A stretch of 61,332 nt of DNA from an uncultured Bacteroidota bacterium. GTDB taxonomy: Bacteria; Bacteroidota; Bacteroidia; 2-12-FULL-35-15. Under the pieces are notes generated by a model, which was not told the origin of the DNA, made no database searches, and saw nothing but the letters and a program-made list of their open reading frames with translations. The DNA lies in the NCBI GenBank assembly GCA_903926385.1, contig CAIYIS010000063.1, positions 1 to 61,332 of the forward strand, given 5' to 3'. The translations under genes were made by a program, and so were the position numbers. Position 1 is the first letter of the stretch. Each line of letters opens with the position of its first letter. Shown in pieces: positions 1 through 61,332 of this stretch.

Positions 1-253
1 AAAAATGAAGTTCAAATAAATAAGGAAATAATAAATAATTAATCTAATTTTGCGATCAATTATTGTAACTAATAAAGAGCTTAACTTTTACTGCTCAATT
101 TGCTCCGAAATGATATGCTCAATTACACCGAAATATCCACCGATGACACTAAACCAGCTATAATAAGATTTCGTCTGTTCTTTATTTTTTTTAGCGCTTC
201 TGCTGAGTTTAGGTATTCTATAGGCATTTCACCGAATATATTTCTTAAGTCAT
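1..253. other. AT-rich stretch without a supported gene
   Basis: This stretch follows the stop codon of the leftward zinc-ribbon gene. The only open frame is a 60-codon rightward one overlapping that gene's end, and it shows no recognisable protein features. I see no terminator hairpin or repeat here. Confidence 0.5.
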
Positions 254-850
254 TTAAATCCATAGTGAGTTTATTGTTTTAGTTATTAACATTTTGTTTT
301 TTTTGGTCCATAAAAGTGTGTAAATTCCTATTTCAATTAGAAACAAATCGCATTTTTTCAATTTTCTTCTTTTATCATAAATGGTGAAATCATAATTAAT
401 GCTATTTAGGTAATCGATGCTTAGTTCGATGGATTTGTTGCCAACGGGATGTTCATCTAATATATATATATTTCTTTGTCTTATTTCATACATTGGATTA
501 GTAGCTGTTTTGGCACTTTCTAAATTTACTCCATTAGTTGCAGATTCATTTTGGGTTTGATTTGGACTCAACTCTTCTTGAACTACCATTGGTAAGTTGC
601 CATCCACTTTTGAAATCCGATCTGAATTCAGCTGCTGTGGTTCAAGCGAAATAGTATTTCCTTTCTGAACTTTGAATTGCTCTGTTTGTTTTTTTAACCT
701 GCGTAATAAATTATAATGATCATCGGCACATTTATCCGAACAATAGTCACGTCCTCGATTTTTTACCAAATGCGGTTTCCTGCATTCTGGATGCGGGCAG
801 ATACGATATCTGTCACTATTTTGATTCAAGAGATTTTCAGTCTTTTTCAT
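254..850 (-). CDS. hypothetical protein with N-terminal Cys-rich zinc-ribbon-like motif
   Basis: This is a 198-aa protein that I do not recognise as a named family. Residues 17-41 carry four cysteines in the pattern CPHPEC...YCSDKC, followed by a basic helix (HYNLLRRLKKQ). The arrangement resembles small treble-clef or zinc-ribbon modules that bind nucleic acid. The middle (about 60-125) is polar and low in complexity, and the last ~65 residues look like a compact alpha/beta region with a hydrophobic stretch. No signal peptide is visible, so it is probably cytoplasmic. The ATG at 848-850 is the only good start. It stands alone, with long non-coding stretches on both sides, so context gives no hint of function. 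Confidence 0.6.
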   Translation of the reverse strand: MKKTENLLNQNSDRYRICPHPECRKPHLVKNRGRDYCSDKCADDHYNLLRRLKKQTEQFKVQKGNTISLEPQQLNSDRISKVDGNLPMVVQEELSPNQTQNESATNGVNLESAKTATNPMYEIRQRNIYILDEHPVGNKSIELSIDYLNSINYDFTIYDKRRKLKKCDLFLIEIGIYTLLWTKKNKMLITKTINSLWI

Positions 851-1700
851 TGAGTTGTTTTATTTTTTCATTATTTTGAATTTGATTTCTTTATTACTGC
901 GAAACAAAAGTATTGCAATTTATTTTACGAATTTTCAATATATCATATACGCATTTTTACTTGACTCGAAATTTCATGCAACCCAATAAATTCAATTGAT
1001 TCCCGCATTTATCTGTTCTTCAGCATATGTTTTTTTGATGTTATTATCCACTTTTCAAAAATGTAAACAATCACATTTTTATTGTTGTTGAACAAAAACA
1101 ATTAGCCTGTAAAATCAACATTTGTGCTGATGTTAGCGATGCTATTCCTGTTTTTTAGCAACATCCTTTTTGTGTATATAATAAAGTTTAATCCAGGAAC
1201 AATGAAGAATGTTGTACGAATTGTGATTGTGACGTAGTAAATAACTTGCAAGCGCAATAACGCAATTTGTTTTTGTGAAAAGATTTCCGACAGATTAAAA
1301 AGCCACATATTACAGATTTCTTTGTCTTTTTCTCACTTTGGTAATTGATCGTGCACATTTAATTTCAAAAATAAACACTACCGATTAAACCGGATTTTAT
1401 AACATGGTTGTATATGTAATTGAGGGGAAGAAAATTTATTTTGAGTTCTGTTTTCGTTCTGCAACAAATCAAAATAGTTTCACGGGATGTTTGAACTATT
1501 TAAAGGATAGTACTTTTATTCCTTGATTAATATTTATCGATGTGAACCACTCTATGATTGAATTAAATTGCTTATTAAAAATTTACCGTTTTTATGTATC
1601 CATCTTTCAAAATATAATTTTAAAAATTACTATCAAAGCAGAGGGCAGAGGTGTTTAGTTAATCAGTAAACATCCTCGAATCATTTTTAAGTATACATAT
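851..1700. other. long intergenic stretch, no gene recognised
   Basis: About 850 bp of AT-rich DNA lies between the zinc-ribbon gene and the terminator of the T9SS gene to its right. A 68-codon leftward frame (1102-1308) has no recognisable feature and I do not call it. One near-match to a DnaA box (ttatccac, about 1046-1053) occurs singly and is not evidence of an origin. Confidence 0.5.
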
Positions 1701-1740
1701 AAAAAAACCTCCAAACTCATTCTCACGAGTTTGGAGGTTT
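1701..1740 (-). terminator. Rho-independent terminator
   Basis: A perfect 14-bp stem (1705-1718 with 1727-1740, aaacctccaaactc paired with its complement) encloses an 8-nt loop. On the minus strand it is followed by a T-run. It lies 20 bp past the stop of the leftward T9SS protein gene. Confidence 0.9.
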
Positions 1741-1760
1741 CAATCTTTAATTTCTTTCTC

Positions 1761-2729
1761 TTACTGTTTTATAAATTTCGCATTGTATATCTTATTCTCA
1801 AACATCACCTCCACAAAATACATCCCATTCAACAATCCACTCACATCAACACTTATTTCCTTTTTCTCATTCTCAACATTGTGCTCATAAACACACTCTC
1901 CAAGCATATTATTTATCTTCATTTTTTTTATTCCTCGCTCTGTAGTAATTATTCTAATTTCGTTAGTAGTTGGATTCGGATAAACTTCAAGCCTTGCTTC
2001 CGCCTTCACCTCATCAATTCCTACATTGCACCTCGTTACACTTATATCATCTATATAATAATAAGAGTAATTCTGTGTACTACCACCCACATTTATAGAA
2101 TTTGTATTGGTTGGATTATGAAAATTACCAATTGTCATAAATCGTTCTCCTCCATGAGCAATAAAATTGCCCCTTATTTGCATCCAATTAATTTTATCAA
2201 CTAAGATATTTGTTATAGAGTTTTCAACTTGGGGATTGACATAAAAAACAGTATGGTTATGAGAGTTGTCTAATAAGCTATCATTCGAAAAGTATGCTCC
2301 AATATTACTTATTGCTTCTACGGATGAATCAGCTAAAGAGGCATAAAATTCTACACAATACATATTATTAGTAATTAAAGTATCTACTAATGGAACTTCT
2401 AAATATTCGCGATAATTAGAAGTGTCAAGACTCATAGCTATCCCAGAATAACCATGACCTGTTCTCGCAAATTGGTAACCACCTACATTCCATGGAATAC
2501 CTACATCGCCTGGTAGGGCACAAGTATCAAACAAATCAGAACTCGAACTATTGGTTGTGTTCCCTGCAAAGGTACAAGGCTGAAACCAAGGAACGGCTTC
2601 ATAAATACGACCACCGCCAGCATTGCAAAATGTAATATTTTCAAAACTATAATTGGGTACGAGGTTTTGTGATTTTGTATTTAAAAAAACACAAGCTGAG
2701 AAAAACAGGAAACAGAAAAATGTTTTCAT
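1761..2729 (-). CDS. secreted T9SS type A sorting-domain protein, CBM-like (paralogue of the 13443-14405 protein)
   Basis: The frame is open from 2771, but I place the start at the ATG at 2727-2729, because a clean signal peptide begins there (MKTFFCFLFFSACVFLNTKSQ, cut before NLVPNYSFE). The body of about 220 residues opens with NLVPNYSFE and a cysteine, a pattern common at the head of Bacteroidota surface proteins with jelly-roll or carbohydrate-binding-like domains. It ends with YYYIDDISVTRC. The last ~75 residues (EVYPNPTTNEIRI ... NGMYFVEVMFEN) are a type A T9SS sorting domain, so the mature protein should be exported and anchored or released by T9SS. It is the second gene of a couple, 59 bp after the giant protein's stop. 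The same arrangement recurs at 13443-20933. The ligand is unknown. Confidence 0.85.
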   Translation of the reverse strand: MKTFFCFLFFSACVFLNTKSQNLVPNYSFENITFCNAGGGRIYEAVPWFQPCTFAGNTTNSSSSDLFDTCALPGDVGIPWNVGGYQFARTGHGYSGIAMSLDTSNYREYLEVPLVDTLITNNMYCVEFYASLADSSVEAISNIGAYFSNDSLLDNSHNHTVFYVNPQVENSITNILVDKINWMQIRGNFIAHGGERFMTIGNFHNPTNTNSINVGGSTQNYSYYYIDDISVTRCNVGIDEVKAEARLEVYPNPTTNEIRIITTERGIKKMKINNMLGECVYEHNVENEKKEISVDVSGLLNGMYFVEVMFENKIYNAKFIKQ

Positions 2730-2788
2730 TTTATTAAATTTTAACAAAGCTCTCTTGCACAATGAGTACAAGAGAGCTTTAAAATTGA

Positions 2789-5700
2789 CTATTTAATAAT
2801 AATAATTTTTTCTGTTTTTACTATTTTATCATTAACGCGAATGCTGTAATAATAGGTGCCAGCGTTTAATTCGTTTTCGTTAATCGTAAGAATAGAAGTT
2901 TTTGAATTAACAGGATAGGTTCTTATTGCCCTCCCTACTAAATCATAAATGCTTAATGTGCCGTTTTCATTATCCACAAGATGATATACCAATATCATAC
3001 TTCCGTTGTTAGGGTTTGGAAACAAGTTGAAATTGTCCATCGGAGTAGTAGGTTTGTTTACCATATGAGTCAAACTTTTCCCAATGGCTTCACAATCATT
3101 TTCAAAGTTAATGATGTCGTTTACTATTCCATAATATAGTACACGTGCTTCCCACACCACTGCTCCTCCTTCTGATGGGCATTGCGATGCGATGGCATAA
3201 ATGGCAGCCGAATCAGCAGAGCTATATTGGTAAGTAGAATCTTTCAACCTTAATAAATAATAATAGTTCACAGCTTTTTTATTTGCTTCTACTCCGTTGC
3301 TTGGTGTTACTTCATTATTTTTAGTGTTTGCAGCTACATAGTCTTTGTCAACTATGTATTTTCCTACATCCTTAAATTTACCCATAGCTGCTACTTTAGC
3401 ACTGTCGTAAAATAATTGCAACAATCCTGTTGTATCTTGTGTTAGCGCATCTGTACTATCCAACACATCATAGGCTTTTGTTTTGTTGTAATATTGTATT
3501 TGTTGTTGATAAATGGCATACGCTGTACTATCATAAGCAAGAGATTTTAATTCACTTGGTGTTAAAATCGGCGATTGGAAAATAATAGGATAGCTACTGC
3601 AATTATAAGTAGGTGCAAAAGTTGGAATTTCTAAATATGTCGCAGTAGAAGTTGACGACCATATTCCATTTAAATAAGGATTGCTAGGTACAATAAAACC
3701 ATTAGTAGGATTTAAAAACGTCCCGTATAATGGAGATAATGCTGCATTAGCACTATTAGTACAATATGTATCATAACCGTTTGGGGGTGCTATAAAATTA
3801 CTCCAACTTTCTCCGCAAGACAACCCTGTTGAACCATTCCAACTACCTTGTGGTCCTATCTTTGCATTTGGTTGGTCTAATACCAAACCATACTTACCAT
3901 GGTCCATAGTATTATTATAAACATAGCTTGGCATATTGTCGTCTTTAAAGGTCATACTTTGTCCTACGTGGTGTATGCTATTACAAAACACCTGAGTAAA
4001 AAGACTAAGTGTTACAAAAATACCTTTATAATTTAAATTTGTTTGAGCCACGTTGCCAAACGAATGTATATCATAATTTTCAACTACACTTGCTTTATAA
4101 CATTTATCCACTTCTATTCCACTGCCTGAATTTGATGTAGGATTAAATAAAGTAATACCTGTATTATTGCCAATATCGTAGTTTGCGGCTATACTTAATA
4201 TACCACCAACATTAGTGGCTACAATTCCATTAATTAATGTTCCTTGATTTATGGATTGGATATTGTTGTATTGTATTTTAACAGGGTGTATAAAGAACGG
4301 AGTCCCTGGACCAAGGTCTGTAATCGAAATTGCATGATTACAATATGCATTACCGTTAGTCGCATCACTAAAAACTTTATTTGATTCAATGTGAGAATTT
4401 GTACCATTCATTCTACCACTTATATCTCTATAAAGCCATATCCCTGTTTTAAAGTTGGTAACTCTGTTGTAATTAATATCAACAGAATTGTTACTTGATG
4501 GATTAATTTCAATTCCCATATTTCCATTGGAAGTTGTATTAATCAAGTTAGTTAGCGTATTATTCAAAACAGTATTAAATTTATAATACAAGATATACAC
4601 GCCGCTATATACGTTATTAAATGTATTACTAAAGTTGTTTGCTGAATTTTGAGTTCCATTACCAATCGTGACACTATATCCTCCTGTTGGCCCCGTGCCT
4701 GTTCCAAATATTGCTAGGTTACTTGCACTTGAAGCCCCAGTTACAGATACAATATTTTGAAAAGTGTTATTATATATTACAGAATTTGTTCTTGTTAAAT
4801 AAATTCCAATATTTAAATTATCAAAGGTGTTATTATTACTTGCCGATGACCCATCACCTATGTTCAATAATGCTACATCAGTTGCATAGATTCCGTAAAC
4901 ACTCTTTAGATTTGTGTAATTCGGATGCATAGCGCATGTGGGGTAAGGATTAGTTGAAATTAAATTGGATTTTAACGTAAAAACGGAAGGATTTACACCA
5001 TTAGTCAAAATTGGATGAATAGGGGAACTTGGAATATTTCTGCATGTAATAACCGAATTCGTCATCGTGCCGGGATGAGTGCCAGAGCCAAATTGCTGAA
5101 CTTCGATAGTGGTATAATTTTGGTTAAATATAGCGGTATTTATGCCGTATTTACCTCCATTTTGTGAAACAACCGCATGTTTAGCATCTTCTATCAGAGA
5201 ATTGTCATTAATAATTAAATTCCACGGAGAAGGAACATAAATACCATCCCACATACCGCAACAGTTGTAAATATGAGTTCCTTTGGTGATTACTAAGTCT
5301 TTTTCTAAGATTATTTTAGTATTATTAGCCATAATAATATTACAATCAGTAAAAGTAATTGGAGTATTAATATCCAAATCTCCATTCATAATTATATCCC
5401 AACCAGTAATGTTAGGGTTGCCTGAATTAGCGGATACTAAAGTTTGTGCGTAATTTGTTGTCAAGTTATAAGGATGAAGCACCGTGCTGTTTATCGCGCA
5501 ATTTGGCAGTGGGTTAACAGTAACTGTAGCCGTAGCAGTACAATTTCCGGTAGTACCCGTAACAATATAAGTTGTCGTTACTGTAGGATTTGCAACTGGA
5601 TTAGCAATATTAGGATTGCTTAATCCTGTTGACGGTGACCAGACATAAGTATTAGCCCCGCTTGCAATTAAGGTCGTGGCACCTGTATTGCAATTTGTTG

Positions 5701-8377
5701 TTGTACTCACATTTAAAGCAATTGCTGGAGTTACCGTTATAGTAATGCTTGCGGTGTTGCTGCAACCATTTAACACTCCAGTAACAGTATAATTATGTGT
5801 GCCTACAGAAGGTGTAAAAGCTACCCCGTTATTAATACCGCCCGACCATGAATAACTCGATGCACCTGTCCCGCTAAGTGTTATTTGTGTACCCGTACAT
5901 ATTGTTGTAGAAGCGGGAGGGATTATGCCTACTATAGGTAAAGGGCTTACTGTAATTGGAACTGTGGCTGAACTTGAGCACCCTCCAGTTGTACCTATAA
6001 CAGTATATAAAGTAGAAACAGTAGGGCTTGTAATTAAAGGATTCGATGTAGTAGTGGTTACCCCGTCAGTCCAAACATAATTTGTGAATCCATTTGCTGT
6101 AACCGAAACCGATTGCCCAGAACAGATTGTATTGCTTGGGGAAATGGTAACTGTAGGTGGTGGAGGTGGATTAGTAGTAACATCGGTTAATTTGAAATTG
6201 TCGTAATAATAATTAGAATAATTTGTCGGTGTTGGAGTTGTATATAATTTCAGAAAATTAATAGGAGATATTCCACTACTAATGGTAAAGGGGATGATAA
6301 AGTGTTGCCACGTACCCACCGCGCCTGTTTCAGTTATAGTTGAATTTACTGAATAAATTGGACCTGAATAAAGCGAAGGAATACCTTGTATAGTTACATT
6401 GACATTTTCATTATTAACAATTACAGACATATCAAATTCAAGATTGTAAGAATGACACGCCAATAAAGGCTCTGTAGTTGTAGTGTAAATTTGCTCACTA
6501 TTAATTTTACCAATATATCTATTTAATCCATAGGAGGTTCCTGATGTTCCATTCGCTGCTGCTGGGGTACTTCCCGGACTATAGGAGTATGACACCTCAC
6601 CAAAATTACAACTGTAGGAATCTTTGACATATCCATCGGAAGTACCTCCTAAAAAATGATAAAATCCATCAATATCATACCAATGCCAAGTGTCCGGTGA
6701 AGGGGCAATTGGATTATAGCTTTCAGAAAGATAATCAAAATAATGATTTACATCACCGTTTACCTTTAATTCGGTTCCTATTTCCATATCCCCGTTCATA
6801 ATAAGATTAGAACCGGGACTATAACACGTTCCATTACCAACATAAATCGAATAAATAGCGCGTGTCCCTTTTTCTTTTCCATCATATAATTGAAATCCGA
6901 ATTGAGCCAATCCCCAAAAATCATTTCTTGGAGTAAATGTAATTTTATCGCTTCCATTTGCTCCCATTCCGGGAGAAATAGTAAGTTGGTTATAATTATT
7001 ACCTCCATCACTGCATCCCCTTATGTTCCATATATTGTACATAGATGTATTAGGGTCATAATATACTTTAATAGGGTCTCCATTGTCTTGGTCATGCAAA
7101 GCCAGAAGTTCACTTCCAAGATCTATTGTTATTGGATGATTACAATTTATAGCAGATCCTTGATATGTTTGTTTCACTAAATTAGGGTTGATTCCAAATC
7201 CGATTGGGTCATCGGGATAATTGTGGTTGATTGAATAAATAGGCCCAATGGTAAATGGAATATGATTATTAATACAGGCATAAAGTGGGCTAGTGGTTTT
7301 AATATTATAACCTAATATATTTAAAGCCCTTACATCCTGGGCAGAATATTCTCTTCGTGTTTGCCAAGTGCTTAATGAAGGTCCCATAACGTAATCAGGT
7401 ACAAAACCAGGGGAATCAAAATTACGTCCAACTGAATTAGAAACTTCAAAATGAGATAATGAAGTACCCAATTGATATGGACTTCTAGAAAAAATGGGTT
7501 GATTATTAAAATCTGGACTACCATCAAGTAACCAGATTTGATTTGATGAAGCAATATTCAAAAGTGTTGGCAACGCTGAATTAAGCATTCCCCCTACCAT
7601 AAGTTTTGTCAAAGTACCAGGGACTAGAGGAGTGCTGCCGTAATACAAAAATTTATCATCAAACGTGGTAAACATATAAGGCGAAATACCGGAACCCACA
7701 AGATTATGATTACTATCTTCTCCCATTAAAGATAGGAATCCTAAAGCATGGGTAAGTTCGTGTAATGAGACCGTTGCTAAATCATAAGAAACATTGGTAC
7801 AATTTGGCAAAGTACTGCAATCGTTTGATAGAGGATGTGCGGTACTAAAATTATAAACGATCATCCCATCAAATTGACTGGCATCAGGATCTGAACCACT
7901 CATTATATGTTGAAGAGACAGTGGGACGTAAACTCCAGGTGTATTGCTTAAGTATCCGCTTGGGAAATAAGGCGAAGCTTGAGCCAAGAAAGTAGAACCA
8001 TTATTATTGGTGGACCACCCAACTTCAATTTCAATTTGGTCTGTAGTTTGAATGTCAAGTACAGTTTCGATGTACTGTAGAGTACTACAGAGGCAATTAC
8101 GCCTTGATAGACCATAAGTAGCATCATTGAAACCAACAGTATTACTGCCTTGAATATCATCAAAATATAATGTAAAGTGACCACAAACTAGTGTTGCCGC
8201 TGGCGTATAAATAGTTAATGGATTTCTGTTGAGACTAAATCTTGCGATCGAATCAGCAAACCTAGGCGAACTTCCACAAAACCTAATGCTTAAAGAATCA
8301 TAATTCATATTATTTGTTTGAGCTTTACCCGCCATACTAATAAGTACCAGAGTAAATAAGTAAATTAGTTTTTTCAT
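2789..8377 (-). CDS. giant T9SS-secreted protein: metalloprotease-like head, Ig/PKD-like repeats, beta-helix, sorting domain
   Basis: This is an 1862-aa protein with a signal peptide (residues 1-20, ending MAGKAQ). Residues 206-214 read HELTHALGF, an HExxH zinc-protease core within a region (~60-350) typical of secreted metalloproteases with HE..HxLGF..S. The third histidine of canonical metzincins (HExxHxxGxxH) is absent, with serine at that place. A cadherin-like segment (ITFTPRNDFWG) and a jelly-roll-like region follow. Next come two or three Ig/PKD-like repeats of the style ICSGQSVSVTANG...YVWTDG. A right-handed beta-helix region begins near CCGMWDGIYV and IEDAKHAVV. Last is a type A sorting domain (NLFPNPNNGSM ... 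AGTYYYSIRVND). It should be exported by T9SS and act at or beyond the cell surface as protease, adhesin or both. Its C-terminal half is clearly related to that of the giant at 14406-20933, while the N-terminal halves differ. Confidence 0.88.
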   Translation of the reverse strand: MKKLIYLFTLVLISMAGKAQTNNMNYDSLSIRFCGSSPRFADSIARFSLNRNPLTIYTPAATLVCGHFTLYFDDIQGSNTVGFNDATYGLSRRNCLCSTLQYIETVLDIQTTDQIEIEVGWSTNNNGSTFLAQASPYFPSGYLSNTPGVYVPLSLQHIMSGSDPDASQFDGMIVYNFSTAHPLSNDCSTLPNCTNVSYDLATVSLHELTHALGFLSLMGEDSNHNLVGSGISPYMFTTFDDKFLYYGSTPLVPGTLTKLMVGGMLNSALPTLLNIASSNQIWLLDGSPDFNNQPIFSRSPYQLGTSLSHFEVSNSVGRNFDSPGFVPDYVMGPSLSTWQTRREYSAQDVRALNILGYNIKTTSPLYACINNHIPFTIGPIYSINHNYPDDPIGFGINPNLVKQTYQGSAINCNHPITIDLGSELLALHDQDNGDPIKVYYDPNTSMYNIWNIRGCSDGGNNYNQLTISPGMGANGSDKITFTPRNDFWGLAQFGFQLYDGKEKGTRAIYSIYVGNGTCYSPGSNLIMNGDMEIGTELKVNGDVNHYFDYLSESYNPIAPSPDTWHWYDIDGFYHFLGGTSDGYVKDSYSCNFGEVSYSYSPGSTPAAANGTSGTSYGLNRYIGKINSEQIYTTTTEPLLACHSYNLEFDMSVIVNNENVNVTIQGIPSLYSGPIYSVNSTITETGAVGTWQHFIIPFTISSGISPINFLKLYTTPTPTNYSNYYYDNFKLTDVTTNPPPPPTVTISPSNTICSGQSVSVTANGFTNYVWTDGVTTTTSNPLITSPTVSTLYTVIGTTGGCSSSATVPITVSPLPIVGIIPPASTTICTGTQITLSGTGASSYSWSGGINNGVAFTPSVGTHNYTVTGVLNGCSNTASITITVTPAIALNVSTTTNCNTGATTLIASGANTYVWSPSTGLSNPNIANPVANPTVTTTYIVTGTTGNCTATATVTVNPLPNCAINSTVLHPYNLTTNYAQTLVSANSGNPNITGWDIIMNGDLDINTPITFTDCNIIMANNTKIILEKDLVITKGTHIYNCCGMWDGIYVPSPWNLIINDNSLIEDAKHAVVSQNGGKYGINTAIFNQNYTTIEVQQFGSGTHPGTMTNSVITCRNIPSSPIHPILTNGVNPSVFTLKSNLISTNPYPTCAMHPNYTNLKSVYGIYATDVALLNIGDGSSASNNNTFDNLNIGIYLTRTNSVIYNNTFQNIVSVTGASSASNLAIFGTGTGPTGGYSVTIGNGTQNSANNFSNTFNNVYSGVYILYYKFNTVLNNTLTNLINTTSNGNMGIEINPSSNNSVDINYNRVTNFKTGIWLYRDISGRMNGTNSHIESNKVFSDATNGNAYCNHAISITDLGPGTPFFIHPVKIQYNNIQSINQGTLINGIVATNVGGILSIAANYDIGNNTGITLFNPTSNSGSGIEVDKCYKASVVENYDIHSFGNVAQTNLNYKGIFVTLSLFTQVFCNSIHHVGQSMTFKDDNMPSYVYNNTMDHGKYGLVLDQPNAKIGPQGSWNGSTGLSCGESWSNFIAPPNGYDTYCTNSANAALSPLYGTFLNPTNGFIVPSNPYLNGIWSSTSTATYLEIPTFAPTYNCSSYPIIFQSPILTPSELKSLAYDSTAYAIYQQQIQYYNKTKAYDVLDSTDALTQDTTGLLQLFYDSAKVAAMGKFKDVGKYIVDKDYVAANTKNNEVTPSNGVEANKKAVNYYYLLRLKDSTYQYSSADSAAIYAIASQCPSEGGAVVWEARVLYYGIVNDIINFENDCEAIGKSLTHMVNKPTTPMDNFNLFPNPNNGSMILVYHLVDNENGTLSIYDLVGRAIRTYPVNSKTSILTINENELNAGTYYYSIRVNDKIVKTEKIIIIK

Positions 8378-8532
8378 ATTATAAAGTATTATTTTGATTA
8401 ATTTAAATTTTAAAACTTAAACATACTTAGAACAAAATACGCTGGGGAGGATGTGAAGAAATGTGGTTAAAATAATTCATTGTATTTCAGTTTTTCGTTT
8501 TTCCTTTTTTTTTCAGTCTTCCCAACCCCAAC

Positions 8533-8570
8533 AAAAAAAGCCTTTGAGTTCTTACTCAAAGGCTTTCAAT
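8533..8570 (-). terminator. terminator hairpin upstream of giant gene
   Basis: A 13-bp stem (8537-8549 with 8554-8566) has a 4-nt loop, and on the minus strand it is followed by seven T. It sits between the leftward propeller gene and the giant gene, so it would stop read-through into the giant from the right. Confidence 0.8.
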
Positions 8571-8844
8571 ACTTTAAAATTTCAATCACTTCATCACTGC
8601 CTGTTACGCTATTTATAGCTGTTTTAACACTTATTAGCAATTTTTCGTAGCTATGAAAAACAAAAGCATTAATAGTATTTAAAACATCATTCATATACGT
8701 AAACATTTATTTCATGCAACGAATGTAAACAAATTAATCCAATAAACAATATTTTAATTTTGAAACTGATAAAATCCCATCCTTATCAAACTTCGTTCTC
8801 CCCTCTCCTGCTATCCGTTCCAAGTCTGCCCCGGCTTACCGTTA

Positions 8845-8875
8845 CACTGAGCTTGTCGAAGTGCCTAAACACTTC
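8845..8875. repeat. short palindromic intergenic repeat (cactgagcttgtcgaagtg)
   Basis: The string cactgagcttgtcgaagtg at 8845-8863 resembles a short palindromic sequence that recurs between genes in many bacterial genomes. It continues into a small hairpin (gaagtg/cacttc, 8858-8875). Recognition is from memory of the motif. Only one copy lies in this window. Confidence 0.5.
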
Positions 8876-8940
8876 GGAGTTTCCTATTCTATCGGGTGCA
8901 ATTAGTCAGCGCATTTCTTCCAATAACCTTTAAGTAAGCA

Positions 8941-8973
8941 CGAAAAAAACTCCGAACATTTCTGCCCAGAGTT
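8941..8973. terminator. terminator-like hairpin, copy 1 of the ctccgaaca family
   Basis: The stem actccg/ agagt-type hairpin carries the conserved loop aacatttctgccc. This copy has a changed base in the right arm (cagagttt), so it is weaker than the related hairpins at 9131-9160, 12343-12376 and 12529-12556. Confidence 0.55.
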
Positions 8974-8980
8974 TACTTTC

Positions 8981-9076
8981 AACCCCGTTAGGGGTGATAT
9001 GTTGGTAGCCACGGGTGAAACCCGTGGTTAATCAAATCCCCACCACCTCTCAAAACCCCGTAGGGGTGACATATTT
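8981..9076. repeat. REP-like element with nested palindromes, copy 1
   Basis: The element opens with accccgttaggggt (hairpin), continues with gatatgttggtag, then a perfect palindrome ccacgggtgaaacccgtgg at 9009-9027. It closes with a second accccgtaggggtgacatat at 9055-9075. A near-identical copy lies at 12384-12476. It has no coding capacity. It resembles the dispersed 'CCCCTAGGGGTGA' intergenic repeats often seen in Bacteroidota genomes (recognised by eye, not searched). Confidence 0.8.
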
Positions 9077-9123
9077 CTCCCCTCCGAACTCGCTCTTTTG
9101 CGAGTTTGGAGGTTACTCACTTT

Positions 9124-9162
9124 CACAAAAAAAACTCCGAACATTGCTGCCCGGAGTTTTTT
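9124..9162 (-). terminator. Rho-independent terminator after the propeller gene
   Basis: The stem aaaactccg (9131-9139) pairs with cggagtttt (9152-9160), with loop aacattgctgcc and a T-run on both strands. It lies 30 bp past the stop of the leftward YVTN propeller gene. The loop is shared with three other hairpins in the window. Confidence 0.85.
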
Positions 9163-9192
9163 AATCCATTTCACAAACTTATCTATTCCGCA

Positions 9193-10419
9193 TTATTCAA
9201 TTACTATTTTTCTGTTCACCTCATTTTTATTTTCATCCTCTATGCTCACAAAATAAATCCCTGCTTCCATTTCTCCTTTATCTATCACACATTGTTTACC
9301 CCTTATGTTTATTGTTTTAATTTCTTTTCCCAGAAGGTCAGTAATCTTTATTTTTGCATCGTTTGCGGGTAGTGTTATTGTAAATTGTCCGCTTGTTGAG
9401 TTTGGATAGATAAAAACGTTTTCCAATTCGCTATCATACGAATTTACACCTGCTGAATGGGTGCACGATGAAATGAAATTACCCATCGAAATAGGCCCGT
9501 AAAATCCCGTGAGAGTAGCCGAAACTGTTTTTGTTGCGGCATCTATTACACTTACTTGGTTTATTGCATAATCCGTTACATACACTTTGCTGCCATCAGG
9601 AGTAACAGATATACCATAAGGATAATAACCAACGGGAATAGTATCAACAATAGCATTTGTTGACGCCTTTATTATATAAACTGCATTATCATACCCACTG
9701 GTAACATATATTCTGTTTCCGTCCGGGCTTGCACATATTCCAAGAGGATATTCACCTACCATTATTGTTGTAATAATAGAGTTTGTAATAGTACTAATTA
9801 CACTTACAGATTGAGAATAAACGTTCGAAACATACACCTTACTTCCATCAGGTGTCACTGCCAATCCGTATGGTTGAATACCTACACCAATTAAAGCAGA
9901 CACCGAATTAGTGGTAGTATTAATAACACTTACAGAATTATCACCATTGTTCGACACATATACTTTACTATCATCAGGAGTAATACATACATTGTAAGGA
10001 TGATTGCCAACAGCAATAGTGTCAATAATCGCATTGGTAGCAGTATTTATAACAAGTACTGTATTTTCCCAACTAACCGCCACATATAACTTGCTTCCAT
10101 CAGAGTTCACCACCACACCCTGTGGCCCATCACCAACATGAATTGTTGCCAAAACAGTATTGGTAGCTGTACTTATTACACTAACTGTATTGCTATTCGA
10201 ATTAGCAGTATATACCCTGCTACCATCAGCACTCACAGTTACCCCTACAGGAGTTACCCCCACAGGAATCGTATCTACTAATGTGTTTGTGACAACATCA
10301 ATTACCGACACGCTACTTACCGTAGAATAGATATTCGTTATGTATGCCGTTTGCGCAACACAAATCCTAACCGAAACCAATATCAGTATCACTGTCGCTA
10401 TGTAGAATTTGTTTTTCAT
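9193..10419 (-). CDS. YVTN-type beta-propeller protein with T9SS sorting domain
   Basis: This 408-aa protein starts with a signal peptide (residues 1-22, ending VCVAQ-like at RICVAQ). About seven ~42-residue repeats follow with the signature VSVI..TN..., TIPVG..P.GV...PDGS.VYV, which is the YncE/YVTN beta-propeller pattern. A linker (SAGVNSYDSELENVFIYP) precedes the last ~75 residues, a type A T9SS sorting domain (YPNSTSGQFTI ... AGIYFVSIEDENKN). It is therefore an exported surface propeller, a fold used for protein or ligand binding. No catalytic residues can be inferred. A terminator follows the stop. A 59-bp hairpin repeat lies 11 bp upstream of its ATG and would sit in its leader. Confidence 0.9.
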   Translation of the reverse strand: MKNKFYIATVILILVSVRICVAQTAYITNIYSTVSSVSVIDVVTNTLVDTIPVGVTPVGVTVSADGSRVYTANSNSNTVSVISTATNTVLATIHVGDGPQGVVVNSDGSKLYVAVSWENTVLVINTATNAIIDTIAVGNHPYNVCITPDDSKVYVSNNGDNSVSVINTTTNSVSALIGVGIQPYGLAVTPDGSKVYVSNVYSQSVSVISTITNSIITTIMVGEYPLGICASPDGNRIYVTSGYDNAVYIIKASTNAIVDTIPVGYYPYGISVTPDGSKVYVTDYAINQVSVIDAATKTVSATLTGFYGPISMGNFISSCTHSAGVNSYDSELENVFIYPNSTSGQFTITLPANDAKIKITDLLGKEIKTINIRGKQCVIDKGEMEAGIYFVSIEDENKNEVNRKIVIE

Positions 10420-10429
10420 TTTATTTCTC

Positions 10430-10488
10430 CCCGCAAACGCGAGCGTGTTTCGCTCGTGTTGTCTTTTCTATGGCGTCCCGCCACAACA
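10430..10488. repeat. 59-bp hairpin repeat in the leader of the propeller gene, copy 1
   Basis: From cccgcaaacgcgagcg to gccacaaca this matches 11818-11876, with the same length and several substitutions. It contains two hairpins: gagcg..cgctc and tggcg-tcc-cgcca. Both copies sit just upstream of start codons of leftward secretory-protein genes. Confidence 0.75.
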
Positions 10489-10523
10489 CATAATAATCTG
10501 ATGATTTATTTTATAGTTTATTT

Positions 10524-11201
10524 TCACCATGGCACAATATAAGTAGCATTTGCACCCCAGTTCATATAAATACTATCATGAATTATTGAATGAATTCCAT
10601 TTTTGAATTTGTCAGTTTCCAAATACCATTTTCCCATTGGATAACCGTAGCAGTAATGGTCTGAATAACTAGGATAACCTGGTTGAACCCAACCTGAAGA
10701 AACAAGAAATGTATTTATTTGGTCAGGCAAATTCTTGTGAATTATTCTTTGTTCCATTCGTACAGTGAATGTGTCTGGTGTCACAACAGCAACAGGAGGT
10801 TGCATTTTGACTATTAAGTAATCGAAAAAAGGCACTACATTTAAAACATAATTAAGGTTTACGTTATCCTTATTAATAAGCTCTGTTGTCCCAGTAAAAC
10901 CTATATCCCCAGTACCACTTTTACTTTCAATATTCAAAAAGTAGTTTATACCTGAATTGTGATTTATAGAAACATTATAAAAATAAAAATTGCCATTTAA
11001 ATCACTAATTGTTTTCACTACATCACCTCCTCCTGAAGTTTGACTTACAAATTTTACAGTAATGTTTGCCATCCCGGAATCATTACACAAATTATTAACC
11101 TTCCCATGAATATTGACTACATCAATAATATCTTTTTCCTTTTTACAACTCGCAGAATAAATTACTATACATGTAGTCGCTAAAAAAATCAATTTCCTCA
11201 T
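10524..11201 (-). CDS. lipoprotein with carboxypeptidase-regulatory-like domain
   Basis: This 225-aa protein has a lipoprotein signal, MRKLIFLATTCIVIYSASC, with the lipobox cysteine at 19 followed by KKEKD. Residues 30-110 read as a carboxypeptidase-regulatory/Ig-like module (VHIHGKV-type start VNIHGKVNNLCNDSGMANITVKF, then ISDLNGNFYFYNV). The remaining ~100 residues are a beta-rich region that I do not recognise. It should be a periplasmic or outer-membrane-anchored lipoprotein of unknown role. It lies between the propeller gene and the small TPR-like gene, all leftward, each separated by a hairpin rather than tightly coupled. Confidence 0.75.
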   Translation of the reverse strand: MRKLIFLATTCIVIYSASCKKEKDIIDVVNIHGKVNNLCNDSGMANITVKFVSQTSGGGDVVKTISDLNGNFYFYNVSINHNSGINYFLNIESKSGTGDIGFTGTTELINKDNVNLNYVLNVVPFFDYLIVKMQPPVAVVTPDTFTVRMEQRIIHKNLPDQINTFLVSSGWVQPGYPSYSDHYCYGYPMGKWYLETDKFKNGIHSIIHDSIYMNWGANATYIVPW

Positions 11202-11251
11202 GTGCCTTTTAATTTTCTACTCTGTTGGTATTTCATTTATTTCCTTTCACC

Positions 11252-11276
11252 TTTGCAGGTGTTTTCCACCTGCAAA
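11252..11276. repeat. perfect inverted repeat (10-bp arms)
   Basis: The arm tttgcaggtg pairs with cacctgcaaa around a 5-nt loop. It lies between the TPR-like gene and the lipoprotein gene, about 50 bp upstream of the latter's ATG. It lacks a clear T-run, so it may be a leader hairpin or another short mobile palindrome. Confidence 0.6.
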
Positions 11277-11311
11277 CATACCCATATTATTTTTACACCT
11301 TACCATTTCTC

Positions 11312-11776
11312 CTATTCGCAATTTTTTCTCAATCTTGCTATTTGTTCATTATTAACCTCTTTAGCATCCGCATATTTCAAGTACAAATCCAAATACTTTT
11401 TACCATTCAAACAATCCCCTAACTTATAATAACCAAACAGAACACCCCACAAAGCCTGTGTATTCTGCGGTTTATGATAAAGCGATTTGGTATAATTCAA
11501 AATATCTAACTTCAAATAAGTCGTGTCATAATGCAACATAAAGTTGCGGTAAAAACACCAAGCCAAGTCTCTGTAATAATAATCCAAATCCTTTACTATC
11601 TTGGTTGTATCCATGCTCTCAAGTTTTAACTTCGTCTCATACACACTTACACTGTCCACCTTTCCACACGAAAGTGTCGAGAGTTGTTTTCTCATAGTTC
11701 TGTAATCCACCTCCTGCCCCAATAATGTATTACCTATCCCACAATACAGTATACACAAAACTATTAGTATCTTCAT
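11312..11776 (-). CDS. small secreted TPR-like protein
   Basis: This 154-aa protein has a signal peptide (MKILIVLCILYCGIGNTLLGQ). The mature part is helical. The segment YTKSLYHKPQNTQALWGVLFGYYKLGDCLNGKKYLDLYLKYA has the spacing of one or two tetratricopeptide repeats. No enzyme motif is visible. The role is unknown, probably periplasmic or outer-membrane protein-protein contacts. A 59-bp hairpin repeat (11818-11876) lies ~40 bp upstream of the ATG. Confidence 0.7.
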   Translation of the reverse strand: MKILIVLCILYCGIGNTLLGQEVDYRTMRKQLSTLSCGKVDSVSVYETKLKLESMDTTKIVKDLDYYYRDLAWCFYRNFMLHYDTTYLKLDILNYTKSLYHKPQNTQALWGVLFGYYKLGDCLNGKKYLDLYLKYADAKEVNNEQIARLRKNCE

Positions 11777-11817
11777 TTTTCAAAGCGTTTGTGTTCCATT
11801 AATATTTCACCTCCATA

Positions 11818-11876
11818 CCCGCAAAAGCGAGCATCTTTCCCTCGTGTTTCTTATCCTGTGGCGTCCCGCCACAACA
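11818..11876. repeat. 59-bp hairpin repeat in the leader of the TPR-like gene, copy 2
   Basis: This is the counterpart of 10430-10488. The hairpin tggcg-tcc-cgcca is conserved, while the gagcg hairpin has decayed on one arm (gagcatctttccctcg). Confidence 0.75.
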
Positions 11877-11933
11877 TATTATTTTTTCACCTCACAAATA
11901 TAATATTAATATGTCTCCATAAAAAAATCCCCT

Positions 11934-11992
11934 CCCTTTTTCAAAATAGTATTCCCTTTGTTTTTGATTAGTTTTTTGTAATTTTGTCGCGG
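11934..11992. repeat. 59-bp direct repeat, left copy
   Basis: This segment is identical to 12162-12220 except for two substitutions by my reading. It begins ccctttttcaaaatagtatt and ends attttgtcgcgg. The 169 bp between the copies carries gtatcaact at its left edge and the inverse agttgatac near 12114-12122. Confidence 0.85.
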
Positions 11993-12161
11993 TATCAACT
12001 TTTTTGGGTGCTAGAACACCTCGATGGTTTCCACAGGTTTCAAGTCGGTTATACATGGAAGCACTCCCTAAACCTGAAGGGGGAAAAACAGGACTCGGTG
12101 ACCTTTTCCAAAATAGTTGATACTTTTTTTTCGTCCCTGTTGGTGTTCCCCTTTTATCCCA

Positions 12162-12220
12162 CCCTTTTTCAAAATAGTATTCCATTTGTTTTTGATTAGT
12201 TTTTTGTAATTTTGTCCCGG
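12162..12220. repeat. 59-bp direct repeat, right copy
   Basis: This is the right-hand copy of the 11934-11992 repeat and ends attttgtcccgg. The pair gives the appearance of a small inserted or duplicated cassette. No transposase frame is visible between the copies. Confidence 0.85.
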
Positions 12221-12340
12221 GCTTTTGTGTTACTGAAAACAGTGGATTCAGTTTTCGAAATCAATCCCGTCAATCGTTTGATTGATTCCCAAAATCCCTT
12301 TATCACTTGTTGCTTTCACAATTATACTATAATAACACTC

Positions 12341-12377
12341 ACAAAAAAAGCCCCGAACATTTCTGCCCGGAGCTTCC
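12341..12377. terminator. terminator-like hairpin, ctccgaaca family
   Basis: The stem agccccg/cggagct-type hairpin carries the loop aacatttctgcc (12343-12376). It is one of four related hairpins in the window. No gene ends immediately beside it, so it may be a relic or part of the repeat block that follows. Confidence 0.55.
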
Positions 12378-12383
12378 TTTTCC

Positions 12384-12476
12384 AACCCCGTTAGGGGTGA
12401 TATGTTGGTAGCCACGGGTGAAACCCTTGGTAAATCAATCCCCCCTCCCCTCAAAACCCCGCTAGGGGTGACATAT
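12384..12476. repeat. REP-like element with nested palindromes, copy 2
   Basis: This is the second copy of the element at 8981-9076: accccgttaggggt, then ccacgggtgaaaccc(t)tgg, then accccgctaggggtgacatat. One base change breaks the central palindrome, so this copy is slightly decayed. As in copy 1, a ctccgaaca hairpin lies directly in front. Confidence 0.8.
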
Positions 12477-12524
12477 TCCTTTCCAAATCGTCCCTCTAGT
12501 CTCCAAAGTCACAACACCCCACAT

Positions 12525-12558
12525 AAAAAAACTCCGAACATCTCTGCTCGGAGTTTCA
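12525..12558 (-). terminator. terminator after the 107-aa gene
   Basis: The stem aaactccga (12529-12537) pairs with tcggagttt (12548-12556), and a T-run follows on the minus strand. It lies ~70 bp past the stop of the leftward gene at 12627. Confidence 0.75.
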
Positions 12559-12626
12559 AATTTTTTTCTGTTTTTTATTCTTGTGTGATAGCAAAAAACA
12601 TAAATGCGCTAAATAATGCATTGGCA

Positions 12627-12950
12627 TTATTCATACATGTTTGATGTATCTATAGAACTGTCCATAGGAAAATAATTTTCGATAGGTGCTCTCTGAGCAA
12701 AATAGTCTAATTGCGCTCTTTTCGCTTGATCAATTAATTTATTCCAATCCCAAGGTGTTGCTGATATCATAGATTGACTGTCATTAATCCAATGTCGGGT
12801 TTCTTGAATGTCAATTGATGTTCTAACTTTGTCTACTACTTTGCTATCGCTTCGTCTGATAGCTTCTGTTGTAATTACAAGGTTTACGTTACCTTGATTT
12901 TGAATGTCCGCTTTGCAGTAGAAACCTTGCAAAAATTGTTGTTGTGTCAT
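12627..12950 (-). CDS. hypothetical protein, 107 aa
   Basis: I do not recognise this protein. It has no signal peptide or membrane segment. The N-terminal half looks beta-rich (NVNLVITTEAIRRSDSKVVDKV). The C-terminal half is helical and ends in an acidic tail (IDTSNMYE). It lies 55 bp downstream of the 119-aa gene on the same strand, and the two are probably transcribed together. They are the only apparently cytoplasmic genes in a block of exported proteins. Confidence 0.6.
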   Translation of the reverse strand: MTQQQFLQGFYCKADIQNQGNVNLVITTEAIRRSDSKVVDKVRTSIDIQETRHWINDSQSMISATPWDWNKLIDQAKRAQLDYFAQRAPIENYFPMDSSIDTSNMYE

Positions 12951-13005
12951 GATTTATTTATTTATTTCCCTACTCTTTAAAGGATTTTCGGTCTCTCCTC
13001 AATTT

Positions 13006-13365
13006 TTAAAAATTTATAGTTGCTCTTAAATGGCTAATTTGATTTGCTGTTAGCCCCATATTATTAATATTCCAATATTCATGTTTCCTTATTGCATGAC
13101 CCGGTTTTATTATTGTTGGAAGTTCAATTATTGCCTTTAAATAAAAATCAGCCCCTTCTTTGTACCTTTCAATTTCAGAAACTACTCCAATGTATTTTAT
13201 TCCCGAAACAGGGGCTTTAATATAAAGCCCTACAAAAAAAGCGTCTTCGGTTGGAACTCCAATAGGCGAACCTCCAAATCCAATCCACATTTGCGAAAAA
13301 TTCTCTTTCATCCATGTATCATTAATTCCACGAACGATTACTAAATCTTGATTAACTACTTTCAT
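13006..13365 (-). CDS. hypothetical protein, 119 aa
   Basis: I do not recognise this protein with confidence. The sequence is a mixed beta protein with the run GIKYIGVVSEIERYKEGADF, then LPTIIKPGHAIRKHEYW. The rhythm is faintly like EVE/PUA-type small-molecule or nucleotide-modification readers, but this is only an impression. It has no signal peptide. It heads a two-gene unit with the 107-aa gene. Confidence 0.6.
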   Translation of the reverse strand: MKVVNQDLVIVRGINDTWMKENFSQMWIGFGGSPIGVPTEDAFFVGLYIKAPVSGIKYIGVVSEIERYKEGADFYLKAIIELPTIIKPGHAIRKHEYWNINNMGLTANQISHLRATINF

Positions 13366-13442
13366 ATTTTTAAATTTTAAATTTGTTTATATATCCATTA
13401 TACGTTGAGATTATGAAAAAGTTTCAAAAAAGTGAAAATATT

Positions 13443-14405
13443 TTATTCCTTAACTATCCTCCTCACACTTACATTCCCCTTTTCATCCATCACCCTCACA
13501 AAATACACCCCCTTTGCCATTCCGTTAATATCAATAGTTGTGCTTCCCTCATTTACTTTTCTAACCATTATTTCCTTCCCCACCACATCCATCACTTTCA
13601 CTTCCTTTATTTTCATTCCACTTGTATTAATTGTAAAAATACCACTAGTAGGATTAGGAGAAATTTTCAAATCCAAACTTTCGGAAGCCTCGGTTATCCC
13701 TAACCCACTTCCTGTACAATCCCATACATTCACATCATCTATATAATAAAATGATTCTGTACTATTATTTACAGCAATTGTGCTTGTAGTAGCATTCGCA
13801 TTAAAATTACCAATTATAATATATTGCTCTCCTCCTAATGCAATGTATTCACCAGAAATTAATGTCCAATTTGTTGTATCAGTTATAATAGCTGTATCAA
13901 GAATTTGAGGAGTGCAAAAAGAAAGATTTGTAGCACCAATATTAGTATGGGTATTAGAAAAAAACATTCCTATATTATTACTAGCAAGCGCTCCTACATT
14001 AGATAAATTTACATAAAAATTTACGCAATATTTATGGTTGATTTTTAATACGCTATCAAGTCGTGATTGGATATACTCTCTATTGTTGCCCGTTGCTAGA
14101 TAAATTTCTTCTCCAACATAAGCACTACCTGTATGTGCATTTTGATAACCTGCATAATTAGTTGGAACATCACAATAAGGTGCAGAAGAGCATAACATAA
14201 AAAGGTCTGAAGTAGCACCGGTAGGTGAATCCCAAAATAAAACTTTGCCACTACTTACTCCTCCACCACAATTTGTTGAAAAAAAATAACATGTGTCAAT
14301 TTGCTCAAAACTAGGATTAGGAACGAGATTTTGCGAATTAGCCTTTAGAAACTGCACTAAAATCAGTAAAACAATAAAAATGGATATTTTAAAAATTCTC
14401 ACCAT
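13443..14405 (-). CDS. secreted T9SS type A sorting-domain protein, CBM-like (paralogue of the 1761-2729 protein)
   Basis: This 320-aa protein has a signal peptide (residues 1-25, ending LKANSQ) directly followed by NLVPNPSFEQIDTC. The body ends FYYIDDVNVWDC, and the type A sorting domain covers the last ~75 residues (LKISPNPTSGIFTI ... KGVYFVRVMDEKGN). It is a clear paralogue of the 1761-2729 product. Shared blocks include the NREY segment, the GGE(R/Q) segment before IGNF, and YYIDD. Its ATG is directly adjacent to the giant gene's stop (tta at 14406-14408), so translation is probably coupled. It is exported by T9SS. The ligand is unknown, but partnership with the giant is a reasonable inference. 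Confidence 0.88.
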   Translation of the reverse strand: MVRIFKISIFIVLLILVQFLKANSQNLVPNPSFEQIDTCYFFSTNCGGGVSSGKVLFWDSPTGATSDLFMLCSSAPYCDVPTNYAGYQNAHTGSAYVGEEIYLATGNNREYIQSRLDSVLKINHKYCVNFYVNLSNVGALASNNIGMFFSNTHTNIGATNLSFCTPQILDTAIITDTTNWTLISGEYIALGGEQYIIIGNFNANATTSTIAVNNSTESFYYIDDVNVWDCTGSGLGITEASESLDLKISPNPTSGIFTINTSGMKIKEVKVMDVVGKEIMVRKVNEGSTTIDINGMAKGVYFVRVMDEKGNVSVRRIVKE

Positions 14406-17400
14406 TTATTTATTAATTATAAATCTATCAGCAAATACTCTTTCATTGTTAACATAAACTATATAGAAATAAGCTCCATTCATCAATTGTTTTTCGTTTA
14501 TATTTAAAATCGTTGCTCCATTTAACAACTTATAACTTGAAACTTTTTGGCCTTGCGAATTATAAATTTTCAAATAACCAGTTTCACCTTCATTTAATAA
14601 ATATGTAAATTGCATTACACCATCATTTGGATTAGGATACAATTTGTAAATTTCTACTTGGTGTGGGTCAGGCTTTGTAAGATGAATAATTAATGATTTT
14701 GTCATTTCCAAATCTATAACATCAATAAAAAGCATGATGCGAGCCATAAATACAGCATCACCTCCTTTTATAGGATTTTGATACGCCACATTTTGTAACT
14801 GTGCTATTTCCGAACTGTCGTATTTATACCTATCTTCATAATTTCCTAAACTATCTGCATTATGCCTGATTTCATTTAAATAAATAGAATTAACCAATTT
14901 CTGATTTTCTTCTATACTACACCTTGTTGGTATGTTCTGATTTGTAATAATTGCTGCTGTGGTATCGGTTTGAGTAGCATCTTTTACATAAGCCACCACT
15001 TTTTGAAAGCTACCTATGTTTTTGGTTTTCGTGCTGTCATAAAATTTTTGATAAAGGATATCATCTGTAGTTCCTAAAGTCAGTAATGTTGTATCCGCCT
15101 TCAAAGTTTTATATGCATACACCGAATCTCTTAACTTAAATTCAGTACCTAACGAATCATAAATATTTTCACCTCTTATAATTTTCCCTAATTTTTTTTC
15201 GCGTTCCTCTCCACTACCTCCACCTTCGTGAACATGATATGAATTGCAAGAATCTAAATTACTCGTAATTAGTATTGAATCTCCAATAACTCCTGAATTA
15301 GAAAACAATGGAAAGTCTCCATACCAGTATGAAGTAGGCGTTACAGTTCCTGTTATCCAACCAAAAGATCCTGTAATATTAGTCCATACATTACCTGAAG
15401 GAACCGCAGTGCCATAAGGAAATTGCTGTCCAATATTCGCACTAGTAAACTTAAATCCATAATAACAAGTATCAAGATTATTACACGCCAACATACTATT
15501 ATTACAACTACTAATTCCAACTATTCCACTTCCCATTCTAATGAGATTGTTTTTATAAACCTGGCTTTGCACGCATCTGTCAACACTTATTCCTATCAAT
15601 GTTTTCGACATTACACTATTCGGAGTTACCATATTATATTGTTGCACTATGTTATCTCTAACCGTATCCTTATCGCTGTATTCTGTTTTTATTCCCCACC
15701 ATATTGAAGCTGTAGGATACGAATTTGATAAAAAGTTTACGGTGTCAGCTTCTATTACTCCATGATGTACTCCTCGCATAAAAATACCAATAACACCTTT
15801 TTCTAAATCTACTCTATTATTTTTAATATTCAAACTTCCAGTTGCCACAGGCATTGGGTCACCTGTATATATTCCATAACCTCCCATCACACCGTCAACT
15901 CTTATCGTATTATCAGCTATAGTAGTTGTACAACTACCAAAATCATTTGCATAAACTCCGCCTGCCATTGTTTTCATATTATTGACTACAATATTAATAG
16001 TTTTATTTGTACTTGCATCAATATACACCCCTTCACTATTAATATTCTCAAATTTATTTTTTATAATATCAGCATTATAATTTTTGCAATATACCCCAAT
16101 AGTACAGGTATCTATCGAATTTGGCAGATACGAAGAAGCTGTGCCCAATCCACCAACTATCAATTTATAGTTACTTCCTTTCTGCGCTGCGTATATTGCC
16201 GTTCCACTCAAATCTCTTTCTTTACTGATATGTCCACAATTCTCAAATTCATTATTGTAAATTGCCGCATTGCTCGTGCTTACTTGTATTCCGTAATCCA
16301 TGTAATCAAAAACATTGTCTTTATAATTAAAAGTTGTATCGCCAAACTGAATAAACGAGGTTGCAGAAGTAATATTCTGTACTTTTATTCCAGCAAAACT
16401 TCGTTGCATAACATGTGGTATTTTAATCCAATCTTTCGAGTAAGTGCATACATTATTATTTACATGGTAATTATTCAATATGGTACGAGCAATGGTATTT
16501 ACAGGCATACTCCAATATAGCGAATCAATATGTCTGCATGTAAAAATGCTGTGATGCACATTATAATCCATATTCGGTTGCATGTTTCCTGAATAGGTGT
16601 CAATGAGCATACCTATATGGTTTTTATTAAACACCGTACTATCTATATCATATCTTCCTCCTTTTAAATCATTCACTGCATAAATAGCATCCTCTATAAA
16701 TGAATTTCTAATTATTACCTTTTCATTGTTTGCACTCATTTTTATACCATCCCATAATGTATCACATCCTCTTAAGTACGAACCTAAAATTGTTAAAGTA
16801 TCCTTAGGCATTAAAACAATTTCAGACAATGGCCCAAGTTTTATATCACAATCTTTAATCACTAAATTTCCATCCACATAAAAACTTCCGTTTATTGAAA
16901 ATTGCTTTGAACTTACATATACATTACCTCCGCTACTAGTTGCCCAAGTTCCTAAATTAGGAATAATATTAGAAACAGAATCAACATGCAGAGTTAATGA
17001 ACCATGTCTATTTCCTAAATTGACACCTGTTCGTGAGTCATCCAAACAAATACGATCATCACCTGTAGAACTCACCTCACAAGGCATTCCTTTAATTGTA
17101 ATTCTAGTTGTGTCCAAACATCCAAAAGAATCAATCCCTACAACTGTAAAAGTTGTTGTGTCAGTTATGTTATAATAAGCAGTATCACCTAATACAGAAT
17201 GCGAAACAATAGGTGCGCTCCATGTATACGAACTACAGCCCGAAGCTATAAGGGTAAGAGGTGATGGAAAACAGCCCTTCCAAATATCTATTATTTTAAT
17301 ATCTGGTTTCGGTCTTACTTTGACAGTTGCTGATGCTGTATCTCTGCATGCATGATTACTACCAATAACTGTATATGTTGCACTAGAGATTGGACTCACA

Positions 17401-20400
17401 GAAATTGTATTTAAAGTATCGGTAGTCGACCACCAATAACTCATAGCCCCTGATGCGGTAAGTGTAGCCACTGTGCCCGGACATATAGTATCGTTACTTA
17501 CTATAATATTAGGTATTGTATCTATTATTGTAGGTGTAATTAAAAAGTTCAAAGTATTGTGACTAATCAGACACTGAGGTCCAGTGGCTGTACAGCCGTA
17601 ATTCAAATCTAGAAACAGGTTGGCATGAAATAAACTATCAGAAGCATTTAATTGAGTGGAACAGGCTAGTCCATTATAAAAACCGATTACTTTAAAATTA
17701 ACACAACTGTCCATTATTACTGGGTCGAATACAACTGTGTCTTGAGTCATTCCATGATGAAGTGTAAGTGTGTGCCACGAAGTCCACCCTCTGATACTAT
17801 CCAGAAAAGTTAACCCTGTAAAAAATGAAGAGTGAGGCACAATGATAAGAAAAGGAAAATGTACTGCACTATCGGGAGTACAAATTTGAAAAGCCCCTGT
17901 AATCGTAGAGCCAGCTGTATACATATTGGTTGATGCTACGGGAGTAAACGACAACGTAAATGGAGAATGTGTTACAGTTTTGTTTTGGCTAATTGTAGTT
18001 TTGTTAGTATAGTAATTTGTATAAGCAGTATCTTGATGTTGTATCGTTTCAGTATAACCTGTTATTACTTTAAATTCTGTGCTTGCAGGTGCATCACAAT
18101 CGGGTTGAAAATGTATTGTTACTCTATATTGTGATGGGTTGTTGAAAAAAGACTTTGTATCTAATAATGGGAAACAATTTCCATTAAGTCCATTAAATAT
18201 TAAAGTATCATGCGCCACCAACGGGGTATCTAAAACAACAGAACTCCAATGAACACCTGCCGAACTAAAGTAATTATCTCCGGGAACACCACTATAACCA
18301 TCAAGCACAGTAGCAAAATCAGCACTTAAATATTGGTAACCTGGTGGAACGATAACCATGAGGTTATCGTTTAATTTAGAATACGGTCTGTATTCGTGTG
18401 GAAAATCGTCTCCACCATGAATACTGAAAAGTGCACTTGTGCTGTAAAAGGTTAAAGGAAGGTTAAATTGCGAACAAGTTGTTGCCACCCCTCCAAATTC
18501 AAATCTGGCAGAAGGTTGTAATATTGTATCGTTTGCTCCCCAACTATCGCAGGAACGATAAAATGTTGTGTCTTTTTCGCCCATTAGTTCTTCTCTTAAA
18601 TTAATTAGCGGATGTCGTCCTCCCGAAAAGAAAGTCGTGCATCCTGACACAGGTGCTATGTGAGGATTATGCACATTTGTGGATTTTACTACTAAATGAA
18701 TATCGGCAGTGAGATGATAAGCACTTCCAGCTCTGTTAGCAATAAGCAAAGTGTCGTGAATAAAACTAGTTCGCAAATGAAATTTCATCTTGTCCTCATC
18801 AGAAACACTATCATAAAATGGTACAAAATCGGAAGGGGAAAGTGTATCAATATAAGGATTTGGAATGCCCGAACCTGCTGAGAAACCACTCACAGTGATT
18901 GTACTTAAAGTGAATTGATCTAAATCAAAAATAGAGTGACTGCCGCTATTAATACCAAGGTCGTTATATTTTATCCTAAAATAAATACTATCATAATAAG
19001 CCCCATCACCAGTAAAGTCTCCCTGCATTTTTGCTTCCATAGCATCTCCTGGATACGCCCTGTTCAGTCGTATCATTGAATTAATGGGAACTGTAGCTGC
19101 TGGTATAATGCTTGCGCAGTCGTAACCCAGCGCTCCATTTGTATTTAGCCAGCCCAAAGTAGTCCGATTAAATATAAATGGAGAAGTGGTACTAAATGGA
19201 CTTGATGTTGCACATGGTCCATGACAATGAGTATTTGTTATACCACTGGCAGATGTCAGTTTATTAATACACCTAGGGCAACAAACATATTCTACTGTAT
19301 CTTTAAATTTACTTGTAGAATCAGGGTAATTGAGCACATGACAAACACTGGTATCACAATTAAGAAATAATGGAACATCAAAACATGGTATAGAGAAATT
19401 ATGATAAGGGATGCAGGCGCTTCGAGGAATTATTTTAATGGTTACAACTCCTGGATTAGCACAACTGGTGGCTGTATCTTCGCTAATATAAGACATGAGG
19501 GTGTCTAAGGGACCGCCATTGCAGGCATTCGCAACACTGGTAACTATATTAATACTATCATAAAAACCAGTAAGAGTGTCGTGAATATATTGTTTGTCGA
19601 GATGAAAACCTGGAGGTAGTACAATCCGTGTAAGGTAATAACCCGAATCACATTTAAAATAAAAATTATCTGGTCTCAAAATCTCAGCAAATTCAGGGCA
19701 TAGGTGTATTTTTATTTGAGGGTTTACATTTACATCAACATCGGCAGGAGCGGATAAGGTAGCTGGAGTTAACTCACTCGCTGTATAGTCAAATTGCACT
19801 CCGTAAAAATCATCTCTCTCGAAATCTGTAAGCTTAAATTTGGTGGCATGCAACGAATCAATTGTGAACACAGAATCTAAAGTATTGCATTGGTTATTGA
19901 ACTTTTCAATGTTTTTTATTAAAAAGTGTTTTGATATGTTCACACTGTTAAATGTAATTGGACAGCCATTTTGATACTTATAAGTAAAGAATAACATAAA
20001 ATTTTTACCTTCTGCAAGATCATCTACTATGCTATCGTGGTCTAAATCTTTTAGTGTGTTTGAGCCAAAAGGAATTGAATCGCTGCCAATCATTACTAAT
20101 TTAGTAAAATCTATTTCATAATATTTAACTCCAACTCCATTATATACCGTGCTAAGTCCGTCTGGTATTGAAACTAAAGTGTTGTCCGTAGTGCGCAGTA
20201 TTTTAAACGAAGTAGAGTCAATTGTCCCAAATTCATCATACGTTTCAAAATAACATTTTATTTTCAACACATTTTTTAATCCAGGTTGTTCGCTTGTCGT
20301 TCCTCCAGTACTCGTATATTTTATGCCCATTGTCGCAGTATCTCCCACTGCACTACAATGGCTATTGCTTGAATTTAGTACCCAAGGGAGTCCGTAACCT

Positions 20401-20933
20401 GTAAGCATTGCATTGGTAACAGCAGTATCTGATAAATGTGGCGTTCCTCCCCCAGCTATTGAAAAGTTCGGAGGAATAGGTATAGATGCGCTACAACTAA
20501 CAGTACTGTCACAACCATAAGTAAAAATAAATGGTAAATCTAAATTAGCCGATGAATCACTAGTACAGGAGGCCCTAAAACAAATGTGAAGGAAAGCCGA
20601 ATTACCGGATAAAATGTTTATAGAATCTAAAACTAATACTGTATCATTTAATGGTAACAAACAAGAGCACGAACCATCAATACTGTCTATGCTATTTAAT
20701 TGATAGCCGTATAAATAAAAATTACTATTATGCCCTAGATTAACAAAAAGGCTATGTATCGCATTTACACTATTATTCGTTAATCGAAAAATTAATTGAG
20801 CATTTTGTCCTGCAAATATTTTGTAAGCATGGAGTGGATCGCGCACTTCTATGGCTAGAGAATCACAACTACACTGCGCTTTACCTGCATAACTCCAAAT
20901 TGTCAGGCATAATAGAGTAAGGATTTTTTTCAT
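14406..20933 (-). CDS. giant T9SS-secreted surface protein, 2175 aa
   Basis: A signal peptide (residues 1-19, ending YAGKAQ) precedes a very long mature part. The first ~1100 residues are beta-sandwich-rich, with many paired cysteines and DUF11-like phrasing (LIFRLTNNSVNAIHSLFVNLG). Around 1150-1300 lie two PKD/Ig-like repeats (NDTICPGTVATLTASGAMSYWWS and a second of the same type). A right-handed beta-helix follows from about 1330 (CDTLWDGIKM, IEDAIYAV, GGRYDIDSTVFN). A charged helical segment (EEREKKLGKIIRG...) leads to the type A sorting domain (YKLYPNPNDGVMQF ... GAYFYIVYVNNE). No protease motif like that of the other giant is visible. It is most likely an adhesin or sheath-like surface protein. 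It is followed with no gap by its small partner gene. Confidence 0.87.
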   Translation of the reverse strand: MKKILTLLCLTIWSYAGKAQCSCDSLAIEVRDPLHAYKIFAGQNAQLIFRLTNNSVNAIHSLFVNLGHNSNFYLYGYQLNSIDSIDGSCSCLLPLNDTVLVLDSINILSGNSAFLHICFRASCTSDSSANLDLPFIFTYGCDSTVSCSASIPIPPNFSIAGGGTPHLSDTAVTNAMLTGYGLPWVLNSSNSHCSAVGDTATMGIKYTSTGGTTSEQPGLKNVLKIKCYFETYDEFGTIDSTSFKILRTTDNTLVSIPDGLSTVYNGVGVKYYEIDFTKLVMIGSDSIPFGSNTLKDLDHDSIVDDLAEGKNFMLFFTYKYQNGCPITFNSVNISKHFLIKNIEKFNNQCNTLDSVFTIDSLHATKFKLTDFERDDFYGVQFDYTASELTPATLSAPADVDVNVNPQIKIHLCPEFAEILRPDNFYFKCDSGYYLTRIVLPPGFHLDKQYIHDTLTGFYDSINIVTSVANACNGGPLDTLMSYISEDTATSCANPGVVTIKIIPRSACIPYHNFSIPCFDVPLFLNCDTSVCHVLNYPDSTSKFKDTVEYVCCPRCINKLTSASGITNTHCHGPCATSSPFSTTSPFIFNRTTLGWLNTNGALGYDCASIIPAATVPINSMIRLNRAYPGDAMEAKMQGDFTGDGAYYDSIYFRIKYNDLGINSGSHSIFDLDQFTLSTITVSGFSAGSGIPNPYIDTLSPSDFVPFYDSVSDEDKMKFHLRTSFIHDTLLIANRAGSAYHLTADIHLVVKSTNVHNPHIAPVSGCTTFFSGGRHPLINLREELMGEKDTTFYRSCDSWGANDTILQPSARFEFGGVATTCSQFNLPLTFYSTSALFSIHGGDDFPHEYRPYSKLNDNLMVIVPPGYQYLSADFATVLDGYSGVPGDNYFSSAGVHWSSVVLDTPLVAHDTLIFNGLNGNCFPLLDTKSFFNNPSQYRVTIHFQPDCDAPASTEFKVITGYTETIQHQDTAYTNYYTNKTTISQNKTVTHSPFTLSFTPVASTNMYTAGSTITGAFQICTPDSAVHFPFLIIVPHSSFFTGLTFLDSIRGWTSWHTLTLHHGMTQDTVVFDPVIMDSCVNFKVIGFYNGLACSTQLNASDSLFHANLFLDLNYGCTATGPQCLISHNTLNFLITPTIIDTIPNIIVSNDTICPGTVATLTASGAMSYWWSTTDTLNTISVSPISSATYTVIGSNHACRDTASATVKVRPKPDIKIIDIWKGCFPSPLTLIASGCSSYTWSAPIVSHSVLGDTAYYNITDTTTFTVVGIDSFGCLDTTRITIKGMPCEVSSTGDDRICLDDSRTGVNLGNRHGSLTLHVDSVSNIIPNLGTWATSSGGNVYVSSKQFSINGSFYVDGNLVIKDCDIKLGPLSEIVLMPKDTLTILGSYLRGCDTLWDGIKMSANNEKVIIRNSFIEDAIYAVNDLKGGRYDIDSTVFNKNHIGMLIDTYSGNMQPNMDYNVHHSIFTCRHIDSLYWSMPVNTIARTILNNYHVNNNVCTYSKDWIKIPHVMQRSFAGIKVQNITSATSFIQFGDTTFNYKDNVFDYMDYGIQVSTSNAAIYNNEFENCGHISKERDLSGTAIYAAQKGSNYKLIVGGLGTASSYLPNSIDTCTIGVYCKNYNADIIKNKFENINSEGVYIDASTNKTINIVVNNMKTMAGGVYANDFGSCTTTIADNTIRVDGVMGGYGIYTGDPMPVATGSLNIKNNRVDLEKGVIGIFMRGVHHGVIEADTVNFLSNSYPTASIWWGIKTEYSDKDTVRDNIVQQYNMVTPNSVMSKTLIGISVDRCVQSQVYKNNLIRMGSGIVGISSCNNSMLACNNLDTCYYGFKFTSANIGQQFPYGTAVPSGNVWTNITGSFGWITGTVTPTSYWYGDFPLFSNSGVIGDSILITSNLDSCNSYHVHEGGGSGEEREKKLGKIIRGENIYDSLGTEFKLRDSVYAYKTLKADTTLLTLGTTDDILYQKFYDSTKTKNIGSFQKVVAYVKDATQTDTTAAIITNQNIPTRCSIEENQKLVNSIYLNEIRHNADSLGNYEDRYKYDSSEIAQLQNVAYQNPIKGGDAVFMARIMLFIDVIDLEMTKSLIIHLTKPDPHQVEIYKLYPNPNDGVMQFTYLLNEGETGYLKIYNSQGQKVSSYKLLNGATILNINEKQLMNGAYFYIVYVNNERVFADRFIINK

Positions 20934-20986
20934 GTTTTTTTGTTTAAAATTAGTAATTATTTTTTTGTTCCTATTATTATTTGATT

Positions 20987-21166
20987 TTAAAATTTATGAT
21001 TCTTTATTTTTAACATTAGTATAATATTCCCCGCAGCATACATCAGCAAACCCATGCACACTACCAACAGCACAATAAACACAATCGCCCTCAAAAATAT
21101 CACCCCATCCGAAAACCCTTTTACTCCAAACATCACTCTATATATATCAACAATCTTTTTTTTCAT
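20987..21166 (-). CDS. small membrane protein, 59 aa
   Basis: The frame is open from a TTG at 21175, but the ATG at 21164-21166 is the better start. The product begins MKKKIVDIYRVMFGVKG and contains one long hydrophobic segment (about residues 24-48) and a basic tail (KIKNHKF). It lies 53 bp upstream of the giant gene in the same direction and downstream of a second tiny membrane protein of similar design. Short length limits certainty. Confidence 0.5.
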   Translation of the reverse strand: MKKKIVDIYRVMFGVKGFSDGVIFLRAIVFIVLLVVCMGLLMYAAGNIILMLKIKNHKF

Positions 21167-21208
21167 TCCATTCAAAAAGGCATTTCAACACTAATCAAAA
21201 AATACGTA

Positions 21209-21232
21209 AATCACGTAGTAAAATACGTGATT
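21209..21232. promoter_or_regulatory. perfect 9-bp inverted repeat (possible operator or hairpin)
   Basis: The arm aatcacgta (21209-21217) is separated by gtaaaa from tacgtgatt (21224-21232). It lies ~43 bp upstream of the 59-aa membrane-protein start. It has no T-run, so a protein-binding dyad is more likely than a terminator. This is inference only. Confidence 0.5.
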
Positions 21233-21272
21233 CACTTAGACCATTTTCACCTCTTTTTCTTCCTTTTTTTCA

Positions 21273-21416
21273 TCATTTAATAGAATTTAATTTTAATATC
21301 ATCACACAAGTAAAACCAAAACTAACCGCCAAAGCAACTAATAAAACTAGCATTATCACCTTCGATACAATACCCAATTCTTTATATAATCTTATGAAGT
21401 TAGTATAATATTTCAT
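21273..21416 (-). CDS. tiny membrane protein, 47 aa
   Basis: ATG at 21414-21416 and TGA at 21273-21275 give a 47-residue frame. It starts MKYYTNFIRLYKELG, continues with a single hydrophobic helix (about residues 20-41) and ends LKLNSIK. The layout (short basic amphipathic N-terminus with YK/YR, one membrane helix, lysine-rich tail) mirrors the 59-aa protein just downstream, which supports both being real. The function is unknown. Confidence 0.4.
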   Translation of the reverse strand: MKYYTNFIRLYKELGIVSKVIMLVLLVALAVSFGFTCVMILKLNSIK

Positions 21417-22394
21417 TGTTTTTTTTCGCCCATTTTCAAATTCTTCCTTTTTGGGAGTTATAAGTCTACAAATTTAGATTCCTTTCACCTCATCTTCCAA
21501 ATCTGAATCAGGTATTTTATCTGCCTGAATCAGGGATTTTTATCTCTACTCGATTCAGGTAGACAAAATTGTTCATAACCCAACTCAAAGCCTATAAATA
21601 AAGGAAACCATTTTTCAAAAAAAACACAAGTCATCTTCTCACTTGTGTTTTTTTGTGCAATTTATTTTGGAAGGGTCTCCAAAAAACGTCAGATTTTTAT
21701 AAAAAAAAGTCCATGATAAGAACAATTCTGTTTTTTATTTCAACATTTTATATTAAAATAATCATTCATTCGCGTAATAGAAAACAATTTCTAATAACAA
21801 GAAGTGATTACACGTAAATATTAAGACATATCAAGAAAAAACGTGTTATTGGACTGGTTTCTTGTAAAAAAAAGATAATTAAAAACTTAAATACCAATTG
21901 TCCCCTTGTTTTCTAGTTATAAATAACAATGGTGATTTTTTTGTAATTTTTCTACTAAAGAAATAAATCGATGAACAGCGATTATTTCTTGTGATAGTAG
22001 GAAAGTTCATTCTAAGTTAAAAAGTAAAACTAAATGCACCTTAACACATTACTTGAACTTCCTTAATAATTCGTATTCATATAATCCCTCTTTGTTTTTC
22101 CTTTAAATTTTGTGCTTCCAAAATATAACTCCATTTCCTAAATCTCCAAGATTTTACATCATTGTTCTAAAATTATAACAAATCGAGTTGGGTTTCACTT
22201 CTACTATTTCTTTAGTCTGATTCAAGCATTGAATTATTGATTCTTCGCTTGTAAGTGTTTTATAGAGTCCAAAAAATTATATTGATAAACATTTCTCGTG
22301 CCTCTTACTATACTGTCTTTTATAAATCGCCCCCTAATTATGCTTTCATATTAATATTATTATGTATCTTTACACAAATTAATAATTAACCTTA
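21417..22394. other. ~980-bp intergenic stretch at the boundary of the mobile unit
   Basis: This stretch is AT-rich and has no supported gene. It holds three spaced copies of a short motif (ctgaatcagg at 21503-21512 and 21525-21534, then gattcagg near 21552-21559) and a terminator hairpin near 21619-21654. Upstream of 22395 the string tatcttta (about 22364-22371) is one base from the Bacteroidota -7 consensus and could serve the MerR-like gene. The left edge of the mobile unit probably lies here, but I see no copy of the tRNA 3' end. Confidence 0.5.
21617..21656. terminator. bidirectional terminator hairpin
   Basis: The stem aaaaaacacaagt (21619-21631) pairs with acttgtgtttttt (21641-21653) around catcttctc, with A/T runs on both sides. 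It stands between divergent genes and ends no visible gene, as if it belongs to sequence removed or displaced by insertion. Confidence 0.75.
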
Positions 22395-23303
22395 ATGCAG
22401 AAATTAATTCTTGACCCATATTTTGGAGAAAATAGCCTTAAAAGGATGGGTGAATTAGCACTTTCATTGACTAAAGAAATATTTAGCCCGAAAGATGTTG
22501 GCGTAACCTACACTAATATTAATTATTGGGACAGAAAAGGAATCTTAAATTCACAGAGAGAAAATGAATCACAATGGCGAAATTTCAGTTTCCTTGATTA
22601 TGTCTGGATAAGAGTAATCGCTGAAATGCGGGATATTGGTATTCCAATTGAAATCATTAAGGAAGTAAAAGAAGAATTATTCAGTCCTTTTGATTTAAAA
22701 CCACATTTAACTAAAATAAAGGAAAACATTCCCGAAATTAGTAAGAAAATAAACGGTTCGGAGGAGGAAAAAGATGAATTATTTAATGTTATTTTGTATG
22801 AAGAAACTATAATGAAAAAAGTAGAATCGATAATTACTAATTTCTTTGTCGCAATACTTCTTTCTATAGTCGAAAAAAACCCAATTAGTTTAGTTTTATT
22901 TAAGAGTGGAAGAATAGCAGTTTGGCATGAAGGATTAGAGGAACAATATGAACTTGAAATTAGACAATTAAAATTATCTGAATCGTATATTAGTATTTCT
23001 ATTTCGTCAATTATAAAAGATTTTTTAGTAGATAAAAATTATGTTTATTTATTACAAAATTTAAAATTATTAGAACCAAATGAAATTAGATTAATGGAAT
23101 TAATCCACTCTGGTAACTATGATACAATATCCATTAATTTTTTGGATAAAAAAATGAAAAGGTTAAAGCTCACAAAATCACAAAATCCTAAAAAGAAAAT
23201 GGTGGATATTTTACAAGAAGGTTCGTATCAGGATATCGAAATGAAAAGTCATGAAGGAATGATAACAAAAATCACTAATACGGTAAAAATAATATTGGAT
23301 TAG
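22395..23303 (+). CDS. MerR-like DNA-binding regulator of the mobile unit
   Basis: This is a 302-aa protein. Residues ~30-95 show the MerR-type winged helix pattern: a recognition helix with NYWDRKGIL, then a wing, then WRNFSFLDYVWIRVIAEMRDIGIPIEIIKEVKEEL, which matches the F...D...I..LRDLGF.L..I..L layout. The remaining ~200 residues are helical and beta segments without a ligand motif that I know, and no metal-binding cysteines are present. It is the first gene of a rightward trio with a 92-aa protein and a large serine recombinase. By context it probably controls expression or directionality of the recombinase. It could instead be a recombination directionality factor, since several of these use MerR-like folds. 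Confidence 0.7.
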   Translation: MQKLILDPYFGENSLKRMGELALSLTKEIFSPKDVGVTYTNINYWDRKGILNSQRENESQWRNFSFLDYVWIRVIAEMRDIGIPIEIIKEVKEELFSPFDLKPHLTKIKENIPEISKKINGSEEEKDELFNVILYEETIMKKVESIITNFFVAILLSIVEKNPISLVLFKSGRIAVWHEGLEEQYELEIRQLKLSESYISISISSIIKDFLVDKNYVYLLQNLKLLEPNEIRLMELIHSGNYDTISINFLDKKMKRLKLTKSQNPKKKMVDILQEGSYQDIEMKSHEGMITKITNTVKIILD

Positions 23304-23411
23304 AAAAAATATTCTAAATATATAATAGCAAAATGACCTGATACAAGCAGGATATTACAACTGATGCCGCCACTGAAAAAAAGTCAGACCCGCATCTGAT
23401 ATGTAATTAAA
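23304..23411. other. gap between regulator and recombinase genes with an imperfect dyad
   Basis: Within 108 bp there is a broken inverted repeat. gatgc pairs with gcatc as the outer arms (about 23362-23398), and ctga pairs with tcag around a run of A as the inner arms. It could be an operator for the MerR-like protein or a recombination half-site, but the evidence is weak. Confidence 0.3.
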
Positions 23412-23670
23412 ATGTTAAATTTAAAACAAGAAAAACAAAAAAAGAAAGAGTTAAAACAAAAAAACGAATTAATATTTTTTGAGGACAAAAAAGAATCAAA
23501 AGCGAGTGAATTTTTTTATTCTCGAATGGATAATATTGAGTATCCTAAAAAGCTCACTATTGAACAAGTTAGAAGCAATAAAAAATTTGCAAATATCACT
23601 GACCAAGACGCAAAAGAATTAATTGACGGACTGTACAAATTATCAATAATAACATATAATATTTTCAACT

Positions 23671-23690
<20 letters not shown>
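23412..23690 (+). CDS. small basic protein upstream of the recombinase, 92 aa
   Basis: The product has a very lysine-rich, probably coiled N-terminus (KQEKQKKKELKQKNE). A compact C-terminal helical part follows (LTIEQVRSNKKFANITDQDAKELIDGLYKL). Its last 20 bp overlap the recombinase start, which implies translational coupling. Size, charge and position fit an accessory factor for excision or for recombinase loading, but I recognise no family. Confidence 0.65.
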
Positions 23691-25343
<1,653 letters not shown>

Positions 25344-25539
25344 ATATATCGTTATTACTTATGGTATTTTAAATGTTAGCTTTTTTTCGGAAGCGGGCGC
25401 AAAGATATACTTAGTTTCGATGCTCACCAAATAAATTTTATAAAAAAATTAAATTGACCCGCAAAGCACTGATTTAACATACCTTTTCAGGTGTATAAAA
25501 AAAATGATGCACATCAAAACCGGCAGTTAATAGCTCGAC

Positions 25540-25896
25540 CTAATGCGTAACATTGTTTTTCTTACAACAAGAACTGAGTTTTTCGTACGCAGCAGGGTCG
25601 GCTAATACCTCATCCGCATCGTAACCCACCTTGGATACTGCCATTCGAATTTTCTCAGGAGTAGTTTTTTTCGGACTATATACCACCGTTAATACAGCCG
25701 TTTTAACATCCAGCGATAAACGTTTGATGCCTTTTTCGAGGGCCAGACTACTCTCCAGGGTTTCTTTGCACATATTGCAAACCGCAGAGGTTTTGATAGT
25801 CATTTCGACAAACTTAGGTGTATCCTGAGCATTAGCCGAGAAAAATGTAAGCATCGATAGGATGCATGTAAATAGAACTGTTTTGATAATTTTCAT
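25540..25896 (-). CDS. periplasmic heavy-metal-associated (HMA) domain protein
   Basis: This 118-aa protein has a signal peptide (residues 1-24, ending FFSANAQ). An HMA ferredoxin-like fold follows. The loop SAVCNMCKE gives a CxxC pair at residues 40 and 43, followed by the typical V...L.V.Y.P..TTPEKIR.AVSKVGYDAD ending. A second CC pair lies near the C-terminus (SSCCKKN). It probably binds Cu(I) or a similar soft metal in the periplasm. It is the last gene of a leftward operon, 14 bp after the TonB receptor, a neighbour pairing repeatedly seen in Bacteroidota copper operons. Confidence 0.88.
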   Translation of the reverse strand: MKIIKTVLFTCILSMLTFFSANAQDTPKFVEMTIKTSAVCNMCKETLESSLALEKGIKRLSLDVKTAVLTVVYSPKKTTPEKIRMAVSKVGYDADEVLADPAAYEKLSSCCKKNNVTH

Positions 25897-25910
25897 TTGT
25901 TTTGTTTTTA

Positions 25911-28127
25911 TTATTTAATACTAAATCTGATTCCAAAGTAAAGAGTCCGTCCGTCAATCGGAGCATATATCATTGATGCATCAAAATGACTGCCAAAAGG
26001 GTCGTTAGCTGCTATGATTGGGTTTTTCTGACGATAATCCATAATGTTTTCGCAGCCAACATAGAGTTCGAAAGTTTTGAAACGCTTGGTAATTTGTGCT
26101 TGCAACAAGTAGTAATCAATGCCTTTTGCCGGTAATTGATATTCTGCAGGGCTCTGCACAGTGCTCGGCATGCGGCTTTCGCCAAACCAATTGGAAGTAA
26201 AATCGAATTTCCAAACATCCTTATAGGTAGAATACGAAAGATTGACCATCACCCTATGTTTCGGAATATATGGTTTGTCCATCAGTTCGTAGTTGTAAGT
26301 GGTTTTTACATCATACCATTTATAAGCCAACTTAACCGCAAAATCTTTGATGGGTTCGAATCCAAAATCGACCTGAAGACTGTGAGAATAGGATTGTCCG
26401 GTAAGATTATAAAATACCACCTTGTTTACACTTTGATCTAAATCCATAATCACCTGATTTTCGAAATCGGTTCTAAAAAAATCTACATTAACAAAGGCTT
26501 CGTTCTCCAAGAGTTTGAATTTTTGATTCACCGTGATTCCGTAGTTCCAAGCCACTTCCGGTTTGAAACTTTCCTGAATTTCAATTTTACGAGAACTTGC
26601 AAATACGGCCTGATTTTCTACAAAAATATTAGCCGTTCTGAATCCTCTTCCTCCCGAAAGTCGGATAGTTGTTGATTTAGCTGGATTGTACCGTATGTGC
26701 AAACGAGGCGTATACTGCATGCCATATAAATTATGGTAATCGGCCCGAAAGCCTGCCACCAAAGAAAAGTTATCGGGATGTGTATAGGTATATTCGCCAA
26801 ACACACCAGGCACCTGTTCATTTCTCTTGAAAACAGAATCATTAAATTTTTCGTGATAATCGTCCAGAATATAGCTTGCACCCAATTTGTATTTGTGATT
26901 GGTATTATTAATTATATCAGCAAAAATAAGGTTGGAATAAAAGTATTTTTCCTCACCATAATATCTCCTTAGTCCGAAATACATGTCCTGCTGCTGCCAT
27001 TTACCACTCGTCTGAAGACCCAAACTTCGTCCTGGTTTTGAAAATATATAACCTGTTTTAGAAAAGTAATCTGCTGTTTTTGTATTAATCCCTATGCCGT
27101 ATTTACGATTGGTATTATAATCAGTTGAGTAATCGAAATCGGTTTGCCCACCTCTTCTGTTTTCGAGCAGGGCTCTTAAACCCAGCTGAGCGGTTAGTCT
27201 TTTACCGCTTTTGTAATCCCAGCGATTAAATACATTGTACTGTCGCATCAATGGCATGTCGAGAAAGGAATCGTTGTTTTTGTCTTGCTTGTGGCTCATG
27301 TCGCTAACACTGGTAAATAACATGGTGCTCCATTTCTCGTTGTACTTTTTGGTGAAATGAGTGTTCACCTCGGCTCTTCCTTTTTCGTTTGCATACACAT
27401 TTACAAACAATTTATTTTTGTTGCTTTCCGGTTTTAGAAATTCAAGATTAATTTGTCCTGAAATGCTTTCATATCCGTTCACTACAGAGCCGGTTCCTTT
27501 AGTTACCATAATTTTATCAATCCATGTTCCCGGAATGTAATTCAACCCGTAAGCAGCCGATAATCCTCTTAACAAGGGCATATTTTCAGATAGAATTTGT
27601 GTGTACACTCCGTCCAGCCCCAGCATCTGTATTTTCTTGGCACCCGAAACAGCATCGGTGAATGCCACATCTACAGAAGCATTAGTTGTAAAACTCTCGG
27701 AGAGATTGCAGCAGGCGGCCTTCTGAAGTTCTTTGCCATTTATCTGTTCTGTATTAATTGGATTAACCGTGGAATACAGCGATGATGCTTGTCTGTCGAT
27801 GATGTTCACTTCTTTTAAAATGGTGTTACTTTTCAGAACAATTTTCAGATTGGTTTGGTCGTTGGCAGAAACGGTAATTGTATCGGTTGAAAATCCGATG
27901 AAGCTGACGACAAGCTTGGCTGGCAACTGTTCTGGGTTAGGAATGCTGAATGCCCCGGATTCGTCAGTGACGGTAGCAGTTGAGGTTCCCATCCAGTAAA
28001 CGGTAGCACCGGTAACGGGTTCGCTTACCTCCTTATCATTCTTTCCGATTACTTTTCCCTGAGTAAGCTGAGCTTTCAAGGGAAAGAAAGATGACAATAA
28101 AATAATTATGACTATTAGTTTTTTCAT
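25911..28127 (-). CDS. TonB-dependent outer-membrane receptor, metal type
   Basis: I place the start at the ATG at 28125-28127, which opens the signal peptide MKKLIVIIILLSSFFPLKAQ. The longer frame to 28178 overlaps the upstream gene. The order is as follows. A carboxypeptidase-regulatory-like domain (residues ~20-105) precedes a plug domain containing AACCNLSESFTTNASVD and QMLGLDGVY. A 22-strand-type beta barrel ends with the terminal aromatic signature (LYFGIRFSIK). The Cys-Cys in the plug is characteristic, as I recall, of Bacteroidota receptors linked to HMA and HYC_CC_PP proteins, and suggests copper or another soft metal. It should take up or export-gate a metal complex using TonB energy. 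It sits between a small cytochrome c and the HMA gene. Confidence 0.9.
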   Translation of the reverse strand: MKKLIVIIILLSSFFPLKAQLTQGKVIGKNDKEVSEPVTGATVYWMGTSTATVTDESGAFSIPNPEQLPAKLVVSFIGFSTDTITVSANDQTNLKIVLKSNTILKEVNIIDRQASSLYSTVNPINTEQINGKELQKAACCNLSESFTTNASVDVAFTDAVSGAKKIQMLGLDGVYTQILSENMPLLRGLSAAYGLNYIPGTWIDKIMVTKGTGSVVNGYESISGQINLEFLKPESNKNKLFVNVYANEKGRAEVNTHFTKKYNEKWSTMLFTSVSDMSHKQDKNNDSFLDMPLMRQYNVFNRWDYKSGKRLTAQLGLRALLENRRGGQTDFDYSTDYNTNRKYGIGINTKTADYFSKTGYIFSKPGRSLGLQTSGKWQQQDMYFGLRRYYGEEKYFYSNLIFADIINNTNHKYKLGASYILDDYHEKFNDSVFKRNEQVPGVFGEYTYTHPDNFSLVAGFRADYHNLYGMQYTPRLHIRYNPAKSTTIRLSGGRGFRTANIFVENQAVFASSRKIEIQESFKPEVAWNYGITVNQKFKLLENEAFVNVDFFRTDFENQVIMDLDQSVNKVVFYNLTGQSYSHSLQVDFGFEPIKDFAVKLAYKWYDVKTTYNYELMDKPYIPKHRVMVNLSYSTYKDVWKFDFTSNWFGESRMPSTVQSPAEYQLPAKGIDYYLLQAQITKRFKTFELYVGCENIMDYRQKNPIIAANDPFGSHFDASMIYAPIDGRTLYFGIRFSIK

Positions 28128-28170
28128 TTCATTTTTGATTTTTATCTCCATGTAAATAATTTCTCTTTTC

Positions 28171-28461
28171 TTAATCACCGTTTGCTGATTGCAAAAACTG
28201 CTTGATTAATTCAATTTCTTTTGTAGAAATATTTGCCCTTACTTTCATGTGCATGCTAACGGTTTCCCATTTGTCATCCGAGTAAGTTGTCGGGTCGGGC
28301 ATGTTGTGACATCTGCTGCATTGCTCGCTCCATAACTCGGCTCCGCTTTTCTCAACAGCCACTTTTTCCCCCGTTTTGCAGCTATGAAGCCAAAATGCAA
28401 TTAGAATGATAGCCATTGCAACTAATCCCTTCTTTCCGTTTTTTAAAATGCCGTTGCCCAT
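28171..28461 (-). CDS. small c-type cytochrome lipoprotein
   Basis: This 96-aa protein has an N-terminal hydrophobic segment that ends at LHSC (Cys28), a plausible lipobox. The haem-binding motif CSRCH lies at residues 48-52. The later MHMKV (about 70-74) could supply the distal methionine. It is shorter than class I cytochromes but complete in frame. It overlaps the porin gene by 19 bp and is followed by the TonB receptor, so it is co-transcribed. It is a likely periplasmic electron carrier facing the membrane. Confidence 0.85.
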   Translation of the reverse strand: MGNGILKNGKKGLVAMAIILIAFWLHSCKTGEKVAVEKSGAELWSEQCSRCHNMPDPTTYSDDKWETVSMHMKVRANISTKEIELIKQFLQSANGD

Positions 28462-29666
28462 TGTATCATTATTGAATTAGTGTAACTTTTTTTCGCACTT
28501 AATATTTGTTGGTAACCAAGCTTCAATGTGTTGTTCCATTTAAAGGAGTAATTAAATCCGCCCGATACTTCCTGAGTGTTTTCGTACCAAAGAGAGCCAA
28601 GCGGAAGTTCCATATACCCGCCTCTCAGATAAATTCCGGTTTTCTTCAGAATTTTATTGTTTGCAAAAACAGGTTTGTAAGCAAATAAAACATAACCAAT
28701 TTTGGTTGTGTTTAAATAAGTGTAAGCCACCTCTGTTTTTCCGGATGGACTTAGTTTGATAAAATTATTTTTGCCTGCATCAGAATATTGTGCCTGTGCT
28801 TTGATTTCAATTCTCCCTTTTATACCCGGAAGATTTTTTTGCAGTGTTAAATCAATCGCGTAAATATTACCGATGTATAATGCCGATAAATCTTCACCCG
28901 AAGAATGAGAATGTGTAACCGTTCCTCCGTGATAGTGATCACCTAGTTTCAATTGCATCCATTTATATGATGCGCCAATTTCCAGTACTGAATTTTTGAA
29001 AGGAAGCACACCAACACGACCTCCAAAGCCAATTTTGTCATTAATATCCGTTCCAAAATCGGTGTGGTAAACTATTTTCCCAGCATTTTTAACAACATCT
29101 GCACCCGTGTCCATTAGCGGGCTGGATGAAACATAGACTGCATAATTAAAATGAGTGGTACCATTTCTAATGCATAACCCCAGTTCGGATTGAGGAGAAT
29201 ATCCTTCATGGTCAAATCCGAGAGGTTCGTTAGGCGCATTATTTATCCAAAAAGGGTGGTAGCGTTCGGAGAACAAACCAAACGGGGAAAGGAATTTTCC
29301 AACCTGGATGGTTCCGAATTTGTGAATGGAATACGTAAGATTAGCGTAACCAAGTTCGGCTGTTACCATTCCGTGTTCCATCATTAAGTCCAGTTCGCTT
29401 TCGAAAAACAAATTGGGTGTAATTTTCCAGAGCAGGATAGGAGCCAACCCAACGGAGATACTGGAAGACGTCATACCGGTGGTATCTGTTAATTGCTTAT
29501 CCAATTCCAAATCGAAGCCACAATAACCATTTCCGGTGAAAGTTATTCGTGATAATTTAAAGCTTTTGAATTTCTGAACAGAATCACCCTCCTGAGCAAA
29601 ACTCTGATGAAACGGAGCGATTGATAGAAACAAAATGAAACAGATATATTTTATTAGTTTAGACAT
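28443..29666 (-). CDS. outer-membrane porin-like beta-barrel protein
   Basis: This 407-aa protein has a signal peptide (residues 1-24, ending HQSFAQ). It then has alternating aromatic/hydrophobic strands ending in a terminal aromatic (MIQWATAF), as in outer-membrane barrels. Phrases such as GKFLSPFGLFSERYHPFWIN are typical of phosphate-selective-porin-like or Bacteroidota 'OmpP1/porin' families. A loop near residue 235 is unusually histidine-rich (DHYHGGTVTHSHSS), which fits a metal-binding vestibule. It lies between two cytochrome c genes in the metal operon. The substrate is not determined by sequence. Confidence 0.8.
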   Translation of the reverse strand: MSKLIKYICFILFLSIAPFHQSFAQEGDSVQKFKSFKLSRITFTGNGYCGFDLELDKQLTDTTGMTSSSISVGLAPILLWKITPNLFFESELDLMMEHGMVTAELGYANLTYSIHKFGTIQVGKFLSPFGLFSERYHPFWINNAPNEPLGFDHEGYSPQSELGLCIRNGTTHFNYAVYVSSSPLMDTGADVVKNAGKIVYHTDFGTDINDKIGFGGRVGVLPFKNSVLEIGASYKWMQLKLGDHYHGGTVTHSHSSGEDLSALYIGNIYAIDLTLQKNLPGIKGRIEIKAQAQYSDAGKNNFIKLSPSGKTEVAYTYLNTTKIGYVLFAYKPVFANNKILKKTGIYLRGGYMELPLGSLWYENTQEVSGGFNYSFKWNNTLKLGYQQILSAKKSYTNSIMIQWATAF

Positions 29667-29674
29667 TGGCTCGA

Positions 29675-30136
29675 TTATTTGGTTTTGTTTTTTGCTAATG
29701 ACCTCACATAAATCACTAGTAATTGCCTGGATTCAAACGATAGTGTTTTGAAAGGAGGCATCGGAGCTTTTCCGATTGTTATTTTAAAAAACAAAGTGGA
29801 GTCGGTCTGACTTTGTACTTTGTCGGAGGAGATGTCGAATGGGCGAGGGTTAAGAAATAACCCGGCAGGGCCATCGCCATGCCCTAATGCACCATGACAC
29901 ATGATGCAGTTTTTTTCGAAAAGAGCTTTTCCCTTTTTTAATACATCAGCCGACTTGGCATTTGTTTTAGCAATAGTGTCATTTGCCTGAATGAGACAGC
30001 AAATACTATTTGTGTTGCTCGAAAACGAACAAACTCCTAAGAGGATAAAAGAAATTAAAATGAATCTAAAAATGGTGAACATAAGAACTAGTTTTATTGT
30101 TAATGAAGTCAACCGACATTTGAAATCAGATGACAT
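29675..30136 (-). CDS. class I cytochrome c
   Basis: The product has up to 153 aa. Either the first ATG or the one at 30082 (opening the hydrophobic segment MFTIFRFILISFILLG) may be used. Haem attachment CIMCH is at residues 77-81, HGDGP follows, and the distal ligand Met126 lies in KAPMPPF. This is the standard class I order. It should be a periplasmic, probably membrane-anchored electron carrier. It is separated by 8 bp from the porin gene and by 21 bp from the HYC_CC_PP gene, inside the same operon. Confidence 0.9.
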   Translation of the reverse strand: MSSDFKCRLTSLTIKLVLMFTIFRFILISFILLGVCSFSSNTNSICCLIQANDTIAKTNAKSADVLKKGKALFEKNCIMCHGALGHGDGPAGLFLNPRPFDISSDKVQSQTDSTLFFKITIGKAPMPPFKTLSFESRQLLVIYVRSLAKNKTK

Positions 30137-30157
30137 TAATTACCTATAAAAACAGTA

Positions 30158-30562
30158 CTATATAATGAGGGTAGAAATAAAAGTAAGTAATTGCCGTCCG
30201 TGCAGTGGAGGCGGCAAATCAGCATAAAAATACTGTGATGCCACTCGTGAGAATATGACACGATTGTCTGAAGAATTCAAAAAGGCTAAAGGGAGATAAG
30301 ATGCTCCACTCTTTTCAATTGTAGTTTTCTCTGTATTCTGAAAATCGCTAAGACAAAAAGAGGAATTTAGCAAATCGCAACATCTCTTTTTAATGGTAGT
30401 TTTCGAAGAGGGTTTATCATTGCAACACTCTTTGGCCGCAGTAGCCGACAAAACGACTTTGCCACTTTTGAGGCATGTCATTTTGTTAACAGTAAATCCA
30501 AGGCTGGAAGCCAAAAACACAACTGCTAAGAAAACGGATACTATTTTTTGTGCGATTTTCAT
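30158..30562 (-). CDS. HYC_CC_PP-like small cysteine-rich protein
   Basis: The frame is open from 30652, but a good promoter (30568-30597) ends just before the ATG at 30560-30562, so I use that start. The product of 134 aa opens with a signal segment (MKIAQKIVSVFLAVVFLASS). It contains MTC, ECC and RCC cysteines and ends with DLPPPLHGRQLL. These are the spaced features of the Bacteroidota HYC_CC_PP family. The first HYC motif is degenerate here (KMTC). The family is usually found with HMA and TonB receptor genes, as here, and is presumed to handle metal in the periplasm. It is the first gene of the leftward operon. Confidence 0.75.
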   Translation of the reverse strand: MKIAQKIVSVFLAVVFLASSLGFTVNKMTCLKSGKVVLSATAAKECCNDKPSSKTTIKKRCCDLLNSSFCLSDFQNTEKTTIEKSGASYLPLAFLNSSDNRVIFSRVASQYFYADLPPPLHGRQLLTFISTLII

Positions 30563-30567
30563 CGGGG

Positions 30568-30597
30568 CAAAATTACGAATAAATATATCATCAGCAA
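30568..30597 (-). promoter_or_regulatory. Bacteroidota-type promoter of the metal operon
   Basis: On the minus strand, TTG (30595-30597) is followed by exactly 19 nt and then TAATTTTG (30568-30575), matching the -33/-7 consensus TTTG-N19-TAnnTTTG. The predicted transcription start falls on or next to the ATG at 30562, implying a leaderless or nearly leaderless mRNA. Confidence 0.7.
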
Positions 30598-30673
30598 CAT
30601 TTGCAAGTCCAATAAGGGTGAAAAACCAGATAAAATAGGTGACAGAAATCATGTTTTTTCCAAGTTGATAAAT

Positions 30674-30681
30674 TACCTTTG
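30674..30681 (+). promoter_or_regulatory. -7 element of the nadA promoter
   Basis: TACCTTTG matches TAnnTTTG exactly, 44 bp upstream of the nadA ATG. No clear -33 TTTG is visible at 19-bp spacing. It is divergent from the metal-operon promoter. Confidence 0.55.
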
Positions 30682-30725
30682 CGTGCTTAATTTAAAAGGA
30701 GACATAAAACCAACGTGAAGAGCAG

Positions 30726-31691
30726 ATGAATGTGAAGGACGGAATAATAAAAGAGATTATCGACCTGAAGAAGAAAAAGAATGCGGTAATTCTGGCGCAT
30801 TATTATCAGGAAGCAGCCATACAAGATGTGGCGGATTTTGTGGGTGATAGTTTGGGATTGTCGCAGGAAGCAGCTAAGACAAACGCGGACATTATTGTTT
30901 TTGCCGGAGTACATTTTATGGCAGAAACTGCAAAGATTATTAATCCAACCAAAAAAGTGTTGCTTCCAGATTTGAATGCTGGATGTTCGCTTGCTGAATC
31001 GTGCCCGGCAGGAGATTTTGAAAAGTTTATCAAACAGCATCCCGGTCATACCGTAGTTACCTATATTAATTGCAGTGCAGATGTAAAAACGTTGAGCGAT
31101 ATCGTTTGTACTTCATCGAATGCCGTGAATGTAATTAACTCCATCCCCAAAGATCGTCCAATTATATTTGCACCGGATAAAAATCTTGGAAAATATTTGA
31201 TAAAAAAGACAGGAAGGGATATGCTATTGTGGGATGGTTCCTGTGTGGTTCACGAAGCCTTTTCCATAAGCAAATTACTGAACTTGGCAGCAGAATATCC
31301 GAATGCAAAAATAGTGGCTCATCCAGAATCGGAGGAGGTAGTTTTGAAAACAGCACATTTTATTGGGTCGACAGCAGAGATGCTGAAATTTGTAAAAGAA
31401 GATTCGGGTAAACAATATATAGTGGCAACCGAAGCGGGTATACTGCATCAAATGGTAAAAGATGCTCCAACCAAAGAACTGATTCCGGCTCCGGCTAAAG
31501 AGGATAATACATGCGCATGCAGCGAATGTGCATATATGAAAGTGAATACACTGGAGAAATTATATCTATGTCTGAAAAACGAGACACCGGAAATATTGAT
31601 AGATGAAACAACTCGACTTAAAGCACTAATACCAATAACAAGAATGCTTGAATTGTCGGGCAAACCTAGTTCAGCAGCGAATACATTATGA
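30726..31691 (+). CDS. nadA: quinolinate synthase
   Basis: This 321-aa enzyme condenses iminoaspartate with dihydroxyacetone phosphate to quinolinate in NAD synthesis. The sequence shows AHYYQ near residue 25 and three cysteine sites fit for the [4Fe-4S] cluster: Cys87 in [10 protein letters not shown], the cysteine in WDGSCVVHE, and CSECAYMK near the end. Length and the three-fold repeat layout fit NadA. It overlaps nadB by 4 bp (ATGA at 31688-31691), so the two are translationally coupled and should make the cytoplasmic iminoaspartate-to-quinolinate channel together. nadC is not in the window. Confidence 0.96.
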
Positions 31692-33268
31692 TAAAAACTG
31701 ATTTTTTAATAGTCGGGTCGGGAGTAGCAGGGTTGACATTTGCATTGAAAGCGGCACACCAATTTCCGAAGGCAAAGGTTATCATTATTACCAAAGCAGA
31801 CGAAAGCGAATCGAATACAAAATACGCACAGGGAGGAATGGCTGTGGCACTAGACACTAAATCGGACTCGTTTAAACGACACATTGACGACACCTTGAAA
31901 GCCGGAGACGGATTGTGTGATAAAAAAGTTGTGGAATTTGTGGTGAAAGAAGGGCCGGAAAGGCTAAGTGAGCTGGTAAATTGGGGAGCACAATTTGACA
32001 AACAAAAGCAAGGTAATTTCCATCTTGGCAAAGAAGGCGGGCATACCACCAACAGAATTATACATAAAGGAGATTCGACCGGGCTTGAAATAGAAGAAGC
32101 TTTGCTGAAACAGGTTTCGGAAACAAAAAATATTCAAGTATTGTCTCATCGTTTTGTGGTAGATTTAATAACCGAACACCATGTAGAAAAAGCAAGAAAA
32201 ATAAAATCAAAACAGAAAACTTGTTACGGTGTGTATATACTCAATTCGAAAACGAACCGGGTGGATAAAGTGGTTTCTAAAATCACTCTAATTGCTACGG
32301 GAGGGACCGGGCAGGTATATAAAAACACCACCAATCCGGTGGTTGCAACGGGAGACGGAATAGCGATGGCTTTTCGGGCCAAGGCAGCGATAAAAAATAT
32401 GGAGTTTATACAATTTCACCCTACTGCATTGTATAATCCGGGCGAGAGTCCTTCGTTTCTAATATCAGAAGCCGTGAGAGGAGAAGGTGCGATATTAAGA
32501 ACTAAGGACGGGAAAAGATTTATGGAAAAGTATGATGTAAGAGAAGAGCTTGCATCGAGGGATATTCTGGCCAGGGCGATAGACCATGAATTAAAAAAGA
32601 GTGGAGATAACTTTGTATATCTCGATTGCAGGCATATAGAAAAGAAAAGTTTTATTAAACATTTCCCTACTATCTATAATAAATGTAAGAGTTTGGGAAT
32701 AGACATTACAAAAGATATGATTCCGGTGGTGCCGGCAGCGCATTATTTATGTGGAGGGATAAAAGTGGACAAGAACGGAAATACAACTATTCACAATTTA
32801 TATGCTTGCGGAGAATGTTCGTATACGGGATTGCACGGAGCTAACCGACTTGCATCTAATTCGCTTTTGGAAGCGATTGTATACGCTCACCGATGTTTTG
32901 CAGATTCGGCTCAAAAAATTAATAAGATTATGCTTCGTACTGACATTCCGGATTGGAATGATCAGGGAACAGCTTATCCGAAAGAAAAAATAACAATGAC
33001 TCATAACCGCAAAGAACTGCAGGAAACGATGAGTAATTTTGTAGGAATTGTGAGGTCGGATGAAAGGCTGAGAAAAGCCATGGAGCGTGTAAAAATAATA
33101 GCAAAAGAAACCCAACAATTGTATAATAAAAGCGTGTTGTCTCCACAATTATGCGAATTAAGAAACATGATTGACATTGCCTATCTTATCGTAAATCACT
33201 CCATCAAGCGAAAAAAGAATAAAGGAGTTTTTTATAATATTGATTTAATAAATGAAACAGAAGAATAA
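31688..33268 (+). CDS. nadB: L-aspartate oxidase
   Basis: This 526-aa flavoprotein oxidises L-aspartate to iminoaspartate, the substrate for NadA. The FAD-binding GSGVAGL lies at residues ~8-14, followed by [11 protein letters not shown]. The succinate-dehydrogenase-like active-site and flavin segments include [40 protein letters not shown] and [13 protein letters not shown]. Length matches the family. It starts inside the nadA stop codon and is the second gene of that operon. Confidence 0.96.
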
Positions 33269-33360
33269 TCTCTTCTAACTAAACACGTGCATTTGATGCC
33301 GACTATCAGCAACATTTATTGGCATAAGTAAGTTGATACGGAAAAACAAGTAACCAAATT

Positions 33361-34104
33361 ATGCAGTACATTTTTTTACCATTTCGGGTTATTTTTAAAG
33401 TATATTACCTCATCGTATTTGCGTTATGTATTATGCTCGCCTACCCGTTGGTGTACTTTTTGCTTAAGGATAAAAGCCGATTCCCTAAGGCATTTAAGTT
33501 TATGCGCATTCAGGCTTATCTGTTGCTTGGGTTGGCGGGAGCCATATTGAGGGTGAAAGGCAAGGAGAACATTCCCAAAACAGGAGCTTATATTATTGCG
33601 CCTAATCATAGTTCCTATCTCGATATCTTTTGTTTGTATGTTATTTTCAGAAGATATTTTGTGTTTATAGGGAAAAAGGAAATTGAAAAATGGCCCTTGT
33701 TTCATTTGTACTACACTTCGGGAATGAACATCCTTGTAGACAGAAGCGCAAATACGAGTGCGCTGGGAGCGATGAAACGAATGTCTCACGAAGTGGAGAT
33801 GGGGCATCCGTTGGTTATTTTTCCGGAAGGAACCATATCGAAAGAAGCGCCCAATCTGGCCCCATTTAAAGCAGGTGCATTTGCTATTGCCATACAAAAA
33901 CAAGTGCCTGTGTTGCCTGTTACATTTGTCACCAACTGGAAACTTCTGTCGAGAAGCGGATTTTGGAAAGGCCCAGCAGGGCCGGGAATAGCTGAAGTAG
34001 TGATTCATGAACCAATTGAAACTTTAGGAATGAAAAAGACAGATATGGATGAATTGCAGGAGAAGGTGAGAAAAGCAATCCATTCTTCTATTCGGCAGAG
34101 GTAA
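33361..34104 (+). CDS. 1-acyl-sn-glycerol-3-phosphate acyltransferase family protein
   Basis: This 247-aa protein has the PlsC signature. The catalytic HX4D is NHSSYLD (His83, Asp88). Later motifs are the GMNILVDRS region and VIFPEGTISKEAP (the glycerol-phosphate-binding EGT). Two N-terminal hydrophobic stretches (about 5-35 and 50-64) anchor it at the cytoplasmic membrane. It most likely acylates lysophosphatidic acid in phospholipid synthesis, though ornithine-lipid O-acyltransferases look alike. It begins 92 bp after nadB on the same strand. Confidence 0.9.
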   Translation: MQYIFLPFRVIFKVYYLIVFALCIMLAYPLVYFLLKDKSRFPKAFKFMRIQAYLLLGLAGAILRVKGKENIPKTGAYIIAPNHSSYLDIFCLYVIFRRYFVFIGKKEIEKWPLFHLYYTSGMNILVDRSANTSALGAMKRMSHEVEMGHPLVIFPEGTISKEAPNLAPFKAGAFAIAIQKQVPVLPVTFVTNWKLLSRSGFWKGPAGPGIAEVVIHEPIETLGMKKTDMDELQEKVRKAIHSSIRQR

Positions 34105-34208
34105 ATCGCATAACAGGGAAATACAGCTATAAGTACCGTTATTGGCGGAAGGGAAGGGAAGTAAATCGATTTTTTGGAATTAATGAAAATCTATGCGGAA
34201 AATCATAG

Positions 34209-34236
34209 TTGAATTCCTATTTCTTTTATAGTTTTG
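34209..34236 (+). promoter_or_regulatory. Bacteroidota-type promoter of mdh
   Basis: TTG (34209-34211) and TAGTTTTG (34229-34236) are 17 nt apart, and the -7 box matches TAnnTTTG exactly. It lies 40 bp upstream of the malate dehydrogenase ATG. Confidence 0.6.
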
Positions 34237-34275
34237 CACCGTTAAAAAATTAAAAACCATTTAAATCAAAATAAT

Positions 34276-35211
34276 ATGAAAGTAACAATAGTAGGAGCAG
34301 GGAATGTAGGTGCCACATGTGCCGATGTGATAGCATACCGCAGCATTGCTTCAGAAGTAGTATTGCTTGATATCCGTGAAAATTTTGCAGAAGGCAAAGC
34401 TTTGGATATGATGCAAACCGCAACCCTTACAGGGTTTAACACAGCGGTGAAAGGCAGCACAAACGATTACGCTAAAACTGCCAACAGTAATGTGGTAGTA
34501 ATTACCAGCGGAGTGCCACGTAAACCGGGCATGACCAGAGAAGAACTAATCGGAATAAATGCCGGAATAGTGAAAGGTGTTACAGAAAATGTTTTGAAAC
34601 ATTCTCCGAATGCTATTATTGTTGTTGTAAGTAATCCGATGGATACAATGACTTACCTTGCATTGAAAGAAAGCAAAATTTCGAAAAACAGAATTATCGG
34701 AATGGGAGGAATATTGGACAGCGCTCGTTTTAAATGCTATTTGTCGCTTGCGCTTAATGCATCGGCTAATGATTTGGAAGGAATGGTGATTGGTGGACAT
34801 GGAGACACCACCATGATTCCTCTTACTCGTTTGGCTTCTTACAAAGGGGTGCCTGCATCTCAGTTTGTGTCGGCTGATGTTTTGAAAAAAGTGTCGGATG
34901 ATACAATGGTGGGTGGAGCAACTTTGACAAGTATGCTTGGCACTTCAGCATGGTATGCGCCAGGAGCGGCAGTGGCTGCTTTGGTAGACAGCATATTGAA
35001 TGATCAGAAAAAAATGTTCCCTTGCAGTGTTTATCTTGACGGTGAATACGGACAAAAAGATATTTGCATGGGAGTGCCTGTAATCATTGGTAAAAATGGT
35101 TGGGAAAAAATTGTGGATATACAATTGAACGATCAGGAAAAAGCTGCATTTGCTAAATCATCGGATGCTGTTAGAAACATGAACAATGTACTAAGCACAA
35201 TTACTATTTAA
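34276..35211 (+). CDS. mdh: malate dehydrogenase
   Basis: This 311-aa NAD-dependent enzyme interconverts malate and oxaloacetate in the TCA cycle. The N-terminal GAGNVGATCA is the dinucleotide-binding loop and DIRENFAEGKALDM contains the acidic NAD-ribose ligand. GVPRKPGMTREEL is the mobile loop with the substrate arginines, and VIGGHGDTTMIP carries the catalytic histidine. The GVPRKPGMTR form is malate-type (LDH-like MDH group). It has its own promoter and a strong terminator. Confidence 0.95.
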   Translation: MKVTIVGAGNVGATCADVIAYRSIASEVVLLDIRENFAEGKALDMMQTATLTGFNTAVKGSTNDYAKTANSNVVVITSGVPRKPGMTREELIGINAGIVKGVTENVLKHSPNAIIVVVSNPMDTMTYLALKESKISKNRIIGMGGILDSARFKCYLSLALNASANDLEGMVIGGHGDTTMIPLTRLASYKGVPASQFVSADVLKKVSDDTMVGGATLTSMLGTSAWYAPGAAVAALVDSILNDQKKMFPCSVYLDGEYGQKDICMGVPVIIGKNGWEKIVDIQLNDQEKAAFAKSSDAVRNMNNVLSTITI

Positions 35212-35233
35212 TAAGTATAAATCAAAAAAAGGG

Positions 35234-35266
35234 AAAGGGCGGCTTTGCAAAAAGCCGCCCTTTTTT
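35234..35266 (+). terminator. Rho-independent terminator of mdh
   Basis: The stem aagggcggcttt (35235-35246) pairs with aaagccgccctt (35251-35262), with a 4-nt loop and six T. It lies 23 bp past the mdh stop. Confidence 0.95.
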
Positions 35267-35273
35267 ACTCATT

Positions 35274-35705
35274 ATGAAAATAACTGTACCATTTAGGGTT
35301 TTGAATTTGCGCGGAAGCGGGTTTCACCTGTTGATTAAGATTACAATAAATGGTAAGGCGGCAAAGATGATAGTAGACACGGGTGCTTCGATTACGGTTT
35401 TTGATAAAACGAAAATGGGCAACTTTGTAAAAGAAAAGAAAATTGAAGAACGCAGCGAGATGACTTCGGGACTGGGTACAAACACCATGAAAGTGCATGG
35501 GGTGATGATAAAAAAAATGATGGCAGGTAAGCTGGAAATAAAGAATTATAAGGCTGTGCTGGTTGATTTGAGTCATGTAAATGATTCGTACAATAAATTG
35601 GGAATGGCAGAAATAGACGGGGTGCTGGGTTCGGATATTTTTAGGAAATATAAAGCTGTGATTGATTACGAAAAAAAGACACTTACGCTGAAGAGTAAGA
35701 AATAA
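35274..35705 (+). CDS. retropepsin-like aspartic protease
   Basis: This is a 143-aa single-domain protein. The catalytic motif is VDTGAS (Asp35-Thr-Gly), followed by a flap-like segment (GLGTNTMKVHGVMI) and the closing IDGVLGSDIFRKYKAVIDYEKKTLTL, which is the pepsin-fold C-terminal signature of clan AA. It has no signal peptide, so it is presumably cytoplasmic and active as a homodimer. The target is unknown. Its start is only 8 bp past the mdh terminator, so its promoter must lie in or before that hairpin, or it depends on read-through. Confidence 0.85.
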   Translation: MKITVPFRVLNLRGSGFHLLIKITINGKAAKMIVDTGASITVFDKTKMGNFVKEKKIEERSEMTSGLGTNTMKVHGVMIKKMMAGKLEIKNYKAVLVDLSHVNDSYNKLGMAEIDGVLGSDIFRKYKAVIDYEKKTLTLKSKK

Positions 35706-35761
35706 GCACCTCTCCCTTGGGTTATCTTCTTAATTTCTAATGTATGGGAAACTTTAAAAAC

Positions 35762-35800
35762 AAAACCTCGGAAGGAATTCATTCCTTCCGAGGTTTATTA
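35762..35800 (+). terminator. terminator hairpin after the protease gene
   Basis: A perfect 16-bp stem (35763-35778 with 35781-35796) has a 2-nt loop, with a short T-rich tail. It is 58 bp past the protease stop. Confidence 0.8.
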
Positions 35801-36426
35801 TGCAATCTAGGGTAGACTGGTGAAAAAGCGAAAAACAAAAACGACACATCAATTTCCTACTTTTTTACCCCTAAACTCAATAAATGGTCAATGAAAATCA
35901 AGTTCTGTGTTATTCTTTTGTTCAATATGACCCAAAAAGAGGGGTTAAAGAAAGGGTAAAACAACTATTTTGACCACTTTGGTTCCGTGCTTAAGTATGA
36001 TTGAATCTTGTTTTATTTGATTGAATCGTGTTGAAGTACAATGCAATCGTGTTGAAGTACAATGCAATCTTGTTTAAGTATAATACAATCTAATTGAAGT
36101 GTGATTGAATCGTGTTGAAGTATGATTCAATCATATTTTAATATGATTCGATCTTGTTAAAGTATGATTGAATCTTGTTGAAGTGCGGAACCAAAGCGGC
36201 ACCTTTTGGAGAAAAACGGGCTTAAATACATTAAATTTGGCATTTCCATGGTGAGGGGGGCGGAGGTGAAAATGGGATTGAAGGAGGGGGATTTGGGAAA
36301 AGATGGTCTCTTAAGTTTCTTTTCTAAAAATTGTTTTTAAAAATGGAAGATTAAATATGTTAAGAATCGATAGTTTAAGTTTTCAATAACTAAATTGAAA
36401 TTTCAATGGTTATATTATATTAATTT
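35801..36426. other. intergenic stretch holding tandem array A
   Basis: No gene is visible. It holds the phased 21-bp array (35991-36179) with flanking inverted repeats. A G-rich stretch at about 36249-36300 (runs of 3-6 G) follows, then AT-rich DNA leading to the promoter of the next gene. Confidence 0.6.
35974..36199. repeat. phased tandem array A (9 units of 20-21 bp) inside a 19-bp inverted repeat
   Basis: Nine degenerate units of the type ttgaagtatgattgaatcgtg start their gattgaatc core at 35999, 36019, 36040, 36061, 36082, 36103, 36124, 36145 and 36166, giving spacings of 20 and then seven times 21. The core is a small dyad (gatt-g-aatc). The array is bounded by ccactttggttccgtgctt (35974-35992) and its near-complement (36181-36199, three mismatches). 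Confidence 0.85.
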
Positions 36427-36434
36427 TACATTTG
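36427..36434 (+). promoter_or_regulatory. -7 element directly before a start codon
   Basis: TACATTTG matches TAnnTTTG and ends 4 bp before the ATG at 36439. If it is used, the mRNA would be leaderless. No convincing -33 box is visible. Confidence 0.5.
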
Positions 36435-36438
36435 CAGG

Positions 36439-38379
36439 ATGAAAAAAACATTAAACGAAAGATTAGTTATTGTAACGCTACTTTTGATAGGCATACTTTA
36501 TTTTTTGCTTTCCTATTTTTCAGAAGGCACCTATGATGGAGGAGATGGAATTCGACATTACCTAGTTTCGAGGTATTCGTGGAAACATCCGGAACAATTT
36601 TTATATAGCTGGGGAAAACCATTTTTCACATTTGTTTCTTCTCCCTTATCTCAATTTGGGTTAATGGGAATAATTGTATTTAATATTTTGTGTGCTTTAG
36701 TATCGGCATATTTATGCTACAAGATAGCCCGAAAATTAAAAATGGACTATCCGTACTTGGTAATTATATTTTTGTGTTTTACTCCCAGTTATTTTCCTAC
36801 GATCAATAGCGGTCTCACCGAACCCTTTTTCGGATTAGTTTTAATAGCATCTATATATTTGATGCAAAAAGAAAACTATTTATGGGCTTGCATTCTTGTT
36901 TCTTTTCTGCCTTTTGTGCGTAATGAAGGATTTTTCTTATTACCCCTTTTCTTTTTAATATTAATTTATAAGAGAAAATATTTGCTGACTCTATTCCTCG
37001 GTTTTGGTACACTGCTGTATAGTATTATTGGTTATTTCTATTACAAAGATTTTTTATGGTTAATCAATCAGAATCCGTATGACGGGAAGAATAAGGCTTT
37101 TTATGGACAAGGAGAATTTCTGCATTTTGTAAAGGGTTACAATTTTTTATTGGGTTCAGCATTAACAATACTTTTTCTGTTAGGAATAGCAAGTATTATT
37201 ATTCGTACATTTTCAAAAGACAAAACAAGCGAACTAAAAAATCAACTATCTTCATTCATGACTATTGAAAATGTTTTAATAGCAAGTTCGTTTGCCGTTT
37301 ATTTTGTAGCTCATTCTGTAATGTGGTGGAAAGGATTGGCAAACTCACTGGGATTACTTCGTGTGTTGGCAGGAGTGATGCCATGTGCGGCTTTGATATG
37401 TTTGCGAGGATTTAATTTAGTGATGATTCCACAATTTAAAGAACGGAAGGTGTTGGAATATGGAATTATTTTGGTGGCTTCAATATGGATAATTCGTAGC
37501 CCGTTTAAACATGAATATTTTCCATATCAATTAAATAAAGAAGAAGCTTTGATTCAAGAAGCCGGAGATTGGTTTAAGGCATCGCCATACACAAAGCAAA
37601 AAGTGTATTATTTGTATCCTTATCTGGCCCATGCATTAAATGTTGACTCGTTTGATCCTAATAAAGTGGGCGAATTATGGGGGTTGTATCCCACTATTAA
37701 AGCCTGGGGTATTGGTGCTATACCAGATAGTACTATCGTTTTCTGGGATGCCCACTTTGGTCCAAACGAATGTCAAATTAAAATTGATACTTTGCTGAAT
37801 GACCCAAATTTTCAATTGCTGAAAACATTTAAGCCTGCTGAACCATTTCAGGTGCTTGGCGGCTATAATATGGAAGTTGATGTTTTTATGAAATTACCAA
37901 AACCAAAAGAACTTGACGTACTACAAAAAGATTCGTTCGACTTAGAAACCTTACCTCCTGCCCTATTGAATACGGTTACTTTACAAGATAAATTATCTTA
38001 TTCCGAAAAACATTCATGCGCTTTATCAAATAAAAATGAATACAGTGTTACGTTAAAAAAACTCGTTTCGGAAATATCTCCAAATACAAAACTCCTTGAC
38101 TTTACTTGTAAGATTCTTGACAACACTGGTAATTCAAAAGATGCGGTGGTTGTTTTGTCGGTTGATTCTAAAGAAGGAAAAAATTTAAAATGGGAAGGAA
38201 GCCCAATTATACTTACTGAACTAAAACAAAATTCGGAGTGGAAGAATTGTAATACAAAATTCGCATTCAATCCAAGTAGCTTTCCAAAGGATGCAATTGT
38301 GAAACTCTATGTGTGGAATAAGAAATTAAAAGAATTTTATGTGGATGATTTAGAAGTGCTTTATCTTGGAATAAAGTAA
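36439..38379 (+). CDS. GT-C-like multi-spanning membrane protein with C-terminal beta domain
   Basis: This 646-aa protein has about ten or eleven hydrophobic segments in the first ~370 residues. After the first segment comes a periplasmic loop with acidic residues (GTYDGGDGIRHYL), then FTPSYFPTINSGLTEPFF. This is the usual style of GT-C glycosyltransferases that use lipid-linked sugars. Residues ~380-490 form a soluble domain (EEALIQEAGDWF...) and ~490-646 a beta-sandwich-like tail ending in YVDDLEVLYLG. The specific sugar and acceptor cannot be read. It converges end to end with the other GT-C gene (stops adjacent at 38379/38380), next to the O-acetylation genes. The glycosyltransferase call is inference. 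Confidence 0.6.
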   Translation: MKKTLNERLVIVTLLLIGILYFLLSYFSEGTYDGGDGIRHYLVSRYSWKHPEQFLYSWGKPFFTFVSSPLSQFGLMGIIVFNILCALVSAYLCYKIARKLKMDYPYLVIIFLCFTPSYFPTINSGLTEPFFGLVLIASIYLMQKENYLWACILVSFLPFVRNEGFFLLPLFFLILIYKRKYLLTLFLGFGTLLYSIIGYFYYKDFLWLINQNPYDGKNKAFYGQGEFLHFVKGYNFLLGSALTILFLLGIASIIIRTFSKDKTSELKNQLSSFMTIENVLIASSFAVYFVAHSVMWWKGLANSLGLLRVLAGVMPCAALICLRGFNLVMIPQFKERKVLEYGIILVASIWIIRSPFKHEYFPYQLNKEEALIQEAGDWFKASPYTKQKVYYLYPYLAHALNVDSFDPNKVGELWGLYPTIKAWGIGAIPDSTIVFWDAHFGPNECQIKIDTLLNDPNFQLLKTFKPAEPFQVLGGYNMEVDVFMKLPKPKELDVLQKDSFDLETLPPALLNTVTLQDKLSYSEKHSCALSNKNEYSVTLKKLVSEISPNTKLLDFTCKILDNTGNSKDAVVVLSVDSKEGKNLKWEGSPIILTELKQNSEWKNCNTKFAFNPSSFPKDAIVKLYVWNKKLKEFYVDDLEVLYLGIK

Positions 38380-40365
38380 TTATTTTGAAAACATAAATGT
38401 TTCATTCGTTCCAATAACATCAGCATCGGCTTTTAAAATATTACCTTCATTTACTTTCAAAGAAACATATTTATTATTATACGCCTTTAAAGCAAATTTA
38501 TTATCTGACAAATCTGTTAATTGAAATATTTCCCATGCACCAACCCACCCTGGATTAACCATTAGTCTTTTATCACCAGTAATAGCACTAAAAACAACCT
38601 CTCCACTAGGAGCTTTCAGAATAATATGAGATTTGTTTATATAAAACAAATAGAAAGAAATTGCATTTGTTGAGTCCACACTAATAATCTTTTTGTCGAT
38701 TGCTAGCTTATCGAAAGAAAGGAAATGATTTGTTTTTGTTTTTATAATAACATTTCGACTCTTGATGTTTCGTTGTCCTATTCCTAGTTTATAGATATTA
38801 ATATTATCACGAACTGCTATACAATTTCCAGTATAATTTTTAAAAGCCGGTTCGGTTAGCATATAAGGGTAGGTAGAAATTAAATACTTTGCTCCTTTAA
38901 TAATGCAATCATTTATTGCAAGTGTATCTGCACGATTAATTGTACATTCAGTCCAGCCTTGCCTCTTAATTGAATATAGAGTAGCATTGGGAGTAACATC
39001 AGGAAAACTAAGTATTTTATCTGACTTTTTGATTCCAATACTATCCAAAAAAGGGAGGAAAGATTTATTAGTAAGAGATTCATTTATTTTGAAATGCAGT
39101 TTCCCTCCATGATAAAAATCAGCAAGGGTTCCTTTTGCATAATTGAGATTGAGAATAAGGAAACACAATATAAGTAACCTAAAAACTAGAGATCGAAATG
39201 CATTAGGAAAACGGAACTTAATAATTCCGACTGAAAAAATAAAGAGAAAAACAGGAAGAATAAGAAGATTAATGCAATAGTATATATTGTCGCGAATCCC
39301 TAAGAAGAAGGTGATGCTAAAAAGAAAAACTCCAATAAAGATTAACAGAAATATATTAAAGTAAATAGGCTCAATGCTTTTTCGATTTGCAAGAATAAAA
39401 AACAAAAGAAAAAAGACCAAAATATATGTTGGTTGAAAAAATATATAAACGGAATCAGTAAAAAAGCCATAGAAGGTATACACAAGATTTTTTTCAGTTG
39501 TTTCCCAAACAGGCCAGCCAGGGAGAACTTTTGTAGCAAAATAGGCAACACGATAATTGTTATTATACTGAATAGCCCACCAATACCATAAAAAAATAAC
39601 TGAAAATGCTAATGCAAAACCTATCAAATTTTTACGTTTATGGAGAAACACTGGGGTGGAGTTTTCTTTGCTCCACCCTACCCATTCCACAAAGAAAATA
39701 ATGGCTAATGCCACAAAACTAATCGAGGCATTTAATTTAAGTAAAGCAGCTAGAGTAAAAAACAACAAACTCCACCAGAAATATTCTTGCCTTCCATTCT
39801 CTTTATATTTGAAGAAATAATTCCACGCAATGAAAGTAAAACTTAGGGAAGATACATCAGGCAAATAATTATTTGCAAAAAACATAATAATAGGAGATGA
39901 AAACAATAAAAGAGGAATGACAAATGCAAAGAACCGATCCGCCAAAACTCTTTTTGTGATCCGAAAAAGAGCAATCATACCAAAATAAAAAATACATAAA
40001 TTAACAAAACGAAAGACAGATTCGTCAGGACCATAAATTTTATAAATACAGGCAACAAAGTAATATAGAATTGGACATTCCCCCACGGCATTACCTTCAC
40101 CACTTAAGGCATTGTATATTTTAGGTTCCAAGAAGTGCATCCCATTTTCATAATACATCATAGCAAATGAGGCACAGTCGGCTTGTCGCCAAATGTGCAA
40201 AGATTGTGGACGCATATAATTGGATTGACCGAATTGAAAATAATAGGACACATAAAACAGGATGCCTAATAGAATAACAACATCCGCTTCTTTAAATAAG
40301 GGAAGAAGTGATTTTAATTTTATTAATTTGATATCTAGTTTCACTTTGATATTTTTGATTATCAA
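38380..40365 (-). CDS. GT-C membrane glycosyltransferase-like protein fused to a fascin-like beta-trefoil
   Basis: This 661-aa protein has no ATG before the first membrane helix. TTG at 40365 or GTG at 40344 must be the start. The first periplasmic loop contains MRPQSLHIWRQADCASF, with Asp63, like the conserved WRQAD segment of ArnT/PMT-type enzymes. About eleven membrane segments follow to ~residue 410. A soluble part (~415-540) leads into ~115 residues with beta-trefoil/fascin phrasing: FLSFDKLA, GAWEIFQLTDLSDNKFALKA, YNNKYVSLKVNEG, TNETFMF. Fascin-like trefoils often bind sugars or proteins. It is the last gene after algJ-like and algI, so it probably works on the same surface glycan. The enzyme call is inference from layout. 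Confidence 0.7.
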   Translation of the reverse strand: MIIKNIKVKLDIKLIKLKSLLPLFKEADVVILLGILFYVSYYFQFGQSNYMRPQSLHIWRQADCASFAMMYYENGMHFLEPKIYNALSGEGNAVGECPILYYFVACIYKIYGPDESVFRFVNLCIFYFGMIALFRITKRVLADRFFAFVIPLLLFSSPIIMFFANNYLPDVSSLSFTFIAWNYFFKYKENGRQEYFWWSLLFFTLAALLKLNASISFVALAIIFFVEWVGWSKENSTPVFLHKRKNLIGFALAFSVIFLWYWWAIQYNNNYRVAYFATKVLPGWPVWETTEKNLVYTFYGFFTDSVYIFFQPTYILVFFLLFFILANRKSIEPIYFNIFLLIFIGVFLFSITFFLGIRDNIYYCINLLILPVFLFIFSVGIIKFRFPNAFRSLVFRLLILCFLILNLNYAKGTLADFYHGGKLHFKINESLTNKSFLPFLDSIGIKKSDKILSFPDVTPNATLYSIKRQGWTECTINRADTLAINDCIIKGAKYLISTYPYMLTEPAFKNYTGNCIAVRDNINIYKLGIGQRNIKSRNVIIKTKTNHFLSFDKLAIDKKIISVDSTNAISFYLFYINKSHIILKAPSGEVVFSAITGDKRLMVNPGWVGAWEIFQLTDLSDNKFALKAYNNKYVSLKVNEGNILKADADVIGTNETFMFSK

Positions 40366-40392
40366 TTCTAATTTATAATTAAATGAATATTA

Positions 40393-42009
40393 TTACTTTT
40401 TCTTTCTTCTCTCATCCTCAAATATCCATTTTGCATCTGACTTAATCATGTCATCTATAGAAAGATTATGAGCTTTCGCTTTTTCAACTTCTGTTTGCAT
40501 AAGTTCCTTGTTACTTCTGATGCTTTCTTCGATATCTAATAAACGTTGCATTGGGTCGGGGTTTTCGTTATTATATAACCATTTTGCATCCGTAAGTATA
40601 CCTTCTTCTAAACTCACCTTTGTTCCTTTTATTTTTTCTTTAACCATATTAAATAAACTGGGAGTAGTTTTTATTTGGTTTATATAAAATCTAATGCGAA
40701 TCTCCCTCAAACTTTTCATTTTCTCTTTTTCTAATTTTATTTGACGATCCGCTTCTCTATTAATTATTTCGCTAACATCCTTTTTTTCGTTTGCTGCTTT
40801 TACTTCGAGAACCGTCAGCAACTCTTTATCAGTATTGATAATAGATTTGTAATATTTCTGCTTTTCAAGAATTGTTTTTGGCCCATAGATTTCAAATGCA
40901 TTATCGATAAAACGAAATGAGTAACGCCACATGTTTTTTTCGGTAGCCATAAGCATTATCACTTGTTGTTTTTCAATTTGCGCTTTCAGATCCAGGTCAC
41001 TAACTTTTTTTTCAATTCCAGTCCCATCATGCTGAATTTCTTTATTGTAATACCAAAAACCATTTTGATTAAAAAGATTCTCAGGAACAGCATAATAATA
41101 GAAGCTTTTGTAATAACTATCTGCAATAGTAAGAACGTTAGGCTTACTCTTATTGGGCCCATTTACGAACTTAATTACAGGATAAGCCATTTTATTGAAA
41201 GGAATATGCCAAATTAAATTTAATCCATCACCAATGTCATAATCTGTATTTCTTAAGTCATCAGGAAATTCAATTCGTTCGCATATCACATCAACCATAT
41301 CAATATTACGCAACCGTTCTATATAATGAATGGTAGAATCTGCAGCCAAAATAAATCCATAATTACTCCAATGAATACTGCATTTTGGAAACAAAAGAAA
41401 ACGTGAAGTATCTTTCATTTTTGAAAAATAACTAGCTAGGTCAAGAACATTTAAGCCCAATTCATTTGATTTTCTAGCGTAGTATTCATAATTCGTTATT
41501 GGACGTTTATATTTTAAATATCGATCAGGAATAAATTCAGAGCAGAATGTAGCTTTACCAGGGGCATAAGCCAGTATCAAACTTATGTTAAGCTTCTTTA
41601 ACGTGTCCTGAAGATATTTTGCCTTGTATAATTGGTCATCAATAAATTCTTTACCGACAAAATCTCTTCCCAAATAAGCATCCAGATAACCTTCTTCAAA
41701 TAAGTAGCCCTCTTTACCCAAAATAACCCCATCTGCATTGCCCTTATCAAATAATGAATAATCCAATTGATTGTTCAACCTTACCAAATCTTCTCGAAAT
41801 CCAATATGGTCTTCGATGAATCTCTCCTGTTTTATTTGAAAATCCCCAGAAAACCAATTTTCGAACGAAAAATTTGCCGAGTCTGCTAATTTAAAAGAGC
41901 CCTTTAACGGACCTGGATAAAATAGAGAGAATTTATTTTGCATAAAAGGCAAAATAAATAAACATAAGAAGAAATAGAAAAAAACCTTTTTTATAAAAGT
42001 AAAATTCAT
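40393..42009 (-). CDS. AlgJ/AlgX-like SGNH O-acetyltransferase accessory protein
   Basis: This 538-aa protein has one N-terminal membrane anchor (about 8-25). A periplasmic SGNH-like domain follows, with HIGFREDLVRLNN, GKEGYLFEEGYL, LILAYAPGKATFCSEFIPDRY, CSIHWSNYG and LTIADSYYKSF. The last is the likely nucleophile region (DSY). In AlgJ/AlgX the catalytic pair is D-x-H-W, whereas here the Asp position is Ser (SIHW). The last ~140 residues are charged helices with two related blocks around DAKW. It probably transfers acetyl groups, delivered across the membrane by the AlgI-like partner 6 bp upstream, onto a polysaccharide. Confidence 0.85.
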   Translation of the reverse strand: MNFTFIKKVFFYFFLCLFILPFMQNKFSLFYPGPLKGSFKLADSANFSFENWFSGDFQIKQERFIEDHIGFREDLVRLNNQLDYSLFDKGNADGVILGKEGYLFEEGYLDAYLGRDFVGKEFIDDQLYKAKYLQDTLKKLNISLILAYAPGKATFCSEFIPDRYLKYKRPITNYEYYARKSNELGLNVLDLASYFSKMKDTSRFLLFPKCSIHWSNYGFILAADSTIHYIERLRNIDMVDVICERIEFPDDLRNTDYDIGDGLNLIWHIPFNKMAYPVIKFVNGPNKSKPNVLTIADSYYKSFYYYAVPENLFNQNGFWYYNKEIQHDGTGIEKKVSDLDLKAQIEKQQVIMLMATEKNMWRYSFRFIDNAFEIYGPKTILEKQKYYKSIINTDKELLTVLEVKAANEKKDVSEIINREADRQIKLEKEKMKSLREIRIRFYINQIKTTPSLFNMVKEKIKGTKVSLEEGILTDAKWLYNNENPDPMQRLLDIEESIRSNKELMQTEVEKAKAHNLSIDDMIKSDAKWIFEDERRKKK

Positions 42010-42015
42010 TGGACG

Positions 42016-43437
42016 TTAAAATCTAAAATAAATAAAAGGGTTGAAACCTGAAGAAGTAATGGAACTAACACAGAGGATGAAAAACAGAAATGAAACAAAA
42101 CTCATCACTGCAACCCCAGATAATTTAAATTCTCCGAAATAAAATCGCTCCTGCAAACGGATGGAGAATTTAAAAACCCCCCAAAAAGAAAAGAATATTG
42201 CAATTGTTAATAAACAATAAAACTTTGAATAAAAGTAAATATCAATTTGTTTGAAATCGAATGCAAACATTTTATGAATGAAACCAGTGGAAGCTTGCAA
42301 ATCGTTTGCCCGGAAAAACACCCAACCAATTAAAACTATAAAATAGGTGATAATGATACTGGGATATTTTCCAATTTTATTATAAAATTTAAGTAAAAAT
42401 ATTTTATCCGCGATTAAAAACACACCATGAAAAGCTCCCCAAATAACAAAGTTCCAGGAAGCACCGTGCCACAAACCGGAGAGAAGAAAAACAAGCCATA
42501 AATTGAAGTACATCCTACCCTTAGAAACCTTGTTTCCTCCAAGTGGAATATAAAGGTAATCGCGCATCCAACGCCCCAATGTAATGTGCCATCTTCTCCA
42601 GAATTCTGTTATGCTTTGTGAAATATAAGGATTGTCGAAATTTTCAGGAAATTTGAATCCAATCATTTTTGCAATACCAATGGCCATATCGGAGTATCCT
42701 GCAAAGTCGAAATATATTTGAAACGAATAAGCAACTACCCCTAGCCAGGCAGTGCCTGTATTAAGCGCATCAGGAGCCATATCAAATATCTTATCAACCT
42801 CAGAACCTAATACATTTGCAATTAGTACTTTTTTAGATAACCCAATTACAAAACGAAATAAACCTGATAATTTATTATCAATTGTTTCTCTGTCTTTTCT
42901 GTCAATAATCTGGTCAGCAATTTCATTAAAACGAACAATGGGACCTGCTATAAGTTCAGGGAAAAGCAAAATAAAAAGAGCATACTTATTAATGTCGTCC
43001 ATTGGAGGATGCGTGTTTCGATACACATCAATAGTGTAACTTAATTTTTTAAAAGTAAAAAAAGATATTCCTATTGGCAAAGCAACATTGGTCCAATCAA
43101 TTCCATGTGTACCCCACCTCGCTACCAAATGATTGACATTATCAACGAAAAAATTTGCGTATTTGAAATATAGAAGCAGACCAAGATTTAAAATAACAGA
43201 AGTTATCAGGAAAAACATCTTCGCTTTTCCTGATTTTTTATACATCCATTTTACAATAAAATAATCTATACAAATGGAACCCAAAACAACAAATACAAAA
43301 AGTGGAGCTCCCCAGCTAAAGAAGAACACGCTAGCTAGTAATGCGACATTATTTTTATATTTAACATCTGCTAAAAAATAAATAATTAAAAAAAAAGGAA
43401 AAAAATAAAGTAGAAATAGACTACTACTAAAAACCAT
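42016..43437 (-). CDS. MBOAT O-acyltransferase, AlgI-like
   Basis: This 473-aa multi-spanning protein has the MBOAT signature. FPELIAGPIVRFNEI comes first, then QIYFDFAGYSDMAIGIAKMIGF, then ITEFWRRWHITLGRWMRDYLYIPLGGN, and the catalytic-histidine motif SGLWHGASWNFVIWG. Length and motif order match AlgI/PatA/DltB-type enzymes that move acyl groups from cytoplasmic acyl-CoA to the periplasm. With the downstream AlgJ-like protein (6 bp away) it forms a two-part polysaccharide O-acetylation machine. Which polymer is acetylated is unknown. Confidence 0.93.
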   Translation of the reverse strand: MVFSSSLFLLYFFPFFLIIYFLADVKYKNNVALLASVFFFSWGAPLFVFVVLGSICIDYFIVKWMYKKSGKAKMFFLITSVILNLGLLLYFKYANFFVDNVNHLVARWGTHGIDWTNVALPIGISFFTFKKLSYTIDVYRNTHPPMDDINKYALFILLFPELIAGPIVRFNEIADQIIDRKDRETIDNKLSGLFRFVIGLSKKVLIANVLGSEVDKIFDMAPDALNTGTAWLGVVAYSFQIYFDFAGYSDMAIGIAKMIGFKFPENFDNPYISQSITEFWRRWHITLGRWMRDYLYIPLGGNKVSKGRMYFNLWLVFLLSGLWHGASWNFVIWGAFHGVFLIADKIFLLKFYNKIGKYPSIIITYFIVLIGWVFFRANDLQASTGFIHKMFAFDFKQIDIYFYSKFYCLLTIAIFFSFWGVFKFSIRLQERFYFGEFKLSGVAVMSFVSFLFFILCVSSITSSGFNPFIYFRF

Positions 43438-43533
43438 ACCAATGCTAAATTTTAATTGCTAATTTTAAATTTTATTTATTAAACACCATATTCAACTTCT
43501 AATGAAATACTAATTACATGAATATTGTGGTTA

Positions 43534-44259
43534 TTAATATTTATTAAATAAATTATATTTAAGAATACACCACAAAGCTCTGAAACCATCTTTCCATCCT
43601 ATCTTTTTCCCTTCTTCATATGTACGTCCGTAATAAGAAATACCTACTTCGTATATACGAACGTTGGGAACTCGAGAAATTTTGGCAGTTACTTCTGGTT
43701 CGAAGCCAAAGCGATTTTCTTTGAGTTTAATATTTTGAATGATGTCGGTTTTAAATAACTTATAACATGTTTCCATATCGGACAAATTGAGATTGGTAAG
43801 CATGTTGGAAAACATGGTTAAAAAGCGGTTCCCGATGGTGTGCCAGAAAAACAGAATACGGTGAGGTTTACCTCCCATAAAACGAGAACCATAAACCACA
43901 TCGGCAAAGCCACTAATAATAGGCTTTAAGAGGACATTGTATTCTTCGGGGTCGTATTCGAGGTCGGCATCCTGAATAATGAGGTAATTGCCTGTGGCAA
44001 GAGATATGCCTTTATGGAGGGCTGCTCCTTTGCCCTGATTGAATTCCTGATTGTATAATCTAATGCTGTGTTGACTATGGTCTTTTATATATTGTTCAAT
44101 AACTTCCTGAGTTTTGTCTTTGGAGCAATCGTTAACAATTATAATTTCTTTTTCGATATCATTAATCAACTTTACAGATAACACTTTATTTAAAATAAGG
44201 TGTATGGTGGCTGCTTCGTTGTAAGCCGGAATAACGATGGAGAGTTTTTTTATATTCAT
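43534..44259 (-). CDS. family 2 glycosyltransferase, polyprenyl-phosphate sugar synthase type
   Basis: I use the ATG at 44257-44259 because the fold begins immediately ([15 protein letters not shown]). The longer frame to 44280 overlaps the previous gene. The 241-aa product has the GT-A features [38 protein letters not shown] (DXD-like) and [13 protein letters not shown], as in dolichyl/undecaprenyl-phosphate mannose or glucose synthases. Such enzymes make the lipid-linked sugars that GT-C proteins use, which fits the two GT-C-like genes nearby. It lacks C-terminal membrane helices. Confidence 0.9.
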
Positions 44260-44272
44260 TTTGAGATTTGTA

Positions 44273-44929
44273 TTATTCAATCACCATCTCCGGAATATCT
44301 CCTTCAATAATTAATCGTCCTAATGTTGCGTTTTTAATTTGTTCTACACTTATACCTGGAGCGCGCTCCAATAAACGGAAGCCTTCCGGAGTAACATCGA
44401 GCACCGCTAATTCGGTTACTATTTTTTTGACACAACGAATACCTGTCAAAGGTAATTCGCATTTAGGAAGTAATTTAGATTCGCCAGCTTTGTTTACATG
44501 TTGCATGGCAACAATAATATTTTTGGCTGAAGCTACAAGGTCCATCGCACCGCCCATTCCTTTTACCATTTTGCCTGGAATTTTCCAATTGGCAATGTCG
44601 CCATTATCCGAAACTTCCATTGCTCCAAGAATGGTTAAATCAACTTTTCGTGAACGAATCATTCCGAAACTCATGGCTGAGTCGAAAAAAGAAGAACCCG
44701 GAACAGTTGTTATGGTTTGTTTTCCGGCATTGATTAAATCGGCATCTTCATCACCTTCGAAAGGAAAAGGTCCCATGCCTAATAATCCATTTTCGGATTG
44801 TAATACCACATTCATTCCTTTAGGAATATAATTGGCAACTAATGTCGGAATACCTATTCCAAGGTTGACATAGTAACCATCTTTGATTTCTTTTGCAATT
44901 CGTTTTGCAATTCCTGTTTTGTCTAACAT
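44273..44929 (-). CDS. scoB: 3-oxoacid CoA-transferase subunit B
   Basis: This 218-aa protein carries the catalytic glutamate in [10 protein letters not shown] (Glu46), and [14 protein letters not shown] and [31 protein letters not shown] are typical of subunit B. With subunit A it swaps CoA between succinyl-CoA and acetoacetate in the cytoplasm. It lies 71 bp downstream of subunit A on the same strand. The following glycosyltransferase starts 13 bp after its stop. Confidence 0.95.
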
Positions 44930-45000
44930 AGATAATATTTGAAAATGTGTTTTTTGAAAATGTGAGCTACCTTAAAAATCAATAACGATTGATTTTTAAA

Positions 45001-45711
45001 TTAACCTTTTGCCCTCACTGTTTTTTGCTCAATTCGTTTTTCGTAATTACTTCCTTGAAAAATGCGATGTACATATATTCCGGGAGTGTGAATATGGTCA
45101 GGGTCTAACGTTCCGGCAGGAACAAGTTCCTCTACTTCGGCAATGGTAATTTTACCAGCCATTGCCATCATAGGATTGAAATTACGAGCGGTTTCTCTAA
45201 ATATAAGATTGCCATGATTGTCGCCTTTCCAAGCTTTAACAATAGCGAAATCGGCATCGAAAGCCATTTCCATGAGGAATTCTTTTTCTTCGCCATCAAC
45301 TATAAACTTGCGTTTCTCTTTTCCAATCTCTATTTCTGTACCCACACCGGCAGGAGTATAAATAGCCGGCATACCATATCCGGCAGCCATGCATCGTGTT
45401 GCCAATGTCCCTTGAGGAATTAATTCTACCTCGAGTTCTCCGCTTAGCAACTGACGTTCGAATTCGGCATTTTCTCCAACATAAGACGAAATCATTTTTT
45501 TCACCTGTCGTGTTTGCAACATTAGTCCAATACCAAAGTCGTCAACACCTGCATTGTTAGAGATACAAGTTAGTCCTTTAACTCCCTTTTTCACTAAAGC
45601 TGTTATGCTATTCTCGGGAATGCCACATAATCCAAAGCCTCCAAGCATAATGGTAGCATTATCCTGAATGTCCTTTATGGCCTCATCTGCATTTTTTACT
45701 GTTTTATTCAT
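45001..45711 (-). CDS. scoA: 3-oxoacid CoA-transferase subunit A
   Basis: This 236-aa protein shows the CoA-transferase subunit A signature near the N-terminus ([15 protein letters not shown]). [25 protein letters not shown] and [28 protein letters not shown] follow. It pairs with scoB immediately downstream to form succinyl-CoA:acetoacetate CoA-transferase, used in ketone-body or acetoacetate metabolism. Confidence 0.95.
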
Positions 45712-45756
45712 ATTAAATTAATAGTTATTTAGCTCATCTATTTTCAGAGAAGCATT

Positions 45757-48021
45757 CTACTCTTCCACATTAAACTTCTCTTTATCTTCTCCGCTCTCGG
45801 TCTCTTTATCGTATTTATGACAATCCATCTCCACTTCGATTTTCTTTGCTGGTTTATCAAAATCTCCTTTCGAAATTTTTATTGTTTTATCGGCATAAAC
45901 TTTTTGCATGTATTTAGCAAAGACAGGTAGTGCCATACTTGCACCCTGTCCCTGGTCGGTGCTGTTAAAATGAACTGACCTGTCTTCGGCACCTACCCAG
46001 CATCCGGAAACTAAATCGGGAGTAATGCCCATAAACCAACCGTCTGAATTGTTTTGGGTGGTTCCTGTTTTACCGGCAATTGGATTCATTAACTTGTACA
46101 TGAATTGTAATCTGCGGCCAGTACCTAGCTCTACAACACCTTTCATCAGTTGAAGCATAATGTAGGCTTTCTCTTCGCTCATTACTTCTTCTGTTTTTGG
46201 ATTAAATTCTGCCAACACCTTTCCGTTTTTATCTTCAATACGCGTGATGCAAGTAGGTTGAATCCATGTTCCCTTATTAGCAAATGTAGAATTTGCACCT
46301 ACCATTTCGAATACTGAAATCTCAGGCGTTCCCAGACAGATAGAAGGGACAGCTTCTATAGGGCTTACAATACCCATTCTGCGAGCCAAGGTAACCACAG
46401 CCTGCGGGCCGAATTGCTTAATTAAATACGCAGAAATATAATTGAGGGAATTGGCTAACGCATATCTCAAAGTTACTGATCGCCCTTCGAGTTTCTCGTC
46501 TCCTGCGGAATTATCAGGGCACCATGCCGGTTGCCCTTCAGGCATGTCGATGCAGGTTCTTACATTTGGTAATTTATAGCAAGGAGAATAACCTTCCTGA
46601 ATAGCCAATGCATAAATAAATGGTTTGAATGTAGAACCCACCTGACGGGAATGACCTATCTGCACGTGGTCGTATTGGAAAAACTTATGACTATTGCCAC
46701 CAACCCAGGCTTTGATATAACCTGTTTGAGGTTCCATTGACATAAAACCGGTTTGTAAAAATCCTTTGTAATAACGAATGGAATCAAGGGGAGACATGAC
46801 TGTATCAATTTCTCCTTTCCATGAAAATATAGTCATAGCAATAGGCGTACTGAATATTTTCTCTATTTCATCATCACTCGCTCCTGCTTTTTTAAGAACA
46901 CGATAACGTTCGGAGCGTTTCATACCCTGATGTAAAATATCTTTAATTTCTGCTTTTGTCACATTGTAAGCAAAAGGGGCATTTTTTTTCTGTCTACAAT
47001 CTTTAAAGAACGATTCCTGCAAGGCGCTTAAATGCTCCGTCACAGCTTCCTCGGCATATCGCTGAAGGCGCGAATCGATGGTTGTATATATTTTTAGACC
47101 ATCACGGTAAACGTCATACTTTGTGCCATCCGGTTTAGGATTTTCTTCACACCATTTTTTCATAAACACATCTCTAACGTATTCTCTGAAATACGGAGCC
47201 AATCCATCATTGTGATCGGCCGGGTGAAAACTTAATACCAATGGAATTTTTTGTAATGAATCGAGTTGTGCAGAAGTGATGAATCCATATTTATTCATTT
47301 GCTGCAATACCGTATTGCGTCTGCCCTCCGATTTAACTTTAAAACGATTTGGATTAAACATGGCAGGATTCTTCGCCATACCAACCAAAACAGCGGCCTG
47401 TTCGATTCGTAATGAATCAGGTGTGGTTCCAAAATAAATTTCGGCTGCGGATTTTATTCCAACAGCATTATTCACAAAATCAAATTTGTTGAGATACATG
47501 GCAATTATTTCCTGCTTGGTGTACTCACGTTCCAATTTTACGGCAATAATCCATTCTTTAAATTTTCGGATGACGAGTTTAAAACCATGCAAGTCTTCGC
47601 GAGGGAACAACATTTTTGCAAGCTGTTGGGTTATTGTACTACCACCTCCACTGCTTTCGCTGTGACGCATGGCTCCAAAAACAGCTCTGCCTAATGCACG
47701 AATGTCTACTCCGGAATGGCTGTAAAAGCGAGCATCTTCGGTAGCGATTAAAGCATTTACAACATTGGGCGAAATTTCTTTGAACTTTACATTGGTTCTG
47801 TTTTCGGCATAAAACTTACCAAGCACTTTCATGTCAGATGACAAAACCTCTGTGGCAAGATTTGTTTTTGGATTCTGCAAGGCATCTGTATCCGGCAAAT
47901 CAGCAAATAGTCTTACACCAAGAACGAACAGCAACAGGGCAACTACCGGAAATGAGAAAAGAATCCAAAACCAAATGATGAATCTTTTTTTCTTCTTTTT
48001 ATCTTCTTTTTCTTTTGCCAT
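45757..48021 (-). CDS. penicillin-binding protein 1A-type bifunctional peptidoglycan synthase
   Basis: This 754-aa protein has a short basic cytoplasmic tail and one membrane anchor (about 15-40). The glycosyltransferase-51 domain has EDARFYSHSGVD (Glu95) and GGSTITQQLAKML. The transpeptidase domain has Ser463-x-x-Lys466 (GSTFKPF), SLN at 525-527 and KTGTT at 651-655. It polymerises lipid II and cross-links peptides in the periplasm. The C-terminus is acidic and low in complexity. It is 38 bp downstream of gldH in the leftward series holB-ricT-gldH-pbp. Confidence 0.95.
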   Translation of the reverse strand: MAKEKEDKKKKKRFIIWFWILFSFPVVALLLFVLGVRLFADLPDTDALQNPKTNLATEVLSSDMKVLGKFYAENRTNVKFKEISPNVVNALIATEDARFYSHSGVDIRALGRAVFGAMRHSESSGGGSTITQQLAKMLFPREDLHGFKLVIRKFKEWIIAVKLEREYTKQEIIAMYLNKFDFVNNAVGIKSAAEIYFGTTPDSLRIEQAAVLVGMAKNPAMFNPNRFKVKSEGRRNTVLQQMNKYGFITSAQLDSLQKIPLVLSFHPADHNDGLAPYFREYVRDVFMKKWCEENPKPDGTKYDVYRDGLKIYTTIDSRLQRYAEEAVTEHLSALQESFFKDCRQKKNAPFAYNVTKAEIKDILHQGMKRSERYRVLKKAGASDDEIEKIFSTPIAMTIFSWKGEIDTVMSPLDSIRYYKGFLQTGFMSMEPQTGYIKAWVGGNSHKFFQYDHVQIGHSRQVGSTFKPFIYALAIQEGYSPCYKLPNVRTCIDMPEGQPAWCPDNSAGDEKLEGRSVTLRYALANSLNYISAYLIKQFGPQAVVTLARRMGIVSPIEAVPSICLGTPEISVFEMVGANSTFANKGTWIQPTCITRIEDKNGKVLAEFNPKTEEVMSEEKAYIMLQLMKGVVELGTGRRLQFMYKLMNPIAGKTGTTQNNSDGWFMGITPDLVSGCWVGAEDRSVHFNSTDQGQGASMALPVFAKYMQKVYADKTIKISKGDFDKPAKKIEVEMDCHKYDKETESGEDKEKFNVEE

Positions 48022-48059
48022 TATTTAATTACGCTTTCGATATTTCTTAAGTGATAACA

Positions 48060-48530
48060 CTATTCTGCTTTTGCAATTCTTAATCCTACATCCATAATAA
48101 GCAAAACAGGATCTATCCTCATTCCGTGTTGTATTTCGAACGAATATTTACCGGCCATCGGAAAACGAACATTCTTTTTGAATAAAATCTGATTGTCGTA
48201 AATATCACCTAGTCCGCTGCCGAGCCATTTTCCCTTTTCGTCAGAGAGAACGCATTCCAAGGTATCGTTCGACATTTTTCCGTTAGGAAATGTAGTTTTA
48301 ATGAACAGATACAAATTGCTGAATGGGTAACCATCCGCATTTCTAACGTTGACATAAAAGTTAGTGGCAGTTGAAGGGTCTTTTACCTCCACATCAAACT
48401 TAAGAACATTATCTTTTTTCCAACCTGCTTCAGGGATATCCTGATTTTTCTCAAAAATCCGTTTGCTGTCGCAGGAAGAGAAAAAGAGAACGCCAAATGC
48501 AATAACGAAAACGAAACTAACGTATTTCAT
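48060..48530 (-). CDS. gldH: gliding motility lipoprotein GldH
   Basis: I use the ATG at 48528-48530 because it opens a lipoprotein signal (MKYVSFVFVIAFGVLFFSSC, lipobox Cys20). The longer frame to 48581 would displace it. The body (W KKD...F.VEVKDPSTATNFYVNVRN, then YPFSNLYLFI, then GKWLGSGLGDIYDNQILFKKNVRFP) and the ending DVGLRIAKAE are those of GldH. GldH is a lipoprotein required for gliding in Flavobacterium and is conserved in many non-gliding Bacteroidota. It lies between ricT and the PBP gene. Confidence 0.92.
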   Translation of the reverse strand: MKYVSFVFVIAFGVLFFSSCDSKRIFEKNQDIPEAGWKKDNVLKFDVEVKDPSTATNFYVNVRNADGYPFSNLYLFIKTTFPNGKMSNDTLECVLSDEKGKWLGSGLGDIYDNQILFKKNVRFPMAGKYSFEIQHGMRIDPVLLIMDVGLRIAKAE

Positions 48531-48583
48531 TGTCGAAATAAACATAAACACCATTCGGTTATTTGATTTACCTTTTTTCATTA

Positions 48584-49948
48584 TTAACTTTTCGGGTCAG
48601 CAGGTTTATTGTTCGGGTTGTTTGGTTTATTACGATTCCTGTTCTGCCTGTTTCGGTTATTGTTCGACTTTGGAGCTCCCATGTTTCCTTGCTTAGGAGG
48701 ACTTCCTGCATTTGCTGCTTTAGGTGCACCTTGATTTGGTGCAGCTTCAGCATTTGGTTTAGGCGCATTACCCTCACTGGCATTTTGCTGTTTGTTCGGA
48801 TTACGTTTTTTGTTTTTAAATTTCTTTTTCTTTGCTTTATCAAAACGTGTAACGCTATCCTGACCAACCACATTTTCGTAATCGAGTTTTCGTTCGGTAA
48901 TTTTTGGAACAGCTGCTTTAACCAGCAAATCGTCCGGTTTACTACCTTCGGCATTCATAGCCATAATCTCTTTTACTCTTTCTATGGTTAGTGCAATAAA
49001 CTTATCCGGTTCGGAGGTATAAGAGAAAAACATGGTACGTCTGAAAATATCTGTTTTCTGATGAAATGCTCTACCTAATGCTGTTTCGAGTTTTACATTA
49101 TTAACGTCAGGGAAATCTTTCAACGCATCCATATAACTGTCGAGTTCGTAATTCAGACAGCATTTTAGTTTCCCGCATTGTCCGGCAAGTTTAAGCGGAT
49201 TGAGCGACAATTGCTGATAACGCGCAGCGCCCGTAGAAACCGAACGGAAATCGGTGAGCCATGTGGAACAACATAATTCACGACCACAAGAGCCTATAGC
49301 ACCTAACCTGCCTGCCTCGTGACGAGAACCAATTTGTTTCATCTCAATCCTGATTTTAAATTCTTCGGCAAGTACTTTTATCAGTTCACGAAAATCTACT
49401 CTGTCTTCGGCTGTGTAATAGAAAATAGCTTTTGTACGATCGCCTTGGTATTCCACATCCGAAATTTTCATTTGCAATTTCAACTTAACGGCAATAGTTC
49501 TGGCACTATACATGGTGGCCTGCTCGAGTTTCTGAGCTTCGTGCCATTTTTCAATATCGTTTGGTTTGGCTTTGCGATAGATTTTTTTTATTTCTTCCGA
49601 ATTATATTTCACATTTTTTTTCTGCATTTGCAGACGCACCAATTCTCCGGAAAGAGAAACTACACCAATATCGTGTCCGGAAGCTGCTTCAACCGACACC
49701 ACATCTCCCACATAAAGCGGAACACCAAGTGAGTTTTTATAAAATTCTTTTCTGCTGTTTTTAAATCGTATCTCTACTATATCAAAAGGGGCTTGACCTC
49801 CGGGCAACTCCATATTGGCAAGCCAATCGAATACATTTAATTTATTACATCCTCCAACACCGCACGAGCCGTTGTTTTTGCACCCTCCCGGCAAACCGGG
49901 GCTGGCTGTACTACAACCTCTGCCTGTTGAACATCCACTACATCCCAT
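48584..49948 (-). CDS. ricT: PSP1-domain protein, RicT/YaaT family
   Basis: This 454-aa protein has a cysteine-rich N-terminus (GCSGCSTGRGCSTASPG and CGVGGC). The PSP1 core (~45-300) contains RTIAVKLKLQMKISDVEYQGDRTKAIFYYTAEDRVDFRELIKVLA-type strands and the paired motifs CGRELCCSTWL and CGKLKCCLNYELD, whose cysteines in the Bacillus protein belong to Fe-S-binding Ric complexes affecting RNA processing. Residues after ~375 are a basic, then Asn/Pro-rich unstructured tail of about 75 residues. It starts 95 bp past the holB stop. Confidence 0.9.
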   Translation of the reverse strand: MGCSGCSTGRGCSTASPGLPGGCKNNGSCGVGGCNKLNVFDWLANMELPGGQAPFDIVEIRFKNSRKEFYKNSLGVPLYVGDVVSVEAASGHDIGVVSLSGELVRLQMQKKNVKYNSEEIKKIYRKAKPNDIEKWHEAQKLEQATMYSARTIAVKLKLQMKISDVEYQGDRTKAIFYYTAEDRVDFRELIKVLAEEFKIRIEMKQIGSRHEAGRLGAIGSCGRELCCSTWLTDFRSVSTGAARYQQLSLNPLKLAGQCGKLKCCLNYELDSYMDALKDFPDVNNVKLETALGRAFHQKTDIFRRTMFFSYTSEPDKFIALTIERVKEIMAMNAEGSKPDDLLVKAAVPKITERKLDYENVVGQDSVTRFDKAKKKKFKNKKRNPNKQQNASEGNAPKPNAEAAPNQGAPKAANAGSPPKQGNMGAPKSNNNRNRQNRNRNKPNNPNNKPADPKS

Positions 49949-50043
49949 ATCTTGTTGTTAGTTTTTTAATTTTAGTTGTTAGCAGTTGGCTTGTTGCTGT
50001 TGGTTAAGTGTAAATTTACAATCAACCTCAAAGCCCCAACTCA

Positions 50044-51174
50044 CTAAATTGGTTTTGGTAAATTCAATAATTCGTTAAACTTAATTGCTAAATCCATAAA
50101 TAATATTTTTGGATTGGCATTTCTTTCCATGTGCTGATAAGCCTTGTTCAGTTCGTCAATAAAGCGTTCGGCATTGTTAGCATGAATAAAAGGAGAAAAT
50201 TTGGTTACAAATTCTTCTTCTATACCACCCAGTTTTACCAAACTCTGGTCAGCGTAATTCAACATCAAACTTTCGCGCATGATGTGTAATCCGTATTTAA
50301 TAAAATTCTTTTGTCGCTCTCGTCCCATAGCCGACATCTCGTCTATCCAACTCATTACCGTTTTTGGGTCGAATTTAAGCGAAGCTCTCATCAGTTTTTG
50401 AAAACTCAACAAGTTTTGAGCAGCGTTTTCATTTTCGTTGATAAGCATTAATGCCTCTGCATAACTTCCGTCAGCCAAATGAGCTGTACTTTCGGCCTCT
50501 TGGGGCGACAATCCATTTCGTTCGGTCAATGCTTTTATTAATTCCGCATCCTGAATTTTCGGAATTTTTATAAGCTGTGTTCTCGACAAAATGGTACGTA
50601 GCAATTGGTCTTCGCTTTCGCAAACCAGCAGAAACAATGTTTTATCAGGTGGTTCTTCCAGTATCTTCAAAAGTTTGTTAGCCGCCTGCAAGTTCATTTT
50701 ATCGGCTTGCCAAATAATCATTATTTTAAATTCGCTTTCGTAAGTGGTCAAACTCAGCTTGCGCAAAATTTCGGCACTCTCGTCCACACCTATCACCGCT
50801 TGCTTGTTTTCGGCATCCAAATGCTCAAACCAGTTAAAAAGGGTGATGTAGGGATTTCCTAAAAAAGCTTCGCGCCAATCGGCAGCCACATCGGTGCTCA
50901 CCCTTACCGCTTTCGAAAGGGCTACCGGATACACAAAATGAAGGTCGGGATGAATGAGTTTGTTATATTTAATACAGGACGAACAATGCCCACACGAATC
51001 GTGTTCTTCTTTGTTTTTGCAGGAAATATACTGAGCATAAGCCAGAGCCAAAGCCAGACTGCCGCTTCCGGCCGGGCCCAAAAACAATTGTGCATGACTT
51101 ATTCTCCCTTCGCGTATGGAACGAATCAATCTTTCCTTTACTCCCTGCTGACCTATTATGTCTTTAAATAACAC
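50044..51174 (-). CDS. holB: DNA polymerase III delta' subunit
   Basis: The start codon is GTG (51172-51174), giving MLFKDIIGQQGVKERL, and no ATG is available. This 376-aa AAA+ clamp-loader protein has the zinc site Cys52, Cys61, Cys64 and Cys67. SRTQ (in ILSRTQLIKIP) matches the delta'/gamma sensor motif. The Walker A loop is degenerate (GPAGSGSLA, lacking the lysine), as expected for delta', which does not hydrolyse ATP. It loads the sliding clamp as part of the replisome. It heads the leftward series with ricT, gldH and the PBP gene. Confidence 0.92.
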   Translation of the reverse strand: MLFKDIIGQQGVKERLIRSIREGRISHAQLFLGPAGSGSLALALAYAQYISCKNKEEHDSCGHCSSCIKYNKLIHPDLHFVYPVALSKAVRVSTDVAADWREAFLGNPYITLFNWFEHLDAENKQAVIGVDESAEILRKLSLTTYESEFKIMIIWQADKMNLQAANKLLKILEEPPDKTLFLLVCESEDQLLRTILSRTQLIKIPKIQDAELIKALTERNGLSPQEAESTAHLADGSYAEALMLINENENAAQNLLSFQKLMRASLKFDPKTVMSWIDEMSAMGRERQKNFIKYGLHIMRESLMLNYADQSLVKLGGIEEEFVTKFSPFIHANNAERFIDELNKAYQHMERNANPKILFMDLAIKFNELLNLPKPI

Positions 51175-51203
51175 TTACCGATTCTTATTTTAAAAAATGA
51201 ATT

Positions 51204-51211
51204 CAAAGATA
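51204..51211 (-). promoter_or_regulatory. -7 element upstream of holB
   Basis: TATCTTTG on the minus strand matches TAnnTTTG, 29 bp upstream of the GTG start. The -33 region is not convincing. Confidence 0.5.
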
Positions 51212-51270
51212 GTAAATCATTTGATATGCCATTTTACTTCTTTTATTTAAGATATCACACGGGGGGTGTT

Positions 51271-51325
51271 AGTTTAAAGTTCCGAGTTCAACGTTTCAAG
51301 TTTAAAGTTCCGAGTTCAACGTTTC
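51271..51325. repeat. 27-bp tandem duplication
   Basis: agtttaaagttccgagttc...gtttc occurs at 51271-51297 and again at 51299-51325 (period 28), identical by eye. It lies upstream of the holB promoter. Confidence 0.85.
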
Positions 51326-51330
51326 GGTTT

Positions 51331-51355
51331 GTCATTGCGAGCGAAGCAATCTCTT
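51331..51355. repeat. REP-like palindrome attgcgagcgaagcaat
   Basis: attgc-gagcgaa-gcaat forms a small hairpin. The string gtcattgcgagcgaagcaat resembles a dispersed intergenic repeat common in Bacteroidota (from memory). There is one copy in the window. Confidence 0.55.
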
Positions 51356-51465
51356 GGGTTCAATTGTTCAATTCGGCAATGGGCAATTAACAATAATCAA
51401 TCAACGATTGCCAATCATAAGGCCATTTTCAAACGCTCTAGTTACAAACGAGGGCGAGGAGGGGG

Positions 51466-51915
51466 CTAATCCTTATAATATTTCAAACAAATTCTCAAAT
51501 CTTTCGCTGCCTTTAATAACATTTTCTCTATTCCACTTTCGGCTTTTTTATTCTTAAAATATAGATTGTTATTTTGAAATTCTTTCTTATCAATTTGAGT
51601 TAATAATTCATTGCGAAGTACACTTAGATGTATTGTATTGGCCTTGTCATCATAATCTGGTAATTGTCCCTTTTTAAGCTTGAAGATTATGACTTGAAAA
51701 TAATCTTCGATATTTTCATATGAAATAGAAATGATTTTAGATTTGTCAACATATGTAACTTCGTAAAGTGCATTTCCGTTTACGATAATTTTGTCTAATA
51801 TCAAATTGAATTCTAATTCAAGAAAAGAGAAAACTTCTTTTACATATTTTTCAAAGTGTTTTGAATCTATCATTATTTCATTTGCTATATTAATTCTATA
51901 CCGCCCCTTAATCAT
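51466..51915 (-). CDS. hypothetical protein, up to 149 aa
   Basis: I do not recognise this protein. It has no signal peptide. The first ATG (51915) or the one at 51873 (MIDSKHFEKYVKEV) may be used. The sequence alternates helices and strands, with a lysine-rich C-terminal helix (IEKMLLKAAKDLRICLKYYKD). Size and style resemble small stand-alone or immunity-type proteins, but no partner toxin is nearby. Array B begins about 100 bp upstream of it. Confidence 0.6.
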   Translation of the reverse strand: MIKGRYRINIANEIMIDSKHFEKYVKEVFSFLELEFNLILDKIIVNGNALYEVTYVDKSKIISISYENIEDYFQVIIFKLKKGQLPDYDDKANTIHLSVLRNELLTQIDKKEFQNNNLYFKNKKAESGIEKMLLKAAKDLRICLKYYKD

Positions 51916-52314
51916 TTCCTCCCACTTCGTTTCATTTCACAAATCCTCCGGACTAATGTTTCACCTCACAAATATACCAATAAAACATACCTAACAAAAA
52001 AATCCTGCGCTGGGCAGCATTGTGCTCTATTTAGGAAAGATAGTACTCCATTTAAGAAGAATAGTACTATATTTAGGAAGGATAGTACTATATTCAGGAA
52101 GAATTGTACTATATTTAGGAAGTATAGTACTATATTTAGGAAAGATGGTACTATATTTAGGAAGAATAGTACTATATTTAGGAAAGATAGTACTATATTT
52201 AGGAAGAATAGTACTATTTTTAGGAAGGACAGTATTATATTTAGGAAAGATAGTACTATTCTTGGCAAGAATAGTACTATCCGTTAATTATAATAATGAT
52301 AATGTATTCGTTAA
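51916..52314. other. intergenic stretch dominated by tandem array B
   Basis: Apart from array B there is no supported gene. Frames are open on both strands only because the unit is 21 bp and lacks stops. Confidence 0.7.
52022..52283. repeat. phased tandem array B (12 units of 21 bp)
   Basis: The unit tttaggaagaatagtactata is repeated twelve times with scattered substitutions. The agtact centres fall at 52042, 52063, 52084, 52105 and onward every 21 bp. Each unit centres on the perfect palindrome atagtactat. The array starts about 30 bp past the stop of the 207-aa gene. Confidence 0.92.
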
Positions 52315-52938
52315 CTATTTATGGATAGCGAATTTTTTCCAGTCTGTCCAGTCAGAATACTGGTCTTTGGGTAAAATTTGACGGTTGCGGAGCCAAAAAA
52401 ACTTGTTTACATCCAACCCTTCAATCGTTTTGTAACCTTTCGCACTAGGGTCAATATCTTTTGAGGTGGTTCCATTGTCCCAACTGATTTGAATTTGGTG
52501 TGGTCCAGTGCCTTTCATCCGGTAAATTACAGAGCCGGGCAATGGGCCGTCCAAAATTTCGTCTTGCCTAGGACCGCGAGCCGTATGCGTTTTCAACTCC
52601 ATATCGAAACTTTCGGCAATGGCGGTGGCTGTGGTTTCGTTCGTGGTGGCATTCACTAGTTTTTGACAATCGAGGCGGTAACTCTCCACATCTGCTAACA
52701 TTTTATTTACTGCCACATCACGGTTATTAGGTGTAACGGTGGGCGGGATGGTTTTTGTGCCCGCTTCGGCATCAGTTGCTGCCTGAATGTCAGTGTTAAA
52801 TGTTGCCACTGTGGGAGAGGGCGTACTGTAAAATGTATTCCCATCTACACTATCTTTAATAGCTATGGCTTTTACAATTTTGTCGGCCACTGCATCTGGC
52901 ATGTGCACCACTACTTCAAACTTAGGTGTTGTACTCAT
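52315..52938 (-). CDS. hypothetical protein, 207 aa, flanked by two phased arrays
   Basis: I cannot give a function. It has no signal peptide. Residues 1-120 are helical and Thr/Ala-rich (STPSPTVATFNTDIQAATDAEAG). The last ~80 (PLPGSVIYRMKGTGPHQIQISWDNG ... FFWLRNRQILPKDQYSDWTDWKKF) resemble a fibronectin-III-like beta sandwich. Proteins of this size and plan occur as unnamed families in Bacteroidota. The stop is ~30 bp from array B and the start ~110 bp from array C. Confidence 0.7.
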   Translation of the reverse strand: MSTTPKFEVVVHMPDAVADKIVKAIAIKDSVDGNTFYSTPSPTVATFNTDIQAATDAEAGTKTIPPTVTPNNRDVAVNKMLADVESYRLDCQKLVNATTNETTATAIAESFDMELKTHTARGPRQDEILDGPLPGSVIYRMKGTGPHQIQISWDNGTTSKDIDPSAKGYKTIEGLDVNKFFWLRNRQILPKDQYSDWTDWKKFAIHK

Positions 52939-53474
52939 TTTTTTTGATTTTTGATGTTATTAATTAATTTATGGATTATTGTGTTGAAACAATTGAATAG
53001 TTATTTCGTGTCAAAATTACCTTGTTCTTCATTTCCAAAATCGAGAACTATGTAAAGTTTTTGGTTTACTATGTAAAGTTTTTAGTTTACAAAAACCTGC
53101 TGATGTAAAGTTTTTGGTTTACTATGTAAAGTTTTTAGTTTACAAAAACCTGCTGATGTAAAGTTTTTGATTTACATAAACTGTCCGATGTAAAGTTTTT
53201 GGTTTACATAATGTAAACTTTTAGGTTTACATCAATCAAGTTTAGTTTGTATAAAAACTTAGTGACCTAGCAATTAACCTGCACCTAAAATTACATCTTT
53301 TTACCCTGTAGTTCTTCACCTCTCTCCTGCCCCTCTCCGCAAGAGAGAGGGAGATGCGTGACGGTTGGAATAAGTTTTAAGTATACATATATATATGTAT
53401 TATATTTGCGGGGGGATGATAATGCAACGGAGGTATCGAGTTTCCCTCGAACAAAAAGAATACTCACTAAGAAA
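52939..53474. other. divergent intergenic stretch holding array C
   Basis: This 536-bp gap lies between the leftward 207-aa gene and the rightward 192-aa gene. It contains array C (53050-53236), a C/T-rich patch with a weak hairpin near 53318-53352 (ctctcc...gagag) and tatatatatgtat before the rightward gene, which may be promoter DNA. Confidence 0.6.
53050..53236. repeat. phased array C (7 hairpin units, spacings 21/32/23 bp)
   Basis: Seven copies of gtaaagtttttggtttac (arms gtaaa/tttac) start their tgtaaa at 53051, 53072, 53104, 53125, 53157, 53189 and 53212, giving spacings of 21, 32, 21, 32, 32 and 23. A 53-bp higher-order unit is duplicated within it. Confidence 0.9.
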
Positions 53475-54053
53475 ATGATAGACGCTTTTGACATAATACT
53501 AATAATTTTATTAGTTGCAGCAATTGGGCTTTTCGGTGGCCTAATTTATATCATATACCTTCCGTTTAGAAGGCGACTTATTAAATCAGGGAAACTAACG
53601 GATAAACTTAATCGGAAAATTAATAGAAGTTTTATCATTTTCCTTTGTGCTTTGGGCATTATTATATTTTATTTCAGAGATTACGGACGAACGCCTAGTA
53701 AAAATAGACTTGAAAAAATCTCTAACATTAATCTTCCAAATGACTTCAAAGTTTTAAAAGATGAGTACCAAGATATGATGCAAGACTATTGCATTCTTTA
53801 TGATATCCAAATTGGCAAAAATTCAGGGGCGGAACTTACTAGAAATATAAAAAAGTCGAAATTCTATAATCCAAACTCCATTAATAATGGAGTCTGGATT
53901 AAAAAGGATTTGATGGTGGTTGACTCAGTGAAAGCGGTTTGGGCAAAATCAACCAAAGGCTACTACTTTAATCGGCAAGACGGACTTACCAATTATAAAA
54001 TTGAACTTGATACAGTGACGTATATTTTAAAATACACTGAGTGTTCGGACTAA
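53475..54053 (+). CDS. membrane-anchored hypothetical protein, 192 aa
   Basis: The frame is open from 53358, but the ATG at 53475 opens the natural start (MIDAFDIILIILLVAAIGLFG). There are two hydrophobic segments (about 5-30 and 50-67, FIIFLCALGIIIFYF) separated by a basic loop. A soluble ~120-residue domain follows (NDFKVLKDEYQDMMQDYCILYDIQIG ... TVTYILKYTECSD). I do not recognise the family. It faces convergently the PD40 gene, with a shared terminator between them. Confidence 0.65.
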   Translation: MIDAFDIILIILLVAAIGLFGGLIYIIYLPFRRRLIKSGKLTDKLNRKINRSFIIFLCALGIIIFYFRDYGRTPSKNRLEKISNINLPNDFKVLKDEYQDMMQDYCILYDIQIGKNSGAELTRNIKKSKFYNPNSINNGVWIKKDLMVVDSVKAVWAKSTKGYYFNRQDGLTNYKIELDTVTYILKYTECSD

Positions 54054-54113
54054 AAATTTAAAATACAATAGCCAAATTTGTAAATCGCCAAAAAAATAAT
54101 TAAGCAATTTTGC

Positions 54114-54152
54114 AAACAAAAAATCCCGCAATGAGCGGGATTTTTGTTTTTG
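54114..54152. terminator. bidirectional terminator between convergent genes
   Basis: The stem aaatcccgc (54121-54129) pairs with gcgggattt (54135-54143) with a 5-nt loop, and with A/T runs suitable on both strands. Confidence 0.9.
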
Positions 54153-54194
54153 ATATTCATACTCCAAGAGGAGTAATGAATGGAAAAATAAATG

Positions 54195-56402
54195 TTATTT
54201 GTTTACTTCTATTAAACCCATTGTAACCAATTCGGTAAGATAAACGCGTTTTCCTTTGTAGATAGCAGTTATAAATGCATCGGCAACACCATTGCCAACC
54301 ACTTTTTTCTTGAAATCGAGGGCTTCGTTCAATGTTTTGAATTTACCTAAAGTGAAACGGGTTATTCCGTCATCCAATTTTGTTTTTTCTACTTTGCCTA
54401 ATCCTTTTATTTTGGCGTAATCAAAGTTTTTAGGATTGGTTAAGGCAGCCACCTGAATTTTGAAAATCAAACCAGCTTTCGATTCATCACCAATTTTACT
54501 GGCTACTTTGTTTTCGGTAGCAGCAACTTTTTCTCTGCGAGCAGCAGCTAATTTAGCATCCATTGCTTCTCTTTCGGCAGGAGTTGGAGTAGGTGTTACT
54601 TCTTTTTTAGCAGTTCCGCCCGGGTTGCCGGCAGTAGCAGGGTTAGATTTTTCGATAGGAGTAACAGCCGATTTCTCTGTGCCTGGTGCTGAAGTTGCTT
54701 TTTCGGTAGTTGCTACCGGATTTGCTTTTTCAGTAGTTGCTCCCGGAGTTTCGGTAGTTGCAGCTGCTGCTCCCGGAGTAACGGCTGTGTTAGCCACAGC
54801 ATCGCCTGGTAAAGGGAACTGAATGTTTATTGTTTTTTCGGTAAAAGCAGTTAAAGAAGAAAAATCGAGAGTTTGCACCTGAGGAGGAAACCCTTCTGCC
54901 TTAAAGGTGATTTTATAACTATTGCCGGGAGGAACAATTACTAAATATTTGCCAGAGGCGGAATTTGAACCAAAATTTCCGTAGTTACTGTTTTTGTTTA
55001 CAATGTCAATCTGAATCGTGGCTTCACCCGGTTTGCCATTAACGGTTACCTGTCCTTTTACAGTAGCAACCACCGGTCTTCTGAAAGTGGAAGGCATATC
55101 TACTGAATAGATATCCTGCTCACCAAATCCACCTTTTTTACCGGAAGAATAATAACCTCTGTCACCACTCGGAGACAAGCTAAAGCATCTGTCATCATCA
55201 GTAGTGTTGATAGGATATCCAATGTTCTCGGGTTTAGACCAAGTGGTATCTTTATCGTTGTATCGGGTAACAAAAATATCGTTGTAGCCCATGCTTTTTA
55301 AACCTTGGGTACTATAAAACAATGTTGTTCCATCAGGATGGATAAAAGGGTCGTCATCATCGAAACTGGTGTTAACATCTATTCCAAGATTTTCTACTTG
55401 TTTCCATGTACCATCGGCTTGCAAGATAGCTTTGTAAATGTCCTTCCCTCCTATTCCGCCCGGGCGTTCGCTCGAGAAATAAAGGGTTTTGCCATCGGCA
55501 GCTAGAGAAGCGCTACCTTCCCAATAATCGGTATTTACATCACCTCTTAATTTTTCTGGAGCAGACCAGTTATCGCCAGTCAATGTACTAACATAAATAT
55601 CGCCACCGTTAGAACCATCATCTTTAAATATGAATAACTTCTGACCATCGTTGGAAATAGAAATGGAAGCATCGTTAAGATTAGAATTAATAAGAGGGCT
55701 TATTCCAACCGGTTTGACCCACTTACCACCCTCTTTGTGAGAAGTGAAAATATCTTCGTTATAATCGCCATAGGGGTCTGGCAGATTAAGTTCGTTTTGT
55801 TTTCCTCCAGTACTTTCTTCTCCTATATAAGTAAATATTATGGTATTTTCGTCAGCGGTAACGGCAGGAGAATATTCAGAATTGACAGTATTAATAGTAT
55901 TTCCAAGGTTTTCGATTTTGGCGTTCACAGGTTTTGCCACCAATTCTTTGGCATTGTTGCAAAAATCCTGAAGCAAATGGGCTTCTCTTTTTTGAACTTC
56001 GGTAAGACCTTTCCTTTTCAGATAATCATCTATATTAGTAAGTGCATCGTCAAATCTATAATTATAATGCTGCGCACGGGCTAAATCGTATTCAATATCG
56101 TTGGTTTTTCTATTCTTAACATATGTTTCAGAAAGGTATTCAAGCGATTTCTCGTGCATATCACTTCTGTACAAACCACAGACACCAACCACATACTTCA
56201 AATATAACTCATTGGGATGGTTGGCAAGAATTTTTTCAAAATAACCTAAAGCAGCAGGATAATTTCGGGCCTCAAAAATGGTTTGAGCTTTTACCAACGA
56301 ATCATTCTCCTTATTACGCCATTTACGGGTTACCATCATGTTTTGTGAAAACGAAGTTGTAACATAAAACACGGTAAAAAGAATAAGTAATATTTTTTTC
56401 AT
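54195..56402 (-). CDS. TPR/PD40-propeller envelope protein with C-terminal SPOR-like domain
   Basis: I start at the ATG at 56400-56402, giving the signal peptide MKKILLILFTVFYVTTSFSQ. The 735-aa product has TPR-like helices (~20-160) and then a PD40/WD40-like propeller (~165-455, with repeats such as ADGKTLYFSSERPGGIGGKDIY and PSGDRGYYSSGKKGGFGEQDIY). A carboxypeptidase-regulatory-like domain (~455-540) and an Ala/Thr/Pro-rich linker (~540-640) follow. The final ~90 residues begin GLIFKIQVAAL and read as a SPOR-like peptidoglycan-binding fold. The order is that of PorE/gliding-linked proteins, except that those end in an OmpA domain. It is probably a periplasmic scaffold tying an envelope complex to the wall. 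Confidence 0.85.
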   Translation of the reverse strand: MKKILLILFTVFYVTTSFSQNMMVTRKWRNKENDSLVKAQTIFEARNYPAALGYFEKILANHPNELYLKYVVGVCGLYRSDMHEKSLEYLSETYVKNRKTNDIEYDLARAQHYNYRFDDALTNIDDYLKRKGLTEVQKREAHLLQDFCNNAKELVAKPVNAKIENLGNTINTVNSEYSPAVTADENTIIFTYIGEESTGGKQNELNLPDPYGDYNEDIFTSHKEGGKWVKPVGISPLINSNLNDASISISNDGQKLFIFKDDGSNGGDIYVSTLTGDNWSAPEKLRGDVNTDYWEGSASLAADGKTLYFSSERPGGIGGKDIYKAILQADGTWKQVENLGIDVNTSFDDDDPFIHPDGTTLFYSTQGLKSMGYNDIFVTRYNDKDTTWSKPENIGYPINTTDDDRCFSLSPSGDRGYYSSGKKGGFGEQDIYSVDMPSTFRRPVVATVKGQVTVNGKPGEATIQIDIVNKNSNYGNFGSNSASGKYLVIVPPGNSYKITFKAEGFPPQVQTLDFSSLTAFTEKTINIQFPLPGDAVANTAVTPGAAAATTETPGATTEKANPVATTEKATSAPGTEKSAVTPIEKSNPATAGNPGGTAKKEVTPTPTPAEREAMDAKLAAARREKVAATENKVASKIGDESKAGLIFKIQVAALTNPKNFDYAKIKGLGKVEKTKLDDGITRFTLGKFKTLNEALDFKKKVVGNGVADAFITAIYKGKRVYLTELVTMGLIEVNK

Positions 56403-56426
56403 AAATTTGGTTTTATAAAATTGTGA

Positions 56427-56434
56427 CAAAAATA
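56427..56434 (-). promoter_or_regulatory. -7 element upstream of the PD40 gene
   Basis: TATTTTTG on the minus strand matches TAnnTTTG, 24 bp before the ATG at 56402. On the plus strand the same 48-bp gap offers taatttta before ywbE. Confidence 0.45.
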
Positions 56435-56450
56435 GTAATTTTACCGATAT

Positions 56451-56666
56451 ATGAACTTAAAAATGCCTCATACCAAAAATATGTTCCGAGAAAATATAAA
56501 ACTCGGGCAGGAAGTAGCCGTAGTATTAAAGAAAGACCAACGCACGGGTAAGCGCACTGTGGGTAATGTAAGGGCTATTTTGACCAGTGCTCCTTTTCAC
56601 ACACGAGGCATTAAAGTTATGCTTCACACACGTCAGGTGGGGCGTGTTCAGGAAATTTTGAGTTAA
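56451..56666 (+). CDS. YwbE family protein
   Basis: This small basic protein of 71 aa has the family pattern IKLGQEVAVVLKKDQRTGKRTVGNV, then AILTSAPFHTRGIKVML, then GRVQEI. The fold is probably a KOW/SH3-like barrel. The role is unknown in the family (DUF2196). It is divergent from the PD40 gene with a 48-bp gap, and the O-methyltransferase follows 47 bp later. Confidence 0.9.
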   Translation: MNLKMPHTKNMFRENIKLGQEVAVVLKKDQRTGKRTVGNVRAILTSAPFHTRGIKVMLHTRQVGRVQEILS

Positions 56667-56713
56667 AAGAAAAGTAACTACTTTCGCACCTTACAAAACA
56701 AAAAAAACACAGA

Positions 56714-57355
56714 ATGAATTTTATTGACGAAAAAATAGAGAGCTATTCTTTATTACATTCTAAGCCTGAATCTCCTCTTCTCAAAAAAATTAATCGGGAA
56801 ACACATGCCAAAGTAATGATGCCTCGTATGCTTTCGGGACATTTGCAGGGAAATGTATTATCGATGCTATCGAAAATGATACAACCGAAAAACATTTTGG
56901 AAATCGGGACCTACACCGGCTATTCGGCCATTTGTTTGGCAGAAGGATTGCAAAAAGGAGGAGCACTTCATACAATAGATATAAATGAAGAATTGGAAAA
57001 AATGGTAAAAGGGTTTTTTAAGGAAGCAGGAATGTTAGACAGGATTCACTTTTATAATGGAAACGCATTAAATATCATTCCTACTTTTGACATTACCTTC
57101 GACATTATATTTATTGATGCTGACAAAAAAAATTATGCAGCGTATTATGATATGGTGTTTGATAAAGTAAAAAGTGGTGGTTACATAATTGCGGATAATG
57201 TTTTGTGGAGTGGGAAAATACTAGATGCCCCCGAAAAAATGGACAGCGATACAAAGGCAATAGATTTATTTAATAAAAAAGTAAACGAAGACGACCGGGT
57301 GGAAAATATATTGTTGCCAGTGAGAGATGGTTTAATGATTGCCAGAAAAAAGTAA
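56714..57355 (+). CDS. class I SAM-dependent O-methyltransferase
   Basis: This 213-aa protein resembles caffeoyl-CoA/catechol O-methyltransferases. The SAM loop is ILEIGTYTGYSAICLAEGL, the acidic ribose ligand is in LHTIDINEEL, and the metal site is IDADKKNYAAYYD and ADNVLWSGKI. It methylates a hydroxyl, probably with a divalent cation, and the substrate is unknown. It is the second gene of a short rightward series. Confidence 0.92.
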   Translation: MNFIDEKIESYSLLHSKPESPLLKKINRETHAKVMMPRMLSGHLQGNVLSMLSKMIQPKNILEIGTYTGYSAICLAEGLQKGGALHTIDINEELEKMVKGFFKEAGMLDRIHFYNGNALNIIPTFDITFDIIFIDADKKNYAAYYDMVFDKVKSGGYIIADNVLWSGKILDAPEKMDSDTKAIDLFNKKVNEDDRVENILLPVRDGLMIARKK

Positions 57356-57408
57356 ACAAGAAAGATTTCGAGTTAAGAAAATTACAAACGAATAATAATA
57401 GTTAAGAA

Positions 57409-58425
57409 ATGATAATAGATTTAAGAAGTGATACCGTTACCAAACCTACCCAACCAATGCTTGAAGCCATGTTCAGTGCCGAAGTGGGTGATGATGTTTT
57501 TGCAGAAGAACCAACAGTAATTAAACTGCAACAAAAAGCTGCAGCCTTGTTTGGGAAAGAGGCCGGTTTGTTTTGCCCCTCGGGAACAATGACCAATCAG
57601 ATAGCTATTAAAGTTCATACCCAACCGGGAGATGAACTTTTGTGCGACACCACGGCTCATATCTATAATTATGAAGGTGGAGGAATTTCGTTTAATTCGG
57701 GAGTGCAGGCAAAACTGCTGCCGGGTGAACGAGGGAGAATAACAGCAAAGCAAGTGAGAGAGAGTATTAACCCTGGATTCGACTGGCTTACCAAAACTAG
57801 TTTGGTTTGTATTGAAAATACCGCTAACCGTGCTGGAGGAAGCTATTATTCGATGGAACAAATGCAGGAACTTTATGCCGTTTGTAAAGAAAATAACCTG
57901 AAGTATCATTTAGATGGGGCCAGAATTTTTAATGCTATTGAGGAAAACGACTATACTCCAGCTGACATTGGTAAAATATTTAATTCTATTTCGGTTTGTT
58001 TGTCAAAAGGCTTAGGAGCTCCGGTTGGTTCGGTGCTGCTGGGAGACAAAGAATTTGTTGCTAAAGCCCGCAGAGTTCGTAAGGTATTTGGAGGAGGAAT
58101 GCGTCAGGCCGGTTATCTGGCTGCTGCCGGAATTTATGCTCTTGATAATAATATTGTCCGATTGAAAGACGACCACAAACGAGCAAAAACACTGGCAGAA
58201 GTGATGCGAAACTTGCCATTTATAGAGAATGTGTTGCCTGTGGATACGAATATCATCATCTTTAATTTGAATGATAATTTAAAACCCGAAGACTTTGTGA
58301 AGAGACTGGCTACACATAATATTAAAGCCACCGGCTTTGGTAAACAAGCTATCCGATTTGTAACTCATCTCGATTTTACGGACGAAATGCTTGACAAAAC
58401 AATTGAAGTGCTGAACAAATTATAA
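57409..58425 (+). CDS. ltaE: low-specificity L-threonine aldolase
   Basis: This 338-aa PLP enzyme cleaves L-threonine or allo-threonine to glycine and acetaldehyde. The N-terminus (IDLRSDTVTKPTQPMLEAM, then VGDDVFAEEPTV), HIYNYEGGGISF, the HLDGARIFNA aspartate loop and the PLP lysine in CLSKGLGAPVGS mark the family. It is cytoplasmic. It converges with the ABC-F gene, with only 2 bp between stops and no visible terminator. Confidence 0.94.
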   Translation: MIIDLRSDTVTKPTQPMLEAMFSAEVGDDVFAEEPTVIKLQQKAAALFGKEAGLFCPSGTMTNQIAIKVHTQPGDELLCDTTAHIYNYEGGGISFNSGVQAKLLPGERGRITAKQVRESINPGFDWLTKTSLVCIENTANRAGGSYYSMEQMQELYAVCKENNLKYHLDGARIFNAIEENDYTPADIGKIFNSISVCLSKGLGAPVGSVLLGDKEFVAKARRVRKVFGGGMRQAGYLAAAGIYALDNNIVRLKDDHKRAKTLAEVMRNLPFIENVLPVDTNIIIFNLNDNLKPEDFVKRLATHNIKATGFGKQAIRFVTHLDFTDEMLDKTIEVLNKL

Positions 58426-58427
58426 GG

Positions 58428-60332
58428 TTACATTAGTTCGCTGAGTTCCATCCAGCGAAACGATTTATCATCGAGTTCGCTTTCTAGTTTACCAATCTTC
58501 AGCGCCCATTCGGTCATGTCTTCGTGATTGGAACTTCCGGCATTCAGCAGGTCGGTGTATTTTTGTTTTTCAACTTCCAGTAAAGCGATTTCTTTTTCGA
58601 GTTGTTCAAATTCAAATTTTTCTTTAAAGCTCGGTTTTCTTTTTCCAGTAGCAGGTTCGATAGGTTCGGGTTCGGGGATTGACTTTTTTTCGGCTATTGC
58701 AATTTTTGTTTCTTCCTTTTTCAGCAATCGTTCTTCCTGCTCCTTTTTATCTCTGTACTCGGTGTAATTGCCCGGGAAATCGCGCACCACACCATTGCCT
58801 TCGAAAACAAAAAGGTGGTCTACCATTTTGTCCATAAAGTATCTGTCGTGAGTAACGATGAGAACGCACCCCTGAAAATTAGTAAGAAAATCTTCGAGTA
58901 CACTAAGTGTTAAAATATCTAAATCGTTAGTAGGTTCGTCAAGAATAAGGAAATTAGGATTCTTGATGAGTATGGTCATTAAATAAAGTCTGCGTTTTTC
59001 GCCTCCGCTTAACTTCGACACATAATTATACTGCACATCGGGATTGAACTGAAATTTTTGTAGCAATTGAGCAGCGGTAAGTTTGCTGCCATCGGCCAAG
59101 GGAATAAATTCGGCAATATCTTTTACCACTTCTATTACTCGCTTATCTTCGTTCAGCATAAGTCCGTCCTGAGAGTAATATCCAAACACGATGGTTTCGC
59201 CAGTTTGAATTTTTCCGGCATCGGGTTTTTCTAATCCCATTATCATATTAAGCAGAGTGGTTTTTCCTACACCGTTTTTGCCGATGATACCAATCTTCTC
59301 TCCTTTTTTAAATGTGTAAGAAAAATTATTGAGGATGGAAAAGTCTCCGTAGGCTTTCTTGATTTTAATAAGCTCGAGTATTTTTCCGCCCAAACGTGTC
59401 ATTTTGACTGACAGTTCCAGCTTTTCTTCCACTTTTTTGCTGAAAGCTTTATCTTTTACTTCGTAAAACGAATCGACACGATATTTGGCCTTGGTTCCTC
59501 TGGCTCTTGGCATTTTGCGAACCCACTCCAGCTCTCTTCGGTAAAGATTTTTTGCTTTATCCACCTCCGCATTCTCCATGTCTTCGCGTTCGGCTTTTTT
59601 CTCCACAAAATATTGGAAGTTGCCACGGTAATGAAATATTTTGCCGGCATCTATTTCTATAATTTCGCTGCAAACGCTGTCGAGAAAATAACGGTCGTGG
59701 GAAACGAGTAGCAAAGTAAGGTCTCTTGAAATTAAATAATTTTCGAGCCACTCTATCATTTCTACATCCAAGTGATTGGTTGGTTCGTCAAGTATAAGCA
59801 AATCGGGTTCGTCTATAAGAACTTTTGCAAGAGCGACTCTTTTCTTTTGTCCGCCCGAAAGGACACCGATTTTTTTATCGAGAAAGGCAATTTTTAAGCG
59901 TTGTAATACTTCATGAATTTTGGCTTCTACACTCCAGGCTTCCAATTTATCCATCATGGCGGTACACTCTTCGAGACGAACGGAGGTGCCTTCGTTGTAA
60001 TTGGTTTCGAACTCATCTAAAGCTCTCTCGTAATCGCGGACTGCATTGAGCAAAGGATTATTGGTATTGTAAATGGCTTCTATAACGGTACTTTCTTCAT
60101 CAAAAAATGGATTTTGATCGAGATAAATAATGCTGATGTCTTTACGGAATGTTACAGTACCTTGGTCGGGAATTTCTTTGCCCATAATAATTTTGAGCAA
60201 TGTAGATTTTCCGGCACCATTGCGAGCAATGAGACCAATGCGTTGGCCTTTATTAAGGCCGAAACTAATTTTATTGAACAGATTTTTGGGGCCGTAAGCT
60301 TTAGAAACCGATTCGAGAGATAGATAATTCAA
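58428..60332 (-). CDS. ABC-F family ATPase (Uup-like)
   Basis: The start codon is TTG (60330-60332, NYLSLESVSKAYG follows), and no ATG lies near. The 634-aa protein has two ABC domains. The first has Walker A RNGAGKST and signature LSGGQKKR, and the second has GKNGVGKTT and LSGGEKRR. They are joined by the ABC-F linker (~235-300, helical, MENAEVDKAKNLYRRELEWVRKMPRARGTKAK). There are no membrane segments. The C-terminus (~555-634) is a coiled coil like that of Uup, which can bind DNA or ribosomes. It acts on ribosomes, either as a translation factor or for resistance, and its length and coiled coil favour the Uup group. Confidence 0.93.
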   Translation of the reverse strand: MNYLSLESVSKAYGPKNLFNKISFGLNKGQRIGLIARNGAGKSTLLKIIMGKEIPDQGTVTFRKDISIIYLDQNPFFDEESTVIEAIYNTNNPLLNAVRDYERALDEFETNYNEGTSVRLEECTAMMDKLEAWSVEAKIHEVLQRLKIAFLDKKIGVLSGGQKKRVALAKVLIDEPDLLILDEPTNHLDVEMIEWLENYLISRDLTLLLVSHDRYFLDSVCSEIIEIDAGKIFHYRGNFQYFVEKKAEREDMENAEVDKAKNLYRRELEWVRKMPRARGTKAKYRVDSFYEVKDKAFSKKVEEKLELSVKMTRLGGKILELIKIKKAYGDFSILNNFSYTFKKGEKIGIIGKNGVGKTTLLNMIMGLEKPDAGKIQTGETIVFGYYSQDGLMLNEDKRVIEVVKDIAEFIPLADGSKLTAAQLLQKFQFNPDVQYNYVSKLSGGEKRRLYLMTILIKNPNFLILDEPTNDLDILTLSVLEDFLTNFQGCVLIVTHDRYFMDKMVDHLFVFEGNGVVRDFPGNYTEYRDKKEQEERLLKKEETKIAIAEKKSIPEPEPIEPATGKRKPSFKEKFEFEQLEKEIALLEVEKQKYTDLLNAGSSNHEDMTEWALKIGKLESELDDKSFRWMELSELM

Positions 60333-60449
60333 TTTTTTGTTTTTAAAAATTTAGGGCGTAAAGGTAATTTATTAGTTGGATAGTTAATTGAAAATTGAAA
60401 TGAGAGGAAGGGATGAGTGGGATTGGGGATTTCAAATTTCAGATTAGGG

Positions 60450-60494
60450 AGGAAAATATTAGAATTTTAGATTTGTAGAATTTTAGAATGAAAA
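60450..60494. repeat. 45-bp direct repeat, left copy
   Basis: It pairs with 60618-60662, differing by about three bases by my reading. It is AT-rich, without dyad or gene. Confidence 0.75.
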
Positions 60495-60617
60495 TTTTTG
60501 CGAAATACGACCACGCACGACCTGGCTCATAAGTCCACTGAACTTCTGCCCTGAATTTACGAATGGTAGTTGCGATTGGGGGGGGTTGGATTTCGGTTTT
60601 GGGATTTTGGATTGAGG

Positions 60618-60662
60618 AGGAAAATTTTAGAATTTTAGATTTGTAGAATTTCAGAATGAAAA
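60618..60662. repeat. 45-bp direct repeat, right copy
   Basis: This is the right copy of the 60450-60494 block, 168 bp downstream of it. Confidence 0.75.
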
Positions 60663-60860
60663 AAGGGGAAAGAGGATTTCAAATTTCAGATTTCAAATTT
60701 GGGATTGGGGAGGGGAGGGAATTTGGGATTGAAGGAAATGAACCGGAACTATACTATATATAATAGTATGGGATAGCAAAAAGGGGGGAGAGAGGAGGGG
60801 AAGGGAGGAAATGATAAAATGAGGGAGGGGGAAACGGAAAGGAGGGCAAGAAATGGATGA

Positions 60861-61332
60861 GCGAGGGTTGGAAATTGAAAAAAAGTAGAAAATAGGGCCG
60901 ACCGTTGATAGGAAATTGAAACGCGATGATAGGAAATTGAGAAAAAGTGGAAAAAACGCATGAGCGATGATTGGAAATTGAATAAAAACGCAAAAACAGG
61001 ATGACCGCTGATAGGAAATTGAAACGCGATGATTGGAAATTGAGAAAAAGTGGAAAAAACGGATGACCGTTGATAGGAAATTGAAAAAAAGTGGAAAATC
61101 CGGACGACCGTTGATAGGAAATTGAAAAGCGATGATAGGAAATTGAAAAAAAAAAGCAAGAAATTGAAAAGCGATGATAGGAAATTGAATAAAAAAGTAA
61201 GAAACGCACGACCGATGATAGGAAACGCTGACGCGATGATAGGAAATTGAGAAAAAGTGGAAAAAACGGATGACCGCTGATAGGAAATTGAATAAAAAAG
61301 TAAGAAACGCACGACCGATGATAGGAAACGCT
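60861..61332. repeat. phased array D (15 units, spacings 21 or 41 bp), runs off the window
   Basis: The core gataggaaattga has its gg at 60870, 60911, 60932, 60973, 61014, 61035, 61076, 61117, 61138, 61159, 61180, 61221, 61242, 61283 and 61324. Every spacing is 21 or 41 bp. Short units have aaacgc- or aaagc-type linkers, and long ones carry gaaaaagtggaaaaaacgg or aataaaaaagtaagaaacgc. The array continues past the end of the window. Confidence 0.93.

Follow-up and report, generated by a model that had tools for sequence, protein, structure and literature searches.

Non-coding repeat arrays with a two-turn, 21-bp step in a group of uncultured Bacteroidota and their association with an unnamed family of helical and fibronectin type III proteins

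Non-coding arrays of short repeats that keep a step of about 21 bp, two turns of DNA, are dense in the genome of an uncultured Bacteroidota bacterium and in six close species, and many of them adjoin genes of one protein family, here called SP, with a fixed place upstream of the genes of its SP-a subfamily. The class suggests an undescribed regulatory element, most likely a predicted row of sites at which proteins, of the LytTR type at part of the loci, would bind along one face of the helix. Array D, at the end of the contig analysed here, belongs to this class as a non-coding row of at least three copies at about 21 bp (20 to 22), and is a dispersed, composite repeat.

The window, that is, the whole stretch of DNA analysed, is one complete contig (C63) of 61,332 bases from a draft genome of 85 contigs and 4.27 Mb. 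Its right end holds the following features.

58428 to 60332, minus strand: gene for an ABC-F ATPase, a neighbour only, outside the D element
60745 to 60865, plus strand: leader of the D element, purine-rich, opening with an AT-rich palindrome
60866 to 61332, plus strand: array D, 15 cores resembling GATAGGAAATTGA at steps of 21 and 41 bp, with a 103-bp higher-order repeat, truncated by the contig end

The sequence-only reading had counted 15 cores in array D with the fourteen spacings 41, 21, 41, 41, 21, 41, 41, 21, 21, 21, 41, 21, 41, and 41, and our recount was identical (core starts at 60866, 60907, 60928, 60969, 61010, 61031, 61072, 61113, 61134, 61155, 61176, 61217, 61238, 61279, and 61320). 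A stricter definition of the core absorbs 61155 and 61217 into spacings of 42 and 62, and its listing ends short of 61320. The exact sequence GATNGGAAATTGA is present in 11 of the 15 cores, those at 60866, 61155, 61217, and 61320 being degenerate. Tandem Repeats Finder gave the array a score of 577 and a higher-order unit of 103 bp in 4.6 copies, which corresponds to 41 + 41 + 21. The 41-bp unit is probably 20 + 21 in turn, judging by its second part, which matches the 21-bp unit at 10.4 of 21 positions against 6.1 in shuffles (consensus against consensus, P = 0.064); the identity of the array at lag 21 is 0.42. All copies in array D go back to a single ancestral repeat, and the fourteen spacings are therefore not fourteen independent tests. 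No clear dyad was seen in the array, and an Rfam scan gave no match there at the gathering threshold. Far from it, at 12967 to 13000 of the window, Rfam matched the DUF805b RNA (RF02914) with 36.5 bits, the gathering score being 35.6.

The genome-wide core search that the sequence-only reading had proposed returned 49 exact matches to GATNGGAAATTGA, of which 48 fall in eight array places and one elsewhere (C59), and none to the reversed pattern; together with the Tandem Repeats Finder score, these counts place array D beyond chance. Besides the window, the places are on contigs C36, C8, C2, C45, C39, C37, and C6. Their pooled spacings are chiefly 21 (27 cases) and 41 (37 cases), with 42 in 6 and 40 in 1, so that the long spacing is 41 rather than 42 in 37 of 44 cases. 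Four of the eight places run into a contig end (C63, C39, C37, and C6), as expected where short-read assembly met a repeat, and array D, too, stops at the contig end and not at an end of its own. The first 124 bases of C37 equal the last 124 of the window with one mismatch, and the array on C37 stops within about 60 bases; by this overlap, C37 may be the continuation of array D at the same locus, and if so, the eight places are seven loci.

The leader is common to the window, C8, C2, C39, and C45 (90 to 92% identity within 60745 to 60906) and partly present on C36. Several copies are followed on their 3' side by a segment that contains hairpins and a further AT palindrome, and its modules also occur dispersed on their own (52 matches). 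On C36 (L017 5778 to 6101), the frame of leader and trailer holds a second array with another, 42-bp unit (GATGTTGGCG...) before the D units, as if the contents of the frame were exchangeable. A further dispersed stretch, TATATTTGTGGGAGGAAATTTAAGCGG followed by the hairpin TTTGCAGGTGGAAAAACACCTGCAAAGGC, adjoins several arrays (L017 6800 to 6880, L099 350 to 450, and L118 2000 to 2100), and the hairpin alone also adjoins an array in another species (L118). Genome G020 has sequences that match both flanks of the C45 copy, but they are separated by 25 bp and enclose no array. No SP-a or SP-b profile match lies near any D place, and the nearest open reading frames at seven of the eight places (C37 left out; four places cut by contig ends) include no SP gene.

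It had also been suggested that array D might be a long protein-binding platform next to the ABC-F gene. The closest named relatives of the ABC-F protein are from uncultured Bacteroidetes known from metagenome assemblies (88 to 92% identical), and it was by this identity alone (88 to 92%) that the six close species were set. When the DNA upstream of the gene was inspected in eight relatives (G014, G004, G046, G051, G011, G013, G024, and G015; about 1.4 kb per genome, except for 0.7 kb in G013), an array was found in one of them, G051, with an unrelated unit and other neighbours, and the other places of the D family adjoin genes other than ABC-F. We therefore see no link between array D and the ABC-F gene, and this part of the suggestion is not supported.

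Three further arrays and one SP gene lie within the window.

35993 to 36184: array A, a 21-bp array of 9 units, intergenic, its unit unrelated to that of D
52028 to 52280: array C, a 21-bp array of 12 units with the palindrome TAGTACTA, 35 bp past the end of the SP-b gene
52315 to 52938, minus strand: SP-b gene, 207 amino acids, helical N-terminal part and fibronectin type III (FN3) domain, a member of the array-linked family
53047 to 53232: array B, with core spacings of 21 and 32 bp (two and three turns), on the upstream side of the SP-b gene

Arrays A, B, and C and many more have the step in common and are unrelated in sequence. In array B, a 53-bp higher-order unit mixes two-turn and three-turn steps. 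The genes adjoining arrays A, C, and B (36439 to 38379, 51466 to 51915, and 53358 to 54053, respectively) have no Pfam match at an E value of 0.01, and the opposite flank of array A encodes a small homologue of retroviral-type aspartyl proteases (PF13650; 35274 to 35705).

The window and 20 unselected stretches of its own genome, 413 kb in all, contained 25 arrays, 16 of them on the 21-bp step, D included, as judged by a period filter (20 to 22, 41 to 43, 62 to 64, 103, and multiples) that was fixed after the first arrays had been inspected. The six close species had 19 arrays with this step in 291 kb, and 17 other species of the genus had a single weak one, of 22 bp, in 766 kb. For a survey of spacing, 73 arrays of at least 120 bp (median length, 243 bp) were pooled from selected and unselected stretches; the modal spacing was 21 in 54 of them, 42 in 5, 22 in 2, and 41 in 1. 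The spacings do not spread freely: of 751 between cores, 492 are exactly 21 and 532 lie within 20 to 22. The claim that spacing follows helical phase rather than slippage of a single unit is supported in one respect, the two-turn step being conserved across unrelated arrays, and is not supported in the other, as within D the duplication of two related units suffices. G045 and G015, of the same genus, also have the 21-bp step, as do the three loci inspected in a genome of another family; some arrays step by 22 or 32 bp instead.

Among 62 arrays with two neighbours, 37 stand between tandem, 16 between divergent, and 9 between convergent genes. No motif common to all arrays was seen by eye. Comparison of orthologous sites across the close species mostly failed, since DNA between genes has diverged too far and gene order is interrupted close to the arrays. 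Where it succeeded, arrays came and went: in G020, the flanks of two arrays are 25 and 47 bp apart with nothing array-like between them, and other close species have no array within 1 kb, on the corresponding side, of the genes that match those beside the arrays at L279 4289 and L280 10048. An origin from RAYT/REP elements was considered and rejected, as counts of PF01797 do not track the arrays (2 weak matches in the own genome, G000; array-free genomes can exceed this, e.g., G015 with 11 and G021 with 10). In the open-licence PMC literature, the terms that we searched returned no paper on 21-bp arrays in Bacteroidota.

SP proteins are unnamed, of about 225 amino acids, with a helical part and an FN3 domain, and the own genome has 34 profile matches to two of their subfamilies. 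Pfam, NCBIfam, and PHROGs gave no notable match for eight SP-a members, and neither did Pfam for three members of other subfamilies. In the structure predicted for the SP-b protein of the window (mean pLDDT, 82), a helical N-terminal part precedes a C-terminal FN3 domain (Foldseek E value, 5.5e-5; VIA-align Z score, 11.1, rmsd 2.1 over 81 residues, comparing model residues 124 to 207), and the SP-a model (mean pLDDT, 63) was too poor for a structure search. A viral origin of the arrays was also rejected: the exact two-core pattern of D had no match in viral contigs, and the folds that the SP-b model matches in BFVD belong for the most part to FN3-type proteins and tail proteins.

In the unselected sample, 8 of the 16 arrays adjoin proteins of the SP subfamilies, or 10 of 16 when two hand-picked singletons are counted. 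The SP seed proteins had been picked for standing beside arrays, and a test of the link therefore has to use members found independently. Of 36 genomes of the genus, 8 had matches to a profile built from eight SP-a proteins, namely, the seven array species (8 to 19 matches each) and G045 (8 matches). Thirty SP-a loci were fetched, and 24 have a 21-bp array, upstream of the gene in 24 of 24 (22 placed together; L412 and L427 by coordinates). Of the six loci with no array, three have at most 320 bp upstream before the contig ends (L410, L418, and L426) and three have more (L404, L417, and L422). Further SP-a loci of the own genome have an array at L461, which repeats a seed locus, and at L463, and none at L462. 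At several of the loci L398 to L425, in different species, phrases like GTTCTTTGAATT and AAACCTCCATTTT recur within about 140 bp upstream of the SP-a arrays.

Arrays are also present at 13 of 18 SP-b loci (none at L434, L436, L438, L439, and L457), behind the gene in 7 of 9, and homologous SP-c genes of two species both have one (L107 and L301); 12 short, weak SP-b matches in other genomes (L440 to L451) have none. Related SP genes carry arrays of unrelated sequence. In G045, which lies outside the close group, all four SP loci fetched, of 22 SP matches, have arrays, and 40 kb of other DNA has none; G015 has an array at its single SP match. A search of the phylum with the SP-a profile covered 395 genomes (at most 7 candidates scored in those listed), and among the matches listed, one genome of another family (G305) has three SP-a homologues (E values, 7.5e-21, 4.8e-15, and 2.4e-13). 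All three have 21-bp arrays, about 130 to 170 bp upstream of the matched stretch, in a check that was made after the rule had been set.

LytTR regulators provide a second association. Published LytTR sites consist of direct repeats of 9 bp, in most cases separated by 12 bp, which amounts to a 21-bp step (PMC6193735), and BldC is reported as a regulator able to bind rows of direct repeats cooperatively (PMC5859096). In the own genome, 10 of the 23 loci with a LytTR match have an array, about 2.9 being expected from array density (Poisson P = 0.00075). The cases at L381 and L395 are weak or odd, and in seven of the ten the open frames are under 200 amino acids, below the size of a receiver-plus-LytTR protein. 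The order is regulator, SP gene, array at L387, L388, L389, and L396 and regulator, array, SP gene at L385 and L392. The seven array species have 10 to 23 LytTR matches per genome and other species 1 to 19, so that enrichment by count is only modest. The 23 matches of the own genome compare with about 165 arrays expected from density, and none of them adjoins a D place; array D itself has the 21-bp direct-repeat step of a LytTR operator array and no LytTR gene at its locus. L387 (1768 to 2061) and L388 (2765 to 3070) are related LytTR-SP cassettes whose dyad units have different stems, both with CGGAC on one strand. LuxR-type and Crp-like regulators adjoin other arrays (L202, L201, and L302), where they were seen as neighbours with no independent count.

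The units of many arrays tend toward dyads. Compared with column-permuted versions of themselves, 50 arrays had mean fold z scores of -1.09 and -1.21 on the two strands, and 150 control arrays built from intergenic 21-mers had a mean of -0.08. The 50 arrays, with lag-21 identities of 0.62 to 0.97, were what remained after arrays under 115 bp, arrays with lag-21 identity under 0.6 (D among them), and loci L376, L381, and L396 had been dropped. In a set of 32 SP-linked arrays (nine also in the 50), from which those under 95 bp or 0.55 identity were excluded, the scores were -1.50 on the sense and -1.43 on the antisense strand (difference, -0.07; standard error, 0.25). The fold signal has no strand preference, which points to DNA rather than RNA. 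The dyad effect is partial: the score on the better strand passes -1.64 in 46% of the 50 arrays and in 56% of the 32, 6 of 52 units reach P < 0.05 in a test for perfect dyads, and entropy hardly differs in and out of dyads (0.50 against 0.56). Conserved columns are modestly clustered (autocorrelation at lags 1 to 3, 0.047 against -0.151; P < 0.05 for 22% of the arrays), which fits units made of a core and a linker that drifts.

We tentatively read the arrays as two-turn rows of putative regulator-binding sites, with D as an orphan copy, and hold this with somewhat less than even confidence. Each array would be a row of sites for a dedicated DNA-binding regulator, of the LytTR type at some loci. 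The two-turn step would align neighbouring molecules along a single face of the DNA, allowing them to bind cooperatively and control the linked gene; duplication of units would lengthen the arrays, and selection would keep the core and the step while the linkers drifted. Array D would be a copy with no visible SP gene at its eight contig places, most of them with the common leader. A binding platform is plausible for the class and no more than a candidate reading for array D. The pitch is common to the class and follows a gene family across taxa, and chance or pure satellite drift is therefore an incomplete account. Unrelated arrays at related SP genes would be odd for a conserved pair of regulator and operator and count against binding-site rows, as do, for operators, the mixed orientation of the arrays and the SP-b arrays that mostly lie behind the gene. 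The 23 LytTR matches set against about 165 expected arrays, the partial nature of the dyads, and the SP-a and SP-b loci that have no array speak against it too, and for D in particular so do the lack of a nearby SP or LytTR match, of a clear dyad, and of a conserved position in relatives. A bolder version, to which we give slightly less credence, is an undescribed Bacteroidota cassette in which diverse helical and FN3 proteins would have private repeat rows that conserve the two-turn step and a weak dyad, with LytTR regulators in several loci, recognition keyed to pitch, and locus-specific addresses; array D would then be a runaway orphan.

Copying that is blind to sequence offers a possible account of its own, in which slippage or template switching over two turns would, in these species, turn nearly any stretch into tandem copies of about 21 bp and the arrays, D included, would be functionless satellites. 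It would explain units that are unrelated in sequence and in many cases have no dyad, the turnover described above at G020, L279, and L280, and the dispersal of D in the manner of a satellite family, the spacing of which the 103-bp higher-order repeat accounts for; its closest precedent is the tandem repeats of Borgs, to which PMC9879509 ascribes independent origin and fast evolution. It does not sit well with the arrays that accompany SP genes into G045, G015, and G305, with the fixed side at SP-a genes, with the homologous SP-c genes that bear arrays in both species, or with the dyad excess. We judge such copying nearly as likely as binding-site rows and, for array D with no visible partner gene, more likely. 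Less probable, and on the whole unlikely, is that the repeats are transcribed with the SP messenger, as its 5' leader for SP-a and its 3' tail for SP-b, and act there as rows of RNA sites or hairpins. A consensus promoter box for Bacteroidota is TAnnTTTG. No such box lies in the gap between array and SP-a gene at 20 of 22 loci, and one lies within 220 bp upstream of the array at 8 of 22, as transcription through the array would have it, and fold energies beat those of column-permuted controls; the box ahead of the array, however, was found at only 8 of 22 loci, and the fold signal is indifferent to strand.

A phased platform of bent DNA or nucleoid protein for the ABC-F gene draws on the A-tracts and the two-turn step of array D and is very improbable, given other arrays with no A-tracts (e.g., L099 537 to 962), the lack of conservation upstream of ABC-F, and the copies of D beside other genes. 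We give least credence to the arrays as coding sequence for heptad-repeat peptides. Twenty-one bases are seven codons, the minus-strand frames are open across array D, open frames are in slight excess over permuted controls (2.69 versus 2.19; standard error for the difference, 0.16), and there is a small synonymous excess of 0.06 (standard error, 0.03). However, neither 41 nor 103, both steps found in D, is divisible by three, and they break the frame, which speaks against D as part of an expressed heptad-repeat protein; other arrays step by 22 and 32, column variation in 46 arrays has no period-3 signal (0.082 against 0.099), and 4 of 45 arrays have no open frame.

The arrays open one question to testing, namely, whether what is inherited and selected in a regulatory array can be how its repeats are spaced and not which sequence they have. 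A simple rule, that a 21-bp array stands just upstream of an SP-a gene, was set on one genus, held three times out of three in another family and so predicts where arrays will be found, and the arrays give a first handle on an unnamed family of FN3 proteins. Pitch as the recognised feature, if true, would be new in kind among gene-linked arrays of direct repeats.

Operator repeats of the LytTR family are known for AgrA and ComE. Operators of the HdrR/BrsR type, according to PMC6193735, have the same 21-bp direct-repeat step (9 bp + 12 bp) at autoregulatory loci beside the regulator gene, and are repeat pairs just upstream of the -35 element, whereas the arrays here are rows, mostly of about 8 to 13 units, with unrelated sequences. 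LytTR genes are enriched beside the arrays, which is a further likeness; unlike those operators, the arrays often have no LytTR gene nearby, and D has none beside it. Iterons of plasmid origins are also rows of direct repeats about two turns apart, with a system-specific sequence and the cognate gene adjoining. The present arrays, in contrast, stand at many loci of draft bacterial genomes, the linked protein is helical with an FN3 domain, and nothing indicates an origin function. The satellites of Leptospira interrogans are, like the D family, non-coding and dispersed in a bacterial genome, but those listed have longer repeats (37, 46, and 69 nt), and the sections concerned mention no gene link (PMC6749651). 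Borg genomes, as portrayed in PMC9879509, resemble those studied here in having many independent, fast-evolving arrays, partly intergenic and in an intergenic example with units of 20 to 21 nt; Borg repeats are perfect, with varying unit lengths, whereas ours are imperfect (the lag-21 identities of the 50 arrays above are not those of perfect copies free of single-nucleotide differences), mostly keep to a 21-bp step, and are in many cases linked to one gene family. Of the printed phenomena that we found, Borg repeats and Leptospira satellites are the nearest.
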